From assembly GCF_001425575.1 (NCBI RefSeq), contig NZ_LMRD01000006.1:693977-757976 (forward strand): a DNA stretch of 64,000 nt. The letters are read 5' to 3'. The position numbers and the translations under genes are program-made. The notes under the pieces were generated by a model. That model had not been told where the DNA came from, made no database searches, and saw nothing but the letters and a program-made list of their open reading frames with translations. The DNA is from Aurantimonas sp. Leaf443 (lineage in GTDB: Bacteria; Pseudomonadota; Alphaproteobacteria; Rhizobiales; Rhizobiaceae). Positions 1 to 64,000 of the stretch are shown here, piece after piece; position 1 is the first letter of the stretch, and every line of letters begins with the position of its first letter.

Positions 1-958
1 TGGCGTCCGGCGCGATGTAGCGCTCGACCGAGGAATGCGAGATGTCGCGTTCGTGCCAGAGGGCGACGTTCTCCATCGCCGGCATGGCGTAGGAGCGCAC
101 CATGCGGGCCAGGCCGGTGAGGTTCTCGGTGAGGACCGGGTTGCGCTTGTGGGGCATGGCCGAGGAGCCCTTCTGGCCCGGCGAGAAATACTCCTCCGCC
201 TCCAGAACCTCCGTGCGCTGCAGGTGCCGGATCTCGGTGGCGAGGCGCTCGATGCAGGAGGCGACGACGCCGAGCGTCGCGAAATACATCGCATGCCGGT
301 CGCGCGGGATGACCTGCGTGGACACCGGCTCGACGGAAAGGCCGAGCGCGCCGGCCACATGCGCCTCGACGCGCGGATCGATATTGGCGAAGGTGCCGAC
401 CGCGCCGGAAATGGCGCAGGTGGCGATCTCGGCGCGCGCGGCCAGAAGGCGGGCGCGGCAGCGGTCGAACTCGGCATAGGCGAGGGCGAGCTTCACGCCG
501 AAGGTGACGGGCTCGGCATGGATGCCGTGGCTGCGGCCGATCGTGACCGTGTCCTTGTGCTCGTAGGCCCGGCGCTTCAAGGCGGCCAGCAGCGCGTCCA
601 CATCCTCGATCAGGAGATCGGTGGCGCGGGCCAGCTGCACGCTGAGGCAGGTGTCGAGCACGTCCGACGAGGTCATGCCCTGGTGCACGAAGCGCGCGTC
701 CGGGCCGACGAACTCGGCGAGATGGGTCAGGAAGGCGATGACGTCGTGCTTGGTCGTGCGCTCGATCTCGTCGATGCGCTCGACGTCGAAGACGGCCGCG
801 TTGCCCTTCTCCCAGATCGTGGCCGCGGCGTCCTTCGGGATGACGCCGAGCTCGGCCAGCGCGTCGCAGGCATGCGCCTCGATCTCGAACCAGATGCGGA
901 ACTTGGTCTCCTGCGACCAGATCGAGACCATCTGCGGGCGGGCATAGCGGGGGATCAT
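1..958 (-). CDS. purB: Adenylosuccinate lyase, 5' part (C-terminus beyond window edge)
   Basis: Adenylosuccinate lyase acts twice in purine synthesis, splitting fumarate from SAICAR and from adenylosuccinate. The first 319 residues are present, beginning MIPRYARPQMVSIWSQE, and the frame runs off the left edge; full-length proteins are about 430 residues. The fumarase/aspartase superfamily signature is visible as GSSAMPHKRNP, and the substrate-binding stretch HQGMTSSDVLDT is intact. The ATG at 958 is the first in frame. A perfect 24-bp tandem duplication lies just upstream (986-1033). Same strand as the DUF2259 gene upstream, with a 92-bp gap, so it may share that transcript or have its own promoter. 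Confidence 0.97.
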   Translation of the reverse strand, partial: MIPRYARPQMVSIWSQETKFRIWFEIEAHACDALAELGVIPKDAAATIWEKGNAAVFDVERIDEIERTTKHDVIAFLTHLAEFVGPDARFVHQGMTSSDVLDTCLSVQLARATDLLIEDVDALLAALKRRAYEHKDTVTIGRSHGIHAEPVTFGVKLALAYAEFDRCRARLLAARAEIATCAISGAVGTFANIDPRVEAHVAGALGLSVEPVSTQVIPRDRHAMYFATLGVVASCIERLATEIRHLQRTEVLEAEEYFSPGQKGSSAMPHKRNPVLTENLTGLARMVRSYAMPAMENVALWHERDISHSSVERYIAPDA

Positions 959-985
959 CGGCGAAGCGTCTCGTGGAAGGGGAAT

Positions 986-1033
986 GGACGGGATCGCGCG
1001 CGGTGTAACGGACGGGATCGCGCGCGGTGTAAC
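986..1033. repeat. Perfect 24-bp tandem duplication upstream of purB
   Basis: Two identical 24-bp units lie head to tail at 986-1009 and 1010-1033, each containing GGATCGCGCGCGGTGTAAC. They start 28 bp upstream of the purB start codon, in the 92-bp gap behind the DUF2259 gene. Each unit carries a GCGCGC palindrome. This could be a duplicated operator or replication slippage; the sequence alone does not decide. Confidence 0.9.
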
Positions 1034-1050
1034 AGAGCCGGCCGGGGGGC

Positions 1051-1800
1051 TCAATCGAGCGCGAGCGGCACCGCGAGGAAGCGAAGGTCCGGGCCCTCGA
1101 AGCCGACACGCTTCACGCCGACGAGGACGACGCCGACGCGCGAGCCGCCGGCGGTGTCCGCGACCCGGATCTCCGACAGGCGATAGTCGAGCGCGCAGGC
1201 GCGCGAGGCCGGCAGCGTCTGGTTCTCGTGGAGCACCACGGCGCTCTCGCCGGGCCGGGTCGCGACCCTGACGAGCCGGAACCCGTAGACCGTGTCCGTC
1301 ATGCCCGCGCAGTCGCTGCCGGCGCCCAGCGGAATCGGTTCGAGCCGGATCTCGATGTCCCTGTCCGGGCTCGGCTCGATGGGGCGCGGCCGGAACACGG
1401 CGCGATAGGGATCGGCCGAGAGTTCCGTCGCCGGGTTCGAGACCAGGAGGCGGCCCGGATTGTCCTGCGGCGCATGGGCGGCAAAGAGCGCGGCGGCCGA
1501 CCGGCGGGCGGTCTCGCGCGCGGTCTGCGGCGTCGCGCCGTCCTCCTCCAGCCGGACCCGGATCGGCGAGGGCGGCAGGACGGCGTCCGCGGCGAGGTCG
1601 ACGAAGACGATGTCGGCATAGGGAAAGCCGGACCCGTCCTGGATGCCGGACTGACCGAAGGCGTAGACGCGCCCGTCGGCCGAGAAGCCGAAGGACTCGA
1701 GGTCCGCGAAATCGCCGGCCGGCGCCTTCGTGGCCGCAAGGGCGAAGGCCGCCGTGAGGGCCAGAAGGGCGAGCCGGGCGCCGGTCACAGCGCGCTCCAC
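1051..1800 (-). CDS. DUF2259 family predicted secreted protein
   Basis: A 249-residue protein that I assign to the DUF2259 predicted secreted family known from Hyphomicrobiales; its function is unknown. Residues 8-29 form a hydrophobic signal peptide ending near KAPAGDFADLE, so the mature protein is probably periplasmic. The body has the family-like opening LESFGFSADGRVYAFGQ and no transmembrane segment after the signal. Its start overlaps the end of the upstream P1 peptidase gene by 16 bp, which implies translational coupling in one operon with that peptidase and the upstream substrate-binding protein. Confidence 0.8.
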   Translation of the reverse strand: MERAVTGARLALLALTAAFALAATKAPAGDFADLESFGFSADGRVYAFGQSGIQDGSGFPYADIVFVDLAADAVLPPSPIRVRLEEDGATPQTARETARRSAAALFAAHAPQDNPGRLLVSNPATELSADPYRAVFRPRPIEPSPDRDIEIRLEPIPLGAGSDCAGMTDTVYGFRLVRVATRPGESAVVLHENQTLPASRACALDYRLSEIRVADTAGGSRVGVVLVGVKRVGFEGPDLRFLAVPLALD

Positions 1801-2792
1801 ACCGGCACGGTGTCGTCTGGCGCCGATGTCGCGGCGAAGACGCCTCGGGCGATGGCGCGGGCCATGGTGGCGGTCGCGGCGGCCGCGAGTTCGATCCGGT
1901 CGACGCCGTCCGGCGAAACGCCGCTGCCGCCGGTGGCGAGCGCGAAGACGAGGTCGCCGTCATAGTCGGTGTGGCTCGGCCAGAGCGCCTGCGTGAACCC
2001 GTCATGGCCGGCGACGGCCAGCCGCTTGGCGCCGCCCTTGTCGAGGCATGCGTCGGTGGCGAGGATCGCGATGGTCGTCGCGGCGCCGACGACGGGTCGC
2101 GCGAATTTCGTGCGGGGAACGTCCATGTCCTGCGGGAGGACGGACGGCCAGCCGAGGCCGCCGAACTCCTGCCCGATCTCGAAGGGGGCGGCGCGGAAAT
2201 GGCGGCTCGTCCCGGCGAGCGCCGAGCCGAGCGCGTTCACGGCGACCAGCGCGCCGACGGTGATGCCGTTCGCCAGGACCGTCGAGGCCGAGCCGAGCCC
2301 GCCCTTCAGCCCCGCCGTCGTCGCGCCGAGCCCAGCGCCGACGCTGCCGATGGCGAAGCGTTCGGCCGCGCCTTCGGCGGCGGCGAAGCCGAACTCGCGA
2401 TAGGGCGAATGAAGGCCCCAATCCTTGTCGCCGCCATTGGCGAGGTCGAAGAGGATCGCGGTCGGCACCAGGGGCACGCGCTGGCCCGCCACCGCGAAGC
2501 CGCGGCCCGCCCGGCGCAGGAAGGACTGCACGCCGCCGGCGGCATCGAGCCCGAAGGCCGAGCCGCCCGACAGGACGAGCGCGTCGATGCCGGTGACGAG
2601 CTTGTCGGGCGCCAGCAGTTCCGTCTCGCGCGTGCCCGGGGCCCCGCCGAGGATTTCGACGGCCGCGGCGGCCGGGCGGTCGAGGAGGAGGACGGTCGTG
2701 CCGCTCTTCAGCCGCTCGTCGCCGGCATGGCCGACCGTCAGCCCGGGAATGTCGGTGATGAGGTTGCGTGGACCGCTCTTCCAGTGGGCCAT
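1785..2792 (-). CDS. P1 family peptidase (DmpA/S58-type aminopeptidase)
   Basis: A 335-residue member of peptidase family S58 (L-aminopeptidase/D-esterase, DmpA-like). These are Ntn hydrolases that self-cleave and remove N-terminal residues from small peptides. Family hallmarks seen are ITDIPGLTVGHAGD at the N-terminus, the glycine-rich LSGGSAFGLDAAGGV, GLKGGLGSAST, and TVGALVAVNALGS. The ATG at 2792 lies 4 bp after the stop of the substrate-binding protein gene. The open frame extends much further upstream, but that part overlaps the neighbour in another frame and is not protein-like. No signal peptide, so probably cytoplasmic; the neighbour suggests a role with imported peptides or amino acids. 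Confidence 0.9.
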   Translation of the reverse strand: MAHWKSGPRNLITDIPGLTVGHAGDERLKSGTTVLLLDRPAAAAVEILGGAPGTRETELLAPDKLVTGIDALVLSGGSAFGLDAAGGVQSFLRRAGRGFAVAGQRVPLVPTAILFDLANGGDKDWGLHSPYREFGFAAAEGAAERFAIGSVGAGLGATTAGLKGGLGSASTVLANGITVGALVAVNALGSALAGTSRHFRAAPFEIGQEFGGLGWPSVLPQDMDVPRTKFARPVVGAATTIAILATDACLDKGGAKRLAVAGHDGFTQALWPSHTDYDGDLVFALATGGSGVSPDGVDRIELAAAATATMARAIARGVFAATSAPDDTVPVWSAL

Positions 2793-2796
2793 GACG

Positions 2797-3906
2797 TCAG
2801 CTCGCTCCGGCTTCGGTGAAGCGCTCGTCTTCCCAGCGGAAGGCGCGGTAGAGGTCGAGGGTCGAATCGCCCTTCGCATCGAACCGGATGGGGCCGAGGA
2901 CGGTGCGGAACGTCGCGCCGGACAGGATTTCGGGCAGTGGGCGGTCGAGGTCGCGCGCCTGCCCGATCGTCTGGAGGGCGATCTCCGTCGCCGCGAAGGC
3001 CGGCCCGTAATAGCCGTAGGGGCCGGGTTCGGCGGCGTCCGGGTCCTCCGGCGTGCCGGCCGGGCGCAGTTCGGGGAAGCGGTTCTTGGGGCCGACGGCG
3101 ATCGTGCCTGCGGGAAGCGGCAGGGCCGGGTCGCCCTCGTCGAAGAGCTTCTCGCCGCCGACGATCTCCAGCGCCAGTCCGTTGGAGGCGGCGTCGCGGG
3201 CGATGGTGGCGACGTCCGGCCGTTCGCCGACGACCAGGAAACGCGTGACGCCGCTGCGCTGGAGACGGCGGACGAGGCCGAACTGTTTCTCCTCCGCCGG
3301 CCGGAAGGTCTCGAGGATGGAGGGTTGCAGGCCCTGTTCGGAGAGGAGCCGGCGGACCGTGTCCACCAGCGTCCGCGCCTCGATGGAGCCGTCCTCGACG
3401 AGGCCGAAGGGCTGATCCGTCCAGCGCGCGACGATGGTGCGCGCGAGCGCGCTCGCCTCGGCATCGGAGCGCGGCGCGACGCGCCAGACGAGATGGCCGG
3501 TGCGGGCGCGCTCGTCGGTCAGGCGATTGGCCCGCACGCCGACGTTGAGCGTCGGAATGCCGGCCGCCTGCAGGATCGGCAAGGCGGCCTCGATCTCCTC
3601 CGAGCACAGGAAGCCGACGACGATCTCCACCTTCTCCGCCACGAATCGCTCGGCCGCCGCACGCCCGCCCTCGGCCGTGCAGGCCGTGTCGGCTTCCACG
3701 AGACGCGGCACCGCGTCCGGGCCGAGACGCGCGGCCGCCGCCCGCACGCCGTCGGCGATCTGCCGGCCGAGAAGCGCCTGCGCGCCCTCCAGCGGCGCGG
3801 CGATGCCGATGGCGGCCGGCGCGCCACGATCCTGGCCGAGGGCCGGCGCCGCCGGGAGCCCCGCGACCTGCGCCACGACGAGACTGAGGAAGAGAAGGTT
3901 ACGCAT
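2797..3906 (-). CDS. ABC transporter substrate-binding protein, LivJ-like type 1 fold
   Basis: A 369-residue periplasmic binding protein resembling branched-chain amino-acid (LivJ/Peripla_BP_6) receptors. A signal peptide covers about residues 1-24 (ending APALGQ). The mature part opens with IGIAAPLEGAQALLGRQIADGVRAA, the usual start of this fold, followed by a two-lobe pattern with VEIVVGFLCSEEIEAALPIL and GPYGYYGPAFAATEIAL. No permease or ATPase lies beside it; instead the P1 peptidase follows within 4 bp. It may serve a transporter encoded elsewhere, or act as a sensory binding protein. The ligand cannot be predicted. The start codon at 3906 is fixed by the signal peptide. Confidence 0.85.
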   Translation of the reverse strand: MRNLLFLSLVVAQVAGLPAAPALGQDRGAPAAIGIAAPLEGAQALLGRQIADGVRAAAARLGPDAVPRLVEADTACTAEGGRAAAERFVAEKVEIVVGFLCSEEIEAALPILQAAGIPTLNVGVRANRLTDERARTGHLVWRVAPRSDAEASALARTIVARWTDQPFGLVEDGSIEARTLVDTVRRLLSEQGLQPSILETFRPAEEKQFGLVRRLQRSGVTRFLVVGERPDVATIARDAASNGLALEIVGGEKLFDEGDPALPLPAGTIAVGPKNRFPELRPAGTPEDPDAAEPGPYGYYGPAFAATEIALQTIGQARDLDRPLPEILSGATFRTVLGPIRFDAKGDSTLDLYRAFRWEDERFTEAGAS

Positions 3907-4059
3907 CTTGAAGCCTGATGTAGAATGACGCGGCGCGAAAGACGAGAGCGCGTGATCGCGTCGCGGTCTTCGAAGCCGTTCGCGCGCCGCGCGCTCGCCG
4001 GGGTGCGCGAACGGAGGTGGCGCCCTATATCGAGCCATGGGCGGCGCCGCGACCTCCGC

Positions 4060-4587
4060 ATGCCGCCGCCACGCCTTCGGACGGATCTCGACTTGCTGAC
4101 GCTCTCCACCATCGATCCGGCACGGTTCCGCAGTGCCATGAGCCGCTTCCCAGCGGCGGTGTGTCTCGTGACGACGGACGGCCCGGCGGGGCGGCGCGGC
4201 CTTACCGTCTCCTCGGTCGCCCCCGTCTCCGACGATCCGGCGACGCTGCTCGTGTGTCTCAACACGGCGAGCGTGGCGAACGAGAAATTCGTCAAGAACG
4301 GCAACTTCGCCGTCAGCGTCCTCGGCGTCGAGACGGAAGCCGTGGCGCGGGGTTTCGCGGGCGAGGGGAAGCTCGAGTCCGACGCGCGCTTCGCGCTCGG
4401 GGCGTGGTCCGCGCTGGAGACGGGCGCGCCGCTTCTCGACGGCGCGCTGATCGGCTTCGACTGCCGGCTGACCGGGTCGAGCACCGTCGCCACCCATCGC
4501 ATCCTCATCGGCACGGTGGCCGCCATCCGAATGGGGCCGGCCTCGCCCTCTTTGGTCTATCTCGACCGGCAATATCGCAGCCTCTAG
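4060..4587 (+). CDS. Flavin reductase domain protein
   Basis: A 175-residue flavin reductase-like protein of the FMN-binding split-barrel type (PF01613), about the normal length. The core motif is clear: MSRFPAAVCLVTTDGPAGRRGLTVSSVAPVS is followed by DDPATLLVCLN and the NFAVSVLG strand. Members supply reduced FMN/FAD to a partner monooxygenase or bind flavin themselves. The ATG at 4060 is the best start; an in-frame ATG at 3925 would add an Arg-rich tail unlike the family, so it is not used. The gene lies 37 bp upstream of the MoxR ATPase on the same strand and may be first in that operon. Partner and substrate are unknown. Confidence 0.82.
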   Translation: MPPPRLRTDLDLLTLSTIDPARFRSAMSRFPAAVCLVTTDGPAGRRGLTVSSVAPVSDDPATLLVCLNTASVANEKFVKNGNFAVSVLGVETEAVARGFAGEGKLESDARFALGAWSALETGAPLLDGALIGFDCRLTGSSTVATHRILIGTVAAIRMGPASPSLVYLDRQYRSL

Positions 4588-4624
4588 TCTCGCCGCTCGC
4601 CCGAACGGGAAGGACAGATATCCA

Positions 4625-5542
4625 GTGACCGCCACGCTGCCCCAATCGATCGACGAGACCGCCCGCCTCCTGGACGAAGGCGGCTACGTCGCCGACCGCG
4701 CGCTGGCGACCGTCCTCTTCCTGTCCCTGAAGATGGGCCGTCCGCTCTTCCTCGAAGGCGAGGCCGGCGTCGGCAAGACCGAGATCGCAAAGGTTCTGGC
4801 CCATGCGCTCGGGCGGCCGCTGATCCGGCTGCAATGCTACGAGGGGCTCGACGTCTCCTCGGCGCTCTACGAATGGAACTATGCCGCGCAGATGATCGAG
4901 ATCCGCCTGCGCGAGGCGTCCGGCGACACGTCGAAGGATGCCACGCGCTCCGAGATCTTCTCCGAGCGATTCCTGATCCGGCGCCCGATCCTGCAGGCGC
5001 TGGAGGGAGAGCCGGGGCGGGCGCCCGTGCTCCTCATCGACGAGCTGGACCGCACGGACGAGGCCTTCGAGGCCTTCCTCCTCGAGATCCTCTCCGACAA
5101 TCAGGTCACGATCCCCGAACTCGGCACGATCCGCGCCGCCGAGCCGCCGATCGTCATCATCACCACCAATCGCACGCGCGAGATCCACGACGCGTTGAAG
5201 CGGCGCTGCCTCTATCACTGGGTCGACTACCCGGACGCCCAGCGCGAACTCGCGATCGTCAGGCGCAAGGCGCCGAACGCCAATGCGGACCTTGCCGCCG
5301 AACTCGTCGCCTTCGTGCAGCGTCTGCGCGGGATCGACCTGTTCAAGTCGCCGGGCGTCGCCGAGACGATCGACTGGGCGAACGCGCTGACCGAACTCAA
5401 CGCGCTCGCCCTGGACCCGGCGCATGTCTCCGATACGCTCGGCGTTCTCCTGAAGTACCAGGACGACATCCAGCGCATGGAGCGCGGCGAGGGGCGCGAG
5501 ATCCTGGCCGACGTGAAGCGCGAGCTGGCGAAGGCCTCCTGA
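4625..5542 (+). CDS. MoxR family AAA+ ATPase (CoxD-like)
   Basis: A 305-residue MoxR-type AAA+ ATPase, most like CoxD, the chaperone that helps assemble the [CuSMoO2] centre of aerobic CO dehydrogenase. The Walker A motif GEAGVGKT covers residues 45-52 and the Walker B motif LLIDELD has its acidic pair at D139/E140. Sensor 1 reads IITTNRTRE and the sensor 2 region follows KRRCLYHWVDYP. The start is GTG at 4625. It is followed after 1 bp by the VWA protein gene, the invariant partner of MoxR ATPases. The name CoxD is inferred from this order plus the downstream XdhC and MoeA/MobA-like genes; no CO dehydrogenase subunit is in the window. Confidence 0.9.
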   Translation: MTATLPQSIDETARLLDEGGYVADRALATVLFLSLKMGRPLFLEGEAGVGKTEIAKVLAHALGRPLIRLQCYEGLDVSSALYEWNYAAQMIEIRLREASGDTSKDATRSEIFSERFLIRRPILQALEGEPGRAPVLLIDELDRTDEAFEAFLLEILSDNQVTIPELGTIRAAEPPIVIITTNRTREIHDALKRRCLYHWVDYPDAQRELAIVRRKAPNANADLAAELVAFVQRLRGIDLFKSPGVAETIDWANALTELNALALDPAHVSDTLGVLLKYQDDIQRMERGEGREILADVKRELAKAS

Positions 5543-5543
5543 G

Positions 5544-6794
5544 ATGCGGTCGGGCGAAGCTCCGGGCGAGGCCGACCCGCAGGGCAAGCTCGCCGACAAT
5601 ATCGCCTATTTCGCCCGCGCCCTGCGCAAGGCCGGTCTGAAGCTCGGCCCTTCGGCGACGCTGGACGCGATCGAGGCCGTGAAGGCGGCGGGGCTCTCGA
5701 CGCGCGACGACTTCTACTGGACGCTCCACGCCGTCCTCGTCTCGCGCCGCGAGGACGACGCGGTCTTCTCCGAAGCCTTCCGCCTGTTCTGGCGCTCGCG
5801 CGATCTCATCGAGAAGATGATCGCGATGTTCTCGCCGCGCGCGCCCGAGCGGCCCGCCGCGCCCGAGAAGAAGCGCGCCGGCGAGAGCCGGGCCGCCGAC
5901 GCCTTCTTCGAAGGCGCCAGGGACCGCGTCACGCCGCAGGAGCGGCCGGAGGTCGAGATCGATTCGAGCCTCACCGTCTCGGGCAACGAGGTGCTGCGGC
6001 AGAAGGATTTCGCCCAGATGACCGCCCGCGAGGTGGAGGAGGCGCGCCGCGAGATCGGCCGGCTGCGCCTGCCCGCCGACCTCGTCTTGACGCGCCGGTT
6101 CCGGCCGGACGCCAGGGGCGAGCGGATCGACCCGCGCGCCATGATGCGGGCCTCCATGCGCACGGGCGGCGACCTCGTTCTGCCGAAATTCCGCACGCGG
6201 CGCGCGGTGCATCCCCCGCTCGTCGTCATCGCCGACATTTCCGGCTCGATGACCCAGTACACCCGCATCGTCCTGCATTTCCTGCACGCGCTCACCGAGA
6301 AGCGGCGCCACGTGCACACGTTTCTCTTCGGCACGCGCCTCACCAACGTGACGCGCCAGATGCGCCGCAAGGACCCGGACGAGGCGCTGGCCGACTGCGC
6401 CGAGGCCGTGAAGGACTGGTCCGGCGGCACGCGCATCGGCGAGGCGCTGCGGCTGTTCAACCATGGCTGGTCACGCCGCGTGCTGACGCAGGGCGCCGTG
6501 GTGCTGCTCATCACGGATGGGCTGGAGCGCGACTCGATCGAGGATCTGGAAGCGGAGATGGAGCGGCTGCACAAGTCGTGCCGCAAGCTGATCTGGCTGA
6601 ACCCGCTGCTGCGCTTCGACGGGTTTTCGGCCCGCGCCAAGGGCGTGCGGGCCATGCTGCCGCATGTCGACGAGTTCCGTTCGGTTCATTCGCTGGAGGC
6701 GATCGAGGCGCTCTGCCGGGCGTTGGGGCCGGACGGCGACCGGATCGCCGATCCCCGCGCCTGGCTGCAGGCCGCCGACCGCGCGGCGGCGTGA
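5544..6794 (+). CDS. VWA domain containing CoxE-like protein
   Basis: A 416-residue protein of the CoxE family (VWA_CoxE, PF05762). CoxE works with the CoxD ATPase to mature the CO dehydrogenase active site. The N-terminal half is helical and charged; the C-terminal half is a von Willebrand A domain with the MIDAS motif DISGS at residues 231-235 (D231, S233, S235) and the later acidic LLITDGLERD. The middle carries the Arg-rich LVLTRRFRPDARGERIDPRAMMRASMR typical of the family. Its start follows the MoxR stop by 1 bp, so the pair is translationally coupled. Confidence 0.9.
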   Translation: MRSGEAPGEADPQGKLADNIAYFARALRKAGLKLGPSATLDAIEAVKAAGLSTRDDFYWTLHAVLVSRREDDAVFSEAFRLFWRSRDLIEKMIAMFSPRAPERPAAPEKKRAGESRAADAFFEGARDRVTPQERPEVEIDSSLTVSGNEVLRQKDFAQMTAREVEEARREIGRLRLPADLVLTRRFRPDARGERIDPRAMMRASMRTGGDLVLPKFRTRRAVHPPLVVIADISGSMTQYTRIVLHFLHALTEKRRHVHTFLFGTRLTNVTRQMRRKDPDEALADCAEAVKDWSGGTRIGEALRLFNHGWSRRVLTQGAVVLLITDGLERDSIEDLEAEMERLHKSCRKLIWLNPLLRFDGFSARAKGVRAMLPHVDEFRSVHSLEAIEALCRALGPDGDRIADPRAWLQAADRAAA

Positions 6795-6819
6795 TGCGGC
6801 CTTTCGAAGGAGACACGCC

Positions 6820-7158
6820 ATGAGCGACGCCATTCGCGACCTCGACGTCCTGACCACCGCGGAGGCCTGGGCGCGGGAAGGGCGGCGCATCGCGCTCGCC
6901 ACCGTCGTGGAGACCTGGGGGTCCGCGCCGCGCCCGACGGGCAGCCATCTCGTCATCGACGCGGCGGGCAATTTCGAAGGCTCGGTCTCGGGCGGCTGCG
7001 TGGAGGGCGCGGTGGTCGCCGAGGCCGTCGACGTGATCGAGGCGGGCCGGCCGAAGATGCTCGAGTTCGGCGTCGCCGACGAGACGGCCTGGCGCGTCGG
7101 CCTCTCCTGCGGCGGGCGCATCCGCGTCTTCGTCGAACCCGTCGCCGGAGCCCTCTGA
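6820..7158 (+). CDS. XdhC/CoxI family protein, N-terminal domain only
   Basis: A 112-residue protein matching only the N-terminal XdhC_CoxI domain (PF02625). XdhC binds molybdenum cofactor and helps insert its sulfurated form into xanthine dehydrogenase-type enzymes. Conserved stretches are ATVVETWGSAPRPTGSHLVI and SVSGGCVEGAVVAEA, including the glycine-cysteine turn. The C-terminal Rossmann half is encoded separately by the next gene, whose ATG overlaps this stop in an ATGA (7156-7160). Such splitting into two proteins is common in Cox-type clusters. The ATG at 6820 is preceded by AAGGAG at good distance. Confidence 0.9.
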   Translation: MSDAIRDLDVLTTAEAWAREGRRIALATVVETWGSAPRPTGSHLVIDAAGNFEGSVSGGCVEGAVVAEAVDVIEAGRPKMLEFGVADETAWRVGLSCGGRIRVFVEPVAGAL

Positions 7159-7874
7159 TGGAGGCCTCGCTCCTCCAGGCGTTGAACGGCGAGCGGGCGG
7201 CCCGCCGCGCCGCGGTTCTCGTCACCGACGTCTCGACCGGCCGCCAGCGCCTCGTGCGCGAGGCCGCGATCGCGGCCGATCCCCTGGCCGATGCGGTCGG
7301 CAAGGTGCTGCGCAGCGGCAAGTCGCAGATGGTGGCGGGGCCGGAAGGCGAGATCTTCCTCAACGCCCATCTGCCGCCGCCGCGCATCGTCGTGATCGGG
7401 GCCGTGCATGTGAGCCAGGCGCTCGCGCCGATGGCGCGGCTGGCCGGCTACGATGTCGAGATCGTCGATCCGCGCACCGCCTTCGCGACGCCCGAGCGCT
7501 TCGAGGGCGTGACGCTGCATGCCGAATGGCCGCAGGACGTTCTCGCCGCGCGCCCGCTCGACGCCTATACCGCGCTCTGCGCCATCACCCACGACCCGAA
7601 GATCGACGATCTCCCGCTGATCGAGGCGCTGAAGGCCGGCTGCTTCTATGTCGGCGCGCTCGGCAGCCGGAAGACGCATGCCGGCCGCGTCGAGCGCCTG
7701 ATGCAGGCGGGCGTCGCCGAGTCGGCGCTGGCTCGGATCGAGGCGCCGATCGGTGCCGATATCGGGGCCTCGACGCCCGGCGAGATCGCCGTCGCGATCC
7801 TCGCCTCCGTCATCGAGGCCTTCCGCAAGCGCAAGATGTTCGCCGAGCGACGCGGCGAGACGCCCGCCGCATGA
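7158..7874 (+). CDS. XdhC family protein, C-terminal Rossmann domain
   Basis: A 238-residue protein with the XdhC Rossmann domain (PF13478). It begins after an N-terminal stretch of about 75 residues and reads PPPRIVVIGAVHVSQALAPMARLAGYDVEIVDPR. The family motif YVGALGSRKTHAGRVERL and the end motif APIGADIGASTPGEIAVAI are present. The nucleotide-binding turn reads GAVHVS rather than the usual GAGHVG. Start and stop both overlap neighbours by ATGA (7158 and 7871-7874), so it is made together with the N-terminal XdhC half and the MoeA/MobA-like fusion. Likely role: carrying or sulfurating molybdenum cofactor for a molybdenum hydroxylase. Confidence 0.9.
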   Translation: MEASLLQALNGERAARRAAVLVTDVSTGRQRLVREAAIAADPLADAVGKVLRSGKSQMVAGPEGEIFLNAHLPPPRIVVIGAVHVSQALAPMARLAGYDVEIVDPRTAFATPERFEGVTLHAEWPQDVLAARPLDAYTALCAITHDPKIDDLPLIEALKAGCFYVGALGSRKTHAGRVERLMQAGVAESALARIEAPIGADIGASTPGEIAVAILASVIEAFRKRKMFAERRGETPAA

Positions 7875-9532
7875 GGTTCGGGCCGGTCTCCCTCGACGCT
7901 GCCGAAGGCGCCATCCTCGCCCATTCGCAGGCGACGCCCTCCGGCCGCGTGAAGAAGGGGGCACGGCTCGGGACGGCCGAGATCGCGGCCTTGCGCGACG
8001 CGGGCCTGACCGAGGTCGTCGCCGCCACCCTTGCCGACGGCGACCTGACGGAGGACGAGGCGGCCGGCCGCATCGGTGCCGCTCTCGCCTTGGGCGGCCT
8101 GCGGGCGGGCCCGGCCACGACCGGCCGCGTCAATCTCTTCGCCGAGGCAGCCGGCCTGTTCCTGGCGGACCGGGCCCAGGTGGACGCGGTGAACGCCGTG
8201 GACGACGCGATCACCCTCGCGACGCTGCCGGACCATGCGAGCGTGGACGAAGGCCGCATGGTCGCGACGGTCAAGATCATTCCGCTCGCCGTGCCCGGCG
8301 CCTCGGTGGCGAGGGTGCTGGCCGTTCTCGGCGAAGGGCCGGCCTTCCGCCTCGCGCCGTTCCGCCCGCGCGGCGTCGCGCTCGTCCAGACCGAGCTTGC
8401 GACCGTCAAGCCCAGCGTCCTCGACAAGACGCGCGCCGTCACGGAAGCGCGGCTGGCCGCGTCCGGCTCGCGCATCGTCTGCGAGCGGCGCTGCGCGCAC
8501 GAGCGCGACGCGCTGGCGGCCATGCTTTTTCTGCCGGAGGTCGCGGCCGCCGACCTCGTCCTCGTCTTCGGCGCCTCCGCCGTCATCGACGCGGCGGACG
8601 TCATTCCGGCCGCGATCGAGGCGGCGGGCGGTTCCGTCGCCCATCTCGGCATGCCCGTCGATCCCGGCAATCTCCTGCTTCTGGGCGAGATCGACGGCCG
8701 TCCTGTGCTGGGGGCGCCCGGCTGTGCGCGCAGCCCGAAGGAGAATGGGTTCGACTGGGTGCTCGACCGGCTCCTCGCCGATCGTCCGGTTCTCGGAGAC
8801 GACATCCGGCGCATGGGAGTCGGCGGGCTCCTGATGGAGATCGCCAGCCGCCCGCAGCCCCGCGAGGCGGGCGAGGCGGACGACGAGCCGGGCGGCGGCG
8901 AAGGGCGGATCGACATCGTTCTCCTCGCGGCCGGGCGCTCGTCGCGCATGGGCGGCACGAACAAACTGCTTCAGACCTTCGGCGGCGAACCTCTCGTCCG
9001 GCGCTCCGCACGCACGGCCCTCGATGCGCTCGGCCGGCTCGGCGAAAGGGGCGGCACGTTGCGGATCGTCACCGGCGCGTCGCGCGCGGAGATCGCGGCC
9101 GCGCTCGAGGGCGTCGAGGCCGAGCGGCTCGACAATCCCGATGCCGCAGCCGGGCTCTCGACCTCGCTGAAGCTCGGTTTCTCCGCGAGCGTCGCCGCCG
9201 GCGCCGCGGGCGTTCTCGTGATGCTCGCGGACCAGCCGCTGCTGACGGCCGAGGACCTCCTGACGCTCGCCGACGCGTTCGAGCCGGTCGGCGAGGGATC
9301 GATCGTGGTGGCGACCGATCGCGGCCGGCGCGCCAATCCCGTCATCCTCTCCGGCCGCTTCGCCCCGCTCGTCGCCGCTCTGTCCGGCGATGTCGGCGCG
9401 CGGGACATCGTCGCGGGGCACCGCGACCTCGTGCGCGAGGTGGAGCTGGGAACCGCCGCCGGGCTCGACGTGGACACGCCGCAGGCCATGGACGAGGCGC
9501 TGGCGCTCTTCGAGACCGGCGCAGACCGCTGA
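7871..9532 (+). CDS. Molybdopterin-binding (MoeA-like) / MobA-like NTP transferase fusion
   Basis: A 553-residue two-domain protein. About residues 1-330 form a MoeA/MoaB-like molybdopterin-binding domain, with LVFGASAVIDAADVIPAAI and the end motif HLGMPVDPGNLLLLGEIDGRPVLGAPGCARSPKENGFD written here only as a positional guide to residues 255-300. After a glycine-rich linker, residues 345-553 form a nucleotidyltransferase (NTP_transf_3, MobA/MocA-like) starting IVLLAAGRSSRMGGTNKLL. The protein probably makes the cytidylylated dinucleotide form of molybdenum cofactor needed by CO/xanthine dehydrogenase-type enzymes. Its start overlaps the XdhC stop (ATGA). It is the last gene of the cassette. 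Confidence 0.88.
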   Translation: MRFGPVSLDAAEGAILAHSQATPSGRVKKGARLGTAEIAALRDAGLTEVVAATLADGDLTEDEAAGRIGAALALGGLRAGPATTGRVNLFAEAAGLFLADRAQVDAVNAVDDAITLATLPDHASVDEGRMVATVKIIPLAVPGASVARVLAVLGEGPAFRLAPFRPRGVALVQTELATVKPSVLDKTRAVTEARLAASGSRIVCERRCAHERDALAAMLFLPEVAAADLVLVFGASAVIDAADVIPAAIEAAGGSVAHLGMPVDPGNLLLLGEIDGRPVLGAPGCARSPKENGFDWVLDRLLADRPVLGDDIRRMGVGGLLMEIASRPQPREAGEADDEPGGGEGRIDIVLLAAGRSSRMGGTNKLLQTFGGEPLVRRSARTALDALGRLGERGGTLRIVTGASRAEIAAALEGVEAERLDNPDAAAGLSTSLKLGFSASVAAGAAGVLVMLADQPLLTAEDLLTLADAFEPVGEGSIVVATDRGRRANPVILSGRFAPLVAALSGDVGARDIVAGHRDLVREVELGTAAGLDVDTPQAMDEALALFETGADR

Positions 9533-9613
9533 CGCCCGCGCCCGCGCGTCGCAGTTGAAGGCGCGGCCGGGTGACGCATCTCCCCGCCGACGCAACACGG
9601 AAGGACGCACGGC

Positions 9614-10342
9614 ATGGGGCGCTACATCATCTTCGGCGGCGGGGGCGGCATCGGTTCGGCCACGGCGGCTCGGCTCGCCGAGGAAGGGCACACGCTCGTT
9701 CTGGCCGGGCGCAACGAGGCGACGCTCCGGCAGGCCGCGGACGGGATGGGCGCGGAGATCGTCGTCTGCGACATTCTCGACGACGCCGCCATCGCGGCGG
9801 CCGCCGAGACGGTCGAAGGTCCGCTCGACGGTCTCGCCTATGCCGTCGGCACGATCAACCTGAAGCCCTTCGCCAAGCTCACCGAGGCGGATTTCCTCAA
9901 CGACTTCCGCGTGAACGCGCTGGGTGCTGCCAAGGTGGTTCAGGCCTTCCTGCCGCATCTGACGGCGGCGCGCGAGGGGGCGAGCGTCCTCCTCTTCTCC
10001 ACCGTGGCCGTCGAGCAGGGCTTCGCCGCCCATGCTTCCATCGCCATGGCGAAGGGGGCCGTGGTGGGGCTGATGCGCAGCCTCGCGGCCGAACTTGCGC
10101 CGCAGGTGCGGGTCAACGCCATCGCGCCCTCGCTGGTCGCCACGCCGCTCGGCCGCACCGTGGCCGGCAACGAGCGGATGGAGGAGGCCATCGGCAAGAT
10201 GCATCCGCTGCCGCGGATCGGACAGCCCGAGGATGTCGCGGCACTGGCGAGCCTTCTCCTGACGCCCGCGAGTTCCTGGATCACGGGCCAGGTGTTCGGC
10301 GTCGACGGCGGACGCTCAACCCTTCGCACCCCGAAGAGCTGA
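9614..10342 (+). CDS. Short-chain dehydrogenase/reductase lacking the catalytic Tyr
   Basis: A 242-residue classical-length SDR. The cofactor motif GGGGGIG is at residues 8-14, the R33 position of AGRNEA suggests NADP(H), and the PG-type strand appears as NAIAPSLVATPLGR with the terminal GVDGGR. The catalytic YxxxK motif is altered: K147 is present but the Tyr position is Ile143 (HASIAMAKGA), while a Ser (S129) remains. It may therefore be a non-catalytic nucleotide-binding protein or use other chemistry. It sits 5 bp upstream of the photolyase start, so the two are very probably co-translated. Function unknown. Confidence 0.88.
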   Translation: MGRYIIFGGGGGIGSATAARLAEEGHTLVLAGRNEATLRQAADGMGAEIVVCDILDDAAIAAAAETVEGPLDGLAYAVGTINLKPFAKLTEADFLNDFRVNALGAAKVVQAFLPHLTAAREGASVLLFSTVAVEQGFAAHASIAMAKGAVVGLMRSLAAELAPQVRVNAIAPSLVATPLGRTVAGNERMEEAIGKMHPLPRIGQPEDVAALASLLLTPASSWITGQVFGVDGGRSTLRTPKS

Positions 10343-10347
10343 CGGCC

Positions 10348-11886
10348 GTGCCGAGCCTGCGTTTCGTTCTGGGCGACCAGCTCAGCCGCGATCTCTCCTC
10401 GCTGCGCGACCTTCAGGACGGCGATATCGTGCTCATGGTCGAGGTGGGCGAGGAGGCGACCTATGTGCGCCATCACCAGCGCAAGATCGCCTTTCTCTTC
10501 TCCGCCATGCGCCATTTCGCGGCGGATCTGCGCGAACGCGGCGTCGCCGTCGACTACGTGACGCTGGACGACGGCGAGAATGCCGGTTCCTTCACCGCCG
10601 AACTCAAACGCGCTGTCGCCCGGCACAGGCCGGAGCGCGTCGTCGTGACCGAGCCCGGCGAGTGGCGCGTGATGGAGATGATGGAGGCCTGGGAGAAGGA
10701 GGTCGGCTGTCCCGTCGACATCCGGCCGGACACGCGCTTCCTCTGCACCCACGCGCAGTTCGGCGCCTTCGCGCAAGGCGCGCGCGGCCTGCGCATGGAG
10801 AATTTCTACCGGCTCATGCGCCGGCGCACGGGCTATCTGATGGTCTCGGCGGACGAGCCGGTCGAGGGGCAGTGGAATTTCGACCATGACAACCGCAAGC
10901 CCCTGCCGCGCCGGCTGGAGGCGCCGGGGCGGCCGAGCTACGCGGTGGACGAGACGACGAGCGACGTGCTCGCCCTGGTCGGCCAGCGCTTCGGCAATCA
11001 TTTCGGATCGCTCGACGATTTCGACCATCCGGTGACGCGGCGACAGGCGCTGCACTACCTGAATTGGTTCGTGACGACGGCGCTGCCGACCTTCGGCGAC
11101 TACCAGGACGCCATGCGCCAGGGCGAGCCGCTGCTCTTCCACTCCCACCTGTCCGCCCTCATCAATTGCGGCCTGCTCGATCCGCGCGAGGCCTGCCATA
11201 GGGCGGAAGACGCCTACAAGGCGGGCGAGGCGCCGATCAACGCGGTGGAAGGCTTCATCCGCCAGATCATCGGCTGGCGCGAATTCGTGCGCGGCATCTA
11301 CTGGCGCCACATGCCGGACTATGCCGACGCCAACGCGCTGGACGCGCAGCGGCCGCTGCCGGATTTCTTCTGGACGGGGGAGACGAGCCTGAACTGCCTC
11401 GCGCAATGTTTCGCCGAGGTGAAGGCCAGCGCCTACAACCACCATATCCAGCGGCTGATGGTGATCGGCAATTTCAGCCTGCTCGCCGGGCTGGAGCCCA
11501 AAGCGGTGCAGGAGTGGTATCTCACCGTCTATCACGACGCCTACGAATGGGTGGAAATGCCCAATGTCGTCGGCATGATCCTCTTCGCCGACGACGGGCT
11601 CTTCGCCTCCAAGCCCTATGCCGCGTCCGGCAACTACATCGACAAGATGTCGGACTATTGCGGCGCCTGCACCTATTCGCCGAAGATCAAGACGGGCGAG
11701 GGCGCCTGCCCGTTCAACTACCTCTACTGGGACTTCATGGCGCGCAACGCGCCGAAGCTGCGGGGGAACCACCGGCTGGCGCGCGTCTACGCCACGCTCG
11801 ACCGCATGGACCAGAAGAAGGTCGCCGATGCGCGCCGGGATGCGGCGGCCTTTCTGGACGCTCTTCCGGTCGGCGGCGACTACTGA
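10348..11886 (+). CDS. phrB: Iron-sulfur (6-4) photolyase / cryptochrome, FeS-BCP family
   Basis: A 512-residue member of the bacterial FeS-BCP family, the group of Agrobacterium PhrB and Rhodobacter CryB. It uses blue light, FAD and a lumazine chromophore to repair (6-4) pyrimidine lesions. The four [4Fe-4S] ligands are C350, C438, C441 and C454 (SLNC, CGAC, GEGAC), the same numbering as PhrB when translation starts at the GTG at 10348. This supports that start. The active-site histidine pair NHHIQR has H366. The gene follows the Tyr-less SDR after 5 bp. Cytoplasmic DNA repair or light signalling; repair is the safer inference. Confidence 0.95.
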   Translation: MPSLRFVLGDQLSRDLSSLRDLQDGDIVLMVEVGEEATYVRHHQRKIAFLFSAMRHFAADLRERGVAVDYVTLDDGENAGSFTAELKRAVARHRPERVVVTEPGEWRVMEMMEAWEKEVGCPVDIRPDTRFLCTHAQFGAFAQGARGLRMENFYRLMRRRTGYLMVSADEPVEGQWNFDHDNRKPLPRRLEAPGRPSYAVDETTSDVLALVGQRFGNHFGSLDDFDHPVTRRQALHYLNWFVTTALPTFGDYQDAMRQGEPLLFHSHLSALINCGLLDPREACHRAEDAYKAGEAPINAVEGFIRQIIGWREFVRGIYWRHMPDYADANALDAQRPLPDFFWTGETSLNCLAQCFAEVKASAYNHHIQRLMVIGNFSLLAGLEPKAVQEWYLTVYHDAYEWVEMPNVVGMILFADDGLFASKPYAASGNYIDKMSDYCGACTYSPKIKTGEGACPFNYLYWDFMARNAPKLRGNHRLARVYATLDRMDQKKVADARRDAAAFLDALPVGGDY

Positions 11887-11967
11887 GCCGGTCGGCTCGC
11901 CCGCCATCTCCGATCCGAACGAAGAGCGGCGGGGACGGATCGCCCGTCCCTGCCTCGAATGCCGGCC

Positions 11968-12351
11968 TCAGGTGCGCGAGGGCGCACCCGGAGCCGCGTC
12001 CGGGCCACCGGGCGGCGACGGCGGCGGCGCGTCGGGCATCGCCTTCATCTGGTCGATCAGGGGCTGGGCGGCATTGATGCAGGCCGCGATCGGCTGCGGG
12101 CCGCAATCGACGCGAAGGCCCATGCCGCGTCCGAGACGCAGGTCGAAGCTGGCGCCTTCGCGCATCGGGCCGGGCCGGTTGCGACCCTCGGGCCGCGGCG
12201 GGCGACCCTTCGCGTCCGGCTCGTCCATGCCGGGCGGCGTGCCGTCCGCCGAGGGCGGCGCCGGGGGCGGCGGCGGCGGGGTGTCCTGGGCGAAGGCGAG
12301 ATGGCTGGATGCCGCGAGCAGCGCGGCTGCCAGAAGGGACTTGGACAGCAT
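11968..12351 (-). CDS. Proline-rich secreted hypothetical protein
   Basis: A 127-residue protein with a clear signal peptide (residues 1-23, ending SHLAFAQD), a Pro run, then Arg/Gly/Pro-rich sequence and a short conserved-looking part, LGRGMGLRVDCGPQPIAACINAAQPLIDQMK. It has two cysteines in that part (DCGPQPIAACI), which may form a disulfide in the periplasm. I do not recognise a family. The ATG at 12351 is chosen because it starts the signal peptide; the open frame extends 60 codons further but without protein-like sequence. It converges with the photolyase gene and diverges from usg. Confidence 0.7.
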   Translation of the reverse strand: MLSKSLLAAALLAASSHLAFAQDTPPPPPPAPPSADGTPPGMDEPDAKGRPPRPEGRNRPGPMREGASFDLRLGRGMGLRVDCGPQPIAACINAAQPLIDQMKAMPDAPPPSPPGGPDAAPGAPSRT

Positions 12352-12616
12352 GGACAGATCTCCGGTCGTGTCGGTCGGCGGGCCACGCTCCGAGGTGGTG
12401 CGGCGCCCCCGGTCTAGAAGTCGTGCGGGCGCGACCGGGTTCCGCCGGGCCGGCAGGCCGAAGGCGAGGTTCGGTCCCGCGCTCGGCGTCGGCTCGGCCC
12501 GCACTGCGGATGCGACGCCTTGCATCTGGCGCAAGGCCGCAAGCCTCGCTTAATCTTTGCGGCGCAGCATTCGATTTGCCGGCTCACTCCGGCCGGCACC
12601 ACGAAGGAGCGTGCCG

Positions 12617-12898
12617 ATGCCACAGCGCCCTGTCGACCCCGCCTTCCAGCGCATGCTGGGCGGATACGGCCTGACGACCGCCGAGGTCCTCTACCGCATG
12701 CCGGACCATCCGAGCTTCCTGCAGACCTTTCTCTGGCAGTTCGAGGATCTGGCCCCCGACTATCCCCGCCTCAAGCGCTTCCTCGATCATTGGGATCGCG
12801 AAGTGGAGGCCAAGATCCACTCGGTGCGCATCATGCATATGGGGCTCGTGAAGCCCCGCGAGGTGCGTCTCGTGCGCGAGGTGGGCCACCTGCACTGA
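12617..12898 (+). CDS. usg: Usg family protein
   Basis: A 93-residue protein of the Usg family, conserved in alphaproteobacteria and named for its position upstream of tryptophan genes in some species. Its biochemical role is not established. Diagnostic sequence is GYGLTTAEVLYRMPDHP, then LQTFLWQFEDLAPDYPRL and the C-terminal VRIMHMGLVKPREVR. The ATG at 12617 is preceded by AAGGAG with a good spacing. It stands alone between the divergent secreted-protein gene and convergent radC; no trp gene is nearby. Confidence 0.92.
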   Translation: MPQRPVDPAFQRMLGGYGLTTAEVLYRMPDHPSFLQTFLWQFEDLAPDYPRLKRFLDHWDREVEAKIHSVRIMHMGLVKPREVRLVREVGHLH

Positions 12899-12925
12899 GG
12901 CGGCGGACGCCGGTCGGCGCGTCGT

Positions 12926-13666
12926 TCAGAAGAGCTTCAGCCCCTTCAGGCTCGCATGGCCCGAACGGCCGACGATGATGTGGTCGTGCACCGAGATGCC
13001 GAGCGGCCTGGCCGTCTCGGCGATGGTGCGGGTCATCTCGATATCGGCCCGCGAGGGGGTCGGGTCGCCGGACGGGTGGTTGTGGACGAGGATGATGGCG
13101 GTCGCCGAGAGTTCCAGCGCCCGGCGCACGACCTCGCGCGGATAGACCGGCGTATGGTCGACCGTGCCGGTGCCCTGCACCTCGTCGGCGATCAGCGCGT
13201 TCTTCTTGTCGAGGAAGAGGATGCGGAACTGTTCGCGCGTCTCGTAGGCCATGGCCGCCTTGCAATAGGCGAGGACGGCGGCCCACGAGGAGAGGACCTC
13301 GCGCTCCTTCACGGCCGAGAGCATGGCGCGCTGGTTGACGGCGGCGACGATGGCGATGTCGAGCGCCACGGCCTCCTTCACGCCGGGCACCTCGCACAGG
13401 AGGCGCGTCGGGGCGTTGAGCACTTCGGCGAGCGAGCCGAAGCGGGCGATCAGCGCCTTGGCGATCGGCTTCACGTCGCGCCGGGGAATGGTGCGGAAGA
13501 GGACGAGTTCGAGAAGCTCGTAGTCGGCGACCGCCTGGGGGCCGGCCTGCGAGAAACGCTCGCGCAGCCTGTCGCGATGCCCGTCGTGATGGGCGGGCTC
13601 GGGCCTGACCGGCCGCGCGGATCCGGCCTCGTGAAGGCCCGGCAGCTCGTCCTCGGCGCCGGCCAT
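12926..13666 (-). CDS. radC: RadC family JAB/MPN protein
   Basis: A 246-residue RadC-family protein. The N-terminal half has a UPF0758 helix-hairpin-helix region ([26 protein letters not shown]) and the C-terminal half has the JAMM metal motif [15 protein letters not shown]. Despite its name a role in DNA repair is doubtful for the family; a metalloprotease-like fold is certain from the motif. The ATG at 13666 lies 7 bp after the map stop, which suggests co-transcription with map. The frame extends upstream into map but that part is not conserved-looking. Confidence 0.93.
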
Positions 13667-13673
13667 CGGCTCC

Positions 13674-14513
13674 TCAGGCCGCCATGGCGAAATCGAAGCC
13701 GGGCGTGTCGAGACCCGCCGGCGACTTCGTGAAGATCTCGCAGCCCGTCTCGGTGACGCCAATCGTGTGCTCGTACTGGGCCGAGAGCGTGCGGTCGCGC
13801 GTCACCGCGGTCCAGCCGTCGGAGAGGATCTTCACGTGCGGCCGGCCGAGATTGATCATCGGCTCGATGGTGAAGATCATGCCCGGCTTCATCTCCGGCC
13901 CGTCGTTGCGCTGTCCGTAATGCAGGATGTTCGGCGCGTCGTGGAACAGCTTGCCGACGCCGTGGCCGCAGAAGTCGCGCACCACCGAGCAGCGCTCGCC
14001 CTCGGCATAGGCCTGGATCGCGGCGCCGATATCGCCGACATGGCCGCCGGCCCGCACCGCGTCGATGCCGATCATCAGCGAGCGGTAGGTCACCTCGCAG
14101 AGCCGCTCGGCCGAGCGCTTGACCGGACCGACCGGATACATGCGCGAGGCGTCGCCGTGCCAGCCGTCGATGATGAGCGTCACGTCGATATTGACGATGT
14201 CGCCCTCGCGCAGCGGCTTGTCGTTGGGAATGCCGTGGCAGACGACGTGGTTGATCGAGGTGCAGACGCTCTTGGTATAGCCGCGATAGTTCAGCGTGGC
14301 GGGCAGGGCGCCGTTGGCGACGGCGAAGTCGTAGACATGGGCGTCGATCGCCTCGGTCGTCACGCCCGGCTGCACGAGCGGCACGAGGCTGTCGAGACAG
14401 CGCGCGGTGGTCTGGCAGGCGCGGCGCATGCCTTCGAAGGCGGCCGCGTCGTAGAGGCGGATGACGCCGGTGTTGCGGATCGGGTTGGCTTCCGCCTCGA
14501 GATAGGTGGTCAT
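13674..14513 (-). CDS. map: Type I methionine aminopeptidase
   Basis: A 279-residue methionine aminopeptidase that removes the initiator Met from new proteins in the cytosol. The metal ligands of the pita-bread fold are visible: D in [17 protein letters not shown] (two Asp), H in [19 protein letters not shown] in [10 protein letters not shown] and E in [12 protein letters not shown]. The N-terminal extension before residue 20 is ordinary for alphaproteobacteria. It precedes radC on the same strand. The start at 14513 is the first ATG of the conserved region. Confidence 0.96.
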
Positions 14514-14621
14514 GGGGATCGAACGCTCGTCCGTGTCGTTGCCGGAGGGCGGGACCGCCCGTCTTTCGCGCTATGTCGCACCAAGCCGGTCCCGCTTCAA
14601 CCCGAGCCGCTCAAAGCGCGG

Positions 14622-16463
14622 TCAGGCCTTGACGCGGACATAGGAGCCAGGCGCGTCCTCGATCGGCTTCAGCTTGGAGCCGCCGGGCTTTCGCGCCTTG
14701 ACCCGCGTATCGTCGAGCCCCTCGATCCAGGCCTGCCAGTGCGGCCACCAGGAGCCCTTGGTCTCCTGCGCGTCGAGGAGCCAGTCCTCGTAGGCGCGGC
14801 CCCTCTCGGGCGCCGGTCCGGTCCAGTACTGGTACTTGTTCTTGTCCGGCGGATTGACGACCCCGGCGATGTGGCCCGACCCGCTGAGGACATAGGTCAC
14901 GTCCGAGCCGAAAGCGCTCGACCCGACATAGACGCTGCGCGCCGGGGCGATATGGTCTTCCTTGGTGGCGAGATTGTAGATGGGGACCGTGACCGTCGAG
15001 AGATCCAGGCGCTTGCCGCCGAGCTCCATCGTGCCTTGCGAGAGGCGGTTCTCCAGGTAGCAGTTGCGCAGGTAGTAGAGGTGGTTGGCCTTGGCCATCC
15101 GCGTCGAGTCGGCATTCCAGTAGAGAAGGTCGAAGGGCAGCGGCTCCTTGCCCTTCAGATAGTTGTTGACGAAATAGGGCCAGATGAGATCGCCCGAGCG
15201 GAGCATGTTGAAGGCCGTCGCCATCTTCGATCCTTCGAGATAGCCGCGCGCGCCGATCGTCTTCTCCAGCGTCTTCAGCTGGTTCTCGTCCACGAAGACC
15301 TTGAGGTCGCCGGCGTAGGTGAAGTCGATCTGGGTCGTCAGGAAGGTGGCCGAGGCGATCCGCTCGTCGCCGCGCGCCTTCAGATGGGCGAGCGAGGCGC
15401 CGAGCAACGTGCCGCCGACGCAGTAGCCGATCGTGTTGACCTGCGTCTCGCCGGTCGCCGCCTCGATCGTGTCGAGGCCGAAGGCGATCCCCTTGTCGAT
15501 ATAGTCCTCCCAGTCCATCGCCGCGTGGCGCTCGTCCGGGTTCACCCAGGAGATGACGAAGACGGTGTGCCCCTTCTCGACCATCCAGCGGATGAAGGAC
15601 TTCTCGGCATTGAGATCGAGGATGTAGAACTTGTTGATCCAGGGCGGGCAGATAAGGAGCGGGCGCTTCAGGACCGTCGGCGTGGAGGCCGCGTACTGGA
15701 TGATCTGGCAGACCTCGTTCTGCGCGACGACCTTGCCGGGCGTCGTGGCCATGTCGCGCCCGACCTCGAAGCGGGAATGGTCGGACTGGCGCACCTTCAG
15801 ATTGCCGCGCCCGGCCGCGATGTCCTCGGCCAGCATCTTCATGCCGCGCACGAGGTTCTCGCCGTTGGATGCAACCGTCTCGCTGTAGAGCTCGGGATTG
15901 GTGAGGACGAAGTTCGACGGCGAGAGCGCGTTGGTGATTTGCTTCATGTAGAACTGCGCCTTGTGGCGCGTGTGCGGATCGAGGTCGCGCGCGTCCTCCA
16001 CGAGGCTCTCGGCCCAGTCCGACGTCAGCATGTAGGTCTGGCGCAGGAAGTCGAAGAAGAGGTTGCGGCTCCAGTCCTCGTGGCTGAAGCGCTTGTCGGC
16101 CGGAACGGGGGCTGCGGGCTCCTCGCCCGACAGGCGGCGGATCGAATTGGTCCAGATGCCCATGAAGCCGGCGAAGAGATTGGTCTGCGCCTCGAGCGCG
16201 CGCGCGGGATCGCTCAGCCAGTACTCGCCGACCTTGGACAGCGTCGAGACCATCTCGCCCATGCCGATGGGCTGGGTGTCGACGAACTCGCCCTTCTCGC
16301 GCGGCTCGACCCAGGCGGAGGCCGCCTTGCCCAGCTGTTCCAGCGTGCGCGCCATGTTGCGCGCGAAGGCCTCCGGATCCTTGACGACGTATTTCTCGTG
16401 GGCGGCGAACTCGGCCTCGAAGGGCGGCGCCGCGCCAGCTGCGGCGGGACCTTTGCGATCCAT
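14622..16463 (-). CDS. phaC: Class I poly(3-hydroxyalkanoate) synthase
   Basis: A 613-residue class I PHA synthase, which polymerises (R)-3-hydroxyacyl-CoA into storage polyester at granule surfaces. The catalytic triad is visible: C348 in the lipase-like box GYCVGG (346-351), D503 in KEDHIAP and H531 in SGSGHIAG. Family sequences [18 protein letters not shown] and the C-terminal [17 protein letters not shown] are intact. The ATG at 16463 is preferred because GGGAGG lies 9 bp upstream; an ATG at 16472 would touch that ribosome binding site. No phasin or phaA/phaB lies next to it. An inverted repeat at 16564-16583 lies in its upstream region. Confidence 0.96.
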
Positions 16464-16563
16464 CTCGTACATCCTCCCGAGCGCGTTCCGGTCGTGGGCG
16501 GCGCCGGTCCCCGGTCTTGTCGCCCACCGCGTCATTCGGCCCGCATTGTGATCCGGGCCCGTG

Positions 16564-16583
16564 CGTTCGGCAATCGCCGAACG
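16564..16583. promoter_or_regulatory. Perfect inverted repeat between phaC and the divergent lipoprotein gene
   Basis: CGTTCGGC (16564-16571), a 4-bp spacer AATC and GCCGAACG (16576-16583) form a perfect 8-bp inverted repeat. It lies 101 bp upstream of the phaC start and 70 bp before the lipoprotein start. There is no gene reading into it from the left on the plus strand, so an operator is more likely than a terminator. The regulator is unknown. Confidence 0.5.
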
Positions 16584-16589
16584 ATCCTT

Positions 16590-16618
16590 TTGTATTCGTC
16601 GATCCGCTAGGATATGAG
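16590..16618 (+). promoter_or_regulatory. Candidate promoter of the lipoprotein gene
   Basis: TTGTAT (16590-16595), a 17-bp spacer and TATGAG (16613-16618) form a moderate sigma-70-like promoter. If real, the ATG at 16614 is part of the -10 box and cannot be the start, which favours 16653. Confidence 0.35.
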
Positions 16619-16652
16619 ACGGACGATCCGCCGCTTTAAGGGCTCGCGAGCC

Positions 16653-17087
16653 ATGGTCCGTCCGTCGATTCTGCGCTTTCTGGCCCTGGCCGCCTCGCTG
16701 GCGCCGATGGCCGGGTGCCAATCCTTCCTGAATAAGGACGATGCGCCCGATCCGCAACTTGCGCGCGCGAACGCCCTGCCGCCCGTCGCCTCGACGCAGC
16801 GCCTCGACAAGGACGGCTATCCGCTGCTCGGCGCCTATCCGTCGAGCGCGGCCCCGCAGCTGAGCGACGCGGAGGTGACGGGGCAGGAGCGCAGCCTGTC
16901 GACGCGCGTCGTCCCGGCAGCGGGAGCGGCCAATACCGCCGCCTACGACGCCAAGGTGGCGCAGGCGCGGGCGGTGCGAGCTAGACAGGCCGCCGAGGTG
17001 GACAAGGCGCTGGCCGGCACGTCCGGCCCCATGACGCAGCCCTCCGACCCGGCGGCCGTTCGGCAGGAAATCGAAAACGGCGCCTGA
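16653..17087 (+). CDS. Small hypothetical lipoprotein
   Basis: A 144-residue putative lipoprotein. The signal sequence [22 protein letters not shown] ends in a lipobox-like MAGC, with the Cys at residue 22, so it is probably lipid-anchored in the envelope. The mature part is hydrophilic and Ala-rich, with [23 protein letters not shown], and has no domain I recognise. An upstream ATG at 16614 is possible but overlaps a promoter-like -10 box. It precedes the aminotransferase by 55 bp on the same strand. Confidence 0.75.
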
Positions 17088-17142
17088 GGTCGCGCCGTCC
17101 CGTTCACGACACCACGTCCGGCCGCGCCGGGGATCGAAGTCC

Positions 17143-18360
17143 ATGGAAGAATTCCACAAAGTCCGCCGCCTGCCGCCCTACGTCTTCGAGGAGGTCAACA
17201 AGAAGAAGGCCGCCGCCCGCTCGCGCGGGGTCGACATCGTCGATCTGGGCATGGGAAATCCCGACCTGCCCACGCCCAAATTCGTCGTCGACAAGCTCTG
17301 CGAGGCCGTGCGCGACCCGCGCACCCACCGCTATTCGGCGTCCAAGGGCATTGCCGGCCTTCGCCGCGCGCAGGCCGCCTATTACAAGCGCCGCTTCGGC
17401 GTGACGCTGAACCCGGACACCGAGGTCGTGGCGACGATGGGCTCGAAGGAGGGCTTCGCCAACATGGCGCAGGCCATCACCGCGCCCGGCGACGTCGTTC
17501 TCTGCCCGAACCCGACCTATCCGATCCACGCCTTCGGCTTCCTCATGGCCGGCGGCACGATCCGCTCGATCCCCGCCAAGCCCGACGAGGACTTCCTGCG
17601 CGCGATCGACCGCGCCGTGCGCCACTCGATCCCCAAGCCGCTGGCGATCATCCTGAACTACCCGTCGAACCCGACGGCCTACGAGGCCGATCTCGATTTC
17701 TACGCCGAAGTCGTGAAGTTCGCCCGCGAGAACGAGGTCATCATCCTCTCCGACCTCGCCTATTCGGAGATCTACTTCGACGGCACCCCGCCGCCCTCCG
17801 TTCTGCAGGTGCCCGGCGCGATGGACGTGACGGTGGAGTTCACCTCCATGTCGAAGACCTTCTCCATGCCCGGCTGGCGCATCGGCTTCGCGGTCGGCAA
17901 CGCGCGGCTGCTCTCGGCGCTCGCGCGGGTGAAGTCCTATCTCGACTACGGCTCGTTCACGCCCGTCCAGGTCGCCGGCACGGCGGCGCTCAACGCCGGC
18001 GACGAGGCGGTGAAGGAGGTGCGCGACATCTACCGCCACCGCCGCGACGTGCTCGTGGAGTCCTTCGGTCGCGCCGGGTGGGAGGTGCCGCCTCCGTCCT
18101 CGACCATGTTCGCCTGGGTGCCGATCCCGGAGGCCTATCGCGCCATGGGCTCGATCGAGTTCGCCAAGCTCCTGATCGACAAGGCGGACGTCGCGGTGTC
18201 GCCGGGCGTCGGCTTCGGCGAGTACGGCGACGACCACGTGCGCATCGCGCTCGTCGAGAACGAGCACCGCATCCGCCAGGCGGCGCGCAACATCCGCCGC
18301 TTCCTCACCGCCGAGTCCGGCGCCGCACGCGAACCTGCGGCCGCCGGCGCCCGGCGCTGA
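17143..18360 (+). CDS. Class I/II PLP-dependent aminotransferase (AlaC/DapL-like)
   Basis: A 405-residue fold-type I aminotransferase of the group often named LL-diaminopimelate aminotransferase or AlaC-like glutamate-pyruvate transaminase in alphaproteobacteria. The PLP lysine is K238 in [16 protein letters not shown]; other markers are [22 protein letters not shown] and [12 protein letters not shown]. It is followed 29 bp later by homoserine dehydrogenase, an arrangement conserved in this order, so a role in aspartate-family or alanine metabolism is likely. The exact substrate cannot be set from sequence. Confidence 0.92.
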
Positions 18361-18389
18361 CAGACCCTTCCGAGAAGACTGACACCATC

Positions 18390-19694
18390 ATGAACAGCCC
18401 CCTGCGGCTCGGCATCGCCGGGCTCGGTACCGTCGGTGCGAGCCTTGCCCGTCTCATCGAGACCAAGCGCCAGACGCTGGAGCACCGCGTCGGGCGCAGC
18501 CTGACGATCGCCGCCGTCTCGGCGCGCGACGCGTCGAAGGACCGGGGCGTCGATCTGTCGGCGGCCCGCTTCTTCGCCGATCCCGTGGCGCTGGCGCGCG
18601 ACGGCGAGATCGACGTGTTCGTAGAGCTCGTCGGCGGATCGGACGGCGCGGCGCTGGACTCGGTGCGCGCGGCCCTGTCGCGCGGCATTCCGGTCGTCAC
18701 CGCCAACAAGGCGCTGCTCGCCTATCACGGCATGGCGCTGGCCGAACTGGCGACGGCCAACGGCACGGAAATCCTCTTCGAGGCGGCGGTCGCCGGCGGC
18801 ATCCCCGTCATCAAGACGATGCGCGAGGCCCTGTCGGGCAACGACGTGAAGCGCGTCTACGGCATCCTCAACGGCACCTGCAACTACATGCTGACCCGCA
18901 TGGAGAAGGAGGGCATCGCCTTCGACGACTGCCTGAAGGACGCCCAGCGCCTCGGCTATGCCGAGGCCGATCCGACCTTCGACATCGGCGGCTTCGACGC
19001 CGGCCACAAGCTGGCGCTCCTCACCTCGCTCGCCTTCGGCTGCGCGATCGACCTCGACTCGGTCTTCATCGAGGGGATCGAGGCGGTGACGCTCGACGAT
19101 ATCCGCGCGGCGGCCGAACTCGGCTACCGCATCAAGCTCCTCGCCGTCGCGCAGCGCACCGAGAGCGGCATCGAACAGCGCGTCCACCCGGCCATGGTGC
19201 CGGCGGGTTCGGCCATCGCGCGCGTCGACGGCGTGACCAACGCGGTGGCGATCGACACGGACCTTCTCGGTTCGATCCTCCTCGCCGGTCCGGGCGCCGG
19301 CGGAAATGCCACCGCTTCGGCCGTCCTCTCCGACATCATGGACGTGGCGACCGGCTTCGTGCCGCCGACCTTCGGCGTGCCGCCGGAGAAGCTGTCGCCC
19401 TACAGACGCGCGCGGATGCGGGCGCATGAAGGCGGTTATTACATCCGCCTGTCCGTGCAGGACCGGGTCGGCGCCTTCGCCTCGATCGCGCAGCGCATGG
19501 CCGAGCACCGGATCTCGCTGGAATCGATCGTCCAGCGCCGCGCGCCGGGCGCTGCCGCCGACACGGCCGCGCCGGTCATCCTCATCACCCACGAGACGAG
19601 CGAGGAAGCCGTCCGCAACGCTCTTGCCGCCGTCTCGCAGGACGGGCACCTGACGGACGAGCCCAAGATGATCCGCATCGAGCCGCTGAAATAG
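18390..19694 (+). CDS. hom: Homoserine dehydrogenase
   Basis: A 434-residue homoserine dehydrogenase, which reduces aspartate semialdehyde to homoserine for Thr and Met synthesis. The NAD(P) motif GIAGLGTVGASL is at the N-terminus. The catalytic domain shows NGTCNYMLTRME and GYAEADPTFDIGGFDAGHK. The C-terminal ACT domain (YYIRLSVQDRVGAFASIAQRMAEHRISLESIVQ) probably binds Thr for feedback control. The ATG at 18390 directly begins the Rossmann fold. Operon position: after the aminotransferase, 78 bp before glpX. Confidence 0.97.
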   Translation: MNSPLRLGIAGLGTVGASLARLIETKRQTLEHRVGRSLTIAAVSARDASKDRGVDLSAARFFADPVALARDGEIDVFVELVGGSDGAALDSVRAALSRGIPVVTANKALLAYHGMALAELATANGTEILFEAAVAGGIPVIKTMREALSGNDVKRVYGILNGTCNYMLTRMEKEGIAFDDCLKDAQRLGYAEADPTFDIGGFDAGHKLALLTSLAFGCAIDLDSVFIEGIEAVTLDDIRAAAELGYRIKLLAVAQRTESGIEQRVHPAMVPAGSAIARVDGVTNAVAIDTDLLGSILLAGPGAGGNATASAVLSDIMDVATGFVPPTFGVPPEKLSPYRRARMRAHEGGYYIRLSVQDRVGAFASIAQRMAEHRISLESIVQRRAPGAAADTAAPVILITHETSEEAVRNALAAVSQDGHLTDEPKMIRIEPLK

Positions 19695-19772
19695 CGCGCC
19701 GGCGGAGCGTCTTTGACATTGCGGTTTCACGGGCGGGCGGCAAACTCGCAGCATGCGGCGGGGAGCGAGAGA

Positions 19773-20768
19773 ATGATGCCTGAGACGGTGGAAGCGGGGG
19801 CCGGTCACCATCTCGACCGCGTGCTGACCCTCGAGATCGCCCGCGTGACGGAGCGCGCCGCCGTCGCGGCGGCGGGTCTGCGGGGCCGGGGCGACGAGAA
19901 GGCGGCCGACCAGGCGGCCGTCGACGCCATGCGCTCGGAACTCAACGAACTCATGATCGACGGCACGATCGTCATCGGCGAGGGCGAGCGCGACGCCGCG
20001 CCCATGCTCTATATCGGCGAGCAGGTCGGGCGCGGCGGGCCGAAGGTCGACATCGCGCTCGACCCGCTCGAAGGCACGACGATCTGCGCCAAGAACCTGC
20101 CGAACTCGCTCGCGGTGATCGCGATGGCCGTGCGCGGCAGCCTCCTGAACGCGCCGGACGTCTACATGGAGAAGATCGCGGTGGGGCCGGGCTATCCCGC
20201 CGGCATCGTGCATCTCGACCGCACGCCGCTGCAGAACCTGCGCGCGCTCGCCGACGCCAAGGGCGTGCCGATCACCGAGATCACCGCCTGCATCCTCGAC
20301 CGCCCGCGCCATGCCCAGCTCATCGAGACCGTGCGCCAGACCGGGGCGGCGATCCGCCTGATCGGCGACGGCGACGTGGCGGGCGTCATCCAGACCACCG
20401 ACTCGGAAGAGACGGGCATCGACATCTACATGGGCATCGGCGGCGCCCCCGAAGGGGTGCTTGCGGCCGCGGCCCTGCGCTGCACCGGCGGGCAGATGCA
20501 GGGGCGCCTGCAGCTGAACACCAACGATAAGCGGGCCCGCGCCGAGACGATGGGCATCACCGACCCCTATCGAATCTACAGCGATAGCGAGATGGCCTCC
20601 GGCGACGTGATCTTCGCCGCGACCGGCGTGACCGACGGCAACCTCCTCGACGGCGTGCGCTTCTACCGCGACCGCATCGAGACCCATACGCTGGTGATGC
20701 GCTCCTATTCGCACACGACCCGCGAGATGCGGGCGCGTCATTATGATCGGACGAAGTTCAATCTCTGA
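19773..20768 (+). CDS. glpX: Class II fructose-1,6-bisphosphatase
   Basis: A 331-residue GlpX-type fructose-1,6-bisphosphatase for gluconeogenesis. Key metal and substrate motifs are GTIVIGEGERDAAPMLYIGE, DIALDPLEGTT and MGIGGAPEGVLAAAALRC. Two ATG codons stand in tandem at 19773 and 19776; the first is used, behind a GGGAG-type site. A TTGACA hexamer at 19713 has no convincing -10 partner, so the gene is probably read from the aminotransferase-hom transcript. Confidence 0.96.
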   Translation: MMPETVEAGAGHHLDRVLTLEIARVTERAAVAAAGLRGRGDEKAADQAAVDAMRSELNELMIDGTIVIGEGERDAAPMLYIGEQVGRGGPKVDIALDPLEGTTICAKNLPNSLAVIAMAVRGSLLNAPDVYMEKIAVGPGYPAGIVHLDRTPLQNLRALADAKGVPITEITACILDRPRHAQLIETVRQTGAAIRLIGDGDVAGVIQTTDSEETGIDIYMGIGGAPEGVLAAAALRCTGGQMQGRLQLNTNDKRARAETMGITDPYRIYSDSEMASGDVIFAATGVTDGNLLDGVRFYRDRIETHTLVMRSYSHTTREMRARHYDRTKFNL

Positions 20769-20796
20769 CGACAGGCCCGGCGGCGGGACGGGCCCG

Positions 20797-22596
20797 ATGC
20801 CGCCGGTGCCGGCGGGCGAGGGCAGGGCGTTTCTCGGGGTCGAGCGCTCGCTCGGCGGCCGTCGCTGGGTGGGCGCGCTCGACCGGCGCGGCGAGGCGCT
20901 GGCGCTCGCCATGGCGCAGCGCCTCGGCTATCCCGATCTCGTCGCCCGCATCCTGACGGCCCGGGGCGTCGGCGAGGCGGACGCCGCTGCCTTTCTGGAG
21001 CCGCGCCTGCGCGACCTGATGCCCGACCCATCGCGCATCACCGACATGGACGCGGCCGCCGCCCGCATCGCCGACGCGATCGAGCGGCGCGAGCGCATCG
21101 CCATCTTCGGCGACTACGACGTCGACGGCGCCTCCTCCTCGGCCCTTCTCTGGCGCTACCTGCATCATTTCGGCATCGACGCGCCGATCCGCATTCCGGA
21201 CCGGGTGACGGAAGGCTACGGGCCGAACCCGGCCGCGATGCGCGAGCTCGCCGAAGGCGGCGCGACGCTGATCGTCACGGTGGATTGCGGCACGATGAGC
21301 TTCGAGCCGATCGAGGAGGCACGCCGGCTCGGCTGCGACGTCGTGGTGCTCGACCATCACCAGACCGGGCCGGAACTGCCGGCGGCCGTCGCGCTGGTCA
21401 ATCCGAACCGGCAGGACGATCTGTCGGGCCTCGGCGCGCTCTGCGCGGCCGGCGTCGTCTTCGTCACGCTCGCGGCGGTCTCGCGCGAGCTGCGCCGCCG
21501 CGGGCGCGGCACGCCGCCGAACATCCTGCAATGGCTCGACCTCGTGGCGCTCGCCACGGTCTGCGACGTGGTGCCGCTGGTCGGCCTGAACCGCGCCTTC
21601 GTGGTTCAGGGGCTGAAGGTGATGCGGGCGCAGTCCAATGCCGGTCTGCGCGCTCTGGCGATCTCGGCCCGGCTCGGGGGGCCGCTGGAGGCCCACCATC
21701 TCGGCTTCCTGCTCGGGCCGCGCATCAATGCCGGCGGCCGTATCGGGGCGGCGCATCTCGGCAGCAACCTTCTCTGTCTCGACGCGCCCGCCGAGGCGGA
21801 AGCGCTCGCGGCCGAACTCGAACTACTGAACGCCGAGCGCCAGGCGATGGAGCGTCGCATGGTCGAGGAGGCCGAGGCGGAGGTCGCCGCCGAGATCGGA
21901 ACGGGCGAGGGGCCCGCCGTGCTCGTGACCGCCTCGCCCGACTGGCACCCCGGCATCGTCGGGCTGATCGCCGCCCGGCTGAAGGAGCGCCATCGCCGCC
22001 CGGCCTTCGCCATCGCCTTCGACGAGACCGGCAAGGGCAGCGGCTCCGGCCGCTCCGTCGCCGGCGTCGATCTCGGCCGCATGGTGCGCGAGGCCGTCTC
22101 GCGCGGCATCCTGCAGAAGGGAGGCGGACACGCCATGGCCGCCGGCGTCACCATCCGGCGGGAGTCGCTCGGCGCCTTCCGTGCCTTCGTCGAGGCAGAT
22201 GCAGGCCGGCTCGGCTTCGATCCGGGCCTTGCCGACGCGCTGCAGATCGACGGGGCGGTGAGCGCCGCCGGACTGAATGCCGGCCTCGCCGCGATGCTGG
22301 AGCGCGCCGGCCCCTACGGCGCCGGCCACCCGGCGCCCATCCTGGCGCTCGCGCGTCATAGGATCGGCTCCTCGCAGATCGTGGGCGGGTCGCATGTGCG
22401 CGCGACGCTCACCGGCGCGGACGGTTCCCGCGTCGAGGCCATCGCCTTCAAGGCCGCCGAAACGCCCGTGGGCCGCCGGCTGTTGGAGGCGCGCGACCGG
22501 CCGATCCATGCGGCCGGCACCCTCACCGTCGACCGGTTCCGGGGCCGCGAGGAGGTGCGCCTGCGTCTTCTCGACGTGGCCGAGGCTTTCGACTGA
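20797..22596 (+). CDS. recJ: Single-stranded-DNA-specific exonuclease RecJ
   Basis: A RecJ 5'-3' exonuclease used in recombination and mismatch repair. DHH-family motifs are present: IFGDYDVDGASSSALL, TLIVTVDCGT, VVLDHHQTGPELP, then the DHHA1 region SGSGRSVAGVDLG and GGGHAMAAGVT. From the ATG at 20797 it is 599 residues, the usual size. An alternative ATG at 20743 adds 18 residues and overlaps the glpX end by 26 bp; neither has a strong ribosome binding site. Family sequence begins at RAFLGVERSLGGRRW. Confidence 0.95.
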   Translation: MPPVPAGEGRAFLGVERSLGGRRWVGALDRRGEALALAMAQRLGYPDLVARILTARGVGEADAAAFLEPRLRDLMPDPSRITDMDAAAARIADAIERRERIAIFGDYDVDGASSSALLWRYLHHFGIDAPIRIPDRVTEGYGPNPAAMRELAEGGATLIVTVDCGTMSFEPIEEARRLGCDVVVLDHHQTGPELPAAVALVNPNRQDDLSGLGALCAAGVVFVTLAAVSRELRRRGRGTPPNILQWLDLVALATVCDVVPLVGLNRAFVVQGLKVMRAQSNAGLRALAISARLGGPLEAHHLGFLLGPRINAGGRIGAAHLGSNLLCLDAPAEAEALAAELELLNAERQAMERRMVEEAEAEVAAEIGTGEGPAVLVTASPDWHPGIVGLIAARLKERHRRPAFAIAFDETGKGSGSGRSVAGVDLGRMVREAVSRGILQKGGGHAMAAGVTIRRESLGAFRAFVEADAGRLGFDPGLADALQIDGAVSAAGLNAGLAAMLERAGPYGAGHPAPILALARHRIGSSQIVGGSHVRATLTGADGSRVEAIAFKAAETPVGRRLLEARDRPIHAAGTLTVDRFRGREEVRLRLLDVAEAFD

Positions 22597-22744
22597 AGGA
22601 ACGCGCCAAGCTTCGCCGGTTTGCGGTCGGCGGCATGCCCGATCGACCAGATCCCGGAACCTGCGAGGCGCGCGGCGGCCGTCCTCGACCGACGGTTCGT
22701 CACCGTCAGGGCCTCATGCATGAAAAGCGGAAGATTTGGGAAAC

Positions 22745-22819
22745 TGGTACGCCCAGGGGGAATCGAACCCCCCTCTCCACCGTGAAAGGGTGGCGTCCTG
22801 ACCGATAGACGATGGGCGC
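22745..22819 (-). tRNA. tRNA-Glu (UUC)
   Basis: A 75-nt cloverleaf with encoded CCA. The acceptor pair is GCGCCCA/TGGGCGT (one G-U at position 1-72), the anticodon stem is CCACC/GGTGG with loop CTTTCAC and anticodon TTC. The T arm is GGGGG-TTCGATT-CCCCC. It lies between recJ and the M15 peptidase gene. Confidence 0.97.
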
Positions 22820-22831
22820 GGCCTGAGGGGT

Positions 22832-22860
22832 CTATAGGGTGAGTCGCCGGGGATCGCAAC
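22832..22860 (-). promoter_or_regulatory. Promoter of tRNA-Glu
   Basis: On the minus strand GTTGCG (22855-22860), a 17-bp spacer and CTATAG (22832-22837) precede the tRNA by 12 bp. The -10 matches the rhizobial CTATAT form at five positions; the -35 is weaker. Confidence 0.55.
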
Positions 22861-23021
22861 CCTGAAAACGGTCCGGCGCCGGGCTCGCAAACCCATGGGA
22901 GACCTGCTTCGGGCGGCTGCGCCCGATGGGGCGCGAAATCCGGTGGCGCCTGGAGAAGGGCGGCCTTCGGGGCACCGCAGGCGGTGTTGCGGTGTTGGGC
23001 GCCGAGCCTCTAGCTCCGACG

Positions 23022-23049
23022 AAAAACGCCCGGGTTTCGGCCCGGGCGT
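23022..23049 (-). terminator. Rho-independent terminator of the M15 peptidase gene
   Basis: A 9-bp perfect stem ACGCCCGGG (23026-23034) / CCCGGGCGT (23041-23049) with a 6-nt loop. On the minus strand it is followed by five T (23026-23022). It lies 12 bp after the peptidase stop codon. Confidence 0.85.
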
Positions 23050-23060
23050 CGTCACTGCGA

Positions 23061-24071
23061 TCAGTTGCCGCGGCGGCGGCACTGCCAGTTCCAGTCGCGT
23101 TGCGGACCGGTGTCCACGTGGATCGCCTTGGTATGGCAATAGGTGCCGACCCCGCCGCGGCCGGGCATGGTGCGGACGAATGCGGCGACCGCCTGATTGT
23201 CGGCATTGGGCACGATGATGTCGGCGGCCTTGCAGGCCATGTGCTGCGAATGGCGCGCGCCGTTGACGCGTCGGTTGTGCGACGGGCTGCGATAGCCGGA
23301 CGTGACGATCACCTTCGATCCGAAACGCTGTTCGATGGCGCGCAACATGCCGACGAGGCGCTGGTCGAAGCAATGCGTCTGCACGTCCTCGCGCTGCTGC
23401 AGCAGCCCGTTGGGCGCGAGCCGGGCCATGCCGCTCAGCGACGCGACCTGATAGCTTGCCATGTCGTCGAGCGCGTCGCTGTCGCTTGCAGACGCGCGCT
23501 GGCCGATCTCGAAGAGGGAGGAAGGATCGACGCCGGGAAGGCCTTCGCCGCCACCTGCCGTCGGCGCACCCTCGCGGCGCAGGATCACGCGCCGGCTGCG
23601 ACCGTTGTCGGCATTGGCGATGGGCGTGCGCGCCTGGGACTTGGCGAAGAGAGAGGTGAAAAGCGTCTTGTCGGCCGCGTTGCCACCGGCCGGATCGGAG
23701 ACCGTGCCGCCGGCATAGGCGGCGACGGTCGTACGGCCGCTGGCGGCGATCTCGCGGCCTTCCGTCCGGAGCGTGTCCTCGGCGGACGCGGCTGCGTCCT
23801 GCGGCTCCGCCTTCTCGGAAAGCGCCGCGGGCGGCGCGTCGGCACTCGCCTGCGCGACGTCGGACGGCGTGCCGTCCGTGCCTTCGGCGGGACCGGTCGC
23901 CGCTTCCGCGCTCTCCGACGCCGCGGCCGACGGGGCCGAGGCGAAGCCGAAGGCGCTGGTGTCGTCGACGGCCGACACGCATCCGGCCAGCGGCATGGTC
24001 GACAACATCGCCACGGCGAGGAAGCGACGGCTCAGCGCCAGGCCTCCAGGCCGATCAGGTCGAATGGTCAA
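23061..24071 (-). CDS. Peptidase M15A / D-Ala-D-Ala carboxypeptidase-like lipoprotein
   Basis: A putative envelope peptidase with a C-terminal M15-type (DUF882/M15_3) zinc domain. Metal-binding positions are visible in GARHSQHMACKAADI (H and D) and KAIHVDTGP (second H), with VTSGYRSPSHNR upstream. The N-terminus has a lipobox-like signal, SRRFLAVAMLSTMPLAGC, followed by a long Ala/Ser/Glu-rich linker that would hold the domain in the periplasm near peptidoglycan. The start is uncertain: TTG at 24071 (336 residues) gives a normal signal, while an ATG at 24212 adds 47 residues of poor sequence. Followed by a strong terminator. Confidence 0.8.
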   Translation of the reverse strand: MTIRPDRPGGLALSRRFLAVAMLSTMPLAGCVSAVDDTSAFGFASAPSAAASESAEAATGPAEGTDGTPSDVAQASADAPPAALSEKAEPQDAAASAEDTLRTEGREIAASGRTTVAAYAGGTVSDPAGGNAADKTLFTSLFAKSQARTPIANADNGRSRRVILRREGAPTAGGGEGLPGVDPSSLFEIGQRASASDSDALDDMASYQVASLSGMARLAPNGLLQQREDVQTHCFDQRLVGMLRAIEQRFGSKVIVTSGYRSPSHNRRVNGARHSQHMACKAADIIVPNADNQAVAAFVRTMPGRGGVGTYCHTKAIHVDTGPQRDWNWQCRRRGN

Positions 24072-24331
24072 ATCCCCAATACCCTCTCCAAGGCGGGCCC
24101 CCGTACCCGCTGTGCATCGCGCCGGAACCTTGCCGGATGCTGACGCCGCCTCGTCTTCTGCCGCCCGGTCCCCACCCGGCGGCGGTGCCGTGCCGGTCCG
24201 CGCCGGCTGCACCTTACCGAAACATTACATAACCGGCAGCGCTATTGCCAGAATGCGGCCGAATGAGGTTGCGCGCCGAGGCGGCGAGGGCGCCGGGACG
24301 GACTTGGCCCTGCGGCGCCCCGCGAACCCGC

Positions 24332-24772
24332 TTACCAGCTGCCCGTGTTCGGCATGGACGCCCAGGGCTCGGCAGGCGCCTTGGCTTCGCCGGCCTGAAG
24401 GATCTCGATGGAAATGCCGTCCGGCGACTTGACGAAGGCCATGTAGCCGTCCCGGGGCGGGCGGTTGATGGTGACGCCCGCCTCCATCAGCGACTGGCAG
24501 GTCTCGTAGATGTCGTCGACCTGGTAGGCGAGATGGCCGAAATTGCGCCCGCCCGTATAGGTTTCGGGGTCCCAGTTATAGGTGAGTTCCACCAGGGGCG
24601 CCTTGGTTTCCGAGGCCTTCGGCAGATCGCCGGGCGCGGCGAGGAAGACCAGCGTGTAGCGGCCCTTTTCGCTTTCCACGCGGCGTGTTTCCACGAGCTT
24701 CATCTTGTTGCAGTAGAAGTCGAGGGCGGCGTCGAGATCGGCCACCCGGACCATCGTATGCAGATATCTCAT
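24332..24772 (-). CDS. gloA: Lactoylglutathione lyase (glyoxalase I)
   Basis: A 146-residue glyoxalase I that converts the methylglyoxal-glutathione adduct to lactoylglutathione. The four metal ligands fit H5 (YLHTMVRV), E62 (LVELTYNW), H80 (FGHLAYQV) and E123 (ISIEILQ), the same order as in the E. coli nickel enzyme. The sequence GRNFGHLAYQVDDIYETCQSL is characteristic. Stand-alone gene on the minus strand. Confidence 0.96.
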   Translation of the reverse strand: MRYLHTMVRVADLDAALDFYCNKMKLVETRRVESEKGRYTLVFLAAPGDLPKASETKAPLVELTYNWDPETYTGGRNFGHLAYQVDDIYETCQSLMEAGVTINRPPRDGYMAFVKSPDGISIEILQAGEAKAPAEPWASMPNTGSW

Positions 24773-24886
24773 GATCGGTGCATCTCCATCGAAACCCGTG
24801 AAGCGGGAGTCTAGGGCCGCTCGCGGCTCCGGCTAGTCTCGATCGGCCCTTGCGGGCACCACGACGGGCTTCCCTTCAAACGAAGA

Positions 24887-24912
24887 CGGCGTCTCGAAAG
24901 ACGCCGCCTTTT
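24887..24912 (-). terminator. Terminator-like hairpin after the Ala/Ser/Thr-rich secreted protein gene
   Basis: An 8-bp stem CGGCGTCT (24887-24894) / AGACGCCG (24899-24906) with a CGAA tetraloop, 45 bp past the stop at 24957. On the minus strand the T-run is weak; on the plus strand a TTTT follows at 24909-24912. Confidence 0.55.
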
Positions 24913-24956
24913 CAATCGGGGTTTTCCAGCCTCGAGCCGAGGCTGGCGGAGAGACG

Positions 24957-25652
24957 TTACATGGCGCTCTTGGCCGCCTGGATCGCCGCCGTGCAGGCCG
25001 CCTCGTCGCCCTTGTCGAGGGCCGCCTGAGCTTCCTGCACATGCGTCATCGCCATCTGGCTGCCGGCCGCTGCGGAAGCGGTGTCGGCACTCTTCGCCAT
25101 GCCGGAGGCGGCGGCGGGATCGGAGGGCATGGCCGAGCTGCTGGCGGCCGCCGCGCCGCCACCCGCCGCCATGTCGCCCGTACCGCCCTTGGCGACATCG
25201 CCGAGCGCGGCCGTCGGGGCGACGCCCGACACCGAGCCGGTCGCGGTCTGGCCGGGCTCCTGGCTCTTGGCGGCATTGTCCTGCGTGAAGGTCGAGGTCT
25301 GGCCGCTCGCCGCCGCCATGTCCTGCCCCTCGGGCGTGGTGGCCGTCGCGGCGGCGCCCGCCGATGCGCCCGCATCCGTCCCCATCGCGCCCGCGCCGCT
25401 CGTCGCCGCGCTGCCGGTCTGCGCCTTCGACATCTCGGTCGTCGCCTCGACGCCGGACACTTCGCCGGTGGAGCCGGCCTGTCCGGCCTGCGTCGGCTGC
25501 ATGGAATCGCCGGACGAGCCGGTCGAGGCGGTCATTCCCATCTGCGTGCGCAGCGCGGCGAGATCTTGCGCGCAGTCGGCCAGCGCAGTCGTCGCGGTGC
25601 CGCCGGCAATGGCGATCGCGAGCATGGAGGCATAAAGGTTCAGCTTCGGCAT
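24957..25652 (-). CDS. Ala/Ser/Thr/Gly-rich secreted hypothetical protein
   Basis: A 231-residue protein with a signal peptide (residues 1-25, ending TTALADC). A long low-complexity middle is rich in Ala, Ser, Thr, Gly and Met. The folded-looking C-terminus reads MAMTHVQEAQAALDKGDEAACTAAIQAAKSAM, possibly an amphipathic helical pair. Cysteines are limited to one near the mature N-terminus and one near the end. No family recognised. The ribosome site GGGAGAAG fixes the ATG at 25652. An EcfG-type promoter lies just upstream, suggesting general stress control. Confidence 0.8.
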   Translation of the reverse strand: MPKLNLYASMLAIAIAGGTATTALADCAQDLAALRTQMGMTASTGSSGDSMQPTQAGQAGSTGEVSGVEATTEMSKAQTGSAATSGAGAMGTDAGASAGAAATATTPEGQDMAAASGQTSTFTQDNAAKSQEPGQTATGSVSGVAPTAALGDVAKGGTGDMAAGGGAAAASSSAMPSDPAAASGMAKSADTASAAAGSQMAMTHVQEAQAALDKGDEAACTAAIQAAKSAM

Positions 25653-25688
25653 CGTTCTTCTCCCAAAAGACAGTGTCCGTGGCGCGTT

Positions 25689-25714
25689 AACCGCGTGTCC
25701 GATGGGATCGTTCC
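25689..25714 (-). promoter_or_regulatory. Candidate EcfG (general stress sigma) promoter
   Basis: On the minus strand GGAAC (25714-25710), a 17-bp spacer and GGTT (25692-25689) fit the alphaproteobacterial EcfG consensus GGAAC-N16/17-CGTT with one mismatch. It lies about 37 bp upstream of the start of the secreted Ala/Ser/Thr-rich protein. Confidence 0.55.
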
Positions 25715-25900
25715 GTCACGAAACTTATTTTGCGGCGCACAATACTAGGGACGTGGGCCAGGCCCGGTCGCCGTTTCTGCGACGGAAGACAGTCGGGGCC
25801 GGGCGGTCCGGGAGAGGACCCCGCCCCGCGCCGGGCACTCGAGCCGGCGTTCGAAGGCCCGCGACACGGCGTCGAAACCGGCCCGACCGGGCGAACGCCC

Positions 25901-25931
25901 CTTGCCGAACGACCCGGCTCTGGTGCTAAGT
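25901..25931 (+). promoter_or_regulatory. Candidate promoter of the double cold-shock gene
   Basis: CTTGCC (25901-25906) and CTAAGT (25926-25931) are spaced 19 bp, longer than ideal. Transcription would start near 25938, which makes the ATG at 25975 a better start than the GTG at 25939. Confidence 0.3.
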
Positions 25932-25974
25932 TGGGACAGTGATTCGGGTACGTTTCAAGAGGCAGGACACGGTC

Positions 25975-26547
25975 ATGCCGGACAGAACCACCGCGACCCA
26001 TCTGTTCGACGACGGTGTCCATTCCGATGTCGATCTCGATGTGGTCTCGGGCCATATCAAATGGTTCGACGTCGCCAAGGGATTCGGCTTCGTGGTGCCC
26101 GACGATCACGGGCCGGACATCCTCCTCCATGTCACCTGCCTGCGCCGGGACGGACATTCCACCGCGCTCGAGGGCGCACGGATCGTCTGCGAGGTGCAGG
26201 ACGGCGAGAAGGGCCGGCAGGCCTTCCGCGTGATCTCGATGGATGCTTCGACGGCCGTGCATCCGTCCCAGCTGCCGCCCTCCCGCATCCATGCGCCGAT
26301 CTCGGCCGTGGGCGATCTGGTGCGGGCGGAGGTGAAGTGGTTCAACCGCACGCGCGGCTACGGCTTCCTGACGCAGGGCGACGGGACGCCCGACATCTTC
26401 GTGCATATGGAGACGCTTCGGCGCTACGGGCTGACGGAGCTGCGGCCCGGTCAGGTCGTGCTCGTGCGCTTCGGCGACGGCGCCAAGGGGCTGATGGCCG
26501 CCGAGGTGCATCCGGAGGCCGGCCCGGCCAAGGGCGCCTCCCACTGA
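25975..26547 (+). CDS. Cold-shock protein with two CSD domains
   Basis: A 190-residue protein with two cold-shock domains (single-strand nucleic-acid-binding OB folds). Each CSD has recognisable RNP motifs: domain 1 [19 protein letters not shown] and DILLHVT, domain 2 [18 protein letters not shown] and DIFVHME. Aromatic binding residues are intact in both. Double-CSD proteins are common in alphaproteobacteria, where they act as RNA chaperones in cold or stationary phase. The ATG at 25975 is chosen; a GTG at 25939 is also in frame. It is followed 106 bp later by the DUF192 gene. Confidence 0.92.
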
Positions 26548-26653
26548 CGCGGCGAGCCGTCCGCACAGCCGTCGCGGCTCGGCCGCGGGAACGCCGTTCC
26601 GATCCGCAGCGCTTCGGCTCGGCGCCGAACGCCTTGACCTGGACCTGACCCCC

Positions 26654-27106
26654 ATGCGCAAAGCCGCAGCGTTCCTCGCCCTCATCGCGTGCGCCGGCGC
26701 CGGCTACCTCGCCTTCGCCGCCGACCGTCTGGGCACCGCGACCCTGGTCACGGCGACCGGCGAACATCCGATCGCCGTGGAGATCGCCGACACGCCGAAA
26801 TCCCGCGAGATCGGCCTGATGAATCGCGACGCGATGCCGGACGGTCAGGGCATGCTCTTCGATTTCGAGGAGACACGCGTCGTGACGATGTGGATGAAGA
26901 ACACGCTGATCCCGCTCGACATGCTCTTCATCGACGAGACCGGCACCGTGACGCGCGTCGCCGCCAATGCCAAGCCGCTGTCGCTGGAGCTGATCCCGTC
27001 GGGGCCGCCCGTGCGCTACGTGCTGGAACTCAACGGCGGGGCGGCGGCGCGCTACGGCGCCAAGGCCGGAGACCGGCTTCGCCACGAGATCATTTCCGCG
27101 CCCTGA
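26654..27106 (+). CDS. DUF192 family exported protein
   Basis: A 150-residue DUF192 protein (PF02643), a small beta fold of unknown function found in many bacteria and archaea. A signal peptide covers about residues 1-22 (LALIACAGAGYLAFA). The family core is clear: VEIADTPKSREIGLMNRD, GQGMLFDFEETRVVTMWMKNT and PLDMLFIDETGTV. Probably periplasmic. It follows the cold-shock gene on the same strand, and this pairing is common in Hyphomicrobiales. Confidence 0.9.
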   Translation: MRKAAAFLALIACAGAGYLAFAADRLGTATLVTATGEHPIAVEIADTPKSREIGLMNRDAMPDGQGMLFDFEETRVVTMWMKNTLIPLDMLFIDETGTVTRVAANAKPLSLELIPSGPPVRYVLELNGGAAARYGAKAGDRLRHEIISAP

Positions 27107-27197
27107 CGCTGTCCGCCGGGACTGTCGCCCGACCCTCTTCCGGCCGCGGGACCGCGGCTTGGGCAAGGGACTCGGAAGAAGGCGGCTATGGCGGAAA

Positions 27198-27557
27198 TCA
27201 GTCCTCCGCCAGCGCTTTCAGGACGCCGATGGCCCGCCGGCGCATGTCGGTGTCGCGGATCATGCCGAAGATCTGGGCCGCGCGCATCACCTCCTCGTCG
27301 AGGAGGATCGTGTCGCCGACATCGTCCGTGTCCTTCAGACCCTCGAAGAAATAGCCGACGTCGACGCTGAGGACGGTCGCGAACTGCCATAGGCGGCTGG
27401 CGCTCATGCGGTTCCAGCCGCGTTCGTATTTCTGCACCTGCTGGTAGGTGATAGGGTCCGCCAGCCGCTGGCCGAGTTCGGCGAGCGACAAGCCCCTGAT
27501 GGTCCGGGCCTGCCGGAGGCGACGACCGGCATGGGTATCGATTTCGTTCTGCGACAT
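27198..27557 (-). CDS. XRE-family helix-turn-helix regulator
   Basis: A 119-residue transcription regulator with an N-terminal HTH_3 domain (residues 10-65): GRRLRQARTIRGLSLAELGQ and then TYQQVQKYERGWNRMSASRLWQFA. The C-terminal half (FFEGLKDTDDVGDTILLDEE and later) is typical of the short XRE regulators widespread in Hyphomicrobiales. The ATG at 27557 is followed on the other side by the LysR gene, whose annotated start at 27575 is only 17 bp away. The two therefore cannot have conventional separate promoters unless the LysR start is further in. Confidence 0.9.
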   Translation of the reverse strand: MSQNEIDTHAGRRLRQARTIRGLSLAELGQRLADPITYQQVQKYERGWNRMSASRLWQFATVLSVDVGYFFEGLKDTDDVGDTILLDEEVMRAAQIFGMIRDTDMRRRAIGVLKALAED

Positions 27558-27574
27558 GGGATCCAGAGAGAGCC

Positions 27575-28618
27575 TTGACCGAGAGTCTCGACGACGACGA
27601 CAGACGGCCGTTCGAGCCGATCCAAACACCCTTCAACAGGCGACTTTTAGATAATCAGTTCCTGTTGAGCGGTCAATTTTGGGGCGAGCTGCGGATTTTC
27701 CTGGCCGTCGCGAAGGCGAAATCCTTCAACCGCGCCGGCGAGCTGCTCGGCATGAGCCAGCCGACCGTCAGCCGGTCCGTCAAGCGCCTCCAGGACATGA
27801 TGGGCACACAACTCCTGGTCTCGTCGACCACGGGCATCAAGCTGACGGAGAGGGGCGAGGATCTGGCCCAGGCTTTGTCCGGGCTCGACCGGCGCCTGTT
27901 CGATCTGTCGAACGACATGAAATCGGACCTTCGCAAGACCGAAGGCACGGTGCGCGTCTCCGTCACGGACGGGTTGGCGACGTTCTTCGTCGTGCCCGCG
28001 CTTCGCGAATTCGCGGAAATGTTCCCGCGCATCCTCGTGGCGCTGCAGAACCCGATCAATCTCGTGGACTATCGCGAGAACCCGACCGACATCGCCATCG
28101 GCTTCATGCCTGCCGGCCACCAGGAGATCGTCACCCAGCCGCTGGGGCAACTGCATTTCGTGCCGATCTGCTCGCGCGCCTATATCGAGCGCAAGGGCCT
28201 GCCCACACGCTCGACGCTGGCCCGCCACGACTTCGTGCAGACGCCCTATTACGAGGCGCGCACGGGGATCTGGGATCCCTGGCAATCCGCGAGCCGGCAG
28301 GGACGGGTGTCGGCGACGAGCGAGAACTCGATCACCTACGGTCTGATGGTGAAGGCCGGGCTCGGCATCGGCCTTCTCGGCAATTACACGGCCGTCGAGC
28401 CGTCCCTCGTGGCGCTGGACCTCGATTGCCACATCAAGGTGCGCATCTTCATCGCGGCCTCGCGGGAAAGGCTCCATTCCAAGCCGGTGAAGATCGTCTT
28501 CGACATGCTGAGCGAGGTCTTCTCGGCCCAGTCGAACTGGTTCGGCGATCGGCTGAACCTCACGGCGACCGACAGCTACAGCGATTCCGCGATGCGCCTG
28601 ATGTTCAACCTGGAGTGA
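27575..28618 (+). CDS. LysR family transcriptional regulator
   Basis: A 347-residue LysR-type regulator. The winged HTH is at GELRIFLAVAKAKSFNRAGELLGMSQPTVSRSVKRLQ, about residues 37-73, followed by the co-inducer-binding domain with GTVRVSVTDGLATFFVVPAL. The HTH begins unusually late for this family. The start used is TTG at 27575; a TTG at 27665 would remove 30 residues, give a standard N-terminus, and leave a normal 107-bp divergent gap to the XRE gene. Its 3' end overlaps the convergent small gene by 43 bp. Target genes unknown. Confidence 0.88.
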   Translation: MTESLDDDDRRPFEPIQTPFNRRLLDNQFLLSGQFWGELRIFLAVAKAKSFNRAGELLGMSQPTVSRSVKRLQDMMGTQLLVSSTTGIKLTERGEDLAQALSGLDRRLFDLSNDMKSDLRKTEGTVRVSVTDGLATFFVVPALREFAEMFPRILVALQNPINLVDYRENPTDIAIGFMPAGHQEIVTQPLGQLHFVPICSRAYIERKGLPTRSTLARHDFVQTPYYEARTGIWDPWQSASRQGRVSATSENSITYGLMVKAGLGIGLLGNYTAVEPSLVALDLDCHIKVRIFIAASRERLHSKPVKIVFDMLSEVFSAQSNWFGDRLNLTATDSYSDSAMRLMFNLE

Positions 28619-28839
28619 TGGGCGCTGATCTGCTCGGAGAAGTCGAGATAGCGGTTGCCGACATCGTCGAGGAACTCGGCGAGCGCCATCAGGTCGGTCT
28701 CGTCGTTGAGGAGGCGCTGGATCATCTGGTTGTGGATCTCCACGACATCCATGACGGAAGTGCGCAGATCGTCGAGGCTGGGATCGCGACCGGGCGATGC
28801 GTTGCCGGTCGTCTCGTGAGGGGCGAGGGACTTGTTCAT
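28576..28839 (-). CDS. Small hypothetical protein after GNAT gene
   Basis: An 87-residue acidic protein with no recognised domain. It has a helical pattern, SLDDLRTSVMDVVEIHNQMIQRLLNDETDLMALAEFLDDVGNRYL at residues 21-65. The ATG at 28839 lies 4 bp after the GNAT stop, so it is almost certainly in that operon. It overlaps the 3' end of the LysR gene on the opposite strand by 43 bp, encoding HHSRLNIRRIAESL there. Possibly a partner or regulator of the GNAT protein; this is inference from position. Confidence 0.65.
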   Translation of the reverse strand: MNKSLAPHETTGNASPGRDPSLDDLRTSVMDVVEIHNQMIQRLLNDETDLMALAEFLDDVGNRYLDFSEQISAHHSRLNIRRIAESL

Positions 28840-28843
28840 CGAC

Positions 28844-29425
28844 CTAGACCCGCGCCCGCGTCTCGAATTCCGACGGCTGGTCCCACTGGCCTTCGATGCG
28901 GAAGAGAACGGCCGAGGACGTGTCGGCGTCGATCGCGTCGACGGCCGGGACGATGGTCTTGACCAGTTCCAGATAGGGCTCGTCATGGCCCTCGAAGAGC
29001 ACGGGTTCCTTGCCCTGCGCCGGCTTGAAGCCGAGCAGGATCCGCCAGAGCCGCGCATAGGCTGGCTTGGCATGGGTAATGACCTTGTCGTAGCCCTTGC
29101 GGGCCGCATGGTCGAAGATGAACTGCGCCGTGGCCTTGATGATCTCGGGCCGGCGGTGCTCCTTGCGGAAGCAGGTGCGCTCGATCTTGGCGAAATCGCG
29201 GAACCAGCGCACGCGCGCGGTGCCGACCGGCTCGTCGTCCTCGTAGACGATGATATGCGTCGACTGGTAGTCGTTGCCGTCGTAGTTCTGCCGCGCGCGG
29301 ACCGAGTGCTCCTCCATGAAGCAGATGCTCCGCACGGCATAGGCGTGAAGGAGCTGCTCGTAGGTCGTCACGAGTTCGATCCGTACGGAATTGGTGCGTT
29401 TCGCCCGCTCGCTCGTCATGTCCAT
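28844..29425 (-). CDS. GNAT-fold N-acyltransferase
   Basis: A 193-residue GNAT-superfamily protein. The beta-strand/helix pattern is seen in HIIVYEDDEPVGTARVRWFRDFAKIERTC and in the acyl-CoA loop region KATAQFIFDHAARKGYDKVITHAKPAYARLW. The opening VRIELVTTYEQLLHAYAVRSICFMEE resembles the acyl-homoserine-lactone-synthase-like branch of GNAT proteins that transfer acyl groups to amino acids. That resemblance is by eye only, so substrate is unassigned. It is followed by an 87-residue protein gene with a 4-bp gap. Confidence 0.8.
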   Translation of the reverse strand: MDMTSERAKRTNSVRIELVTTYEQLLHAYAVRSICFMEEHSVRARQNYDGNDYQSTHIIVYEDDEPVGTARVRWFRDFAKIERTCFRKEHRRPEIIKATAQFIFDHAARKGYDKVITHAKPAYARLWRILLGFKPAQGKEPVLFEGHDEPYLELVKTIVPAVDAIDADTSSAVLFRIEGQWDQPSEFETRARV

Positions 29426-29638
29426 CCGGTCCGCCTCCGCCGCTGCGTCTGTGGAGAGACAGTGCGGGAGTCCGTCGCGCCGCGGTATCCGCCGAGACTT
29501 TCAACCGTTCTTCATTTTTGTAGAAGCGGCGGCGGGCGCGTCTTCATCGAGCGGCGGCGATGGCGCGGCGCTCGAGCCGGTCTGGCGAGCACGGACCTGC
29601 AGCGCAAACGCGCGCTGCTCGCTTTAGGGTGAGGAAAA

Positions 29639-29714
29639 TGGCGACCCCGGCAGGATTCGAACCTGCGACCATCGGCTTAGAAGGCCGGTGCTCTATCCTC
29701 TGAGCTACGGGGCC
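29639..29714 (-). tRNA. tRNA-Arg (UCU)
   Basis: A 76-nt cloverleaf with encoded CCA. The acceptor is GGCCCCG/CGGGGTC, the D arm GCTC/GAGC, anticodon loop CTTCTAA with anticodon TCT, T arm GCAGG-TTCGAAT-CCTGC. The anticodon stem has a C-A mismatch at 27-43. It lies 42 bp after the NDUFS4-like gene on the same strand, with no evident own promoter. Confidence 0.95.
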
Positions 29715-29756
29715 GTGCAGCGTCCGCAGAGCGGACGGCGGGCGAGTGGGACGGCG

Positions 29757-30062
29757 CTAGTGCGTCCAGGGCTGACGGCGGTCGTAGCGGAAATTGTCGG
29801 AATAGGCGACCTTCACGCGGCGGGGCTCGCTCGGTTCCTCGACGCGGTATTCGATGCCGTGGCGCTCGGCATAGGCGACGGCTTCCTCGCGGCTGTCGAA
29901 GCTCAGGCGGACCTGGGCCAGCATGTCGGAGGAGGACGTGTAGCCCATCAGCGGCTCGACGCGCTTCTTCTCGGCCGGCTCGTAGTCGAGCAGCCACTGC
30001 TTGGTCTTGGCTTTGCCCGACTGCATGGCGGTGCGGGCAGGGCGGTAGATCCGGGCAACCAT
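29757..30062 (-). CDS. Complex I NDUFS4-like subunit (ETC complex I family)
   Basis: A 101-residue homologue of mitochondrial NDUFS4 (18-kDa subunit, PF04800), an accessory subunit of NADH:quinone oxidoreductase found in alphaproteobacteria. Conserved sequence is ARIYRPARTAMQSGKAKTKQWLLDYEP, the central PLMGYTSSSDMLAQVRLSF, FDSREEAVAYAERHGIEYRV and the C-terminal YSDNFRYDRRQPWTH. It lies between tRNA-Pro (59 bp upstream) and tRNA-Arg (42 bp downstream), all on the minus strand, so it is probably cut from a tRNA-mRNA transcript. Confidence 0.94.
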   Translation of the reverse strand: MVARIYRPARTAMQSGKAKTKQWLLDYEPAEKKRVEPLMGYTSSSDMLAQVRLSFDSREEAVAYAERHGIEYRVEEPSEPRRVKVAYSDNFRYDRRQPWTH

Positions 30063-30121
30063 CGTCTGTCTCGTGGCAGGATGCTGAAGGCCGATGCGGC
30101 AGGCGCGCCCGCATTCGAAAA

Positions 30122-30198
<77 letters not shown>

Positions 30199-30225
30199 AA
30201 CGGTCTTCGTCCGCGGACAGAAGGC

Positions 30226-30254
30226 ATGTGACCGCCTGCCGGGTCGAAGTCAAG
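30226..30254 (-). promoter_or_regulatory. Promoter of tRNA-Pro and following genes
   Basis: On the minus strand the -35 is a perfect CTTGAC (30254-30249), the spacer is 17 bp and the -10 is TCACAT (30231-30226). It lies 28 bp upstream of the tRNA, consistent with a leader of about 20 nt. Confidence 0.6.
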
Positions 30255-30401
30255 GCAATCCCCGTTCGGACCGCGCCCGCCCGCGGAACGGAAAGGTCGG
30301 CGCGGGGCGGAGTCTGCGGCTCTTCGGCGCGATCCTCCGGGCCATCCGTCGCTCTCGGGCGGCGACGACGCTCGGCCCCCGCGGCGACAGGATCGGATGT
30401 C

Positions 30402-31586
30402 TCAGCCGCCGTGATAGGCGGCGAAGCCCCGCTCGAGATCGGCGACGAGATCGGGCACGTCCTCGAGGCCGATCTGCAGGCGGATGACGGCGCCGCCGGA
30501 CGGCGCCTTGGCGACGACGCGGTCGGAGAGATCGACGGGGACGGCGAGGCTCTCGTGCCCGCCCCAGGAGAAGCCGAGCCCGAACAGTCGCAGGGCGTCC
30601 AGGAACCGCGCGGCGCCCGCCGCGTCGCCATCGCGCAGCACGAATGAGAAGAGGCCGCTCGCGCCGGAGAACTGCCGCTTCCAGAGCTCGTGGCCCTCGA
30701 AGGAGGGCAAAGCGGGGTGCAGCACGTGCAGGACGTCCTCGCGCGATTCCAGCCAGTTCGCGACCTCGAGCGCCGAGGCTTCATGGCGCGCGAGCCGCAC
30801 GCCCATCGTCTTCAGGCCGCGCAGGCAGAGATAGGTGTCGTCGGGGGCGGCGTTCACGCCGATCATCATCTGCGTCTCGCGCAGCCGCCCATAGGTCTCG
30901 GCCGTCGCCGACACGGAGCCGAGCATCATGTCCGAATGCCCGCCCGGATATTTCGTCAGCGCATGGATCGAGAGATCGACGCCATGGTCGAGCGGCCGGA
31001 AGAAGAGCGGCGTCGCCCAGGTATTGTCCATCATGGTGACGACGCCGGCCGCCCGCGCGACGGTTGTCAGCGCCGCGACGTCGATCATCTCGAACGTGTT
31101 GGAGCCCGGCGCTTCCAGGAGGATCGCGCGGCTGTTGGGCTTGAGGATGCCTGCGATCGCGCCGGCTTCGGCGGGATCGAAATAGGTGACCTCGACGCCC
31201 ATCCGCTTCAGAACCGTGTCGCAGAAGCGGCGTGTCGGCGGGTAGACGCTGTCCACGACGAGACAGTGATCGCCGCTGCCGAGGAAGGCCAGGAGCGGAA
31301 AGGTCACGGCCGCAAGGCCGGACGGGAGCAGGATCGTGCCCGCCGAACCTTCCAGCTCGTTCAGCGCGTCCTCGAGCGCGCGCGTCGTGGGCGTGCCCGA
31401 CAGACCGTAGGAATACGGTGCCCGGCTGCGGCTCTTGAGCGTCGCGGTGTCGGCGAAGAGGACCGTCGAGGCGTGGAAGACGGGCGGATTGACGAATCCG
31501 AACTGCCCGGCTGGGTCGTAGGGCCCATGGGCGAGACGGGTATTGATGCCTGTCGACTGACCATTCTTCGGCGATTTCCTGTCCAC
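30402..31586 (-). CDS. metC: Cystathionine beta-lyase
   Basis: A 394-residue Cys/Met-metabolism PLP enzyme that splits cystathionine into homocysteine, pyruvate and ammonia. The PLP lysine is K212 in SIHALTKYPGGHSD; substrate motifs PYSYGLSGTPTTRALE and EAPGSNTFEM are present. The start is GTG at 31586, preceded by AAGGA at 8 bp. It is divergent to aapJ, the conserved metC-aap arrangement of Hyphomicrobiales. Some members of this group also act as beta-lyases on other substrates. Confidence 0.95.
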   Translation of the reverse strand: MDRKSPKNGQSTGINTRLAHGPYDPAGQFGFVNPPVFHASTVLFADTATLKSRSRAPYSYGLSGTPTTRALEDALNELEGSAGTILLPSGLAAVTFPLLAFLGSGDHCLVVDSVYPPTRRFCDTVLKRMGVEVTYFDPAEAGAIAGILKPNSRAILLEAPGSNTFEMIDVAALTTVARAAGVVTMMDNTWATPLFFRPLDHGVDLSIHALTKYPGGHSDMMLGSVSATAETYGRLRETQMMIGVNAAPDDTYLCLRGLKTMGVRLARHEASALEVANWLESREDVLHVLHPALPSFEGHELWKRQFSGASGLFSFVLRDGDAAGAARFLDALRLFGLGFSWGGHESLAVPVDLSDRVVAKAPSGGAVIRLQIGLEDVPDLVADLERGFAAYHGG

Positions 31587-31662
31587 GCTGCAATCCTTTT
31601 AGTCAAATGGCATCGGCTGCGAGAGGCTGCCGGCGATCGCTGCCCAAATTCGGGGGGCTCGG

Positions 31663-31691
31663 CTTGACCTGCCCATTTTTATGTCATGAGA
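31663..31691 (+). promoter_or_regulatory. Candidate promoter of aapJQMP
   Basis: A perfect CTTGAC lies at 31663-31668 in the metC-aapJ intergenic region. The -10 at 17 bp (ATGAGA, 31686-31691) is poor, which would fit activator-dependent expression. Confidence 0.35.
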
Positions 31692-31805
31692 ATGGCCGGC
31701 AGAGATCGAGCAGGGACGGATCGAGGGCGCCTATCCTGTCTTCGTCGACTTTCGCCGATCCAACAAGAAAAAGCCAAAATCAATTCCTGACGGGAAGGTA
31801 ACCTT

Positions 31806-32828
31806 ATGAACTTGAAGCTTCTGACCGCCGCCCTTGGGCTGTCGATCGCGGCCGGCGCCGTATCCACGGCCTCGGCGCAATCGACGCTCGACACGGTCAA
31901 GCAGCGCGGCACGCTGCGCTGCGGCGTCAACACGGGTCTACCGGGCTTTGCCTCGCAGAACGACCAGGGTGCCTGGCAGGGCCTCGACGTCGACTACTGC
32001 AAGGCCGTCGCGGCCGCCGTGTTCGGCGACGGGACCAAGGTTCAGTACGTGCCGCTCTCGGCCGTGCAGCGCTTCCCGGCCCTGCAGAACAACGAGATCG
32101 ACCTCCTGGCCCGCAACACGACCTGGACGATGGACCGCGACACCACGCTCGGCCTCGATTTCAGCGTCGTGAACTACTACGACGGCCAGGGCTTCATGGT
32201 GAAGAAGGAGCTCAACGTGAACTCCGCCATGCAGCTGTCCGGCGCGACCGTCTGCGTGCAGAGCGGCACCACGACGGAGCTGAATCTGGCGGACTTCTTC
32301 CGGTCGAACAACCTGGAATACAACCCGGTCGTCATCGAATCGCAGTCGGACGTCAACACGGCCTATGACAGCGGCCGCTGCGACGTGCTGACCACCGACG
32401 CCTCGGGCCTCGCCGCCTCGCGCCTCGAGATGGGCCAGGCCGACGATCACGTGATCCTGCCCGAGATCATCTCCAAGGAGCCGCTCGGACCGGCCGTGCG
32501 CCAGGGCGATTCCGGCTGGGCCGACGTCGTGAAATGGACCCACTACCTCCTCCTCAACGCCGAGGAGGCCGGCATCACCCAGGCCAATGTCGAGGAGATG
32601 ACCAAGTCCGAGAATCCGGACATCCGCCGCATGCTCGGCCAGGACGGCAAGTTCGGCGCCTCGCTCGGCCTGCCCGACACCTGGGCCGTGAACGTGATCA
32701 AGGCCGTCGGCAATTACGGCGAGATCTACGACCGCAATGTCGGTCCCTCGACCCCGCTCGCGCTGGCGCGCGGCCAGAACGCGCTGTGGACCAAGGGCGG
32801 CCTGCAGTACGGCATGCCCATCCGCTAA
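31806..32828 (+). CDS. aapJ: General L-amino-acid ABC transporter, substrate-binding protein AapJ
   Basis: A 340-residue periplasmic binding protein for polar and other L-amino acids. A signal peptide runs to about residue 24 (VSTASA). The mature N-terminus, STLDTVKQRGTLRCGVNTGLPGF, and the motif LLARNTTWTMDRD are AapJ hallmarks. It is followed by aapQ, aapM and aapP; two stem-loops stand between aapJ and aapQ, which usually keep the binding protein mRNA in excess. The ATG at 31806 follows AAGG. Confidence 0.97.
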   Translation: MNLKLLTAALGLSIAAGAVSTASAQSTLDTVKQRGTLRCGVNTGLPGFASQNDQGAWQGLDVDYCKAVAAAVFGDGTKVQYVPLSAVQRFPALQNNEIDLLARNTTWTMDRDTTLGLDFSVVNYYDGQGFMVKKELNVNSAMQLSGATVCVQSGTTTELNLADFFRSNNLEYNPVVIESQSDVNTAYDSGRCDVLTTDASGLAASRLEMGQADDHVILPEIISKEPLGPAVRQGDSGWADVVKWTHYLLLNAEEAGITQANVEEMTKSENPDIRRMLGQDGKFGASLGLPDTWAVNVIKAVGNYGEIYDRNVGPSTPLALARGQNALWTKGGLQYGMPIR

Positions 32829-32838
32829 GCCGGCTCTT

Positions 32839-32907
32839 CGCGGCGCCATCCGGGAGGAGGCGCCGCGATCGCTTCGATCACGGCCCGTCGCGATCCTGCG
32901 GCGGGCC
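32839..32907 (+). promoter_or_regulatory. Two intercistronic stem-loops between aapJ and aapQ
   Basis: Stem 1 is a perfect 9-bp CGCGGCGCC (32839-32847) / GGCGCCGCG (32859-32867). Stem 2 is a 10-bp GGCCCGTCGC (32882-32891) / GCGGCGGGCC (32898-32907) with one G-T pair. No T-run follows. They probably stabilise the aapJ mRNA segment or attenuate readthrough to the permease genes. Confidence 0.7.
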
Positions 32908-32930
32908 TCTCCGGAGACAGGCCGCAGGAT

Positions 32931-34121
32931 ATGACCGCGCAAACCCAACCGATTCCCCGTCCCTCCCGTGCCGGTTCGATGCTGAACGACCCCAAGGTCC
33001 GCGGCATCGTCGTGCAGGTCCTCATCGTGGCGCTGCTCGCCGGGTTCACCTGGTGGATCGTCGGCAACACTGCCCGGAACCTCCAGCAGGCCAATATCGC
33101 CTCCGGCTTCGGCTTTCTCGAGTCGCGCTCGGGCTTCGACATCGCCCAGACGGCGATCCCCTATTCCAGCAACGACACCTATGGGCGCGCGATCCTCGTC
33201 GGCATCGTGAACACGCTCATCATCGCCGGCTGCGGCGTGGTCGTGGCGACGATCGTCGGTTTCCTCGTCGGCATCGGCCGCCTGTCGCGCAATTTCCTCG
33301 TTCGCTCGCTGGCCACGCTCTACGTCGAGACGTTCCGCAACATCCCGCCGCTCCTGGTCATCCTGTTCTGGTATTTCGGCGTCCTGTCGGTCCTGTCCGG
33401 CCCGCGCGGGGTCGAGCCGAACCCGCTCGGCGTCTATCTCACCAATCGCGGCCTGCAGATCCCCGGCCTGATCTTCGACCCGATCGCCTGGACGACGCTC
33501 GCCGCCTTCGCCGTGGGCATCGTGGCGACGCTCGTCGTGGCGCGGCGCAACCGGGCGAGCCAGCTGAAGACCGGCGAGCGCAAGCCGCTCCTGTGGACGG
33601 CGCTCGGCCTTATCCTCGGCCTTCCCATCCTGGTCTTTCTCGTCACCGGAGTGCCGGCCACGCTGGAGTTTCCGGCGGCGACGCGCTTCAACCTCGTCGG
33701 CGGCCTGCAGATCAAGCCCGAATTCCTGGCGCTGCTCCTGGCGCTCGCGGTCTATACCGCGGCCTTCATTGCCGAGATCGTGCGCGCCGGCATCCTGTCG
33801 GTCTCCAAGGGACAGACCGAGGCGGCGTCCGCCGTCGGCCTCACGCGCAACCAGACGCTGCGCCTCGTCGTCGTGCCGCAGGCCTTCCGGGTCATCATCC
33901 CGCCACTGACGAGCCAGTATCTCAACCTGACCAAGAACTCCTCGCTGGGCCTTGCCATCGGCTATCCCGACCTCGTCGCCGTCGGCTCGACGGTGCTCAA
34001 CCAGTCCGGCCAGTCCGTCGAGGTCGTGGCCATCTGGATGATCGTCTATCTCACCATCAGTCTCAGCGTCTCCATCCTGATGAACTGGTTCAATTCCAAG
34101 ATGGCGCTGGTCGAGCGCTGA
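32931..34121 (+). CDS. aapQ: General amino-acid ABC transporter permease AapQ
   Basis: A 396-residue inner-membrane permease of the HisM/GlnP type. A first transmembrane segment follows [23 protein letters not shown]; the core has the ATPase-contacting EAA loop at [45 protein letters not shown] (about residues 281-325). The end motif [21 protein letters not shown] is typical of AapQ. It pairs with AapM, 13 bp downstream. Confidence 0.95.
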
Positions 34122-34134
34122 GGGGGACGCCGTC

Positions 34135-35631
34135 ATGGAAGAACAAGTCGCACTCTACGTCGCCCGAGACCAGAAGCAGCCGCTGCCGCCGCCGCCCGGG
34201 GAGACGGGCCTCGTCGGACGCATGCGCCGCAATCTCTTCGCCACCCCGCTCGACACCGTCCTGACCATCGCGCTCGGCGCCGTTCTCGTCTGGGGCATCT
34301 GGAACCTCTTCCAGTGGGCGGTCGTCGACGCCGTCTTCGAAGGGTCCGACCGCACCGCCTGTCTCGTGGAAGGCGGCGGCCATGGCGGCGCCTGCTGGGC
34401 CTTCGTGAAGGCTAAGTTCGGGCAGTTCATCTACGGCATCTATCCGCTGGAGGAGCGCTGGCGCATCGATCTCGTGTTCCTTCTGCTGGCGGCCCTGGTC
34501 ATCCCCATCGCCATGCCGACGGTGCCGGGCAAGAAGCTGAACGCCGTGCTTCTCTTCCTCGTCTTCCCGGTCGTCACGCTCGTCCTGCTCACGGGCGGCG
34601 AGTTCTCCGTGACCGGCGGCGAGGTCGCGATCCTGATCGTCTTCGCGGCGGGCCTCACCGTCAGCCGCGTCGCCTCGCGCCCCGACGTGTCGTCGCGCAC
34701 GCCGCTTCTGAAGGCCGCCTACGCGCTGATGGCCGTCGCGGTCCTCGCGCTGATCTTCTCGGGCATCGTGACCGCGGCCCGCGTCGAGTTCCTCGACGTC
34801 CGCTTCACGCCGCTGACGCTTCTCGCCTTCGCCGCCGCGCTTGGCGCGACGGCGCTGTCCGTCTTCGCCGCCCTCGCGGCACGGTCGGGCGCCAGTGCCG
34901 TCCAGCTCCTGTCGCCGATCGTCGGCGCGGTGCTGTTCCTCTTCGTGGTCAGCCACGATTTCGGCCTCGAGCCGGTGCCGACGAACTTCTGGGGCGGCCT
35001 GATGCTGACGCTCGTCGTGGCGCTCACGGGCATCACGGCCTCGCTGCCGCTCGGGATCCTGCTGGCGCTGGGGCGGCGTTCGGACATGCCGGCGATCAAG
35101 CTGCTCTCGGTGATCTTCATCGAGTTCTGGCGCGGCGTGCCGCTCATCACCGTCCTGTTCATGGCCAATTTCATGCTGCCGCTCTTCGTGCCGGACGGCG
35201 TGACCTTCAACCAGCTGCTGCGCGCCCTCGTCGGCGTGGCGCTGTTCTCGGCGGCCTACATGGCCGAGGTCATCCGCGGCGGCCTGCAGGCCATTCCGAA
35301 GGGCCAGTACGAGGGCGCCGACGCGATGGCGCTGACCTACTGGCAGAAGATGCGGCTCGTGGTTCTGCCGCAGGCGCTCAAGCTCGTCATCCCCGGCATC
35401 GTGAACACGTTCATCGGCCTCTTCAAGGATACGAGCCTCGTCTACATCATCGGTCTCGCCGACCTTCTGGGCACGGTGCGGCGCGGCTTCGCCGACCCGG
35501 CCTGGATCACGCCCTCGACGCCGGCGACGGGTCTCGTCTTTGCCGGATTCCTCTTCTGGCTCTTCTGCTTCTCGATGTCGCGCTACTCCGTCTTCATGGA
35601 ACGGCGTCTCGACACGGGCCACAAACGCTAA
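34135..35631 (+). CDS. aapM: General amino-acid ABC transporter permease AapM with inserted membrane segment
   Basis: A 498-residue permease; from memory AapM proteins are about 385 residues. The ends match well, from [14 protein letters not shown] to [15 protein letters not shown] and LDTGHKR, and the EAA loop [24 protein letters not shown] is intact. Between LLTGGEF (residue 157) and [13 protein letters not shown] (residue 276) there is an extra stretch of about 120 residues. It holds several hydrophobic helices, including [20 protein letters not shown]. It reads in frame with ordinary codon use, so it is a real insertion and not a frameshift. Effect on transport is unknown. Confidence 0.95.
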
Positions 35632-35643
35632 AGGATCGATTCG

Positions 35644-36435
35644 ATGGCTTTCGAAACCGCCAATCCCTCCGCCGCGCCGGCCCATGCCGCCGTTTCCACC
35701 GCGCAGAACGCCGTCGAGCTCATCGGCGTCAACAAATGGTACGGCGAGTTCCATGTCCTGCGGGACGTCGACCTCAAGGTCCGCCGCGGCGAGAAGATCG
35801 TCATCTGCGGGCCGTCCGGCTCCGGCAAGTCCACGATGATCCGCTGCATCAACCGGCTGGAGGAGCACCAGAAGGGCACGATCATCGTCGACGGCATCGA
35901 GCTCACCAACGATCTCAAGAAGATCGACGAGGTGCGGCGCGAGGTCGGCATGGTGTTCCAGCACTTCAACCTCTTCCCGCATCTGACGATCCTGGAGAAC
36001 TGCACGCTGGCGCCGATCTGGGTGCGCAAGATGCCGAAGAAGCAGGCGGACGAGCTCGCCATGCATTTCCTCACCCGCGTGCGCATTCCCGATCAGGCGC
36101 ACAAGTATCCGGGCCAGCTGTCCGGCGGCCAGCAGCAGCGTGTGGCCATCGCCCGCTCGCTCTGCATGAAACCCAAGATCATGCTCTTCGACGAGCCGAC
36201 CTCGGCGCTCGACCCGGAAATGGTCAAGGAAGTGCTGGACGTGATGGTGACGCTCGCCGAGGAGGGGATGACGATGCTCTGCGTCACCCACGAGATGGGC
36301 TTCGCGCGCCAGGTCGCCGACCGCGTCATCTTCATGGATGCCGGCCAGATCGTCGAGCAGAACGAGCCGAACGCCTTCTTCTCGAACCCCCAGCACGAGC
36401 GCACCAAGCTCTTCCTGTCGCAGATCCTGCATTGA
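35644..36435 (+). CDS. aapP: General amino-acid ABC transporter ATPase AapP
   Basis: A 263-residue ABC ATPase. Walker [11 protein letters not shown]-loop [13 protein letters not shown], signature [13 protein letters not shown], Walker [15 protein letters not shown] and switch His in [11 protein letters not shown] are all present. It powers AapQ/AapM for AapJ-bound amino acids. Last gene of the operon, followed by a strong bidirectional terminator. Confidence 0.97.
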
Positions 36436-36480
36436 GGCGGCGGGCGCCGACCCGGCGCCCGATCCAGGCCGGAGAATGCG

Positions 36481-36512
36481 AAAAGCCGGCGATCTCGCGA
36501 TCGCCGGCTTTT
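36481..36512. terminator. Bidirectional Rho-independent terminator after aapP
   Basis: A perfect 14-bp stem AAAAGCCGGCGATC (36481-36494) / GATCGCCGGCTTTT (36499-36512) with a TCGC loop. It has T-runs on both strands and lies between the convergent aapP and ompA-family genes. Confidence 0.92.
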
Positions 36513-36550
36513 CCATGCGGGGTTCGGCTTGCGGCCGGACCCTCAGGCGG

Positions 36551-39025
36551 TCAGTTCGCCTGCGAGGTCTCCACCGGCTTCACCAGCGGCGTGATGCGCC
36601 GCACGGTGACGCGGCGGTTGTCGCGGTTCTCGCCGCCCGTATCGACCTTGAGATATTGCTCGCCGTAGCCCTGGGTGACGAGATTCTCCGGCGGCACGTC
36701 GAAATACTCGCTGAGCGCGGAGGCGACCGACGCGGCGCGACGGTCCGACAAGGCGAGATTGGCCAGATCGCTGCCGACGGCGTCCGTATGGCCCTCGATC
36801 AGGAAGGTCTCGTCCGGATTCTGCTCGATCACCCGCGCGATCGCCTGGGCGAGCGCCTCGAGATTGCCGACCTGATCCTGCGGGATCTGGTCCGAGCCGA
36901 AGTCGAAGTTGATCGTGGCCAGGTCGATGCGGCGCACCTTGTCGCGGATGCGCTTGGAGCGCCGCACCTCGTCCACCGAATAGATCCGCTCGACGGTCTC
37001 GACGGGCGGCGCGACGATGGTGCGGTAGTAGAGCTCCTCGTCGGGCCGGTCGATGTCGACGACATATTCGTCCTCGGGGATGGCGAGCTGCAGCGGGGGC
37101 AGGTCGGCGCCCGCGTCGTAGTAGTAGTTGGCCTCCTCGGCGTCCCGCTCGTAGGGGTCGTAGAAGAGCACCGATTCCGGGCGGCCCGGCACGATGCGCG
37201 AGCGCTGGATCACGTCGCCGTAGCGGTTGGTGATCGTCACGATCTGCACCCCGTCGGGGCGCACGATCGTCTCGCGGATGCGCCCGCCCGAAAGCCGTTC
37301 GGCATAGCGCTCGCGCGCGTCGACGGCGATGCGCGCCTCGTCGTTCGGCCGGATGAAGTAGGCCGCCGCGCCGCCGACCACTGCCCCGGCGACACCGGCG
37401 CCGACGATCGACAGGATGTCGCGATTGCCGACGCGCTCGACGACTTCCACCCCGCGCGGCAGTTCCGGCTGCACGAACTGCTGCACGGTCGTGTTGTTGA
37501 CCGTCGTGTTGTTCACGGTGGTGTTGTTGATCACCGTGTCGCCGCGCGCTGGCAGTTCGATGCGTTCGCCCTGTTCGGCCGTGACGGAGCGGATCTGCAC
37601 CGGCTCCTGCAGGCGCTGCACGCGGGCGTCGCTGGCGTCGAGCCCGCCTTCGGGCACGGCCTGCGTCTGGATGTCGACCGGCACGGGCTGCGGGGCCTCG
37701 ACCGGACGCCGACGCTCCCGGCGGGCATTGGCATCGCCCCCGCCACGATTGGCGCCGACCGAATTGGCGTCCGGCTCCGGAGCCGCACGGGCCGCGTCGG
37801 CCGGCGCGGCCGGCTGGGGCGCCGCACCCGGTGCAGGTGCCGCCGGGGGCTCGGATGCAGCGCCGCCCACGGCCGGAGCGGGATCGCCGGGCGTGCCGGC
37901 ACGGGCCGGAGCGTCCGCGCCCGGCGCGCGCTCGCGGCCCGGCTGGTCTGCGTCACGCCGCTCGCCGCGCGGGCGCTCGCCGGCCGGGGGCGTTCCGCCC
38001 TCGAGAACCGTATCGTCGGCCGGCGCTTCGGGTGCTGCGGCCGGGGCCGCACGGTCGCGTCGCGGCGCATCGGCCGGCCGTTCCGCTGCGGGCTCGCTCG
38101 GCTGCTCGCGATTCTCCTCGCGCTGGCGACGCTGCGGGCGTTCCGCCGGCGCCTCGGCGCCGGGGGCTGCCCGTTCGGGCGCCGCGTCTGGCGCTGCGGG
38201 CGCGTCCGGCGCGGCAGGCGCAGGCGCCGCACGCTCCGCGGCCGGCTCACGGCGCTCCTCGGTCTCGCGGCGCTGCGGACGCTCCGCCGGTGCCTCCGGG
38301 GCAGGCCTTTCGGCGGCCGGCTGTTCGGCCGCGGGCTCCTCGCGCTGGCGACGCTGCGGGCGCTCGGCGGGCTGCTCTGCCGCAGGCCTCTCGGCAGCCG
38401 GCTCCTCGCGCTGTCGACGCTGGGGCCGCTCGGCGGGCGCCTCGGGGGCAGGGCGTTCGGCGGCCGGCCGCTCGGCGGCGGGTTCTTCGCGCTGACGGCG
38501 CTGCGGACGCTCGGCAGGGGCCTCGGCCTCGGGCGCGCGCTGCTCCTCGCGCTGTCGGCGCTGAGGCCGTTCGGCCGGCGCCTCCGGGGCGGGGCGTTCG
38601 GCGGCCGGCCGCTCGGCGGCGGGCTCCTCTCGCTGGCGGCGCTGCGGGCGCTCGGCGGGGGCCTCGCGGGCCGGCTGCGCATCGGGCGCGGGACGCTCCT
38701 CGCGCTGGCGCTTCGGCCGCTCCTCTTCCGGACCGCCCTTGCCCTGCGCCAGGACCGTCTCCGGTGCGGCGGGCGCTTCGCTGCGCTGGGGCTCGGGCGG
38801 CGTCTCCACGGGCTGCGGCGTCTCGACCGGCGGGGCCTCGACGGGCTGGGGCTCGGCCGGTGCGTCCGAGGCAGCGGGCGCCATCAGTTCGGCCGCGCCG
38901 TCGCCCGCCTGCGCGAGGCGCTGCGGAATGGGCTGCGCGTAGCTCGGCAATGTGCCGGTGAGCGCCGTCGAGGTGGCGAGCATTGCGACGCCGATGGCTC
39001 GGCCGGTCTTCCTGAAGTTCGGCAT
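36551..39025 (-). CDS. OmpA-family protein with Arg/Glu/Pro repeat array
   Basis: An 824-residue envelope protein. Residues 1-30 are a signal peptide (LPSYAQ). Residues 50-440 are low-complexity Pro/Ala/Glu/Arg, with seven copies of AERPQRR, most followed by QREE, between 124 and 304. Residues 500-514 are three NNTTV units, a pattern known from rhizobial OmpA-family proteins. A glycine-zipper helix lies at 537-557 (ILSIVGAGVAGAVVGGAAAYF). The C-terminal OmpA domain (about 700-815) has NFDFGSDQI and FLIEGHTDAVGSDLANLALSDRRA, which binds peptidoglycan. It is probably an outer-membrane or periplasm-spanning anchor; the repeat arm may bridge the cell wall. Confidence 0.9.
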   Translation of the reverse strand: MPNFRKTGRAIGVAMLATSTALTGTLPSYAQPIPQRLAQAGDGAAELMAPAASDAPAEPQPVEAPPVETPQPVETPPEPQRSEAPAAPETVLAQGKGGPEEERPKRQREERPAPDAQPAREAPAERPQRRQREEPAAERPAAERPAPEAPAERPQRRQREEQRAPEAEAPAERPQRRQREEPAAERPAAERPAPEAPAERPQRRQREEPAAERPAAEQPAERPQRRQREEPAAEQPAAERPAPEAPAERPQRRETEERREPAAERAAPAPAAPDAPAAPDAAPERAAPGAEAPAERPQRRQREENREQPSEPAAERPADAPRRDRAAPAAAPEAPADDTVLEGGTPPAGERPRGERRDADQPGRERAPGADAPARAGTPGDPAPAVGGAASEPPAAPAPGAAPQPAAPADAARAAPEPDANSVGANRGGGDANARRERRRPVEAPQPVPVDIQTQAVPEGGLDASDARVQRLQEPVQIRSVTAEQGERIELPARGDTVINNTTVNNTTVNNTTVQQFVQPELPRGVEVVERVGNRDILSIVGAGVAGAVVGGAAAYFIRPNDEARIAVDARERYAERLSGGRIRETIVRPDGVQIVTITNRYGDVIQRSRIVPGRPESVLFYDPYERDAEEANYYYDAGADLPPLQLAIPEDEYVVDIDRPDEELYYRTIVAPPVETVERIYSVDEVRRSKRIRDKVRRIDLATINFDFGSDQIPQDQVGNLEALAQAIARVIEQNPDETFLIEGHTDAVGSDLANLALSDRRAASVASALSEYFDVPPENLVTQGYGEQYLKVDTGGENRDNRRVTVRRITPLVKPVETSQAN
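37484..37528 (-). repeat. Three tandem NNTTV units in the OmpA-family protein
   Basis: Residues 500-514 repeat NNTTV three times; the 15-bp DNA units are similar but not identical at wobble positions. This suggests selection on the protein rather than fresh duplication. Confidence 0.85.
38114..38656 (-). repeat. Coding repeat array AERPQRR(QREE) in the OmpA-family protein
   Basis: Seven copies of an AERPQRR-centred unit occur at residues 124, 151, 171, 198, 220, 247 and 294, joined by PAAERPAAERPAPEAP-like spacers of variable length. The DNA copies are near-identical, so the array can change length by recombination. It is strongly basic-acidic alternating and presumably disordered or helical. 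Confidence 0.9.
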
Positions 39026-39196
39026 GAAAGTCCTTGGGTTCGACCTGTCCCTTACAGATCTGCTCTTTCGTCCCGCCTGCCTCGTGTCGCAGCACGGCAG
39101 AACAAAAGTCGGGCAGGACTTAGCGCCACAATGGAGGCGGCCCGGAGACGGTTCCCTGGCAGGATCGCGACAGGGCGAATCCAGTCTGGCACCCCA

Positions 39197-40357
39197 TCAG
39201 CGGAGCGGCGGCGCCCAGTCGTAGAGCCAGGCGAGATCGGCCGCGAGAGAGGCCGGCGCACGCAGCGCGAGCGCGGCGTCGCGGGCGAGCGAAAGCGGCG
39301 CCGGCAGGTGATAGACCCGGCGGTGGAAGGCGACGCGCCGGCGAACGGCGTCGATGCGCGGGCGGCGGGCCGCCTCGTAGCGCGCGAGCGCTTCGGCCGG
39401 CGAAGCTTCGGAAACGAGGCAGTCCGCCAGCACCGCGGCATCCTCCAGCGCGAGCGCCGCGCCCTGCGCGGCGAAGGGCGCCATGGCATGGCCAGCGTCG
39501 CCGATCAGCACGGCACGGTCCTCGCACAGGCGATAGGGTCGCTGCGCGGGCGTTTGCAGGATGGGCCAGGGCGTCCAGCCATCCGCACGCGCGAGGAGGT
39601 CGGCCAGCCGCGGCGCCGTCTTCGACTTCGGAAATGCCGGGCCGCCGGATCGGTCCTCCCGCGCCGCCGAGGGCAGGATCGCCACGACATTCGTGCGCAT
39701 CCCGCCCGAGACGGGATAGGCGACGACATGCCGATTGGCCGCGAGCCAGGCCGTGATGCCCGGCGCGCCGTCGCCCTGCGAGCGCGCCTCGACCATCGCG
39801 CGCCAGGCGGTGCGGCCCGTCGGTGCCGCATCTTGGAGGCCGGCGGCCGAGGCGAGGGCGGAATGGACGCCGTCCGCGCCCACCGCGAGGCCCGCCTCGA
39901 CCGTCACGCGCGCATCGGTGCCGCAGGAAAAGGTGAGGGCGATGCCGTCCGGTCGCGGCCGCACGGCCTCCAGGCGATGGCCGAGATGAAGGTCGATCCG
40001 CGGCCGCCGTTCCACGGCGCGAAGGAGGACTCGCTGGAGATCGGCCCGGTGCAGCGAGAGATAGGGCGTGCCGTCGGTCGAGATCACGGGCACGCGCGCA
40101 ATGGCGCGGTCGTCCGAGGCGCGGCGCAGCGTGACGGCGTGCGCCCGGCTCGCGAGCGCCTCGAGTTCGGGAAGGAGGCCGAGCGCGTCGACGACGCGCA
40201 GGGCGTTGGGCGAGAGCTGGAGCCCGGCGCCGAGGGCGGAGAGGGCGGGCGCTGCCTCGAACAGGCGCACCGCCCGGCCGCGCTTCTCGAGCGCGAGGGC
40301 GAGCGCGAGGCCCGCGATTCCCGCGCCGACGACGGCGATCGGCGTCTCGGGCGTCAC
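39197..40357 (-). CDS. FAD-dependent monooxygenase (salicylate hydroxylase-like)
   Basis: A 386-residue class A flavoprotein monooxygenase. The dinucleotide motif IAVVGAGIAGLALALALEKRG is at the N-terminus, the middle DG motif is GADGVHSAL, and the second FAD motif is RAVLIGDAGHAMAPFAAQGAALALEDA. This is the layout of salicylate and 3-hydroxybenzoate hydroxylases. Substrate is unknown and no ring-cleavage genes are near. Next gene downstream in reading order is the OmpA-family gene, after 171 bp; the upstream gene is the NDUFS6-like protein, 16 bp away. Confidence 0.9.
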   Translation of the reverse strand: MTPETPIAVVGAGIAGLALALALEKRGRAVRLFEAAPALSALGAGLQLSPNALRVVDALGLLPELEALASRAHAVTLRRASDDRAIARVPVISTDGTPYLSLHRADLQRVLLRAVERRPRIDLHLGHRLEAVRPRPDGIALTFSCGTDARVTVEAGLAVGADGVHSALASAAGLQDAAPTGRTAWRAMVEARSQGDGAPGITAWLAANRHVVAYPVSGGMRTNVVAILPSAAREDRSGGPAFPKSKTAPRLADLLARADGWTPWPILQTPAQRPYRLCEDRAVLIGDAGHAMAPFAAQGAALALEDAAVLADCLVSEASPAEALARYEAARRPRIDAVRRRVAFHRRVYHLPAPLSLARDAALALRAPASLAADLAWLYDWAPPLR

Positions 40358-40373
40358 CGCCCGGCGCGCCGCG

Positions 40374-40613
40374 TCAGGCCGCTTCGTAGAGGCAGCCGGC
40401 CGGGCGCGTCTCGTTGCTCTTCAGCGCGCCGTTGTAGCGGTAGAGCGTCGAACAGTAGCTGCAGACCTTCTCGTTCTCGTCGCCGAGATCGATGTAGATA
40501 TGCGGGTGATCGTGCGGCGGGTTCGCCCCGACGCACATGAACTCGCGCGCCCCGATCTCGATCTGCTCGTGGCCCTCGTCGTTCTGGAAATGCGGAATCG
40601 TATGGCCGGCCAT
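40374..40613 (-). CDS. zf-CHCC zinc-finger protein (NDUFS6-like)
   Basis: A 79-residue zinc-finger protein of the zf-CHCC family (PF10276), homologous to mitochondrial complex I subunit NDUFS6. Zinc ligands fit C27, H36, C51 and C54 (EFMCVGA, DHPHIYIDLG, VCSYC). In alphaproteobacteria it is an accessory part of NADH dehydrogenase near the N-module. It is translationally close (16 bp) to the monooxygenase gene. A second complex I accessory gene, NDUFS4-like, is at 29757. Confidence 0.93.
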   Translation of the reverse strand: MAGHTIPHFQNDEGHEQIEIGAREFMCVGANPPHDHPHIYIDLGDENEKVCSYCSTLYRYNGALKSNETRPAGCLYEAA

Positions 40614-40785
40614 GTCGAGCGCCTCGTCTTTTCCTGTCGTGTGAAGCCGCGCGGACCATAGTCGCGCCGTTCGGGAAAGAACAGGGCTGGTCTGCGGCCG
40701 CCGGTCGTCCTACTGCGAGGCGAGACCGCACCCCTTTTCGCGGCCCGCGCGAGCGCGGCCGCCTTCGACAGCCACGAGGATCGCG

Positions 40786-41538
40786 ATGCCGCGCTTCGCC
40801 AACGACGGATACGAGCTTGCCTATCTCGACGAGGGCGACCGGCAGGGCGCGCCGGTCCTTCTCGTCCACGGCTTCGCCTCCTCGATGCGGGTGAACTGGA
40901 TCGATCCGGGCTGGGTGGAGACGCTGACGAAGGCCGGCTATCGCGTCATCGCCTACGATCACCGGGGCCATGGCGAGAGCGACAAGCCGCGCGAGGGTGC
41001 CGCCTACACGCCGCAGGCGATGGGCGGCGACGGGTTCGCGCTGCTCGATTCGCTGGGGCTTACGAGCGCGGTCTGGTTCGGCTACTCGATGGGCGCGCGC
41101 GTCAGCGCCTTCGCCGCGCTCGCCCGGCCGGACCGTGTGACGAGACTCGTCCTCGGCGGCCTCGGCCTCGGTCTCGTCGAAGGCGTCGGCGACTGGGACC
41201 CCATCGCCGCGGCGCTGCGCGCGCCTTCTCTCGACGACGTGATCCACGCGCGCGGGCGGATGTTCCGCGCCTTCGCCGACCGCACCCGCAGCGACCGCGC
41301 GGCGCTGGCCGCCTGCATCGAGACGTCGCGGGCGGAACTGGCGATGGACGAGGTGCGGCGCATCGCGCAGCCGACGCTCGTCGGCGTGGGCACCGAAGAC
41401 GACATCGCCGGTTCGGCACAGGCGCTCGCCGATCTCCTGCCGAACGGGCGCGCCTTCGCCATCGAGCGGCGCGACCACATGCTGGCGGTGGGCGACCGCA
41501 CCTTCAAGGCGGCGGTGCTGGATTTCCTGAAGGCCTGA
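40786..41538 (+). CDS. Alpha/beta hydrolase
   Basis: A 250-residue alpha/beta hydrolase. The oxyanion motif VLLVHGFASSMRVNW, the nucleophile elbow WFGYSMGARVSA (Ser at GYSMG) and the late His in RRDHMLAVGDR are present; the acid follows VGTEDDIAG. The cap sequence is short. Specificity cannot be told; esterase or C-C hydrolase are both open. The ATG at 40786 is preceded by GAGGA. It lies 93 bp before cysE. Confidence 0.9.
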   Translation: MPRFANDGYELAYLDEGDRQGAPVLLVHGFASSMRVNWIDPGWVETLTKAGYRVIAYDHRGHGESDKPREGAAYTPQAMGGDGFALLDSLGLTSAVWFGYSMGARVSAFAALARPDRVTRLVLGGLGLGLVEGVGDWDPIAAALRAPSLDDVIHARGRMFRAFADRTRSDRAALAACIETSRAELAMDEVRRIAQPTLVGVGTEDDIAGSAQALADLLPNGRAFAIERRDHMLAVGDRTFKAAVLDFLKA

Positions 41539-41631
41539 GGCCGCAAGGCATCGTCTTCTTTCCTTCTTGTCATCGGCGCATTATCTCACTCTTCCGACGC
41601 CAGCGATGGACGTCCCGCCGAGGAGAAGGCC

Positions 41632-42456
41632 ATGAGCGCCAGCAGTCGTCTGCCGCAGGAGCGGCTGTCCGCCGTGGATCCCATCTGGGCCCGGGTGCGC
41701 GACGAGGCCCAGGAGGCGGCGACGCGCGAGCCGGTCCTGTCCGGCTTCATCTTCTCCACCGTCCTCAACCATTCGACGCTGGAATCGGCGCTGATCCAGC
41801 GCGTCTCGCAGCGGCTCGACCATGCGGACGTGCCGGCCATCGTCATCGCGCAGACCTTCCACGAGATGGTGGCCGCGCAGGAAGGGTTCTGCGAGAGCCT
41901 GCGCAGCGACCTGCAGGCGGTGTTCGACCGCGATCCGGCCTGCGAGCGCTACCTGGAGCCGCTGCTCTACTTCAAGGGGTTCCACGCCATCCAGACCCAT
42001 CGCCTGGCGCACTGGCTCCTCAACCGGGGCCGGCGCGACTTCGCCTTGTATCTGCAGTCGCGCTCCTCCGCCGTCTTCCAGACCGACATCAACCCCGCCG
42101 CCCGCATCGGGCGCGGCATCTTCTTCGACCACGCGACGGGCATCGTGATCGGCGAGACGGCGGAACTCGCCGACAATGTGTCGATCCTCCAGAACGTGAC
42201 GCTCGGCGGCACGGGCAAGGAGCATGGCGACCGCCATCCCAAGATCGGGCGCGGCGTCCTCATCGGGGCCGGCGCCAAGGTGCTCGGCAATATCCGTGTG
42301 GGCGACTGCTCGAAGGTCGCCTCGGGATCGGTCGTCCTGAAGGAAGTGCCGCCGATGACGACGGTCGCCGGCGTGCCCGCCCGCGTGATCGGCTCGACGG
42401 GTGGATGCGACGAACCGGCCCGCGCGATGGACCAGTGTTTCGAGCGGGACGACTGA
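41632..42456 (+). CDS. cysE: Serine O-acetyltransferase
   Basis: A 274-residue CysE that makes O-acetylserine for cysteine synthesis. The N-terminal helical domain (residues 10-140) is followed by left-handed beta-helix hexapeptides: RIGRGIFFDHATGIVIGETAE, with catalytic His in DHATG, then ILQNVTLGGTGKEHGDRHPKIG. The end GKVASGSV-type coil is present, plus a short tail that may bind cysteine synthase. The start follows GGAGAAGG. Confidence 0.97.
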   Translation: MSASSRLPQERLSAVDPIWARVRDEAQEAATREPVLSGFIFSTVLNHSTLESALIQRVSQRLDHADVPAIVIAQTFHEMVAAQEGFCESLRSDLQAVFDRDPACERYLEPLLYFKGFHAIQTHRLAHWLLNRGRRDFALYLQSRSSAVFQTDINPAARIGRGIFFDHATGIVIGETAELADNVSILQNVTLGGTGKEHGDRHPKIGRGVLIGAGAKVLGNIRVGDCSKVASGSVVLKEVPPMTTVAGVPARVIGSTGGCDEPARAMDQCFERDD

Positions 42457-42466
42457 GCTTCGAGGA

Positions 42467-42496
42467 TTGAATTCGTCGGCCCGATGCTAGCTATGG
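42467..42496 (+). promoter_or_regulatory. Candidate promoter of the DUF3126 gene
   Basis: TTGAAT (42467-42472), an 18-bp spacer and CTATGG (42491-42496) lie 25 bp upstream of the GTG start, with GGAG between. Confidence 0.4.
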
Positions 42497-42520
42497 GCCG
42501 GAACAGTTCAGGAGACGAGC

Positions 42521-42730
42521 GTGAAACCCGACGAGATTCGCAAGCTGCAGGCCTATCTGAAGAAGACGCTGAAAGGGGCCGACGTCGAAGTGCGCGCCAT
42601 GCCGCGCAAGAAGGATTCGGCCGAAGTCTACCTGAACGACGAATTCGTCGGCCTCATCGCCAAGGACGAGGACGAGGGCGAACTCTCCTACCACCTGACC
42701 ATGACGATCCTGGAGATGGATCTCGACTAG
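42521..42730 (+). CDS. DUF3126 family protein
   Basis: A 69-residue DUF3126 protein, small and conserved in Hyphomicrobiales next to cysE; function unknown. Sequence shows EIRKLQAYLKKTLKGADVEV, KDSAEVYLNDEFVGLIAKDEDEGE and a C-terminal SYHLTMTILEMDLD, an alpha-beta fold. The start is GTG at 42521 behind GGAG. Followed by a bidirectional terminator. Confidence 0.9.
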   Translation: MKPDEIRKLQAYLKKTLKGADVEVRAMPRKKDSAEVYLNDEFVGLIAKDEDEGELSYHLTMTILEMDLD

Positions 42731-42759
42731 GATCGCCTGTCGCGCCGAGACGGTGAACC

Positions 42760-42798
42760 ATGCGAAAGGCCGGCCCCTGGGGAGCCGGCCTTTCGCAT
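42760..42798. terminator. Bidirectional terminator hairpin after DUF3126 and the LapG-like gene
   Basis: A perfect 15-bp stem ATGCGAAAGGCCGGC (42760-42774) / GCCGGCCTTTCGCAT (42784-42798) with a 9-nt loop, between two convergent genes. Confidence 0.85.
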
Positions 42799-42836
42799 GT
42801 GTGGAATCGGGGCGCCGTCGAGAGGGGTTCGCGCCC

Positions 42837-43433
42837 TCAGCGCACCGAGCCGACCAGCAGGTCGCGATCGTCCGCGATCGCCACCCATTTGCCGGCATTG
42901 CCGACCGACTGGCGCTTGAGAAACTGGTAGGGCGTGTCCGTCCACAGGCGGACGGCGTCGTCCAGATTGTCGAGAACGAACTCGCCCCGGTCCGTCCGCA
43001 CGGTGAGGACGGCGTGGCCGTCGCCGTTCGGCTGGCGCACGACGGTGATGAGAAGCGCCGAGGCCGGCACGCCGCCGCGCTCCAGCATATACTGCTTGAG
43101 GAGCACGAAGTCCTCGCAGTCGCCCTGGGTGGTCGGGTAGGACCAGACTTCCGGGACGCCGTACATCTCCTCGTCGGTGCGCGGGAAGATGCTCGCGTTG
43201 ACGGCGTTGTTCACCTCGACCAGGCGATCCCAGAGCGTGACGTCGAGCTTCACGCCGGCGCCCGATGCATTGGCGCCGCACATGGCGGCATAGCGCTTGC
43301 AGAACTCGTAATGGCCGACCGGCTGCGACGTCGCGCCGGAGACCGGCATGTCGAATCCGCGCGGCGCGGCCTCGCCGGCATCCGCAAGGCAAAGGCCGGC
43401 AAGGGCGATGGCCGCGATCAGGAAGGATTTCAT
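42837..43433 (-). CDS. Transglutaminase-like cysteine peptidase (LapG-like, C93)
   Basis: A 198-residue periplasmic bacterial transglutaminase-like cysteine proteinase (PF06035). A signal peptide covers about residues 1-22. The catalytic triad fits C106 (TQGDCEDFVLLKQ), H140 (GDGHAVLTV) and D155 (FVLDNLDDA). LapG in Pseudomonas clips a biofilm adhesin when c-di-GMP is low; here neither LapD nor a large adhesin is in view, so that role is inferred. The ATG at 43433 begins the signal. Confidence 0.92.
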   Translation of the reverse strand: MKSFLIAAIALAGLCLADAGEAAPRGFDMPVSGATSQPVGHYEFCKRYAAMCGANASGAGVKLDVTLWDRLVEVNNAVNASIFPRTDEEMYGVPEVWSYPTTQGDCEDFVLLKQYMLERGGVPASALLITVVRQPNGDGHAVLTVRTDRGEFVLDNLDDAVRLWTDTPYQFLKRQSVGNAGKWVAIADDRDLLVGSVR

Positions 43434-43937
43434 GGGGACTGCCTCTCCGTCTGTGGCGGGAGAGTGGCAGCGGCGCTTTACCTCGCGCCCAAACCGGAAG
43501 GCGCAAATTGCTTCAAATCGTCCGCGTTCCGTTGACGTGTCCGGCGCCGGATTCGCAAAGCGGAACGCGACGTTTCGAGCGGTCGCGGCAAGGTCGCGTC
43601 AAGCTTTGCCGGCCGCTCGGACGAAGCCGCGCGTTTGGGAGGGTCGAGTTGAAGTGGCGTCGTCGCAGAGTGCCGGGCCTGTCGGCCTCCGGGATGCACC
43701 GCGCTTCCATGTCGTCGGCCGGAGGGCCTGCGGTCTCGGATGCGACGGCGACAGGCAGGCGCGATGCGAAGCTTAACGGACGGACGGTCGAGGCAGTCCC
43801 GGCGTTAAGATTTGCGCCCGTCCCGACCCGGTTCCTCCTGAAATCTTGGGATCGGCGCGGGCACGGCTCGCCCGGGATGGTGAACGAAGCCTGTCCTGCC
43901 GTTCTCCGTCCGACAGCGGCGCGGCGTTCCGCCGGCG
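43434..43937. other. 504-bp region without a supported gene
   Basis: Between the LapG-like gene and the PilZ gene, both on the minus strand. Short frames of 60-140 codons exist here, but they are Arg/Pro/Ser-rich and look like GC-driven noise. No tRNA, strong hairpin or convincing promoter is seen. A TTGAAG box lies on the minus strand near 43509, but no good -10 follows. Confidence 0.6.
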
Positions 43938-44591
43938 CTAGATGAACTCACGCTCGATCGTATCGAGGGACTGTACCTTCGAGAACTCGATGGCGAAGCC
44001 TTCCTCGAGATGGCGCACGATGCGGCCCTGCATCGTGCCGAGCGTGACGCGCTCGCCGATGGCGGGGCGGACGCCGGATTTCACGGCGGCGCCCGAAAGG
44101 GACAGGTCCATGATGCGCACCTGATAGCGGCGGCCGTCCTCGAGGACGATCTCGACGGCCTGCTTCTTCGGCTGGAGACGGGCGTGGCGCCGGTCCTCCG
44201 GCAGGTCGAGCTCGTGCCGGTTGGCGAGCCAGGTGAGCTGGGCGGCGAGCTTCTCGCGCTTGCGGTCCGTCGCCACGACGAGGGAGGCGAATCCGCCGTC
44301 GAACAGGCGCTGCACGGTGCCCTCGAGGCGCCCGACGTGATCGACATAGAGGACGACGCGCTCGCCCTGGCGCGGGGTGACAGGGGTCAGCACGGCGACA
44401 CCGCCGGGCGACATATCTTCCACCCGGCACGGATATTCCGACTGATCCTCGAGCATGAAGCGGCCGAGAAGGTCGACCTTGACGCGCGCGAACCGGCGAC
44501 GCTCGGCGAAGCGAGCGTTGGCGGCGGGGTCCTCCTCGGTCATCGCATGGGCCGTCATGGAAATCGCCGCTCGCGTCTCGTGGTTTCCCAT
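43938..44591 (-). CDS. Tandem PilZ-domain protein
   Basis: A 217-residue protein with two PilZ domains that bind cyclic di-GMP. Domain 1 has RxxxR at R32-R36 (RRFAR) and DMSPGG at 59-64. Domain 2 has RRHAR at 134-138 and DLSLSG at 162-167. Both motif pairs are complete, so both domains can bind. No other domain is present, so it is an adaptor that probably contacts a partner. The start at 44591 is the first ATG; ATGs at 44558 and 44543 are alternatives. PleD, a diguanylate cyclase, lies 5 kb away. Confidence 0.93.
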   Translation of the reverse strand: MGNHETRAAISMTAHAMTEEDPAANARFAERRRFARVKVDLLGRFMLEDQSEYPCRVEDMSPGGVAVLTPVTPRQGERVVLYVDHVGRLEGTVQRLFDGGFASLVVATDRKREKLAAQLTWLANRHELDLPEDRRHARLQPKKQAVEIVLEDGRRYQVRIMDLSLSGAAVKSGVRPAIGERVTLGTMQGRIVRHLEEGFAIEFSKVQSLDTIEREFI

Positions 44592-44705
44592 TTCTTACCG
44601 CACGAAACTTAACGATCGATGGAAGCGGGCAAGCGACTGAAAGCAAGCGGGAAACGTCGGAAACGCTATGTTTTGCTTAGTGTTAACTCTCCTCCGCGAG
44701 GGGGA

Positions 44706-44734
44706 TTGAAGCGCGGCCCGCCTCCGTTCTAGTG
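44706..44734 (+). promoter_or_regulatory. Candidate promoter of a small RNA
   Basis: TTGAAG (44706-44711), 17-bp spacer and CTAGTG (44729-44734) on the plus strand. Transcription would begin near 44741. Confidence 0.35.
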
Positions 44735-44740
44735 TCGCGC

Positions 44741-44856
44741 CACGACCGCAGGATCGTCCGCTTCGGACCGGATCTGCGGCGTCGCCTTGATCTCCAGTCG
44801 AGGGGCGACACCACCTTGGGCCGTTTCGCCTCGACCGCGGAACGGCCCTTTCTTTT
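44741..44856 (+). ncRNA. Candidate small RNA with own terminator
   Basis: About 115 nt with three stem-loops: GTCCG-CTT-CGGAC (44756-44768), GTCGCC/GGCGAC (44781-44809) and a terminator stem GGGCCGTT (44818-44825) / AACGGCCC (44841-44848) followed by TTTCTTTT. No plus-strand gene precedes it within 700 bp, so the terminator must serve a non-coding transcript or a leader. I do not recognise an RNA family. Confidence 0.4.
44818..44856 (+). terminator. Rho-independent terminator, no upstream gene
   Basis: Stem of 8 bp with a 15-nt loop and a T-rich tail of eight nucleotides (seven T and one C). Confidence 0.65.
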
Positions 44857-44934
44857 ACCGACCGATCGTCCAAGCTTTTGCCGGGCACCGCGCTAGGTAG
44901 CGCGTGAGTTTGCCGTGCGCGCGAGGACGTTCCG

Positions 44935-45660
44935 ATGAGTTTTGCCGAAGACCGCGGGATCGCCCCGCCCAAGCGGCCCCCGGCCTTCAACGTGCCGACG
45001 ATCGTGCTCGTCTCGATCGCCGCCTTCGCCATGGCGCATGCGCTGCGCACCATGATCCTCGGGCCGCTCGACGCCACCTGGATCCTGCTGAACTTCGCCT
45101 TCATTCCCGGCTGCTACACGATCGTCGACGAGGTCTGCGCCCTCCGCGAGCCCGGGGCGCTCCTCTGGTCGCCTTTCTCCCACGCGTTCCTGCACGGCGA
45201 CTGGATGCATTTCGGCGCCAACGCCCTCTGGCTTCTCGCCTTCGGAACGCCGGTGGCGCGCAGGATCGGCAACGGGCGCTTCCTCCTGTTCTGCGCCGTG
45301 GGGGCCGCGGCGGGGGCGCTCGCCTTCCTCGTGATGAATCCCGACCTGATCGAGCCGGTCGTCGGTGCCTCGGGCGTCGTCTCCGCGCTGATGGGCGGCG
45401 CCTGCCGCTTCGCCTTTTCCGGGCCGCAGGGCCGGCCCTTCTCGGCCAACGGCGCCTGGCGCCCGCTCACCTCGGTGGGAGCGGCGCTCGCAGACCGAAC
45501 GGTCCTCTTCTTCATCCTCGTCTTCTTCGCCACCAATCTCATCGTGGGAACCGGGCTCGGCGCGGCCTTCGCGGGCGGCCCCATCGCCTGGGAAGCCCAT
45601 CTCGGCGGCTTCGTCTTCGGCTTTCTCGGTTTCCAGCTCTTCGACCGCCGGCGTCCCTGA
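44935..45660 (+). CDS. Rhomboid-family intramembrane serine protease
   Basis: A 241-residue polytopic rhomboid. The catalytic dyad fits S146 in VVGASGVVSALMGG and H222 in WEAHLGGFVFG; the HGDWMHFGANALWLLAFG segment carries the usual L1/TM2 motif. Six or seven hydrophobic helices are seen. It cleaves membrane proteins within the bilayer; the substrate is unknown. The start at 44935 is preceded by a weak site. Confidence 0.93.
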   Translation: MSFAEDRGIAPPKRPPAFNVPTIVLVSIAAFAMAHALRTMILGPLDATWILLNFAFIPGCYTIVDEVCALREPGALLWSPFSHAFLHGDWMHFGANALWLLAFGTPVARRIGNGRFLLFCAVGAAAGALAFLVMNPDLIEPVVGASGVVSALMGGACRFAFSGPQGRPFSANGAWRPLTSVGAALADRTVLFFILVFFATNLIVGTGLGAAFAGGPIAWEAHLGGFVFGFLGFQLFDRRRP

Positions 45661-45751
45661 GGCGCGAAGCCCGGCACCCTTGCGGTCCCGGCCCAAGTGT
45701 CGCACCATCCCGCTCAAAAAAGCAGTCACGAACGGGATGGAGATTACGACA

Positions 45752-46183
45752 ATGACAGTGCGTCATATCCTCGACACCAAGGGTCGCGACGTCCTCACCG
45801 CGACGCAGACCGCCACCGTGCACGATGTGGCCCGCACGCTCGCCGAGAAGAAGGTCGGCGCGCTCGTGCTGCTCGGCCCGGACGGGCGGCTCGCCGGAAT
45901 CGTCTCGGAACGCGACGTCGTGCGCGTCATCGCCCGGTCCGGCGTCGATTCCCTGTCTCAGACGATCGACGAGGTGATGACCCTGAAGGTCACGACCTGC
46001 ACGCAGGACACCACGGTCGACGAGGCGATGGAACTGATGACCAACGGTCGCTTCCGCCATCTTCCCGTGATCGAGAACGAGCGGGTCGTGGGTGTCGTGT
46101 CGATCGGCGACGTCGTCAAGCAGCGCATCGAGACGGTGGAGCGCGAGGCGAGCGAGATGCGGGACTATATCTCCGCCGGCTGA
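45752..46183 (+). CDS. CBS-domain pair protein
   Basis: A 143-residue protein consisting of two CBS domains, which bind adenosine nucleotides as sensors. Repeats are VLTATQTATVHDVARTLAEKKVGALVLLG and VTTCTQDTTVDEAMELMTNGRFRHLPVIE, each followed by GIVSERDVVR or GVVSIGDVVK. GGAG sits 9 bp before the ATG at 45752; an ATG at 45737 would overlap that site. Target protein not evident. Confidence 0.93.
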   Translation: MTVRHILDTKGRDVLTATQTATVHDVARTLAEKKVGALVLLGPDGRLAGIVSERDVVRVIARSGVDSLSQTIDEVMTLKVTTCTQDTTVDEAMELMTNGRFRHLPVIENERVVGVVSIGDVVKQRIETVEREASEMRDYISAG

Positions 46184-46211
46184 CGGCGGACCGCGCGGGC
46201 GGGTCTGCGTC

Positions 46212-47288
46212 TCACAGCGGCAGGGCGAGCTGCGACAGCGGCGCATCGTCAAGCCGCTCCAGAGCCGAGATCGTCACGCCCAGAAGGCGAACGCCCTTCT
46301 TCACCGGCAGCAGCGGTTCGAGAAGCGAGTGGACGACCGTCTCGACCGCGTCGGCTTCGACCAGCCTGCCGGGACAGGTGCGGCTGCGCGTGGCGATGCG
46401 GAAATCGGAGAACTTGACCTTCAGCGTCGCCGCGCGGCCCGCGATGCCCTGCGCCGCGCATTGGAGCGTCACCTTCTCGATCAGCGGACGCAGCGCCGCG
46501 CGCATCTCGTCGCCCTCGTGGAGGTCGGCGTTGAAGGTCGTCTCTGCGCCGAGCGACTTTCGGATGCGGTTGGCGCGCACGGGCCGCTCGTCGATGCCCC
46601 GGGCGATGCCGTAGTAATAGGCTCCGGCCTTGCCGAAGCGCTGGGTGAGCGCCTCCAGCGACAGCGCCCTCAGATCGCGGCCCCGGAAGATGCCGTGCTC
46701 GTTCATCCGCCGTTCCGTGGCGGGGCCGACGCCGTGGAATTTCCCGACGCCGAGATCCTCCACGAAGGTCGGGCCGAAGGAGGGGGCGATGACGAAGAGC
46801 CCGTCCGGCTTCTTCTGCTCGCAGGCGAGCTTGGCGAGGAACTTGTTGTAGGAGACGCCCGCCGAGGCGGTCAGCTCGGTCTCGGCCCGGATGTCGGCGC
46901 GGATCATCGCTGCGATCTCGGTGGCGGACGTGCAGCCGAGCTTGTTTTCGGTGACGTCGAGATAGGCCTCGTCGAGCGACAGGGGCTCGATGAGATCGGT
47001 ATAGCGCGCGAAGATGCTGCGGATGTGCCGGGAGATCGCCTTGTAGACCTCAAAGCGCGGCTTGACGAAGACGAGGTCGGGGCAGCGGCGGCGGGCCGTG
47101 GAGGAGGGCATGGCGGAGCGGACCCCGAAGCGGCGCGCCTCGTAGCTCGCCGCGGCGACGACGCCCCGCTCGCTCGACCCGCCGACGGCAACGGGCACGC
47201 CGCGAAGGCTCGGATCGTCGCGCTGCTCCACCGAGGCGTAATAGGCGTCCATGTCGACATGGATGATCTTGCGCGGCGCGGCACTCAT
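46212..47288 (-). CDS. dinB: DNA polymerase IV
   Basis: A 358-residue Y-family translesion polymerase. Catalytic motifs are HVDMDAYYASVEQ and SLDEAYLDVTEN; the steric-gate Tyr is within DAYYASVE and the little finger ends with RLLGVTISALE. The C-terminal beta-clamp motif reads QLALPL. A GTTC-N7-GTTC SOS box overlaps the promoter 103 bp upstream, so LexA control is likely. Confidence 0.97.
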   Translation of the reverse strand: MSAAPRKIIHVDMDAYYASVEQRDDPSLRGVPVAVGGSSERGVVAAASYEARRFGVRSAMPSSTARRRCPDLVFVKPRFEVYKAISRHIRSIFARYTDLIEPLSLDEAYLDVTENKLGCTSATEIAAMIRADIRAETELTASAGVSYNKFLAKLACEQKKPDGLFVIAPSFGPTFVEDLGVGKFHGVGPATERRMNEHGIFRGRDLRALSLEALTQRFGKAGAYYYGIARGIDERPVRANRIRKSLGAETTFNADLHEGDEMRAALRPLIEKVTLQCAAQGIAGRAATLKVKFSDFRIATRSRTCPGRLVEADAVETVVHSLLEPLLPVKKGVRLLGVTISALERLDDAPLSQLALPL

Positions 47289-47390
47289 CCCGGCGACCTT
47301 TCGGCGCGCCGACGCATTCCGTGCAGGCCAGGCAGGGTTTCACGGCAGTCGGCCTGCGACACTCTCACGGCTCGGCTCGGCGATTCATCG

Positions 47391-47405
47391 GAACGGAGCG
47401 CGAAC
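47391..47405 (-). promoter_or_regulatory. LexA SOS box of dinB
   Basis: GAAC (47391-47394), 7 bp and GAAC (47402-47405) on the plus strand, that is GTTC-N7-GTTC on the dinB strand. This exactly matches the direct-repeat LexA site of alphaproteobacteria and overlaps the -10 box. Confidence 0.8.
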
Positions 47406-47432
47406 ATAGAGCATGCGCGCAAGCCGGCCAAG
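47404..47432 (-). promoter_or_regulatory. dinB promoter
   Basis: On the minus strand CTTGGC (47432-47427), 17-bp spacer and CTATGT (47409-47404). Each hexamer matches the rhizobial CTTGAC/CTATAT consensus at five of six positions. Start of transcription near 47397 gives a leader of about 110 nt. Confidence 0.7.
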
Positions 47433-47503
47433 CCGTTCGGCGCGCCGGCGGTCATGGGCGGCATCACGATCGCGTCGCCGCCCGACCGGCGGGCCGCCCT
47501 CCG

Positions 47504-47932
47504 TCAGACGGGCGCCGCCTCGGCCTCGCCCTCGGTGGCGATCGGGCGCGGCTTTCGGTCGGCGTCGATGGCGACGAAGGTGAAGAGCCCCCGCGTCACC
47601 TGCTCGGTCTCCTCGCTCTCGCGCGACCGCCGCCAGGCTTCCACCGCGATGCGCATGGAACTGCGGCCGACGGAGACGATCTCGGTATAGAGGCTGACCT
47701 CGTCGCCGACATAGACCGGGCGCAGGAACTGCATCGCGTCGATGGCGACCGTCGCGCAGCGGCCCTTGGCGCGGCGCGCGGCGGCCGCCCCGGCCGCGAA
47801 ATCCATCTGCGCCAGAAGCCAGCCGCCGAATATGTCCCCGGCCGGGTTTGTGTCGGCCGGCATCGCGATCGTTCGGATCGTGGGTCCGGCGCCCTTGCGC
47901 CGGTCGAGATCCATCGCCTGTTCCATGCCCAT
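47504..47932 (-). CDS. Acyl-CoA thioesterase (YciA-like hotdog)
   Basis: A 142-residue single hotdog-domain thioesterase. The family sequence IRTIAMPADTNPAGDIFGGWLLAQMDFAAG carries the catalytic Asp in the NPAGDIFGG turn; FLRPVYVGDEVSLYTEIVSVGRSSM follows. YciA-type enzymes hydrolyse short to medium acyl-CoA. The upstream HAD gene is 133 bp away; dinB is 215 bp downstream with its own promoter between. Confidence 0.92.
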   Translation of the reverse strand: MGMEQAMDLDRRKGAGPTIRTIAMPADTNPAGDIFGGWLLAQMDFAAGAAAARRAKGRCATVAIDAMQFLRPVYVGDEVSLYTEIVSVGRSSMRIAVEAWRRSRESEETEQVTRGLFTFVAIDADRKPRPIATEGEAEAAPV

Positions 47933-48065
47933 CCCTCTCCGTTCGGCGCGCGGCCCGCCGTCGCGCCCATCCGTTCGTGCATGCGGCAGTTTCGGCCCCT
48001 GCGGGCGATCGGCCCACAGGGCGGCGCGCCAGATCCGTTGTCGTCGGCGCGCCTGCGGTCCCCCC

Positions 48066-48725
48066 TCAGGCGACGGCGAGCCGCTCGCGGATCAGCGCTT
48101 CGGCCTCGTCCCAGTCCGCCGCGGCGAGGGCGCCGGGCGGCAGGGGCGGAAGGTGAGGGCGGAACACGGTATTGGCCATGAGATGCACGAGATGGACCTC
48201 CGGCACCGAGCGGCGCACGGCTTCGAGATTGGGCGGCAGGTCGTCCACGAAGACGACGGGCCCGCCCCAGAGCGCGGCCAGTTCCGCCACGACGCCGCCC
48301 TTGGAGCGTTCGGTGGCGATCATCGGGTGCGTGAGGCCCAGCCCGTCGAGAAGGGTCCGGCGCCGGGCGTGATAGGAGGGCGTCATCGCGGTGAGGAAGA
48401 CGATGTCGGCCAGGGACGAAAGGCTCTCCAGCGCTTTCAGGACGCCCGGCACGGCCGGCTGGCGTTCGATCTGCTCTTCGTAGAGACGCGCGGTGATGCC
48501 GTCGAGCTCGTGGCCGGTCAGCGCCGTGCCGGTTGAGATCGAGCGCACATTGCCCGTCAGCCGGAACCCGTCGACATGGAGGCGCGCGCCCATCTCCTCC
48601 AGAAGCCGTTCGAAGGGCGCGATGAACTCCAGCACGACCTCGTCGATGTCGAGGACGAGTAGGCCGGGCTTCGTGGGCTTCAGCGTTCCGATCGCCGGCC
48701 CTTCCGTATGACGCTCGCGGCTCAA
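48066..48725 (-). CDS. HAD-superfamily hydrolase
   Basis: A 219-residue HAD-like phosphatase. Motif I is LVLDIDEVV (D26, D28), motif II includes [13 protein letters not shown], motif III K in TERSKGGVV, and motif [17 protein letters not shown] small cap lies between motifs I and II. Substrate unknown. It starts at an ATG overlapping the DUF3572 stop (ATGA), so the two are co-translated. Confidence 0.88.
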
Positions 48726-49036
48726 AGGGCGTGCCCCGTCTGCGCCAGCCTGGCATGGGCGGCCGCCACGCGCGCGGGATCGGCGCCTTCGGCACTGCAG
48801 AAGGCGAGCAGCGTCGGCTCGTGCGAGAGAAGGAAGGCGAGGATTCCCGCCAGAAAGCCCGGCTCCGCGGCGGCCCGGCGCAGATCCGAGGCGTCGAGGC
48901 CTGTCAGCGCGAGGAAGCGCGGCAGGAGCGTCGCGTCGGCGGCGATAAAGCCGAGCGCGTCGATCGCCAGTCCCTCCGCCTCGGCGGTCGTCGGCCCGCC
49001 TTTCGTGGGTCGGCGGCTTCGATCTGCGTCGCTCAA
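48722..49036 (-). CDS. DUF3572 family protein
   Basis: A 104-residue protein of DUF3572, function unknown, which sits beside divK in many Hyphomicrobiales. Core sequence: [60 protein letters not shown] (residues 21-80). The start is TTG at 49036 behind GGGA. A frame opening at 49174 would run over the divK start on the other strand and is not used. Confidence 0.85.
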
Positions 49037-49130
49037 GCGGAGATTCCCATTTGTTAAATCAAATCGCGCTAGACCTGTTCGGCATCGATACCGAAAGATC
49101 GCTCGCCGGTCGAGGCAAGGAGTATCGCCC

Positions 49131-49502
49131 ATGGCAAAGACCGTGATGATCGTCGAGGACAACGAGCTCAACATGAAGCTCTTCCGCGACCTGATCGAAG
49201 CCCACGGCTACGCCACCGTCCAGACCCGCAGCGGGTTGACTGCGGTGGATCTCGCAAGACAGCACCGGCCGGATCTGATCCTGATGGACATCCAGCTGCC
49301 GGAAATCTCCGGCCTGGAGGTGACGAAGAACCTGAAGGCCGACCCCGAACTCTACAAGATCCCCGTCATCGCTGTCACCGCCTTCGCGATGAAGGGCGAC
49401 GAGGAGCGCATTCGCCAGGGCGGCTGCGAGGCCTATATCTCCAAGCCCATCTCGGTCACCAAGTTCATCGAGACCATCAAGTCCTTCCTCGGCGACGCCT
49501 GA
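49131..49502 (+). CDS. divK: Single-domain response regulator DivK
   Basis: A 123-residue receiver protein. The phosphorylation site is D53 ([13 protein letters not shown]), acidic pocket E9/D10, conserved T/S in [17 protein letters not shown] and K in [12 protein letters not shown]. DivK controls the CtrA pathway and polar cell-cycle kinases in alphaproteobacteria and is regularly upstream of pleD, as here (8 bp). Confidence 0.97.
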
Positions 49503-49510
49503 GCCCCACC

Positions 49511-50875
49511 ATGACCGCGCGTATCCTCGTCGTCGACGATCTCGAAGTGAACGTGCGGCTTCTGGAGGTGCGGCTCGCCGCGGAATATTTCGAGGTCGTC
49601 ACGGCCCATAGCGGGGCGCAGGCGCTCGCCGCGATGGAGCGGGACGATATCGACCTCGTCCTCCTCGACGTGATGATGCCGGACATGGACGGCTACGAGG
49701 TGTGCCGGCGGCTGAAGGCCAATCCGGCCACGCAGCACGTGCCGGTCGTGCTCATCACCGCGCTCGACCAGCCGGCCGACCGCGTGACGGGACTCGAGGC
49801 GGGGGCGGACGACTTCCTCACCAAGCCCGTGCGCGACCTCCAGCTCTTCAGCCGCGTGCGCAGCCTGACGCGGCTGAAGCTGATGACGGACGAGCTGCGC
49901 CGGCGCGCGGCGAGCGCGCTCAGCGTCGTCACAGAGGATGCCGGCGGCCTGGACGAGGACACGGCGCTGCCGGGACAGGCCGTCGCGTTCCTCGCGCCCG
50001 GCGATGCGGCCGAGCGCCACATCCGCTCCATGCGGCCCGAGATCGATCTCTCCGTCTTCGACGTGCCCGCGGCGTTCCTGGCACAGGCCGGCGCCGCCGC
50101 CATGGATCTGGCCATCGTCGACCTCGACGTGCAATCGGTCGATCCCCTGCGCCTCGTCTCGCAACTGCGTTCGGCCGAAGCCACGCGCCGCCTGCCGATT
50201 CTCGTCCTGACGCCGATGGGCGACGAGGCCCGGGCGGCCCGCGCGCTCGAGCTCGGCGCGACCGACTATATCCAGCGTCCGCTCGACCGCAACGAGCTGC
50301 TCGCCCGCATGCGCACGCAGGTCCGGCGCCGGCGCTACGACCGCCGGCTCAGCCGCTCTCTCGAGCAAACGATCGAGTTCGCCGTCACCGACCCGTTGAC
50401 CGGCCTGCCGAACCGTCGCTTCCTCGACGCGCATCTGGCGCAGGCCGTCGCGCGTGCGCAACGCAATCAGGGCAGCTTCGCGCTCCTGATCGCCGATATC
50501 GACCATTTCAAGCGCATCAACGACGGGTTCGGCCACGATGCCGGCGACGCCGTGCTGCAGGAATTCGCCCGCCGGCTGCGCGCCAGCGTGCGGGCGAGCG
50601 ACCTGCCGTGCCGCTATGGGGGCGAGGAATTCATGGTGCTCATGCCCGATGCCGACGGGGTCGCCGCCATGCGGGTCGCCGAGCGCCTGCGCCTCGCGGT
50701 CTCGCAGGAGGGCTTTCCGATCGCCGGCGAAGTCCTGGCGGTCACGGTGAGCGCTGGTCTTGCCGTGTTCGACCCCCAGACCGACGACGCGGCCTCGCTC
50801 GTCAAGCGCGCCGACGAGGGTCTCTACGAGGCCAAGCGCCACGGCCGCAATCGCGTCATGTCCCGCGCCGCCTGA
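49511..50875 (+). CDS. pleD: Diguanylate cyclase response regulator PleD
   Basis: A 454-residue protein with two receiver domains and a GGDEF domain. The first receiver has D53; the second (about 155-275) has D204 in DLAIVDLDVQSV. The active site is GGEEF at 370-374 and the product-inhibition site RxxD is R361-D364, five residues before it. These match Caulobacter PleD closely. It makes c-di-GMP on phosphorylation. It follows divK by 8 bp. Confidence 0.98.
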   Translation: MTARILVVDDLEVNVRLLEVRLAAEYFEVVTAHSGAQALAAMERDDIDLVLLDVMMPDMDGYEVCRRLKANPATQHVPVVLITALDQPADRVTGLEAGADDFLTKPVRDLQLFSRVRSLTRLKLMTDELRRRAASALSVVTEDAGGLDEDTALPGQAVAFLAPGDAAERHIRSMRPEIDLSVFDVPAAFLAQAGAAAMDLAIVDLDVQSVDPLRLVSQLRSAEATRRLPILVLTPMGDEARAARALELGATDYIQRPLDRNELLARMRTQVRRRRYDRRLSRSLEQTIEFAVTDPLTGLPNRRFLDAHLAQAVARAQRNQGSFALLIADIDHFKRINDGFGHDAGDAVLQEFARRLRASVRASDLPCRYGGEEFMVLMPDADGVAAMRVAERLRLAVSQEGFPIAGEVLAVTVSAGLAVFDPQTDDAASLVKRADEGLYEAKRHGRNRVMSRAA

Positions 50876-50989
50876 CCGGGCGGCATCCCTAACGATTCCT
50901 CTGTGCCAAAGCTCGCAAGCGAAGCAATCGCTTAACCATTCTTTCAAACGTCATCGGCCGGAGAGGCCGAAAACATTGCATTCCCGGAC

Positions 50990-51220
50990 GATCTGCGCGA
51001 GGTTCCAGTCGGGTTCAGGAGGGAGTGCGCCAAGCCTCCCTTCCCGCAGAAACCCCATGGAATGCTCAGGTCCGCCGCATCTCCTGGGTCCGTGGGGCGG
51101 TCGGTCGGCAGCGTGCAGAATCGGTTTCCTCGTACCGTGGCGCGACTGCCGGCCGGCCAACCGGCCTTCCTCTTCTTCGATGCCTGCAAGCGCTCGCCGG
51201 TCGCCCGGCGGGCGCTTTTT
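50990..51220 (+). ncRNA. Possible structured RNA or long pleD 3' region
   Basis: Several GC-rich stem-loops lead into a terminator more than 300 bp beyond the pleD stop. GGCCGG-CCAA-CCGGCC (51151-51166) is followed by a T-rich tract, then the 51189 terminator. It could be an independent small RNA. No recognised family and no clear promoter. Confidence 0.25.
51189..51220 (+). terminator. Rho-independent terminator on the plus strand
   Basis: A 12-bp stem AGCGCTCGCCGG (51189-51200) / CCGGCGGGCGCT (51205-51216) with one T-G pair, a TCGC loop and five T. It is 314 bp after pleD. Confidence 0.8.
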
Positions 51221-51290
51221 CCATGCGCGACACGACCGCGAGCGGCGAGTCTCCCGCCGCGCAAGCAAAGGCCCGGCGGGCGAAACGCAG

Positions 51291-51318
51291 AACGCCGCCC
51301 CCGGGCGGGGGCGGCGTT
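51291..51318 (-). terminator. Rho-independent terminator of rpmG
   Basis: A perfect 12-bp stem AACGCCGCCCCC (51291-51302) / GGGGGCGGCGTT (51307-51318), tetraloop GGGC, 30 bp past the rpmG stop. T-content after it on the minus strand is modest. Confidence 0.75.
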
Positions 51319-51347
51319 CGACTGCGATCGGCTAGAAAGAAAGAAGC

Positions 51348-51515
51348 TTACTTGATCTTCGTTTCCTTGAACTCGACATGCTTGCGCACGATCGGGTCGT
51401 ACTTGGTCTTGGACATCTTCTCGGTCATCGTGCGGCTGTTCTTCTTCGCGGTGTAGAAGAAGCCGGTGTCGGCGGTCGAGAGAAGCTTGATCTTGATCGT
51501 GGTCGCCTTGGCCAT
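51348..51515 (-). CDS. rpmG: 50S ribosomal protein L33
   Basis: A 55-residue L33 of the large ribosomal subunit. Sequence runs [20 protein letters not shown], with [21 protein letters not shown] and [12 protein letters not shown]. It is the alphaproteobacterial form without the zinc-binding CxxC pairs. The ATG at 51515 begins the conserved protein; a frame extending upstream is not conserved. Confidence 0.98.
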
Positions 51516-51686
51516 CGTACTGTCCGTTCGCCTCTGGGTGTTGCGTCGGCCAGGCCGTCCCGCGTCCCATATTCGGTTCGATTGAGTGGTGCGAGGATCC
51601 CGGCCGCTCGCCGGTGCCACGCAGGAAACACGCCCCTCGGCAGAGCGGCGGCTTTGCGGCGGACCATAGCCGCAAGTTCCGCGCTG

Positions 51687-52874
51687 TCAAGCCGCGCCCG
51701 GCCGGGCGAGGCGCGCGAGGGTGAGAAGGAGATAGGCCCCGAAGAAGACGGCGAGCGTCAGCGGATAGCCGGAAGGGCCGAAACCGTCCATCGCCCCACC
51801 CAGCGCCTGCGGCCCGGCCAGCATGCCGCCGGCATAGCAGAAGATGAAGGCGGCGTTGGCGGTGGCGAGATCGGCCCCCTTCAGCTTGGAGCCGAGATGG
51901 GCGAGGCCCACCGTGTAGAGCCCGGCGACGATGCCGCCCCACAGGAAGAGCAGGAACGCCGTCGGCCACCATGCCCCGGCCAGCGCCGGCAGCGCCAGCG
52001 TGCCCGCGAGACCGCAGGCCGCGAAGGCCGCGAGCAGCGGGCGTCGATCGGAGAAGCGGTCCGAGAGGAGGCCGATCGGCACCTGCAGGAGGACGTTGCC
52101 GAGACCGATGGCCGACAGGAGCAGGGCCGCGGCGGCCTGGTCGTATCCGATCGCTGCGCCATAGACGGGGAAGAGCGCGAAGCCGCCGCCCTCCACCGCG
52201 CCGAAGACGAAGACGGCGCCCGTCGCCGTCGGCACCGCCACGACATAGGCCCAGAAGTTCGACCGGCCGGGCGAGTCGCCGATCGTCGGCGCACGGCTCC
52301 AGGCGGCCGCGACGGGAAGGGCGGCGGCGAGGATGAGGACGGCGCCGATGGCGAAGGGCGCGATGCCCTTCGAGCCGACCGCCGCGAAGATCATCGGCCC
52401 GATGGCGAAGCCGAGCGACAGGACGGTGGCGTAGACGCCGAGCACCAGCCCCCGCCGGTGCGGCGGCGAGGCGGCGTTGATCCAGAACTCGGAGAGGATG
52501 AAGAGGACCGTTACCGCGAAATGGAAGACGACGCGCAGCGCGAACCAGGCGGGAAGGCTCTCGAAGAGGTAGAAGCCGATCGCCGCCGCAGCCGATGCCA
52601 GGATCGAGACGAGCATCGCCCGCGCCACGCCGACGCGCCGGGCGATGGGCGTCACGAGGGGCGCGGCGACGAGCGAGGCGATGCCGGCCGTCGCGCCGTT
52701 CGCCCCGATCATCGTGCTGGAGACGCCACGCTCGGCGAGGACGGTGGAGAGGAGCGGCAGGCCGAGCCCGAGCGCCAGCCCCACCGCGCTGATCGCGGCC
52801 ACGGCGGCCCCGATGCCGAGCCAGTCGATCGGCGCGTCCGCGGCGCCAGCCTCCATCGTATCGTGGACGAGCAT
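51687..52874 (-). CDS. MFS transporter
   Basis: A 395-residue major facilitator with about 12 helices. The N-terminal half begins IDWLGIGAAVAAISAVGLALGLGLPLLSTVL (helix 1); the loop 2-3 motif is PIARRVGVARA. The C-terminal half has PIGLLSDRFSDRRPLLAAF. It resembles YcaD-like sugar or drug transporters. It is in the topA-rnr-DUF983-NUDIX operon, 9 bp after NUDIX. Substrate not predicted. An ATG at 52856 is an alternative start. Confidence 0.9.
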   Translation of the reverse strand: MLVHDTMEAGAADAPIDWLGIGAAVAAISAVGLALGLGLPLLSTVLAERGVSSTMIGANGATAGIASLVAAPLVTPIARRVGVARAMLVSILASAAAAIGFYLFESLPAWFALRVVFHFAVTVLFILSEFWINAASPPHRRGLVLGVYATVLSLGFAIGPMIFAAVGSKGIAPFAIGAVLILAAALPVAAAWSRAPTIGDSPGRSNFWAYVVAVPTATGAVFVFGAVEGGGFALFPVYGAAIGYDQAAAALLLSAIGLGNVLLQVPIGLLSDRFSDRRPLLAAFAACGLAGTLALPALAGAWWPTAFLLFLWGGIVAGLYTVGLAHLGSKLKGADLATANAAFIFCYAGGMLAGPQALGGAMDGFGPSGYPLTLAVFFGAYLLLTLARLARPGAA

Positions 52875-52883
52875 TGGTGGCCC

Positions 52884-53570
52884 TCAGATGCGTTCGCAGA
52901 CATGGCGGCCCTGCCGCGTCCGCCAGAAGGGAATCGAGAGCGACGGGTCCTGCCAGCTGCCGTCTCTGACACGTGTCTCGATCTCGGAGATGACGAGCCG
53001 CGTGATGCGCGCGCAGTCAAGCCCTGCGATCTCCTCGAAGGTGAACCAGCCGAGCGCGTCGAATTCGTCGGTCGGCGGGGCCGGAAGGCTGAGGGCCGGG
53101 CTGACATGCCGGGCGGAGACGGCGAAGAACCGCGTGTCGAAGCGCCGTGACAGGCCGGTCGGCGTGATGGCGCGGGCGACCGGCACGAGATGGCGCGGCT
53201 CGAAGGCGATGGCGCCGGCCGCGTGTGGAGCCGGGGCAGATGCAGGCGCCTCGGCCGGGGCGCAGAGGACGAGGCCGGTCTCCTCGAAGGTCTCGCGCAG
53301 GGCCGCGATGGCCAGCGCCGCGCCATGGTGCGGGCGGTGGCGGGCGGTGGTGCGCGCGGCGAGGCGCTCGAGCGCGGCCTCGGCCAGAGGCAGGGACCGG
53401 GCCCGGCGAAGATCGTCCGGCTCCACGCGGCCGCCGGGAAAGACGTAGCGGCCGGGCATGAAGACGTGGCTCATCGCCCGCCGGCCCATGAGGATCCTCG
53501 GTTCGGCGTCGAGATCGAGGACGATCAGCGTCGCGGCGTCGCGCGGGCGGATTCTGGCGGCAGGCGCCAT
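52884..53570 (-). CDS. NUDIX hydrolase
   Basis: A 228-residue NUDIX protein. The box is PGRYVFPGGRVEPDD, with an insert and then ALAIAALRETFEETGLVL, which has the REtfEEtG core. It hydrolyses a nucleoside diphosphate-linked substrate, identity unknown. The start at 53570 has AAGGGG upstream; a GTG overlapping the DUF983 stop at 53588 is an alternative. Confidence 0.9.
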   Translation of the reverse strand: MAPAARIRPRDAATLIVLDLDAEPRILMGRRAMSHVFMPGRYVFPGGRVEPDDLRRARSLPLAEAALERLAARTTARHRPHHGAALAIAALRETFEETGLVLCAPAEAPASAPAPHAAGAIAFEPRHLVPVARAITPTGLSRRFDTRFFAVSARHVSPALSLPAPPTDEFDALGWFTFEEIAGLDCARITRLVISEIETRVRDGSWQDPSLSIPFWRTRQGRHVCERI

Positions 53571-53584
53571 GGACGCCGGCCCCT

Positions 53585-54010
53585 TCACGCCACGCCTTCT
53601 TCGCCCCGCGCCTCGCCGTTGAAGCCGCCCATGCGCAGCGCCCATTGCAGCGCGATCGTGGCGCCCTTCAGCGGCCGCAGGAGGAAGAGCGACATGACGA
53701 GCGTCACCGGCACCCAGATCGCCAGATGCACCCACATGCTCAGGTCCGCCATCTGCTCCAGCCCCATGAACAGGGCGACGACGACGTGGCCGACGATGAA
53801 GACCGTGAGATAGGGCGGCAGGTCGTCGGCGCGGTGATGGTGGAACTCCTCGTGGCAGACCGCGCATTCCTGTACGCTCGTGAGGTAGCCGGCGAAGAGC
53901 TTGCCTTCGCCGCAATTGGGGCAGCGGCAGCGAAGGCCGCGCAGCATGGCGGGCCAGAGCACCCTGGCCGGAGCCGGGGCCTGCGTCGTCGTCTCGGGAT
54001 AGGCTGCCAT
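53585..54010 (-). CDS. DUF983 family membrane protein
   Basis: A 141-residue DUF983 protein. A zinc-ribbon-like head (RCRCPNCGEGKLFAGY, then ECAVCHEEF) is followed by two transmembrane helices (VFIVGHVVVALFMGL and AIWVPVTLVMSLFLL). The family is common between rnr and NUDIX genes in this order and its function is unknown. ATGs at 54016 and 54010 and a GTG at 54019 are close together; 54010 has the best spacing from GAGG. Confidence 0.9.
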   Translation of the reverse strand: MAAYPETTTQAPAPARVLWPAMLRGLRCRCPNCGEGKLFAGYLTSVQECAVCHEEFHHHRADDLPPYLTVFIVGHVVVALFMGLEQMADLSMWVHLAIWVPVTLVMSLFLLRPLKGATIALQWALRMGGFNGEARGEEGVA

Positions 54011-54023
54011 CGTCATCACCTCG

Positions 54024-56291
54024 CTAGTGCCTGCGCCGTCCGCGCGCCGGCTTGTCCGTCCTGCGCAGGCGCCCGCCCTTGCCCGTGCGGCTCTTGTGGA
54101 AGGACGCGGTGGAGGCGGGGAGCTTGCGCGCCTCGCTCTGCATCTCGAACACCATCGAGCCGGCGAGCGGGATCGCCTCCTTCAGCTTCACTTCCACCCG
54201 GTCGCCGAGCCGGTAGCCGAGCCCGCTGCGCTCGCCGATCACGGCGTGGCCAGCCTCGTCGTAGTGGAAATACTCGGCGCCGAGCGTGGAGATGGGGATG
54301 AATCCGTCGGCCCCATAGGCCGGCAGGGCGACGAAGAGACCGGCCTTGGTGACTCCGGCGATGCGGGCGTCGAACGCGTCGCCGATGCGGTCTGTGAGGT
54401 GATGGGCGATCAGCCGGTCCACCGTGTCGCGCTCGGCCGCCATGGCGCGGCGCTCGGCGCGGCTGATGGCCTCGGCCGTCGCCTCCAGCCGCTCCTCGTC
54501 CTCGGCGCTGAGGCCCCCTTCGCCGAGGCCGAGCGCGGTCACGAGCGCGCGGTGCACGACGAGATCGGCATAGCGGCGGATCGGCGAGGTGAAATGCGCG
54601 TAGCGGGCGAGGTTCAGGCCGAAATGGCCGATATTCTCCGGCGTGTAGATCGCCTGGCTCTGGGACCGCAGGACGACCTCGTTGACGAGATTCTCGTGCT
54701 CGCCGCCGCGCACCAGCGAGAGGATGCCGTTGAAATGCGAGGGGCGCAGCGAGCCGGCCTGCGCCAGCGGGATCTCCAGCGTGCGCAGGAAGTCGCGCAG
54801 GGCTTCCAGCTTCGCGAGCGAAGGCGCGTCATGAGCGCGGTAGATCAGCGCCTGGCGTGCCGCTTCCAGCGCCTCCGCGGCGGCGACATTCGCCAGGATC
54901 ATGAATTCCTCGATCAGCCGGTGCGCATCCAGCCGTTCGGGCACGTAGACGGACGCGACGCGGCCCATCTCGTCGAGGCGGATCTTGCGCTCGGGCAGGT
55001 CGAGATCGAGAGGCTGGCGCTTGTCGCGGCCGCGCCGGGCGAGCGCATAGGCCTTCCAGAGGGGGGCGAGGACGTCGCGCGTGATCGCCTCGGGCACCTC
55101 GTTCGGCGCGCCGTCATGGGCGGCCTGGGCCGCCTCGTAGGCGAGCTTGGCATGGCTGCGCATCATGATGCGGTGGAAGCGGTGGGAGCGCTTCTGACCG
55201 TCGCCGCCCAGCACCATGCGCACGGCGAGCGCCGGCCGGTCGACGCCTTCGCGCAGCGAGCAGAGATCGTTGGAGATGCGCTCGGGCAGCATGGGCACGA
55301 CGCGGTCGGGGAAATAGACCGAGTTGCCGCGCAGCAGCGCTTCCGCGTCGAGCCGCGAGCCGGGGCGCACGTACCAGGAGACGTCGGCGATGGCGACGGT
55401 GACGATCATGCCGCCGGGATTGGCGGGATCGGGATCGTCGGCGGCGTGGACCGCGTCGTCGTGATCCTTGGCGTCGGCGGGATCGATCGTGACGAGGGGG
55501 AGGGCGCGCCAGTCCTCCCGTGCGTCGAGCGTCGCGGGCCCCGCGCGCTCGGCTTCCTCCAGGACGACCTTCGGGAAGACATGCGGGATCGAATGGGCAT
55601 GGAGGGCGATGGTCGAGATCGCCCGTTCCGATTTCATCGAGCCCACGACGGAGAGGACGCTCGCCGAGGGCAGGCCGAAGCGCTGGCGGGCGCCCGGCTC
55701 GATCTCGACGAGATCGCCGTCCGTCGCGCCCTTCTCGTCGCCGGGCGCGATGGCGTATTCGAGCTGCTTGCGCTCGACGGGCTCAACCCGCCCGCCGCCG
55801 CCTGGCCTTGCGCGGAAGACGCCGATCTCGACGGTGCGCCGCTTCTCCAGAACGCGGATGACGCGGGCGAAACGCTCGCCCGCCTCGTCCGTCTCGACCT
55901 TGGCGACGATGCGCTCGCCGATGCCGGCGGCCGGCCCTCGCCCGGACTCCTGACGAACGGGCACGCGCGGGCGCTCCCCGAGTCTCGCCTCGTCCCAGCC
56001 GACGGGCTCCGCCAGAAGACCGCCGTCCTCGTCGCGGCCCCGGATCTCCAGGACGCCGACATCGGGCAGGGCGCCCGGCCGCTGGAAGCTGCGGCGGTTG
56101 CCGGCGATGGCGCCCTCGGCGGCGAGATCGCCGAGAATGTCCTTCAGATGGATGCGCTCCGACCCCTTGATGCCGATCGCCTTGGCGATGTCCCGCTTGG
56201 AGGCCTGATCGGGATTCTCGGCGATGAAGCGCAGCACGGCTTCGCGCGTCACGCGGGTCGGGAGGTCGGGACCTTTCGCGCGCTTGGCCAT
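54024..56291 (-). CDS. rnr: Ribonuclease R
   Basis: A 755-residue RNase R, the 3'-5' exonuclease that digests structured RNA. An N-terminal HTH region (TREAVLRFIAENPDQASKRDIAKAI) is followed by cold-shock folds, and the RNB catalytic domain has LVTIDPADAKDHDDAVHA and RIEEF-type LIEEFMILANVAAAE. The S1 domain and a basic C-terminal tail (KSRTGKGGRLRRTDKPARGRRRH) follow. It starts 4 bp after the topA stop. Confidence 0.97.
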   Translation of the reverse strand: MAKRAKGPDLPTRVTREAVLRFIAENPDQASKRDIAKAIGIKGSERIHLKDILGDLAAEGAIAGNRRSFQRPGALPDVGVLEIRGRDEDGGLLAEPVGWDEARLGERPRVPVRQESGRGPAAGIGERIVAKVETDEAGERFARVIRVLEKRRTVEIGVFRARPGGGGRVEPVERKQLEYAIAPGDEKGATDGDLVEIEPGARQRFGLPSASVLSVVGSMKSERAISTIALHAHSIPHVFPKVVLEEAERAGPATLDAREDWRALPLVTIDPADAKDHDDAVHAADDPDPANPGGMIVTVAIADVSWYVRPGSRLDAEALLRGNSVYFPDRVVPMLPERISNDLCSLREGVDRPALAVRMVLGGDGQKRSHRFHRIMMRSHAKLAYEAAQAAHDGAPNEVPEAITRDVLAPLWKAYALARRGRDKRQPLDLDLPERKIRLDEMGRVASVYVPERLDAHRLIEEFMILANVAAAEALEAARQALIYRAHDAPSLAKLEALRDFLRTLEIPLAQAGSLRPSHFNGILSLVRGGEHENLVNEVVLRSQSQAIYTPENIGHFGLNLARYAHFTSPIRRYADLVVHRALVTALGLGEGGLSAEDEERLEATAEAISRAERRAMAAERDTVDRLIAHHLTDRIGDAFDARIAGVTKAGLFVALPAYGADGFIPISTLGAEYFHYDEAGHAVIGERSGLGYRLGDRVEVKLKEAIPLAGSMVFEMQSEARKLPASTASFHKSRTGKGGRLRRTDKPARGRRRH

Positions 56292-56295
56292 GATC

Positions 56296-59145
56296 TCAGT
56301 CGGACTCCCAGGGCACGTCCGCGCCGCCGGCGGCCGGCGCCTTGGCCTTGGCGGGCCCCTTGATGAGCGTGGTGGCCGGGCTCACGCCCTTGCGCTCGGC
56401 CGGGCCGCGCGCGGCCTCGTCGCGCGCTTCCGCCGCCGCCTTGCTCGGTGCCTTCGGCTTGGCCGCCGCCTTCGGCTTGGCTGCGGCCTTCGCCTTGGGC
56501 TCGCCCGTCGCCTTCTCCTTGGCGCCCGCCTTCTCCTTAGCGGCGGCCTTCGGCTTGGCCGCGCTCTTGGCCTTGGCCTTTCCCTTGCCGCCATCGGCCG
56601 AGGTCACGCCCGTTTTCTCGGCGCGGTCGTTGATGATGGCGATCGCCTCATCGAGCGTCACGCTCGCGGGATCCTTGCCCTTGGGCAGGGTGGCGTTGAT
56701 CTTGCCGACATTGACGTAGGGGCCGAAACGCCCGTCGCGCACGGTGATCTCGCCGCCGAAGGTCGGATGCTCGCCGAGCGTCGCCAGCGCGCTCGGCTTG
56801 CCGCCGGTGCGCCCGCCCTTTTCCTTCTTCTCCGCGATCACCGTGACGGCGCGGTTGAGCCCCACCGTGAACACGTCCTCGATCGTCTCGAGATTGGCGT
56901 ATTTGCCGTCGTGCTGCAGGAAGGGCCCGTAGCGGCCGAGGCCGGCCAGGATCGGCTTGCCGCTTTCGGGATGCAGGCCCACCTCGCGCGGCAGGTTCAG
57001 GAGCATGAGCGCCTTTTCGAGATCCATCTCCGAGGCCTGCCAGCCCTTGGGCAGCGAGGATCGTTTGGCCTCCTTGCCGTCGCCGCGCTGCACATAGGGG
57101 CCGAACCGGCCCGAGCGCAGCGACACCATCTCGCCGGTGATCGGGTCGGCGCCGTATTCGGTCGGGCCGTCGTTCGCCGCGTCTCCCGCCGCGTCCGCCG
57201 AGAGGTTCGTCCCGAGCTGGCGCGTGAACCCGCATTCGGGATAGTTCGAGCAGCCGACAAAGGCGCCGAACTTGCCGAGCTTCAAGGACAGGCGCCCCTC
57301 GTTGCAGCGCGGGCAGGCGCGCGGGTCGGTGCCGTCGCCCTTGTCGGGGAAGACGAGCGGGCCGAGCTCGATGTTCAGCGCGTCGAGCACTTCGGAGACG
57401 CGCAGCTCCTTCGTGCCGTCGACCTGCGCCGAGAAGTCCTTCCAGAAGTCGCGCAGAACGTCCTTCCAGGAGAGCTCGCCCGCCGAGATCTGGTCGAGCT
57501 TGGCCTCGAGGTCGGCCGTGAAGTCGTATTCGACGTAGCGTTCGAAGAAATTGTGCAGGAAGGCCGTCACCAGCCGGCCCTTGGCCTCCGGCAGGAGCTT
57601 GCGCTTGTCCTGGACGATATATTCGCGGTCCTGCAGCGTCTGGAGCGTCGCGGCATAGGTGGAAGGCCGGCCGATGCCGAGCTCCTCCAGCTTCTTGATG
57701 AGCGAGGCTTCGGAGTAGCGCGGCGGCGGCTCGGTGAAATGCTGCGAGGCCTCGATGGCGCGCTTGGCGAGATCGTCCTTGGCGCGGATCTCCGGCAGGC
57801 GCGCGCCCTCGTCGTCGTCCTCGGCCGCGTCGGGAGCCGTGCTGTCGTCGCGATGGTCGACATAGGCGCCGAGGAAGCCCTCGAACTTGACGACCGAGCC
57901 GGTGGTGCGCAGCCCGGCGACCTTCGCGCCGTTGCGCGCGGTGATCTCCACCGTCGTGCGCTCGATCTCGGCGGAGGCCATCTGGCTGGCGATGCCGCGC
58001 TTCCACACGAGCTCGTAGAGACGCGCCTGGTCGCGGTCGAGGAAGCGCTCCACGTCCTTCGGCTGGCGGTCGAAGCTCGTCGGGCGGATGGCCTCGTGGG
58101 CCTCCTGCGCGTTCTTCGCCTTGGTGGCGTAGACGCGCGGCTTCTCCGGCAGGTAGCGCTCGCCGAAGCTCTTGGCGATGGCGCCGCGCGCGTCGGTGAT
58201 GGCCTCGGGGGCCATCTGCACGCCGTCGGTTCGCATATAGGTGATGAGACCGACCGTCTCGCCGCCGATGTCGATGCCCTCGTAGAGCCGCTGCGCGACC
58301 TGCATGGTGCGCGAGGCGGAGAAGCCGAGCTTGGCGGAGGCGGCTTGCTGCAGCGTGGAGGTGGTGAAGGGCGGGCCGGGATTGCGGCGCGTGGGCTTGG
58401 CCTCGACGCTGTCGACCGAGAAGGTCGAGCCCTCGAGCATGGCGCGGATCTCGTCGGCGCGCTCCTTGCCCGCGATCGACAGGCGCTGGAGACGCTTGCC
58501 GTCGTATTCGGTCAGGCGGGCGACGAACTCGTCCTGGCGGGGGGTCGTGAGCTGGGCGCCGATCTGCCAGTATTCCTCGGCGCGGAAGCGCTCGATCTCG
58601 GCCTCCCGGTCGCAGACGAGGCGCAGCGCGACGGACTGCACGCGGCCCGCCGAGCGGGCGCCCGGCAGCTTGCGCCAGAGCACCGGCGAGAGGGTGAAGC
58701 CGACGAGATAGTCGAGCGCGCGGCGGGCGAGATAGGCGTCGACCAGCGGCTCGTCGATCTGGCGCGGATTGGCCATCGCGTCGAGCACCGCCTTCTTGGT
58801 GATCGCGTTGAAGACGACGCGGCTCACGGGCTTGGAACCGATCACCTTCTTCTGGCGCAGCACTTCCAGCACGTGCCACGAGATCGCCTCGCCCTCGCGG
58901 TCCGGGTCGGTCGCCAGGATCAGGCCATCGGCTCCCTTCACCGCCTGGGCGATCTCGCTCAGGCGTTTCTGGGAGGGCTTGTCGACTTCCCAGTCCATCT
59001 CGAAATCGGCATCGGGGCGCACCGATCCGTCCTTGGCCGGCAGGTCGCGCACATGGCCGAAGGAGGCCAGGACCTTATAGTCCGAGCCGAGATACTTGTT
59101 GATCGTCTTCGCTTTGGCCGGCGATTCGACGATGACGACATCCAT
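56296..59145 (-). CDS. topA: DNA topoisomerase I
   Basis: A 949-residue type IA topoisomerase. The TOPRIM start is VVIVESPAKAKTINKYLG, the active-site Tyr is Y303 in LITYMRTDG, and there is one C4 zinc ribbon (CPRCNEGRLSLKLGKFG and GCSNYPEC). Three TopoI C-terminal repeats follow (SGRFGPYVQ, LGRYGPFLQ, DGRFGPYVN). The last 115 residues are a Lys/Ala-rich histone-like tail with repeated KPKAAAK units. It relaxes negative supercoils. No dprA precedes it here, unlike many relatives. Confidence 0.97.
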   Translation of the reverse strand: MDVVIVESPAKAKTINKYLGSDYKVLASFGHVRDLPAKDGSVRPDADFEMDWEVDKPSQKRLSEIAQAVKGADGLILATDPDREGEAISWHVLEVLRQKKVIGSKPVSRVVFNAITKKAVLDAMANPRQIDEPLVDAYLARRALDYLVGFTLSPVLWRKLPGARSAGRVQSVALRLVCDREAEIERFRAEEYWQIGAQLTTPRQDEFVARLTEYDGKRLQRLSIAGKERADEIRAMLEGSTFSVDSVEAKPTRRNPGPPFTTSTLQQAASAKLGFSASRTMQVAQRLYEGIDIGGETVGLITYMRTDGVQMAPEAITDARGAIAKSFGERYLPEKPRVYATKAKNAQEAHEAIRPTSFDRQPKDVERFLDRDQARLYELVWKRGIASQMASAEIERTTVEITARNGAKVAGLRTTGSVVKFEGFLGAYVDHRDDSTAPDAAEDDDEGARLPEIRAKDDLAKRAIEASQHFTEPPPRYSEASLIKKLEELGIGRPSTYAATLQTLQDREYIVQDKRKLLPEAKGRLVTAFLHNFFERYVEYDFTADLEAKLDQISAGELSWKDVLRDFWKDFSAQVDGTKELRVSEVLDALNIELGPLVFPDKGDGTDPRACPRCNEGRLSLKLGKFGAFVGCSNYPECGFTRQLGTNLSADAAGDAANDGPTEYGADPITGEMVSLRSGRFGPYVQRGDGKEAKRSSLPKGWQASEMDLEKALMLLNLPREVGLHPESGKPILAGLGRYGPFLQHDGKYANLETIEDVFTVGLNRAVTVIAEKKEKGGRTGGKPSALATLGEHPTFGGEITVRDGRFGPYVNVGKINATLPKGKDPASVTLDEAIAIINDRAEKTGVTSADGGKGKAKAKSAAKPKAAAKEKAGAKEKATGEPKAKAAAKPKAAAKPKAPSKAAAEARDEAARGPAERKGVSPATTLIKGPAKAKAPAAGGADVPWESD

Positions 59146-59281
59146 AGGTGGGTCCTGACGGCTGGAACGCGTCGCGCCGGAGGCGCGCCGAAACTCGGCC
59201 GCGAACGGGCGCTGGCCACCCGTTCACATGGACAGTGTCGCGAAGGCGGTCAACCCCGGGCGCGATCGATGCGGCCCGGCG

Positions 59282-59310
59282 TTGCAACTTCCAGAAGTAT
59301 GCTCGATTAT
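59282..59310 (+). promoter_or_regulatory. Candidate promoter of the 78-residue protein gene
   Basis: TTGCAA (59282-59287), 17-bp spacer, GATTAT (59305-59310). Each matches the sigma-70 consensus at four of six. A 5' leader of about 73 nt results for the ATG at 59390. Confidence 0.45.
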
Positions 59311-59389
59311 GGCGCAACCAGGGGAGCGGAGCTTCGGATCGGCCGGCGACGCCCTTGGAACCGTAGACAGCCCGTTGAAAGACCTCGCC

Positions 59390-59626
59390 ATGGACCTGGA
59401 CCGCGGCCAGCCGCCCGCCCATCTCATCTATGTCCGCGATATGCTGGAACAACTTAAGGTCGTATCCCGCGCCGAGCCAGGCTCTGTCCTGCGCTACCTT
59501 CTGGACATGACGCATCTGGAAGTCGTCAACCAGATCGCCGACCGCCCCGCCGACCGCCCCGCGGATCGCTCCGAGGCCGGCGACGAGGGGCGGCCGGAGG
59601 CCTCGTCCCCGGCGAAGGCGCGATAG
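59390..59626 (+). CDS. Small conserved-looking hypothetical protein
   Basis: A 78-residue protein. The first 50 residues look folded and helical: LIYVRDMLEQLKVVSRAEPGSVLRYLLDMTHLEVVNQIADR; the tail is Arg/Asp/Ala-rich with a PADR repeat. The helical pattern resembles small proteins found widely in Hyphomicrobiales, but I cannot name a family. It is divergent from topA and convergent with the BLUF gene. The ATG at 59390 is chosen because the family-like region starts there; earlier ATGs at 59228 and 59309 give low-complexity additions. Confidence 0.65.
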   Translation: MDLDRGQPPAHLIYVRDMLEQLKVVSRAEPGSVLRYLLDMTHLEVVNQIADRPADRPADRSEAGDEGRPEASSPAKAR

Positions 59627-59635
59627 GCGGCCGCC

Positions 59636-59959
59636 TCAGTAGCCGTCCACCATCAGAAGCACGTCCGCCAGCGGGCGCGAGGTCATGCCCCAGCGCTCGA
59701 ACTGCACGACGTCGATCGTCTCGCGCTGCAGTTCGACGACACCGTGATGGCGGTCGTCCATCCGGATCCGTTCGTAGAGCGCGAGCACCTCGCGCTCCGG
59801 GCCCTCCAGAATCTGCATGATCCGGCCATCGTGGAAGGCGAGCACGCCCGTGATTCCCCGGCGCTGGTTGGCGGGGCGCGACTGTTCCACGATCGCCTCT
59901 ATATCGCTTCGGTCGCGATCGGCGGCGATCTGGCTCGCATAGGTCAGGCGGATCAGCAT
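59636..59959 (-). CDS. Short BLUF-domain blue-light photoreceptor
   Basis: A 107-residue protein that is almost only a BLUF domain (PF04940), which binds FAD and switches on blue light. Key residues are Y7 (RLTYAS), N31 (ANQRRGITG), Q49 (GRIMQILEG), W90 and M92 (ERWGM), each one below the numbering of Synechocystis PixD (Y8, N32, Q50, W91, M93). No output domain is present, so it must act on a separate partner. It sits downstream of the polysaccharide glycosyl-1-phosphate transferase gene on the same strand (128-bp gap). Confidence 0.93.
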   Translation of the reverse strand: MLIRLTYASQIAADRDRSDIEAIVEQSRPANQRRGITGVLAFHDGRIMQILEGPEREVLALYERIRMDDRHHGVVELQRETIDVVQFERWGMTSRPLADVLLMVDGY

Positions 59960-60087
59960 TCCATCGATACCGTAGACTGGGCGTTCTGCACGTTGCGCTA
60001 GATAGGCAGCGCGCCTGCGGGTTGAAAGTCCACGGCGGCGGCGGACGTCGTTTTTCGGTGCCGGTTTCGTAGACGCCCAACCGCTCC

Positions 60088-61626
60088 TCAGTAGGCGCTT
60101 TCGGTACGAAGGAGGCTGATCGGGGTCATGGCCAGGATGTAGATGTCGAGGAGCAGCGACCAGTTCTCGATATAGTAGAGGTCGTGCTCGCAGCGCTGGC
60201 GCAGCTTCTCCGGCTGATCGATCTCGCCGCGCCAGCCGTTGATCTGCGCCCATCCGGTGATGCCGGGCTTCACCTTGTGGCGGCCGAAATAGCCGTCGAC
60301 GATCTCGGTGAAGGTCTCGTTCATCGAGGAGACGGCGTGAACGGCATGCGGCCTCGGGCCGACGAGCGAGAGTTCGCCCTTCACCACGTTGATGAGCTGC
60401 GGCAGCTCGTCGATCGAGGTCTTGCGGATGAAGCGGCCGACGCGGGTGACGCGGCTGTCGTTCTTGGTCACGAGGCGGCGGGCGAGGGGATCGCACATCT
60501 CGTGATAGAGCGAGCGGAACTTGTAGACGTCGACGATCTGGTTGTTGAAGCCGTGGCGCTTCTGCCGGAAGAAGACCGGGCCTCTGGAGTCGAGCTTGAT
60601 GGCGATGGCCGCCGCCGCCAGGATCGGCGACAGGACCACGATCGCCGCGCTCGCCACGACCAGATCGAAGGCGCGCTTGGCGATTCCGTCCCAATCCGCC
60701 AGCGGCCGGTCGAAGACGTCGAGCATCGGCACCTGGCCGACGAAGGAATAGGAGCGCGGGCGAAAGCGCAGCGAGGCCGACAGCGCGGACATGCGGATGT
60801 CGAGCGGCAGGACCCAGAGCTCCTTCAGAAGCGCCAGGACGCGTGTCTCGGCGGAGAGCGGCAGGGTGACGATCAGCATGTCGATGCGCGCGAGACGCGC
60901 GAACTCGACGAGCTCGCGGATCGTGCCGAGCTTGGGATAGCCGGCGACGAGGGGCGGCGAGCGGCGGTCGTCGCGATCGTCGAAGATGCCGCAGATGCGG
61001 ATGTCGCTGCCGGGCTGCATTTCGAGATTGCGGATGAGCGACTCGGCCGCCTTGCCGCCGCCCACGATCACCGCGCGCCGCTCCATCACGCCGTTGCGCG
61101 CCCAGCGCGCGATGAAACTGCGCAGCGTCAGCCGCGCCAGCGCCAGGAGGGCGATGCCGCCCAGGAGCCAGGCGCCCAGCCAGACGCGCGAATAGGTGGA
61201 GTTGTTGTAGAGAAAGAAGAGGACGAAGCTGACCATGCTGAGCGCGCCGGCCCAGGCGACGGCCATGCGCCACAGCTGCGGCAGGCGGCTTCGCAGGAGA
61301 CGCATCTCGTAACAGTCGGACAGGCCGAGCGCGACGACGCCGAGGACCGAGCCGAGCAGGATGATCGTGAGATAGCTGGCGTCGAGCGGCCCGCCGTCGC
61401 CGACATAGCCGAGGAAGAGCCCGTAGCCGAGCGCGGCAAGGAGCACGAACTCGGCGAGGCGCCAGGTGCCGGTCAGCATGCGCGGCGTGATGAAGTCGTT
61501 GCGGTATTGCAGCGCCATGCGCGTGGCGAAATCGTTGAGCTGCGCGGGCGCCTGGGGGGAGGGTTCGGGCTTGGCAGCCTGGATGGCGCTGCGCGTGAAG
61601 GGCAGCGCCTCCTCGAACCTCTTCAT
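60088..61626 (-). CDS. Polyprenyl glycosyl-1-phosphate transferase (exopolysaccharide initiation)
   Basis: A 512-residue WcaJ/PssY-like enzyme that loads the first sugar-1-phosphate onto undecaprenyl phosphate. An N-terminal part with four or five helices (LAEFVLLAALGYGLFLGYVGDGG and following) leads to a CoA-binding Rossmann-like domain (AVIVGGGKAAESLIRNLE). The C-terminal sugar-transferase domain has KRAFDLVVASAAIVVLSP, the SIDELPQLINVVKGELSLVGPRPHA region (about residues 397-420) and KPGITGWAQINGWRG. Undecaprenyl-phosphate glucose phosphotransferase is the usual activity; the sugar is not proven. Confidence 0.94.
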   Translation of the reverse strand: MKRFEEALPFTRSAIQAAKPEPSPQAPAQLNDFATRMALQYRNDFITPRMLTGTWRLAEFVLLAALGYGLFLGYVGDGGPLDASYLTIILLGSVLGVVALGLSDCYEMRLLRSRLPQLWRMAVAWAGALSMVSFVLFFLYNNSTYSRVWLGAWLLGGIALLALARLTLRSFIARWARNGVMERRAVIVGGGKAAESLIRNLEMQPGSDIRICGIFDDRDDRRSPPLVAGYPKLGTIRELVEFARLARIDMLIVTLPLSAETRVLALLKELWVLPLDIRMSALSASLRFRPRSYSFVGQVPMLDVFDRPLADWDGIAKRAFDLVVASAAIVVLSPILAAAAIAIKLDSRGPVFFRQKRHGFNNQIVDVYKFRSLYHEMCDPLARRLVTKNDSRVTRVGRFIRKTSIDELPQLINVVKGELSLVGPRPHAVHAVSSMNETFTEIVDGYFGRHKVKPGITGWAQINGWRGEIDQPEKLRQRCEHDLYYIENWSLLLDIYILAMTPISLLRTESAY

Positions 61627-61788
61627 CGATCTCGCTCCATCTGCCGGCCGCGCGCCCCGACGTCCATCGACGGGGCACGGCGCGCCGCGGGTCTTCCCAG
61701 GGACCCATCAGACAGGACGGCGCCTAAGATCCCGCCCCGCGGATCGTTCAATTTTTAGCGAAGGGATCTGCGGGTCGGGGCAGGCCGC

Positions 61789-62349
61789 TCAGAAGAGGCG
61801 TTCGCGGATATAGAGCGTGTCGCCGGGCAGCACGAGATCGGAGGCGAGGACCCGGCCCGTAAGGATGCGCCCGCCGACAGACCGGGTGATGTCGACGGTC
61901 TTCTGCTGGGCGCGCGGCGTGTAGCCGCCGGCGATGGCCACGGCGTTCTGCACCGTCATGCCCGGCACGTAGGTGTACTGGCCGCCGGCGGCGACCTCGC
62001 CCATGATGTAGAACGGGCGATACTGCTCCACCTGCACGCTGACGTCCGGATCGTTCAGATAGCCGCCGCGCAGCTTGGCCGCGATGGCGGCTTCCAGCTC
62101 GCGCGGCGTGCGGCCGCGGGCCGGCACGGGCCCGACGAGAGGAAAGGCGACGTAGCCGGCCTTGTCCACCGCGTAGACATTCGACAGCCCGTCCTCGCCG
62201 AAGACGGTGACGCGCACGCGGTCGCCCGACCCGAGATTGTAGGGCGCGTCGATGGACTGCTGGAAGGCCGGCGAGACGGGCGCGTAGCTCGCGCAGCCGG
62301 CCATGCCGAGAGGGGCCGTCAGCAAGACCGCAAGAGCCGTTCTGCGCAT
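61789..62349 (-). CDS. Polysaccharide export lipoprotein (Wza-like, short)
   Basis: A 186-residue outer-membrane polysaccharide export protein. A lipobox MAGC puts the anchor Cys at residue 19; the Poly_export domain is YNLGSGDRVRVTVFGEDGLSNVYAVDKAGYVAFPLVG, and one SLBB domain is FYIMGEVAAGGQYTYVPGMTVQNAVAIAGGYT. It lacks the C-terminal amphipathic helix of full Wza, as short forms do. It may form a periplasmic or outer-membrane ring for exopolysaccharide. The glycosyl transferase gene follows 162 bp later. Confidence 0.93.
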   Translation of the reverse strand: MRRTALAVLLTAPLGMAGCASYAPVSPAFQQSIDAPYNLGSGDRVRVTVFGEDGLSNVYAVDKAGYVAFPLVGPVPARGRTPRELEAAIAAKLRGGYLNDPDVSVQVEQYRPFYIMGEVAAGGQYTYVPGMTVQNAVAIAGGYTPRAQQKTVDITRSVGGRILTGRVLASDLVLPGDTLYIRERLF

Positions 62350-62411
62350 CGATCGTATCCTGTCACCGGCGGCACGCGGGCCCGCGATTGGTCCGGTCGC
62401 GTTATAGGCTT

Positions 62412-62423
62412 GTTAAGGTTAAC
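62412..62423. promoter_or_regulatory. GTTAA-GG-TTAAC dyad in the export-gene divergent promoter region
   Basis: A 5-bp inverted repeat with a 2-bp spacer lies in the 130-bp gap between the Wza-like gene and the divergent kinase-like gene. The surrounding DNA is AT-rich for this genome. Possible operator for both; regulator unknown. Confidence 0.35.
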
Positions 62424-62479
62424 CGCCGGTAAAGCCGGTGCGGCGCGCGTGGCGGTGCTAGGTCTTCGGCCGATCCGAC

Positions 62480-63166
62480 GTGGAGCCCTTCGTGACGCTC
62501 GACCGCCGCCTGCCGCAACGTCCGCTTCTCACCGACCTGTGCCGCCGCAGGACCCATCCGGCGCGGCGTCGCGACGACGTCCGCCCGCCGGCCGCGCCGG
62601 CAAGTCCCGGCGAGGTGGCGATCGGCATCGCGGCCAGCGGGCTGCGGCGCGTCGTCGTCGTCTCGGCGGCACCGGACGAGGCCTTTCACGGCGGCGGCGT
62701 GTTGGCCCGGGCGCTCCTGGAGACGGGGGTGCGGCCCGTCCTCGTGGATCTCCTGGCGGACGGTCGGGCCGGGCGGGAGCTCGGCCTTGCGGAAACCCTC
62801 GTCGGCCTTTCGGCGGTCGCGGACGGCACGGCCGGCATCGCGGATGCGATCCACCGCGATCCGTTCACCGCCGTCCATGTCGTCCCGTCCGGCGGCTACG
62901 ACGCCGCCTCGGCCGGCGCGGCGGAGGCGGCGCGCATCGCCTTCGCGCTCTCGGCGCTCGAACAGGGCTACGGCGTCAGCGTCGTCGAATGTTCGCTCAC
63001 CGCGCTCCTCCAGACGCCCGGGCTCCTCGACGCCGAGAGCGGGCTGATCGTTTCGGGCTCGGCCGCCGCCATGACGCGCGTGTCGTCCATCCTCGCCCTT
63101 CTGGACGGCAAGGGCCTGCGGGACGGCGTCGCGATGCGCGTCGCGCGAAGCGCCGACGCCGTCTGA
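62480..63166 (+). CDS. Tyrosine-kinase-like (ExoP/CpsD-type) protein with degenerate P-loop
   Basis: A 228-residue protein that resembles the cytoplasmic domain of bacterial tyrosine kinases such as ExoP/Wzc. The Rossmann-like start RRVVVVSAAPDEAFHGGGVLARALLETGVRPVLVDL aligns with the normal VTSARPGEGKST-VAxNLA...VLLVDAD, but the Walker A Lys-Ser/Thr is missing. The end, VSIVECSLTALL-like SVVECSLTALLQTPG, fits the family loosely. No Tyr-rich tail exists. It may be a non-catalytic partner for polysaccharide length control. It is divergent from the Wza-like gene. Confidence 0.65.
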   Translation: MEPFVTLDRRLPQRPLLTDLCRRRTHPARRRDDVRPPAAPASPGEVAIGIAASGLRRVVVVSAAPDEAFHGGGVLARALLETGVRPVLVDLLADGRAGRELGLAETLVGLSAVADGTAGIADAIHRDPFTAVHVVPSGGYDAASAGAAEAARIAFALSALEQGYGVSVVECSLTALLQTPGLLDAESGLIVSGSAAAMTRVSSILALLDGKGLRDGVAMRVARSADAV

Positions 63167-63179
63167 CGGGCGGGCGCCG

Positions 63180-63389
63180 TCAGGCGCGGGGACCCGATTC
63201 CATCCACTTGATGACGAGCATGGCCGGCAGGACCCAGAGGAGTCCGGTGAAGAAGAAATAGGCCAGATGCACCCAGCCGCTGGACTGGCCGAGATAGAGC
63301 GTCGCCACCGCCGTCGCGATGACGGCGTAGACGCAGACGAGGACGATGAGGATGATCGTTCCGATGAACTTCTTCAGCCTGACCGGCAT
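63180..63389 (-). CDS. DUF2842 family small membrane protein
   Basis: A 69-residue DUF2842 protein with two transmembrane helices (FIGTIILIVLVCVYAVIATAVATLYLG and VHLAYFFFTGLLWVLPAMLVIKWM). Such proteins are often found beside ctaA in alphaproteobacteria; function unknown. The ATG at 63389 is used because upstream in-frame sequence is Arg-rich noise. Confidence 0.9.
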   Translation of the reverse strand: MPVRLKKFIGTIILIVLVCVYAVIATAVATLYLGQSSGWVHLAYFFFTGLLWVLPAMLVIKWMESGPRA

Positions 63390-63533
63390 CGCCTCGCATT
63401 CCTTCTCGCACATCGGCCTCCGCTGCGGCGGGAGCCTTCGCCGTCTATGGCCGCGCCGCGCGCGATTGGCCAGAGCCGCCGCGACGCTGCGCCGGCTTGA
63501 TCGCGCCTCCCACATGCGTCACAGGACCGCCCC

Positions 63534-64000
63534 ATGACCACGCTCGATCTCGCCCCCGCCCTGTCCCGACCCTTGCCGAAGGAGGCGCGGCATCGCCGCG
63601 CGATCCGCCTCTGGCTGTTCTGCGTCGCCGCCCTCATCGTCGCGCTCGTTGTCGTGGGCGGCGCGACGCGGCTCACCGAATCGGGCCTCTCCATCACCGA
63701 GTGGAAACCGATCCACGGGGTCGTGCCGCCGCTGAGCCAGGCCGAGTGGCAGGAGGAGTTCGAGCTATACAAGGCGATCCCGCAATATCGCGAGCTCAAT
63801 GCCGACATGGACCTGTCGGGCTTCAAGACGATCTACTGGTGGGAATGGGCGCACCGATTCCTGGCCCGCACGGTCGGCGTCGTCTTCGCCGTGCCGCTCG
63901 CCTTCTTCTGGCTGACCGGGCACATCGAGCCGTTCCTGAAGCCGCGCCTCCTCGCCATTCTGGCGCTCGGGGGCCTGCAGGGCTTCATCGGCTGGTGGAT
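63534..64000 (+). CDS. ctaA: Heme A synthase, 5' part (cut by window edge)
   Basis: The first 155 residues of a COX15/CtaA heme A synthase, which converts heme O to heme A for cytochrome oxidase. Helix 1 is [35 protein letters not shown]; the heme-ligand His motif [15 protein letters not shown] is present, and the next helices begin [17 protein letters not shown]. The open frame runs off the right edge. The ATG at 63534 has AGGA at 7 bp. Confidence 0.96.

What the first reader, a model, noticed from the sequence alone, without database searches (positions are those of the whole stretch)
4060..9532. Orphan CO-dehydrogenase-type maturation cassette
A flavin reductase, MoxR ATPase, CoxE-like VWA, split XdhC and a MoeA-like/MobA-like fusion form one tightly coupled operon (several ATGA overlaps). 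This set matures molybdenum hydroxylases, yet no CoxL, CoxM, CoxS or other large/medium/small subunit is within 4 kb on either side. Either the enzyme lies elsewhere, or the cassette serves a different molybdenum enzyme with a flavin reductase partner.
Basis: partly seen in the sequence, partly recalled or inferred. Interest (0 to 1): 0.55.

Follow-up and report, generated by a model that had tools for sequence, protein, structure and literature searches.

The report
Detached maturation genes for CO-dehydrogenase-like enzyme
These genes look like the assembly kit for a molybdenum enzyme that resembles CO dehydrogenase (the unproven "form II" type) and is encoded elsewhere in the genome; in many relatives kit and enzyme sit side by side, and the two are almost always found together.

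Summary
In detail: window 4060-9532 encodes flavin reductase, MoxR AAA+, CoxE VWA, split XdhC and a MoeA-like::MocA-like fusion on one strand, and no molybdenum-hydroxylase large subunit lies on the same contig. The cassette is not ownerless. The genome has six large subunits elsewhere; one is a bare form II coxS-L-M (AYRGAGR, contig C1), and this cassette holds the genome's only full CoxE. Of 199 genomes of the order, 97 have this form II CoxL and all 97 have this CoxE; 5 have CoxE without it, 97 neither. In 35 of the 97, CoxL and CoxE still lie within 8 kb; eight such loci read show one cluster coxS-L-M-MoxR-CoxE-XdhC-XdhC-MoeA::MocA. The 5 exceptions all carry another AYRGAGR large subunit that stands alone; the query has it too, so it may be a second client. 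One family keeps coxS-coxM beside the cassette without coxL. Best reading: a trans-acting maturation module for form II (not form I, copper-type) enzymes, detached in the query's lineage. Linked form II coxDE operons are already published; I found no report of the detached layout, the near-perfect co-occurrence or the solo subunit. The flavin reductase is a conserved neighbour, not a shown partner.

The parts
4060..4587 (+). flavin reductase (PF01613; RutF/HpaC-like, below the RutF cut-off); conserved upstream neighbour, role not shown
   Evidence: RutF 152.9 bits, cut-off 254.75; 61 of 71 named loci with >3 kb upstream have it <200 nt upstream of MoxR
4625..5542 (+). MoxR-type AAA+ ATPase, CoxD-like (GTG start)
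5544..6794 (+). CoxE-like VWA protein with MIDAS residues (D231, S233, S235, T296, D325) invariant in 19 sequences
   Evidence: the only full-length CoxE in the genome
6820..7158 (+). XdhC N-terminal half (XdhC_CoxI, PF02625), separate gene
   Evidence: separate hit in relatives
7158..7874 (+). XdhC C-terminal Rossmann half (PF13478)
7871..9532 (+). fusion: MoeA/gephyrin-E-like Mo-insertase domain (aa 1-about 325) plus MocA/MobA-like nucleotidyltransferase (aa about 345-553)
   Evidence: (TIGR03310 MocA 100 bits, below cut-off 186)
2797..3906 (-). solitary periplasmic binding protein (Peripla_BP_6), divergent; conserved flank, role unknown
   Evidence: 58 of 71 named loci

Best explanation
The cassette is the dedicated post-translational maturation set of the form II CO-dehydrogenase-like molybdenum hydroxylase encoded on another contig (coxS-coxL-coxM, C1:148911-152758), and probably also of a second, solo AYRGAGR large subunit (C1:488634-490910). 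Proposed steps: the MoeA-like::MocA-like fusion inserts molybdate and adds CMP to make the MCD cofactor; the split XdhC holds, sulfurates and delivers the cofactor; MoxR and CoxE (an ATPase-VWA pair) remodel the folded apoenzyme so that its active site is completed. Shown here: gene content, single-copy CoxE, the remote bare coxSLM, co-occurrence, linked clusters in relatives, folds. Inferred from families: every biochemical step. The XdhC and fusion parts are probably shared with other molybdenum hydroxylases; MoxR-CoxE is the dedicated part.
For: (1) Genome: 6 large subunits, none on C6; form II coxSLM, AYRGAGR, flanked by Omp85, histidine-kinase and TctCBA genes, no accessory gene among the five ORFs read; one full CoxE (the other hit is 33 bits over less than half the profile); 2 XdhC, the other beside XDH and XDH-type. 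(2) 199 order genomes: CoxE 102, CoxL-II 97, both 97, CoxE only 5, CoxL-II only 0, neither 97, phi 0.95. Control XdhB: both 79, CoxE only 23, XdhB only 34, neither 63, phi 0.43. (3) 347 Pseudomonadota genomes: CoxE 71, CoxL-II 74, both 71 (51 not in the order sample, 37 outside the order). (4) CoxL-II and CoxE lie within 8 kb on one strand in 35 of 97 and within 15 kb on one strand in 23 of 51 new phylum genomes; gene order read directly. (5) All 5 CoxE-without-CoxL-II genomes have the solo large subunit, so 102 of 102 CoxE genomes have one of the two; 77 of 78 solo-subunit genomes have CoxE. (6) One family (f29): in 6 of 6 loci read, the cassette keeps coxS and coxM of the linked type in open frames without coxL, while the complete coxSLM lies elsewhere and its CoxL is of the remote type, so cassette and enzyme must work apart there.
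Against: No expression, knock-out or biochemical data. Co-occurrence counts genomes, not independent events, although 13 families hold genomes with both and with neither (by eye). MoeA::MocA is in 12 genomes without CoxE, so that half is not specific. G459 has CoxL-II and no CoxE match at all; G349 has only a more distant CoxE on another contig. G053 has the solo subunit and the fusion but no CoxE. The query also has four other molybdenum hydroxylases that could use XdhC and MocA. In print, coxG is called the usually indispensable form II accessory gene and coxD, E, F the variable ones (PMC5747140 passage), which runs against a strict need for CoxE; the cassette has no CoxG and I did not search for CoxG genome-wide. 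Form II function is unresolved in print.
Confidence: 0.83

Rival explanations
1. General-purpose set: the cassette matures all the molybdenum hydroxylases of the cell (XDH, PaoC-like, the distant C1:99k enzyme) rather than form II in particular.
For: Only two XdhC genes exist and the fusion is the best MocA candidate (the next-best NTP_transf_3 hit is MobA-like), so XdhC and MocA are probably shared; the fusion occurs in 12 of 199 genomes without CoxE.
Against: 34 of 113 XdhB genomes lack CoxE; 164 of 199 genomes have some relative of the large subunit at E<=1e-20 but only 102 have this CoxE; MoxR-CoxE tracks AYRGAGR large subunits.
Confidence: 0.12
2. Relic or redundant copy left after loss of a neighbouring coxSLM, no longer needed.
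For: Its coxSLM is gone from the site; in f29 coxL alone is missing from it.
Against: Open frames, 50-70% CoxE identity across many families, MIDAS residues invariant in 19 sequences, conserved order in named relatives (68 to 70 of 73 for the downstream genes), and no second full CoxE in the query.
Confidence: 0.03
3. Flavin-reductase-centred system: the reductase and the cassette serve one new enzyme together.
For: Flavin reductase <200 nt upstream of MoxR on the same strand in 61 of 71 near named loci; next to the cassette in the four f34 genomes lacking form II CoxL; more loosely upstream of MoxR in five further loci (L066, L092, L095, L108, L113).
Against: Of the linked coxSLM loci read only L073 has a flavin-reductase hit, 1.95 kb upstream of coxS with a glyoxalase gene and an opposite-strand CMD gene between; in three f11 loci (L060, L061, L117) it is on the other strand; the 80 named loci are the closest relatives only.
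Confidence: 0.1
4. The main client is the solo AYRGAGR large subunit, and coxSLM supplies its small and medium subunits.
For: Solo subunit in 78 of 199, 77 with CoxE; no CoxS or CoxM hit at E<=1e-5 in 15 of 15 loci of 16.5 to 20 kb; all 7 f29 genomes with CoxE in the order sample have it and the 6 f29 loci read keep a coxS-coxM pair beside the cassette.
Against: 25 CoxE genomes lack it and have form II CoxL; no evidence of subunit sharing; at the base rate of 72 of 97, five of five exceptions having it could be luck, and four of them are one genus.
Confidence: 0.15

Closest known systems
coxDEF accessory genes of form I CO dehydrogenase, Oligotropha carboxidovorans (PMC4240915 abstract and passages; PMC3471820 passages)
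   Same: MoxR AAA+ (CoxD), VWA with MIDAS (CoxE) and XdhC-like protein (CoxF), in this order.
   Different: There clustered with coxMSL and needed for sulfur, then copper, in [CuSMoO2]; here beside no enzyme, XdhC split in two genes, plus MoeA::MocA; the presumed client has AYRGAGR instead of the form I motif.
Linked form II coxSLM-coxDE(GI) operons (Cupriavidus metallidurans CH34, PMC2864759 passage; Rubrivivax gelatinosus, PMC10434068 and PMC4257681 passages)
   Same: Gene order coxSLM followed by coxD and coxE.
   Different: In the query and 61 others of the 97 sampled genomes cassette and coxSLM are apart; a split XdhC and the MoeA::MocA fusion follow in most loci of the order studied here. 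R. gelatinosus is not called form II in the passages I saw; that is inferred from its gene order.
XdhC/MocA maturation of xanthine-oxidase-family enzymes (PMC2997495 passages)
   Same: XdhC chaperone and cytidylyltransferase side by side.
   Different: XdhC split into two genes; MocA-like domain fused to a Mo-insertase-like domain; MoxR-CoxE present.

Membership tests
Form I (copper) CO dehydrogenase system | CoxL with AYRCSFR in the genome | tested here: not met
   6 large subunits; the two CoxL-like ones both have AYRGAGR; a motif scan that would have caught AYRCSFR found no other match in the stretches holding the other four
Form I (copper) CO dehydrogenase system | coxDEF accessory genes beside coxMSL | tested here: not met
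   no large subunit on the same contig; the CoxL set found with S and M is ordered S-L-M
Form II coxSLM accessory module | order coxS-L-M and AYRGAGR in the partner enzyme | tested here: met
   AYRGAGR in 38 of 38 CoxL extracted from loci of the order
Form II coxSLM accessory module | MoxR and CoxE co-occur with form II CoxL | tested here: met
   CoxE in 97 of 97 of the order sample, 71 of 74 of the phylum sample at fixed cut-offs; of the 3, G331 has a CoxE 2.3 kb away. MoxR itself was seen only in loci read, not counted genome-wide
Form II coxSLM accessory module | physical linkage to coxSLM | tested here: not met
   not in the query; in 35 of 97 order genomes
Form II coxSLM accessory module | coxG (called usually indispensable in PMC5747140) | tested here: inconclusive
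   not in the cassette nor among five ORFs read beside the query's coxSLM; no genome-wide search for CoxG
CoxE/VWA-MoxR pair | MIDAS DxSxS...T...D and Walker A | tested here: met
   the assignment of T296 and D325 to the MIDAS is recalled
MoeA/gephyrin E Mo-insertase (N-terminal half of fusion) | MoeA/MogA fold | tested here: met
   Foldseek ranks 1-47 are MoeA, gephyrin E or Cnx1E, E 1.2e-6 to 4e-4, but TM only 0.2-0.3 over the whole chain; MogA/MoaB-like core Z about 12, rmsd about 3, about 135 aligned; by sequence only 1uz5 MoeA E=0.003
MocA cytidylyltransferase (C-terminal half of fusion) | curated MocA model above cut-off; CTP specificity | tested here: inconclusive
   TIGR03310 best hit, 100.4 bits against cut-off 186.45; nearest folds Mth528, Rv0371c, Q97W15_SULSO; nucleotide not testable
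any | maturation activity on CoxSLM | not testable with these tools
   needs mutants and purified enzyme

The most novel reading that the evidence does not exclude
A trans-acting maturation module with two clients: the remote form II coxSLM and a solo AYRGAGR large subunit that borrows CoxS/CoxM from elsewhere (in f29, from the coxS-coxM pair kept beside the cassette). Because form II enzymes lack the form I AYRCSFR motif yet never occur without this CoxE in the order sample, the original job of the CoxD/CoxE pair would not be copper insertion but opening or finishing the molybdenum site.
Probability: 0.3. Interest if true: 0.65.

Novelty: new variant of a known kind. Interest (0 to 1): 0.45.

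Why it matters
Form II CO dehydrogenases are widespread and their substrate is unresolved in print. The papers of which I saw passages describe their accessory genes as variable or list coxSLM only; a detached cassette would explain why they look bare, and gives a defined gene set to delete or co-express when testing what form II does. It also sets a puzzle: in O. carboxidovorans the coxE mutant enzyme has sulfur but lacks copper (PMC3471820 passage), whereas here CoxE accompanies enzymes without the form I copper-type motif. Annotators would otherwise file the cassette as an orphan or as form I CODH.

Tried and rejected
Rejected: form I CODH (no AYRCSFR found). Redundant copy (CoxE single). 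An XDH cassette: XDH has its own XdhC, 276 bits against a cut-off of 161.6, and 34 of 113 XdhB genomes lack CoxE. The weak CoxE hit at C6:438929 (33 bits) lies on a stretch with a 33%-identical MoxR (L078): taken as another MoxR-VWA pair.

Led nowhere: first tblastn with window genes against the loci around the six large subunits gave no hits. That test is blunt: it and one search also missed the XDH's own XdhC, which the Pfam search finds there; so the absence of accessory genes beside coxSLM rests. The full-length fusion model let the MocA half fill both fold lists, so the N-terminal half was folded alone. Wrong frames for the second NTP-transferase gave no family; the right frame best matches MobA, 138 bits, just under its cut-off of 152. 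The other nine NTP_transf_3 matches were not assigned, so 'only MocA' is not claimed. My 'Phr' query was out of frame (13 stops) and its hits are not used. No promoter comparison between cassette and coxSLM was made.

Rows dropped before counts: CoxE matches under 290 bits (other subfamilies; gap 293 to 181 bits; 6 of the 108 genomes with any match at E<=1e-10 fall out so); CoxL second copies and all under 1022 bits (G103 has a 413-aa partial at 79%, counted as absent); three weak XdhB rows G131, G151, G053; MoeA::MocA rows under 290 bits. The phylum cut-off for CoxL (E 1e-230) is looser and lets in hits of 55-59% identity, of the kind dropped as second copies in the order sample. In many genomes only the best 3 to 9 first-look candidates were scored. 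L076 and L087 fell out of the CoxL tree by my score filter. The 13 mixed families were counted by eye.

Print: searches showed no paper on a detached form II cassette or the solo large subunit; the library lacks most subscription journals, and I saw only listings, one abstract and passages.
Full report
What is there. Window 4060-9532 (+ strand) holds a flavin reductase, a MoxR-type AAA+ ATPase, a CoxE-like VWA protein, XdhC split into two genes, and a fusion of a MoeA-like and a MocA-like domain. The N-terminal half of the fusion has no Pfam match, but its AlphaFold2 model (mean pLDDT 90.8) has MoeA, gephyrin E and Cnx1E as Foldseek ranks 1-47 (low whole-chain TM), and its core aligns to MogA/MoaB structures at Z about 12, rmsd about 3. 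The C-terminal half is a MobA/MocA-like nucleotidyltransferase; its best NCBIfam model is MocA, below cut-off.

Where is the enzyme? The genome (3.9 Mb, 13 contigs, 99.9% complete) has six molybdenum-hydroxylase large subunits, on C1, C7 and C8 and none on C6, which holds the window. By family models they are an XDH (C7:179-182k; TIGR02965 1238 bits), two PaoC-like below the PaoC cut-off (C7:228k and C8:342k), one distant member on C1:99k, and two with AYRGAGR: a coxS-L-M set at C1:148.9-152.8k and a solo large subunit at C1:488.6-490.9k, 43% identical to the first. CoxE occurs once at full length, in the window; XdhC occurs twice, in the window and beside XDH. Around the coxSLM the five other ORFs I picked encode an Omp85 protein, a histidine kinase and a TctCBA transporter, no accessory protein. 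MoxR, CoxG and the small and medium subunits were not searched genome-wide.

Co-occurrence. Over 199 genomes of the order (192 of them at least 90% complete and at most 5% contaminated), this CoxE subfamily is in 102 and this form II CoxL in 97: both 97, CoxE only 5, CoxL only 0, neither 97 (phi 0.95). As control, XDH's XdhB (113 genomes after dropping three weak rows) gives 79, 23, 34, 63 (phi 0.43). The MoeA::MocA fusion (111) gives with CoxE 99 both, 12 fusion only, 3 CoxE only, 85 neither, so that half is less specific. By eye, 13 families hold genomes with both genes and genomes with neither, so this is not one shared ancestry. In a 347-genome Pseudomonadota sample, with cut-offs E 1e-60 and 1e-230, CoxE is in 71, CoxL-II in 74, both in 71; 51 of the 71 were not in the order sample and 37 lie outside the order. 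The CoxL cut-off is looser there and admits 55-59% identity. Of the three CoxL-only genomes, G331 does have a CoxE 2.3 kb from its CoxL, G349 only a more distant CoxE on another contig, and G459 (1.2 Mb) none.

Linkage. CoxE and CoxL-II lie on one strand within 8 kb in 35 of 97 order genomes and within 15 kb in 23 of 51 new phylum genomes. Read directly, the linked cluster is coxS-L-M-MoxR-CoxE-XdhC-XdhC-MoeA::MocA in eight loci, L069-L074, L088 and L096 (in L096 with a gap of 5.9 kb before MoxR); L076 has the same order up to the second XdhC, and in L075 the order is rearranged. The other 62 are apart, or on other contigs (G033 has both within 6.2 kb but on opposite strands); they include the query and the other 6 counted genomes of its family. 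In a CoxL tree of 38 sequences the remote set separates from the linked set with support 1.0, except for one linked sequence, L075. In some lineages the cassette itself has broken up: the fusion is within 15 kb of CoxE in 67 of 99 genomes, near CoxL only in 3 (1.1 to 9.7 kb), and alone in 29.

The exceptions. The five CoxE genomes without full CoxL-II (G034, G068, G098, G122 of one genus; G103 with a partial CoxL) all have the solo large subunit, so 102 of 102 CoxE genomes have at least one of the two enzymes; 77 of 78 solo-subunit genomes have CoxE, the miss being G053. Since 72 of 97 CoxL-II genomes also have it, five of five alone is weak; among the 102 genomes without CoxL-II, the solo subunit goes with CoxE in 5 of 6 and its absence with no CoxE in 96 of 96. 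In 15 of 15 loci read the solo subunit has AYRGAGR and no CoxS or CoxM hit at E<=1e-5 beside it.

A natural separation. In family f29, six of six loci read (L064, L103-L107; the seventh genome with CoxE, G097, was not fetched; an eighth member, G066, has neither gene) hold coxS-coxM-MoxR-CoxE-XdhC-XdhC-MoeA::MocA with coxL missing between coxS and coxM; both small genes lie in open frames. In FastTree trees those CoxS and CoxM group with the linked type, while the CoxL of f29's complete coxSLM elsewhere groups with the remote type, and its CoxS and CoxM do not join the residual copies (the CoxM and CoxS trees are otherwise poorly sorted into linked and remote). I read this as cassette and enzyme working in trans, with the kept coxS-coxM pair possibly serving the solo subunit.

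Near relatives. A named scan (best 80 of 588 hits, hence biased to close relatives such as Aurantimonas, Jiella, Mesorhizobium, Sinorhizobium and Rhizobium) shows the query layout: flavin reductase under 200 nt upstream of MoxR in 61 of 71 loci with enough sequence, a divergent periplasmic binding protein in 58 of 71, XdhC halves in 70 of 73 each, the MocA domain in 68 of 73, and CoxL in 2 of 80. The flavin reductase is thus a conserved neighbour in this clade. Among the linked clusters read, only L073 has one in the stretch, 1.95 kb upstream of coxS with a glyoxalase gene and an opposite-strand CMD gene between. Its role is open.

How it probably works. By homology to O. carboxidovorans, CoxD drives sulfuration and, with CoxE and CoxF, copper insertion (PMC4240915 abstract; PMC3471820 passages). 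XdhC-type chaperones hold and deliver sulfurated cofactor, and MocA makes MCD (PMC2997495 passages). Here the fusion would insert Mo and add CMP, split XdhC would deliver the cofactor, and MoxR-CoxE would finish the site of folded CoxSLM. All of this is inferred. The form II motif AYRGAGR was seen in 38 of 38 CoxL extracted; that the cysteine of the form I motif is the copper ligand is recalled knowledge, from which it would follow that CoxE here has some role other than copper.

What is known. Linked form II coxSLM with coxD and coxE is in print for C. metallidurans (PMC2864759 passage), and a coxSLM operon with coxD and coxE for R. gelatinosus (PMC10434068, PMC4257681 passages). In R. gelatinosus a coxL mutant lost an NBT-reducing complex, the aldehydes tested did not change its activity, and a CoxI/XdhC-like protein was detected with the complex (PMC10434068 passages). 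Form II activity is called unresolved or doubtful (PMC13240472, PMC12021596, PMC6794299, PMC5747140; passages), though PMC2864759 cites Bradyrhizobium japonicum USDA 110 as relying on it alone for CO oxidation. PMC5747140 calls coxG the usually indispensable form II accessory gene and coxD, E, F less so, which is against a strict need for CoxE; my counts disagree for CoxE, and CoxG I did not count. The Aminobacter paper names coxSLM alone for form II (PMC8235418 passage). I found no report of the detached cassette or the solo large subunit.

Verdict. A real, conserved, detached maturation cassette for form II coxSLM, with a likely second client; ordinary in its parts, new in layout and in how tightly it tracks form II.

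Noticed in passing
L010:7635-9911 (G000:C1:488634-490910): Solo AYRGAGR large subunit, 43% to CoxL, with no CoxS or CoxM hit beside it in 15 of 15 loci read; in 78 of 199 order genomes, 77 of them with CoxE.
   Followed up: partly
L064, L103-L107 (family f29): coxS-coxM kept in open frames beside the cassette with coxL missing between them, in 6 of 6 loci read; a full coxSLM lies elsewhere.
   Followed up: partly
window 2797-3906 (-): Solitary Peripla_BP_6 protein, divergent from the cassette, conserved in 58 of 71 named loci; PBP-like hits also lie beside MoxR-CoxE in some other families.
   Followed up: no
L089 and L090 (G124): The linked operon is broken between MoxR (left with coxSLM) and CoxE (left with XdhC and the fusion) on two contigs.
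   Followed up: no
G175, G051, G082: Where the cassette has broken up, the MoeA::MocA fusion lies 1.1 to 9.7 kb from coxL instead of CoxE.
   Followed up: no
L009:12838-14742 and 16315-19675: A Cache-domain histidine kinase and a TctCBA tricarboxylate-type transporter follow the query's coxSLM on the same strand; possible hints to regulation or substrate, not examined in relatives.
   Followed up: no
window 7158-7874: The XdhC Rossmann half reads GAVH where I recall GAGH in other XdhC proteins (translation; the comparison is from memory).
   Followed up: no
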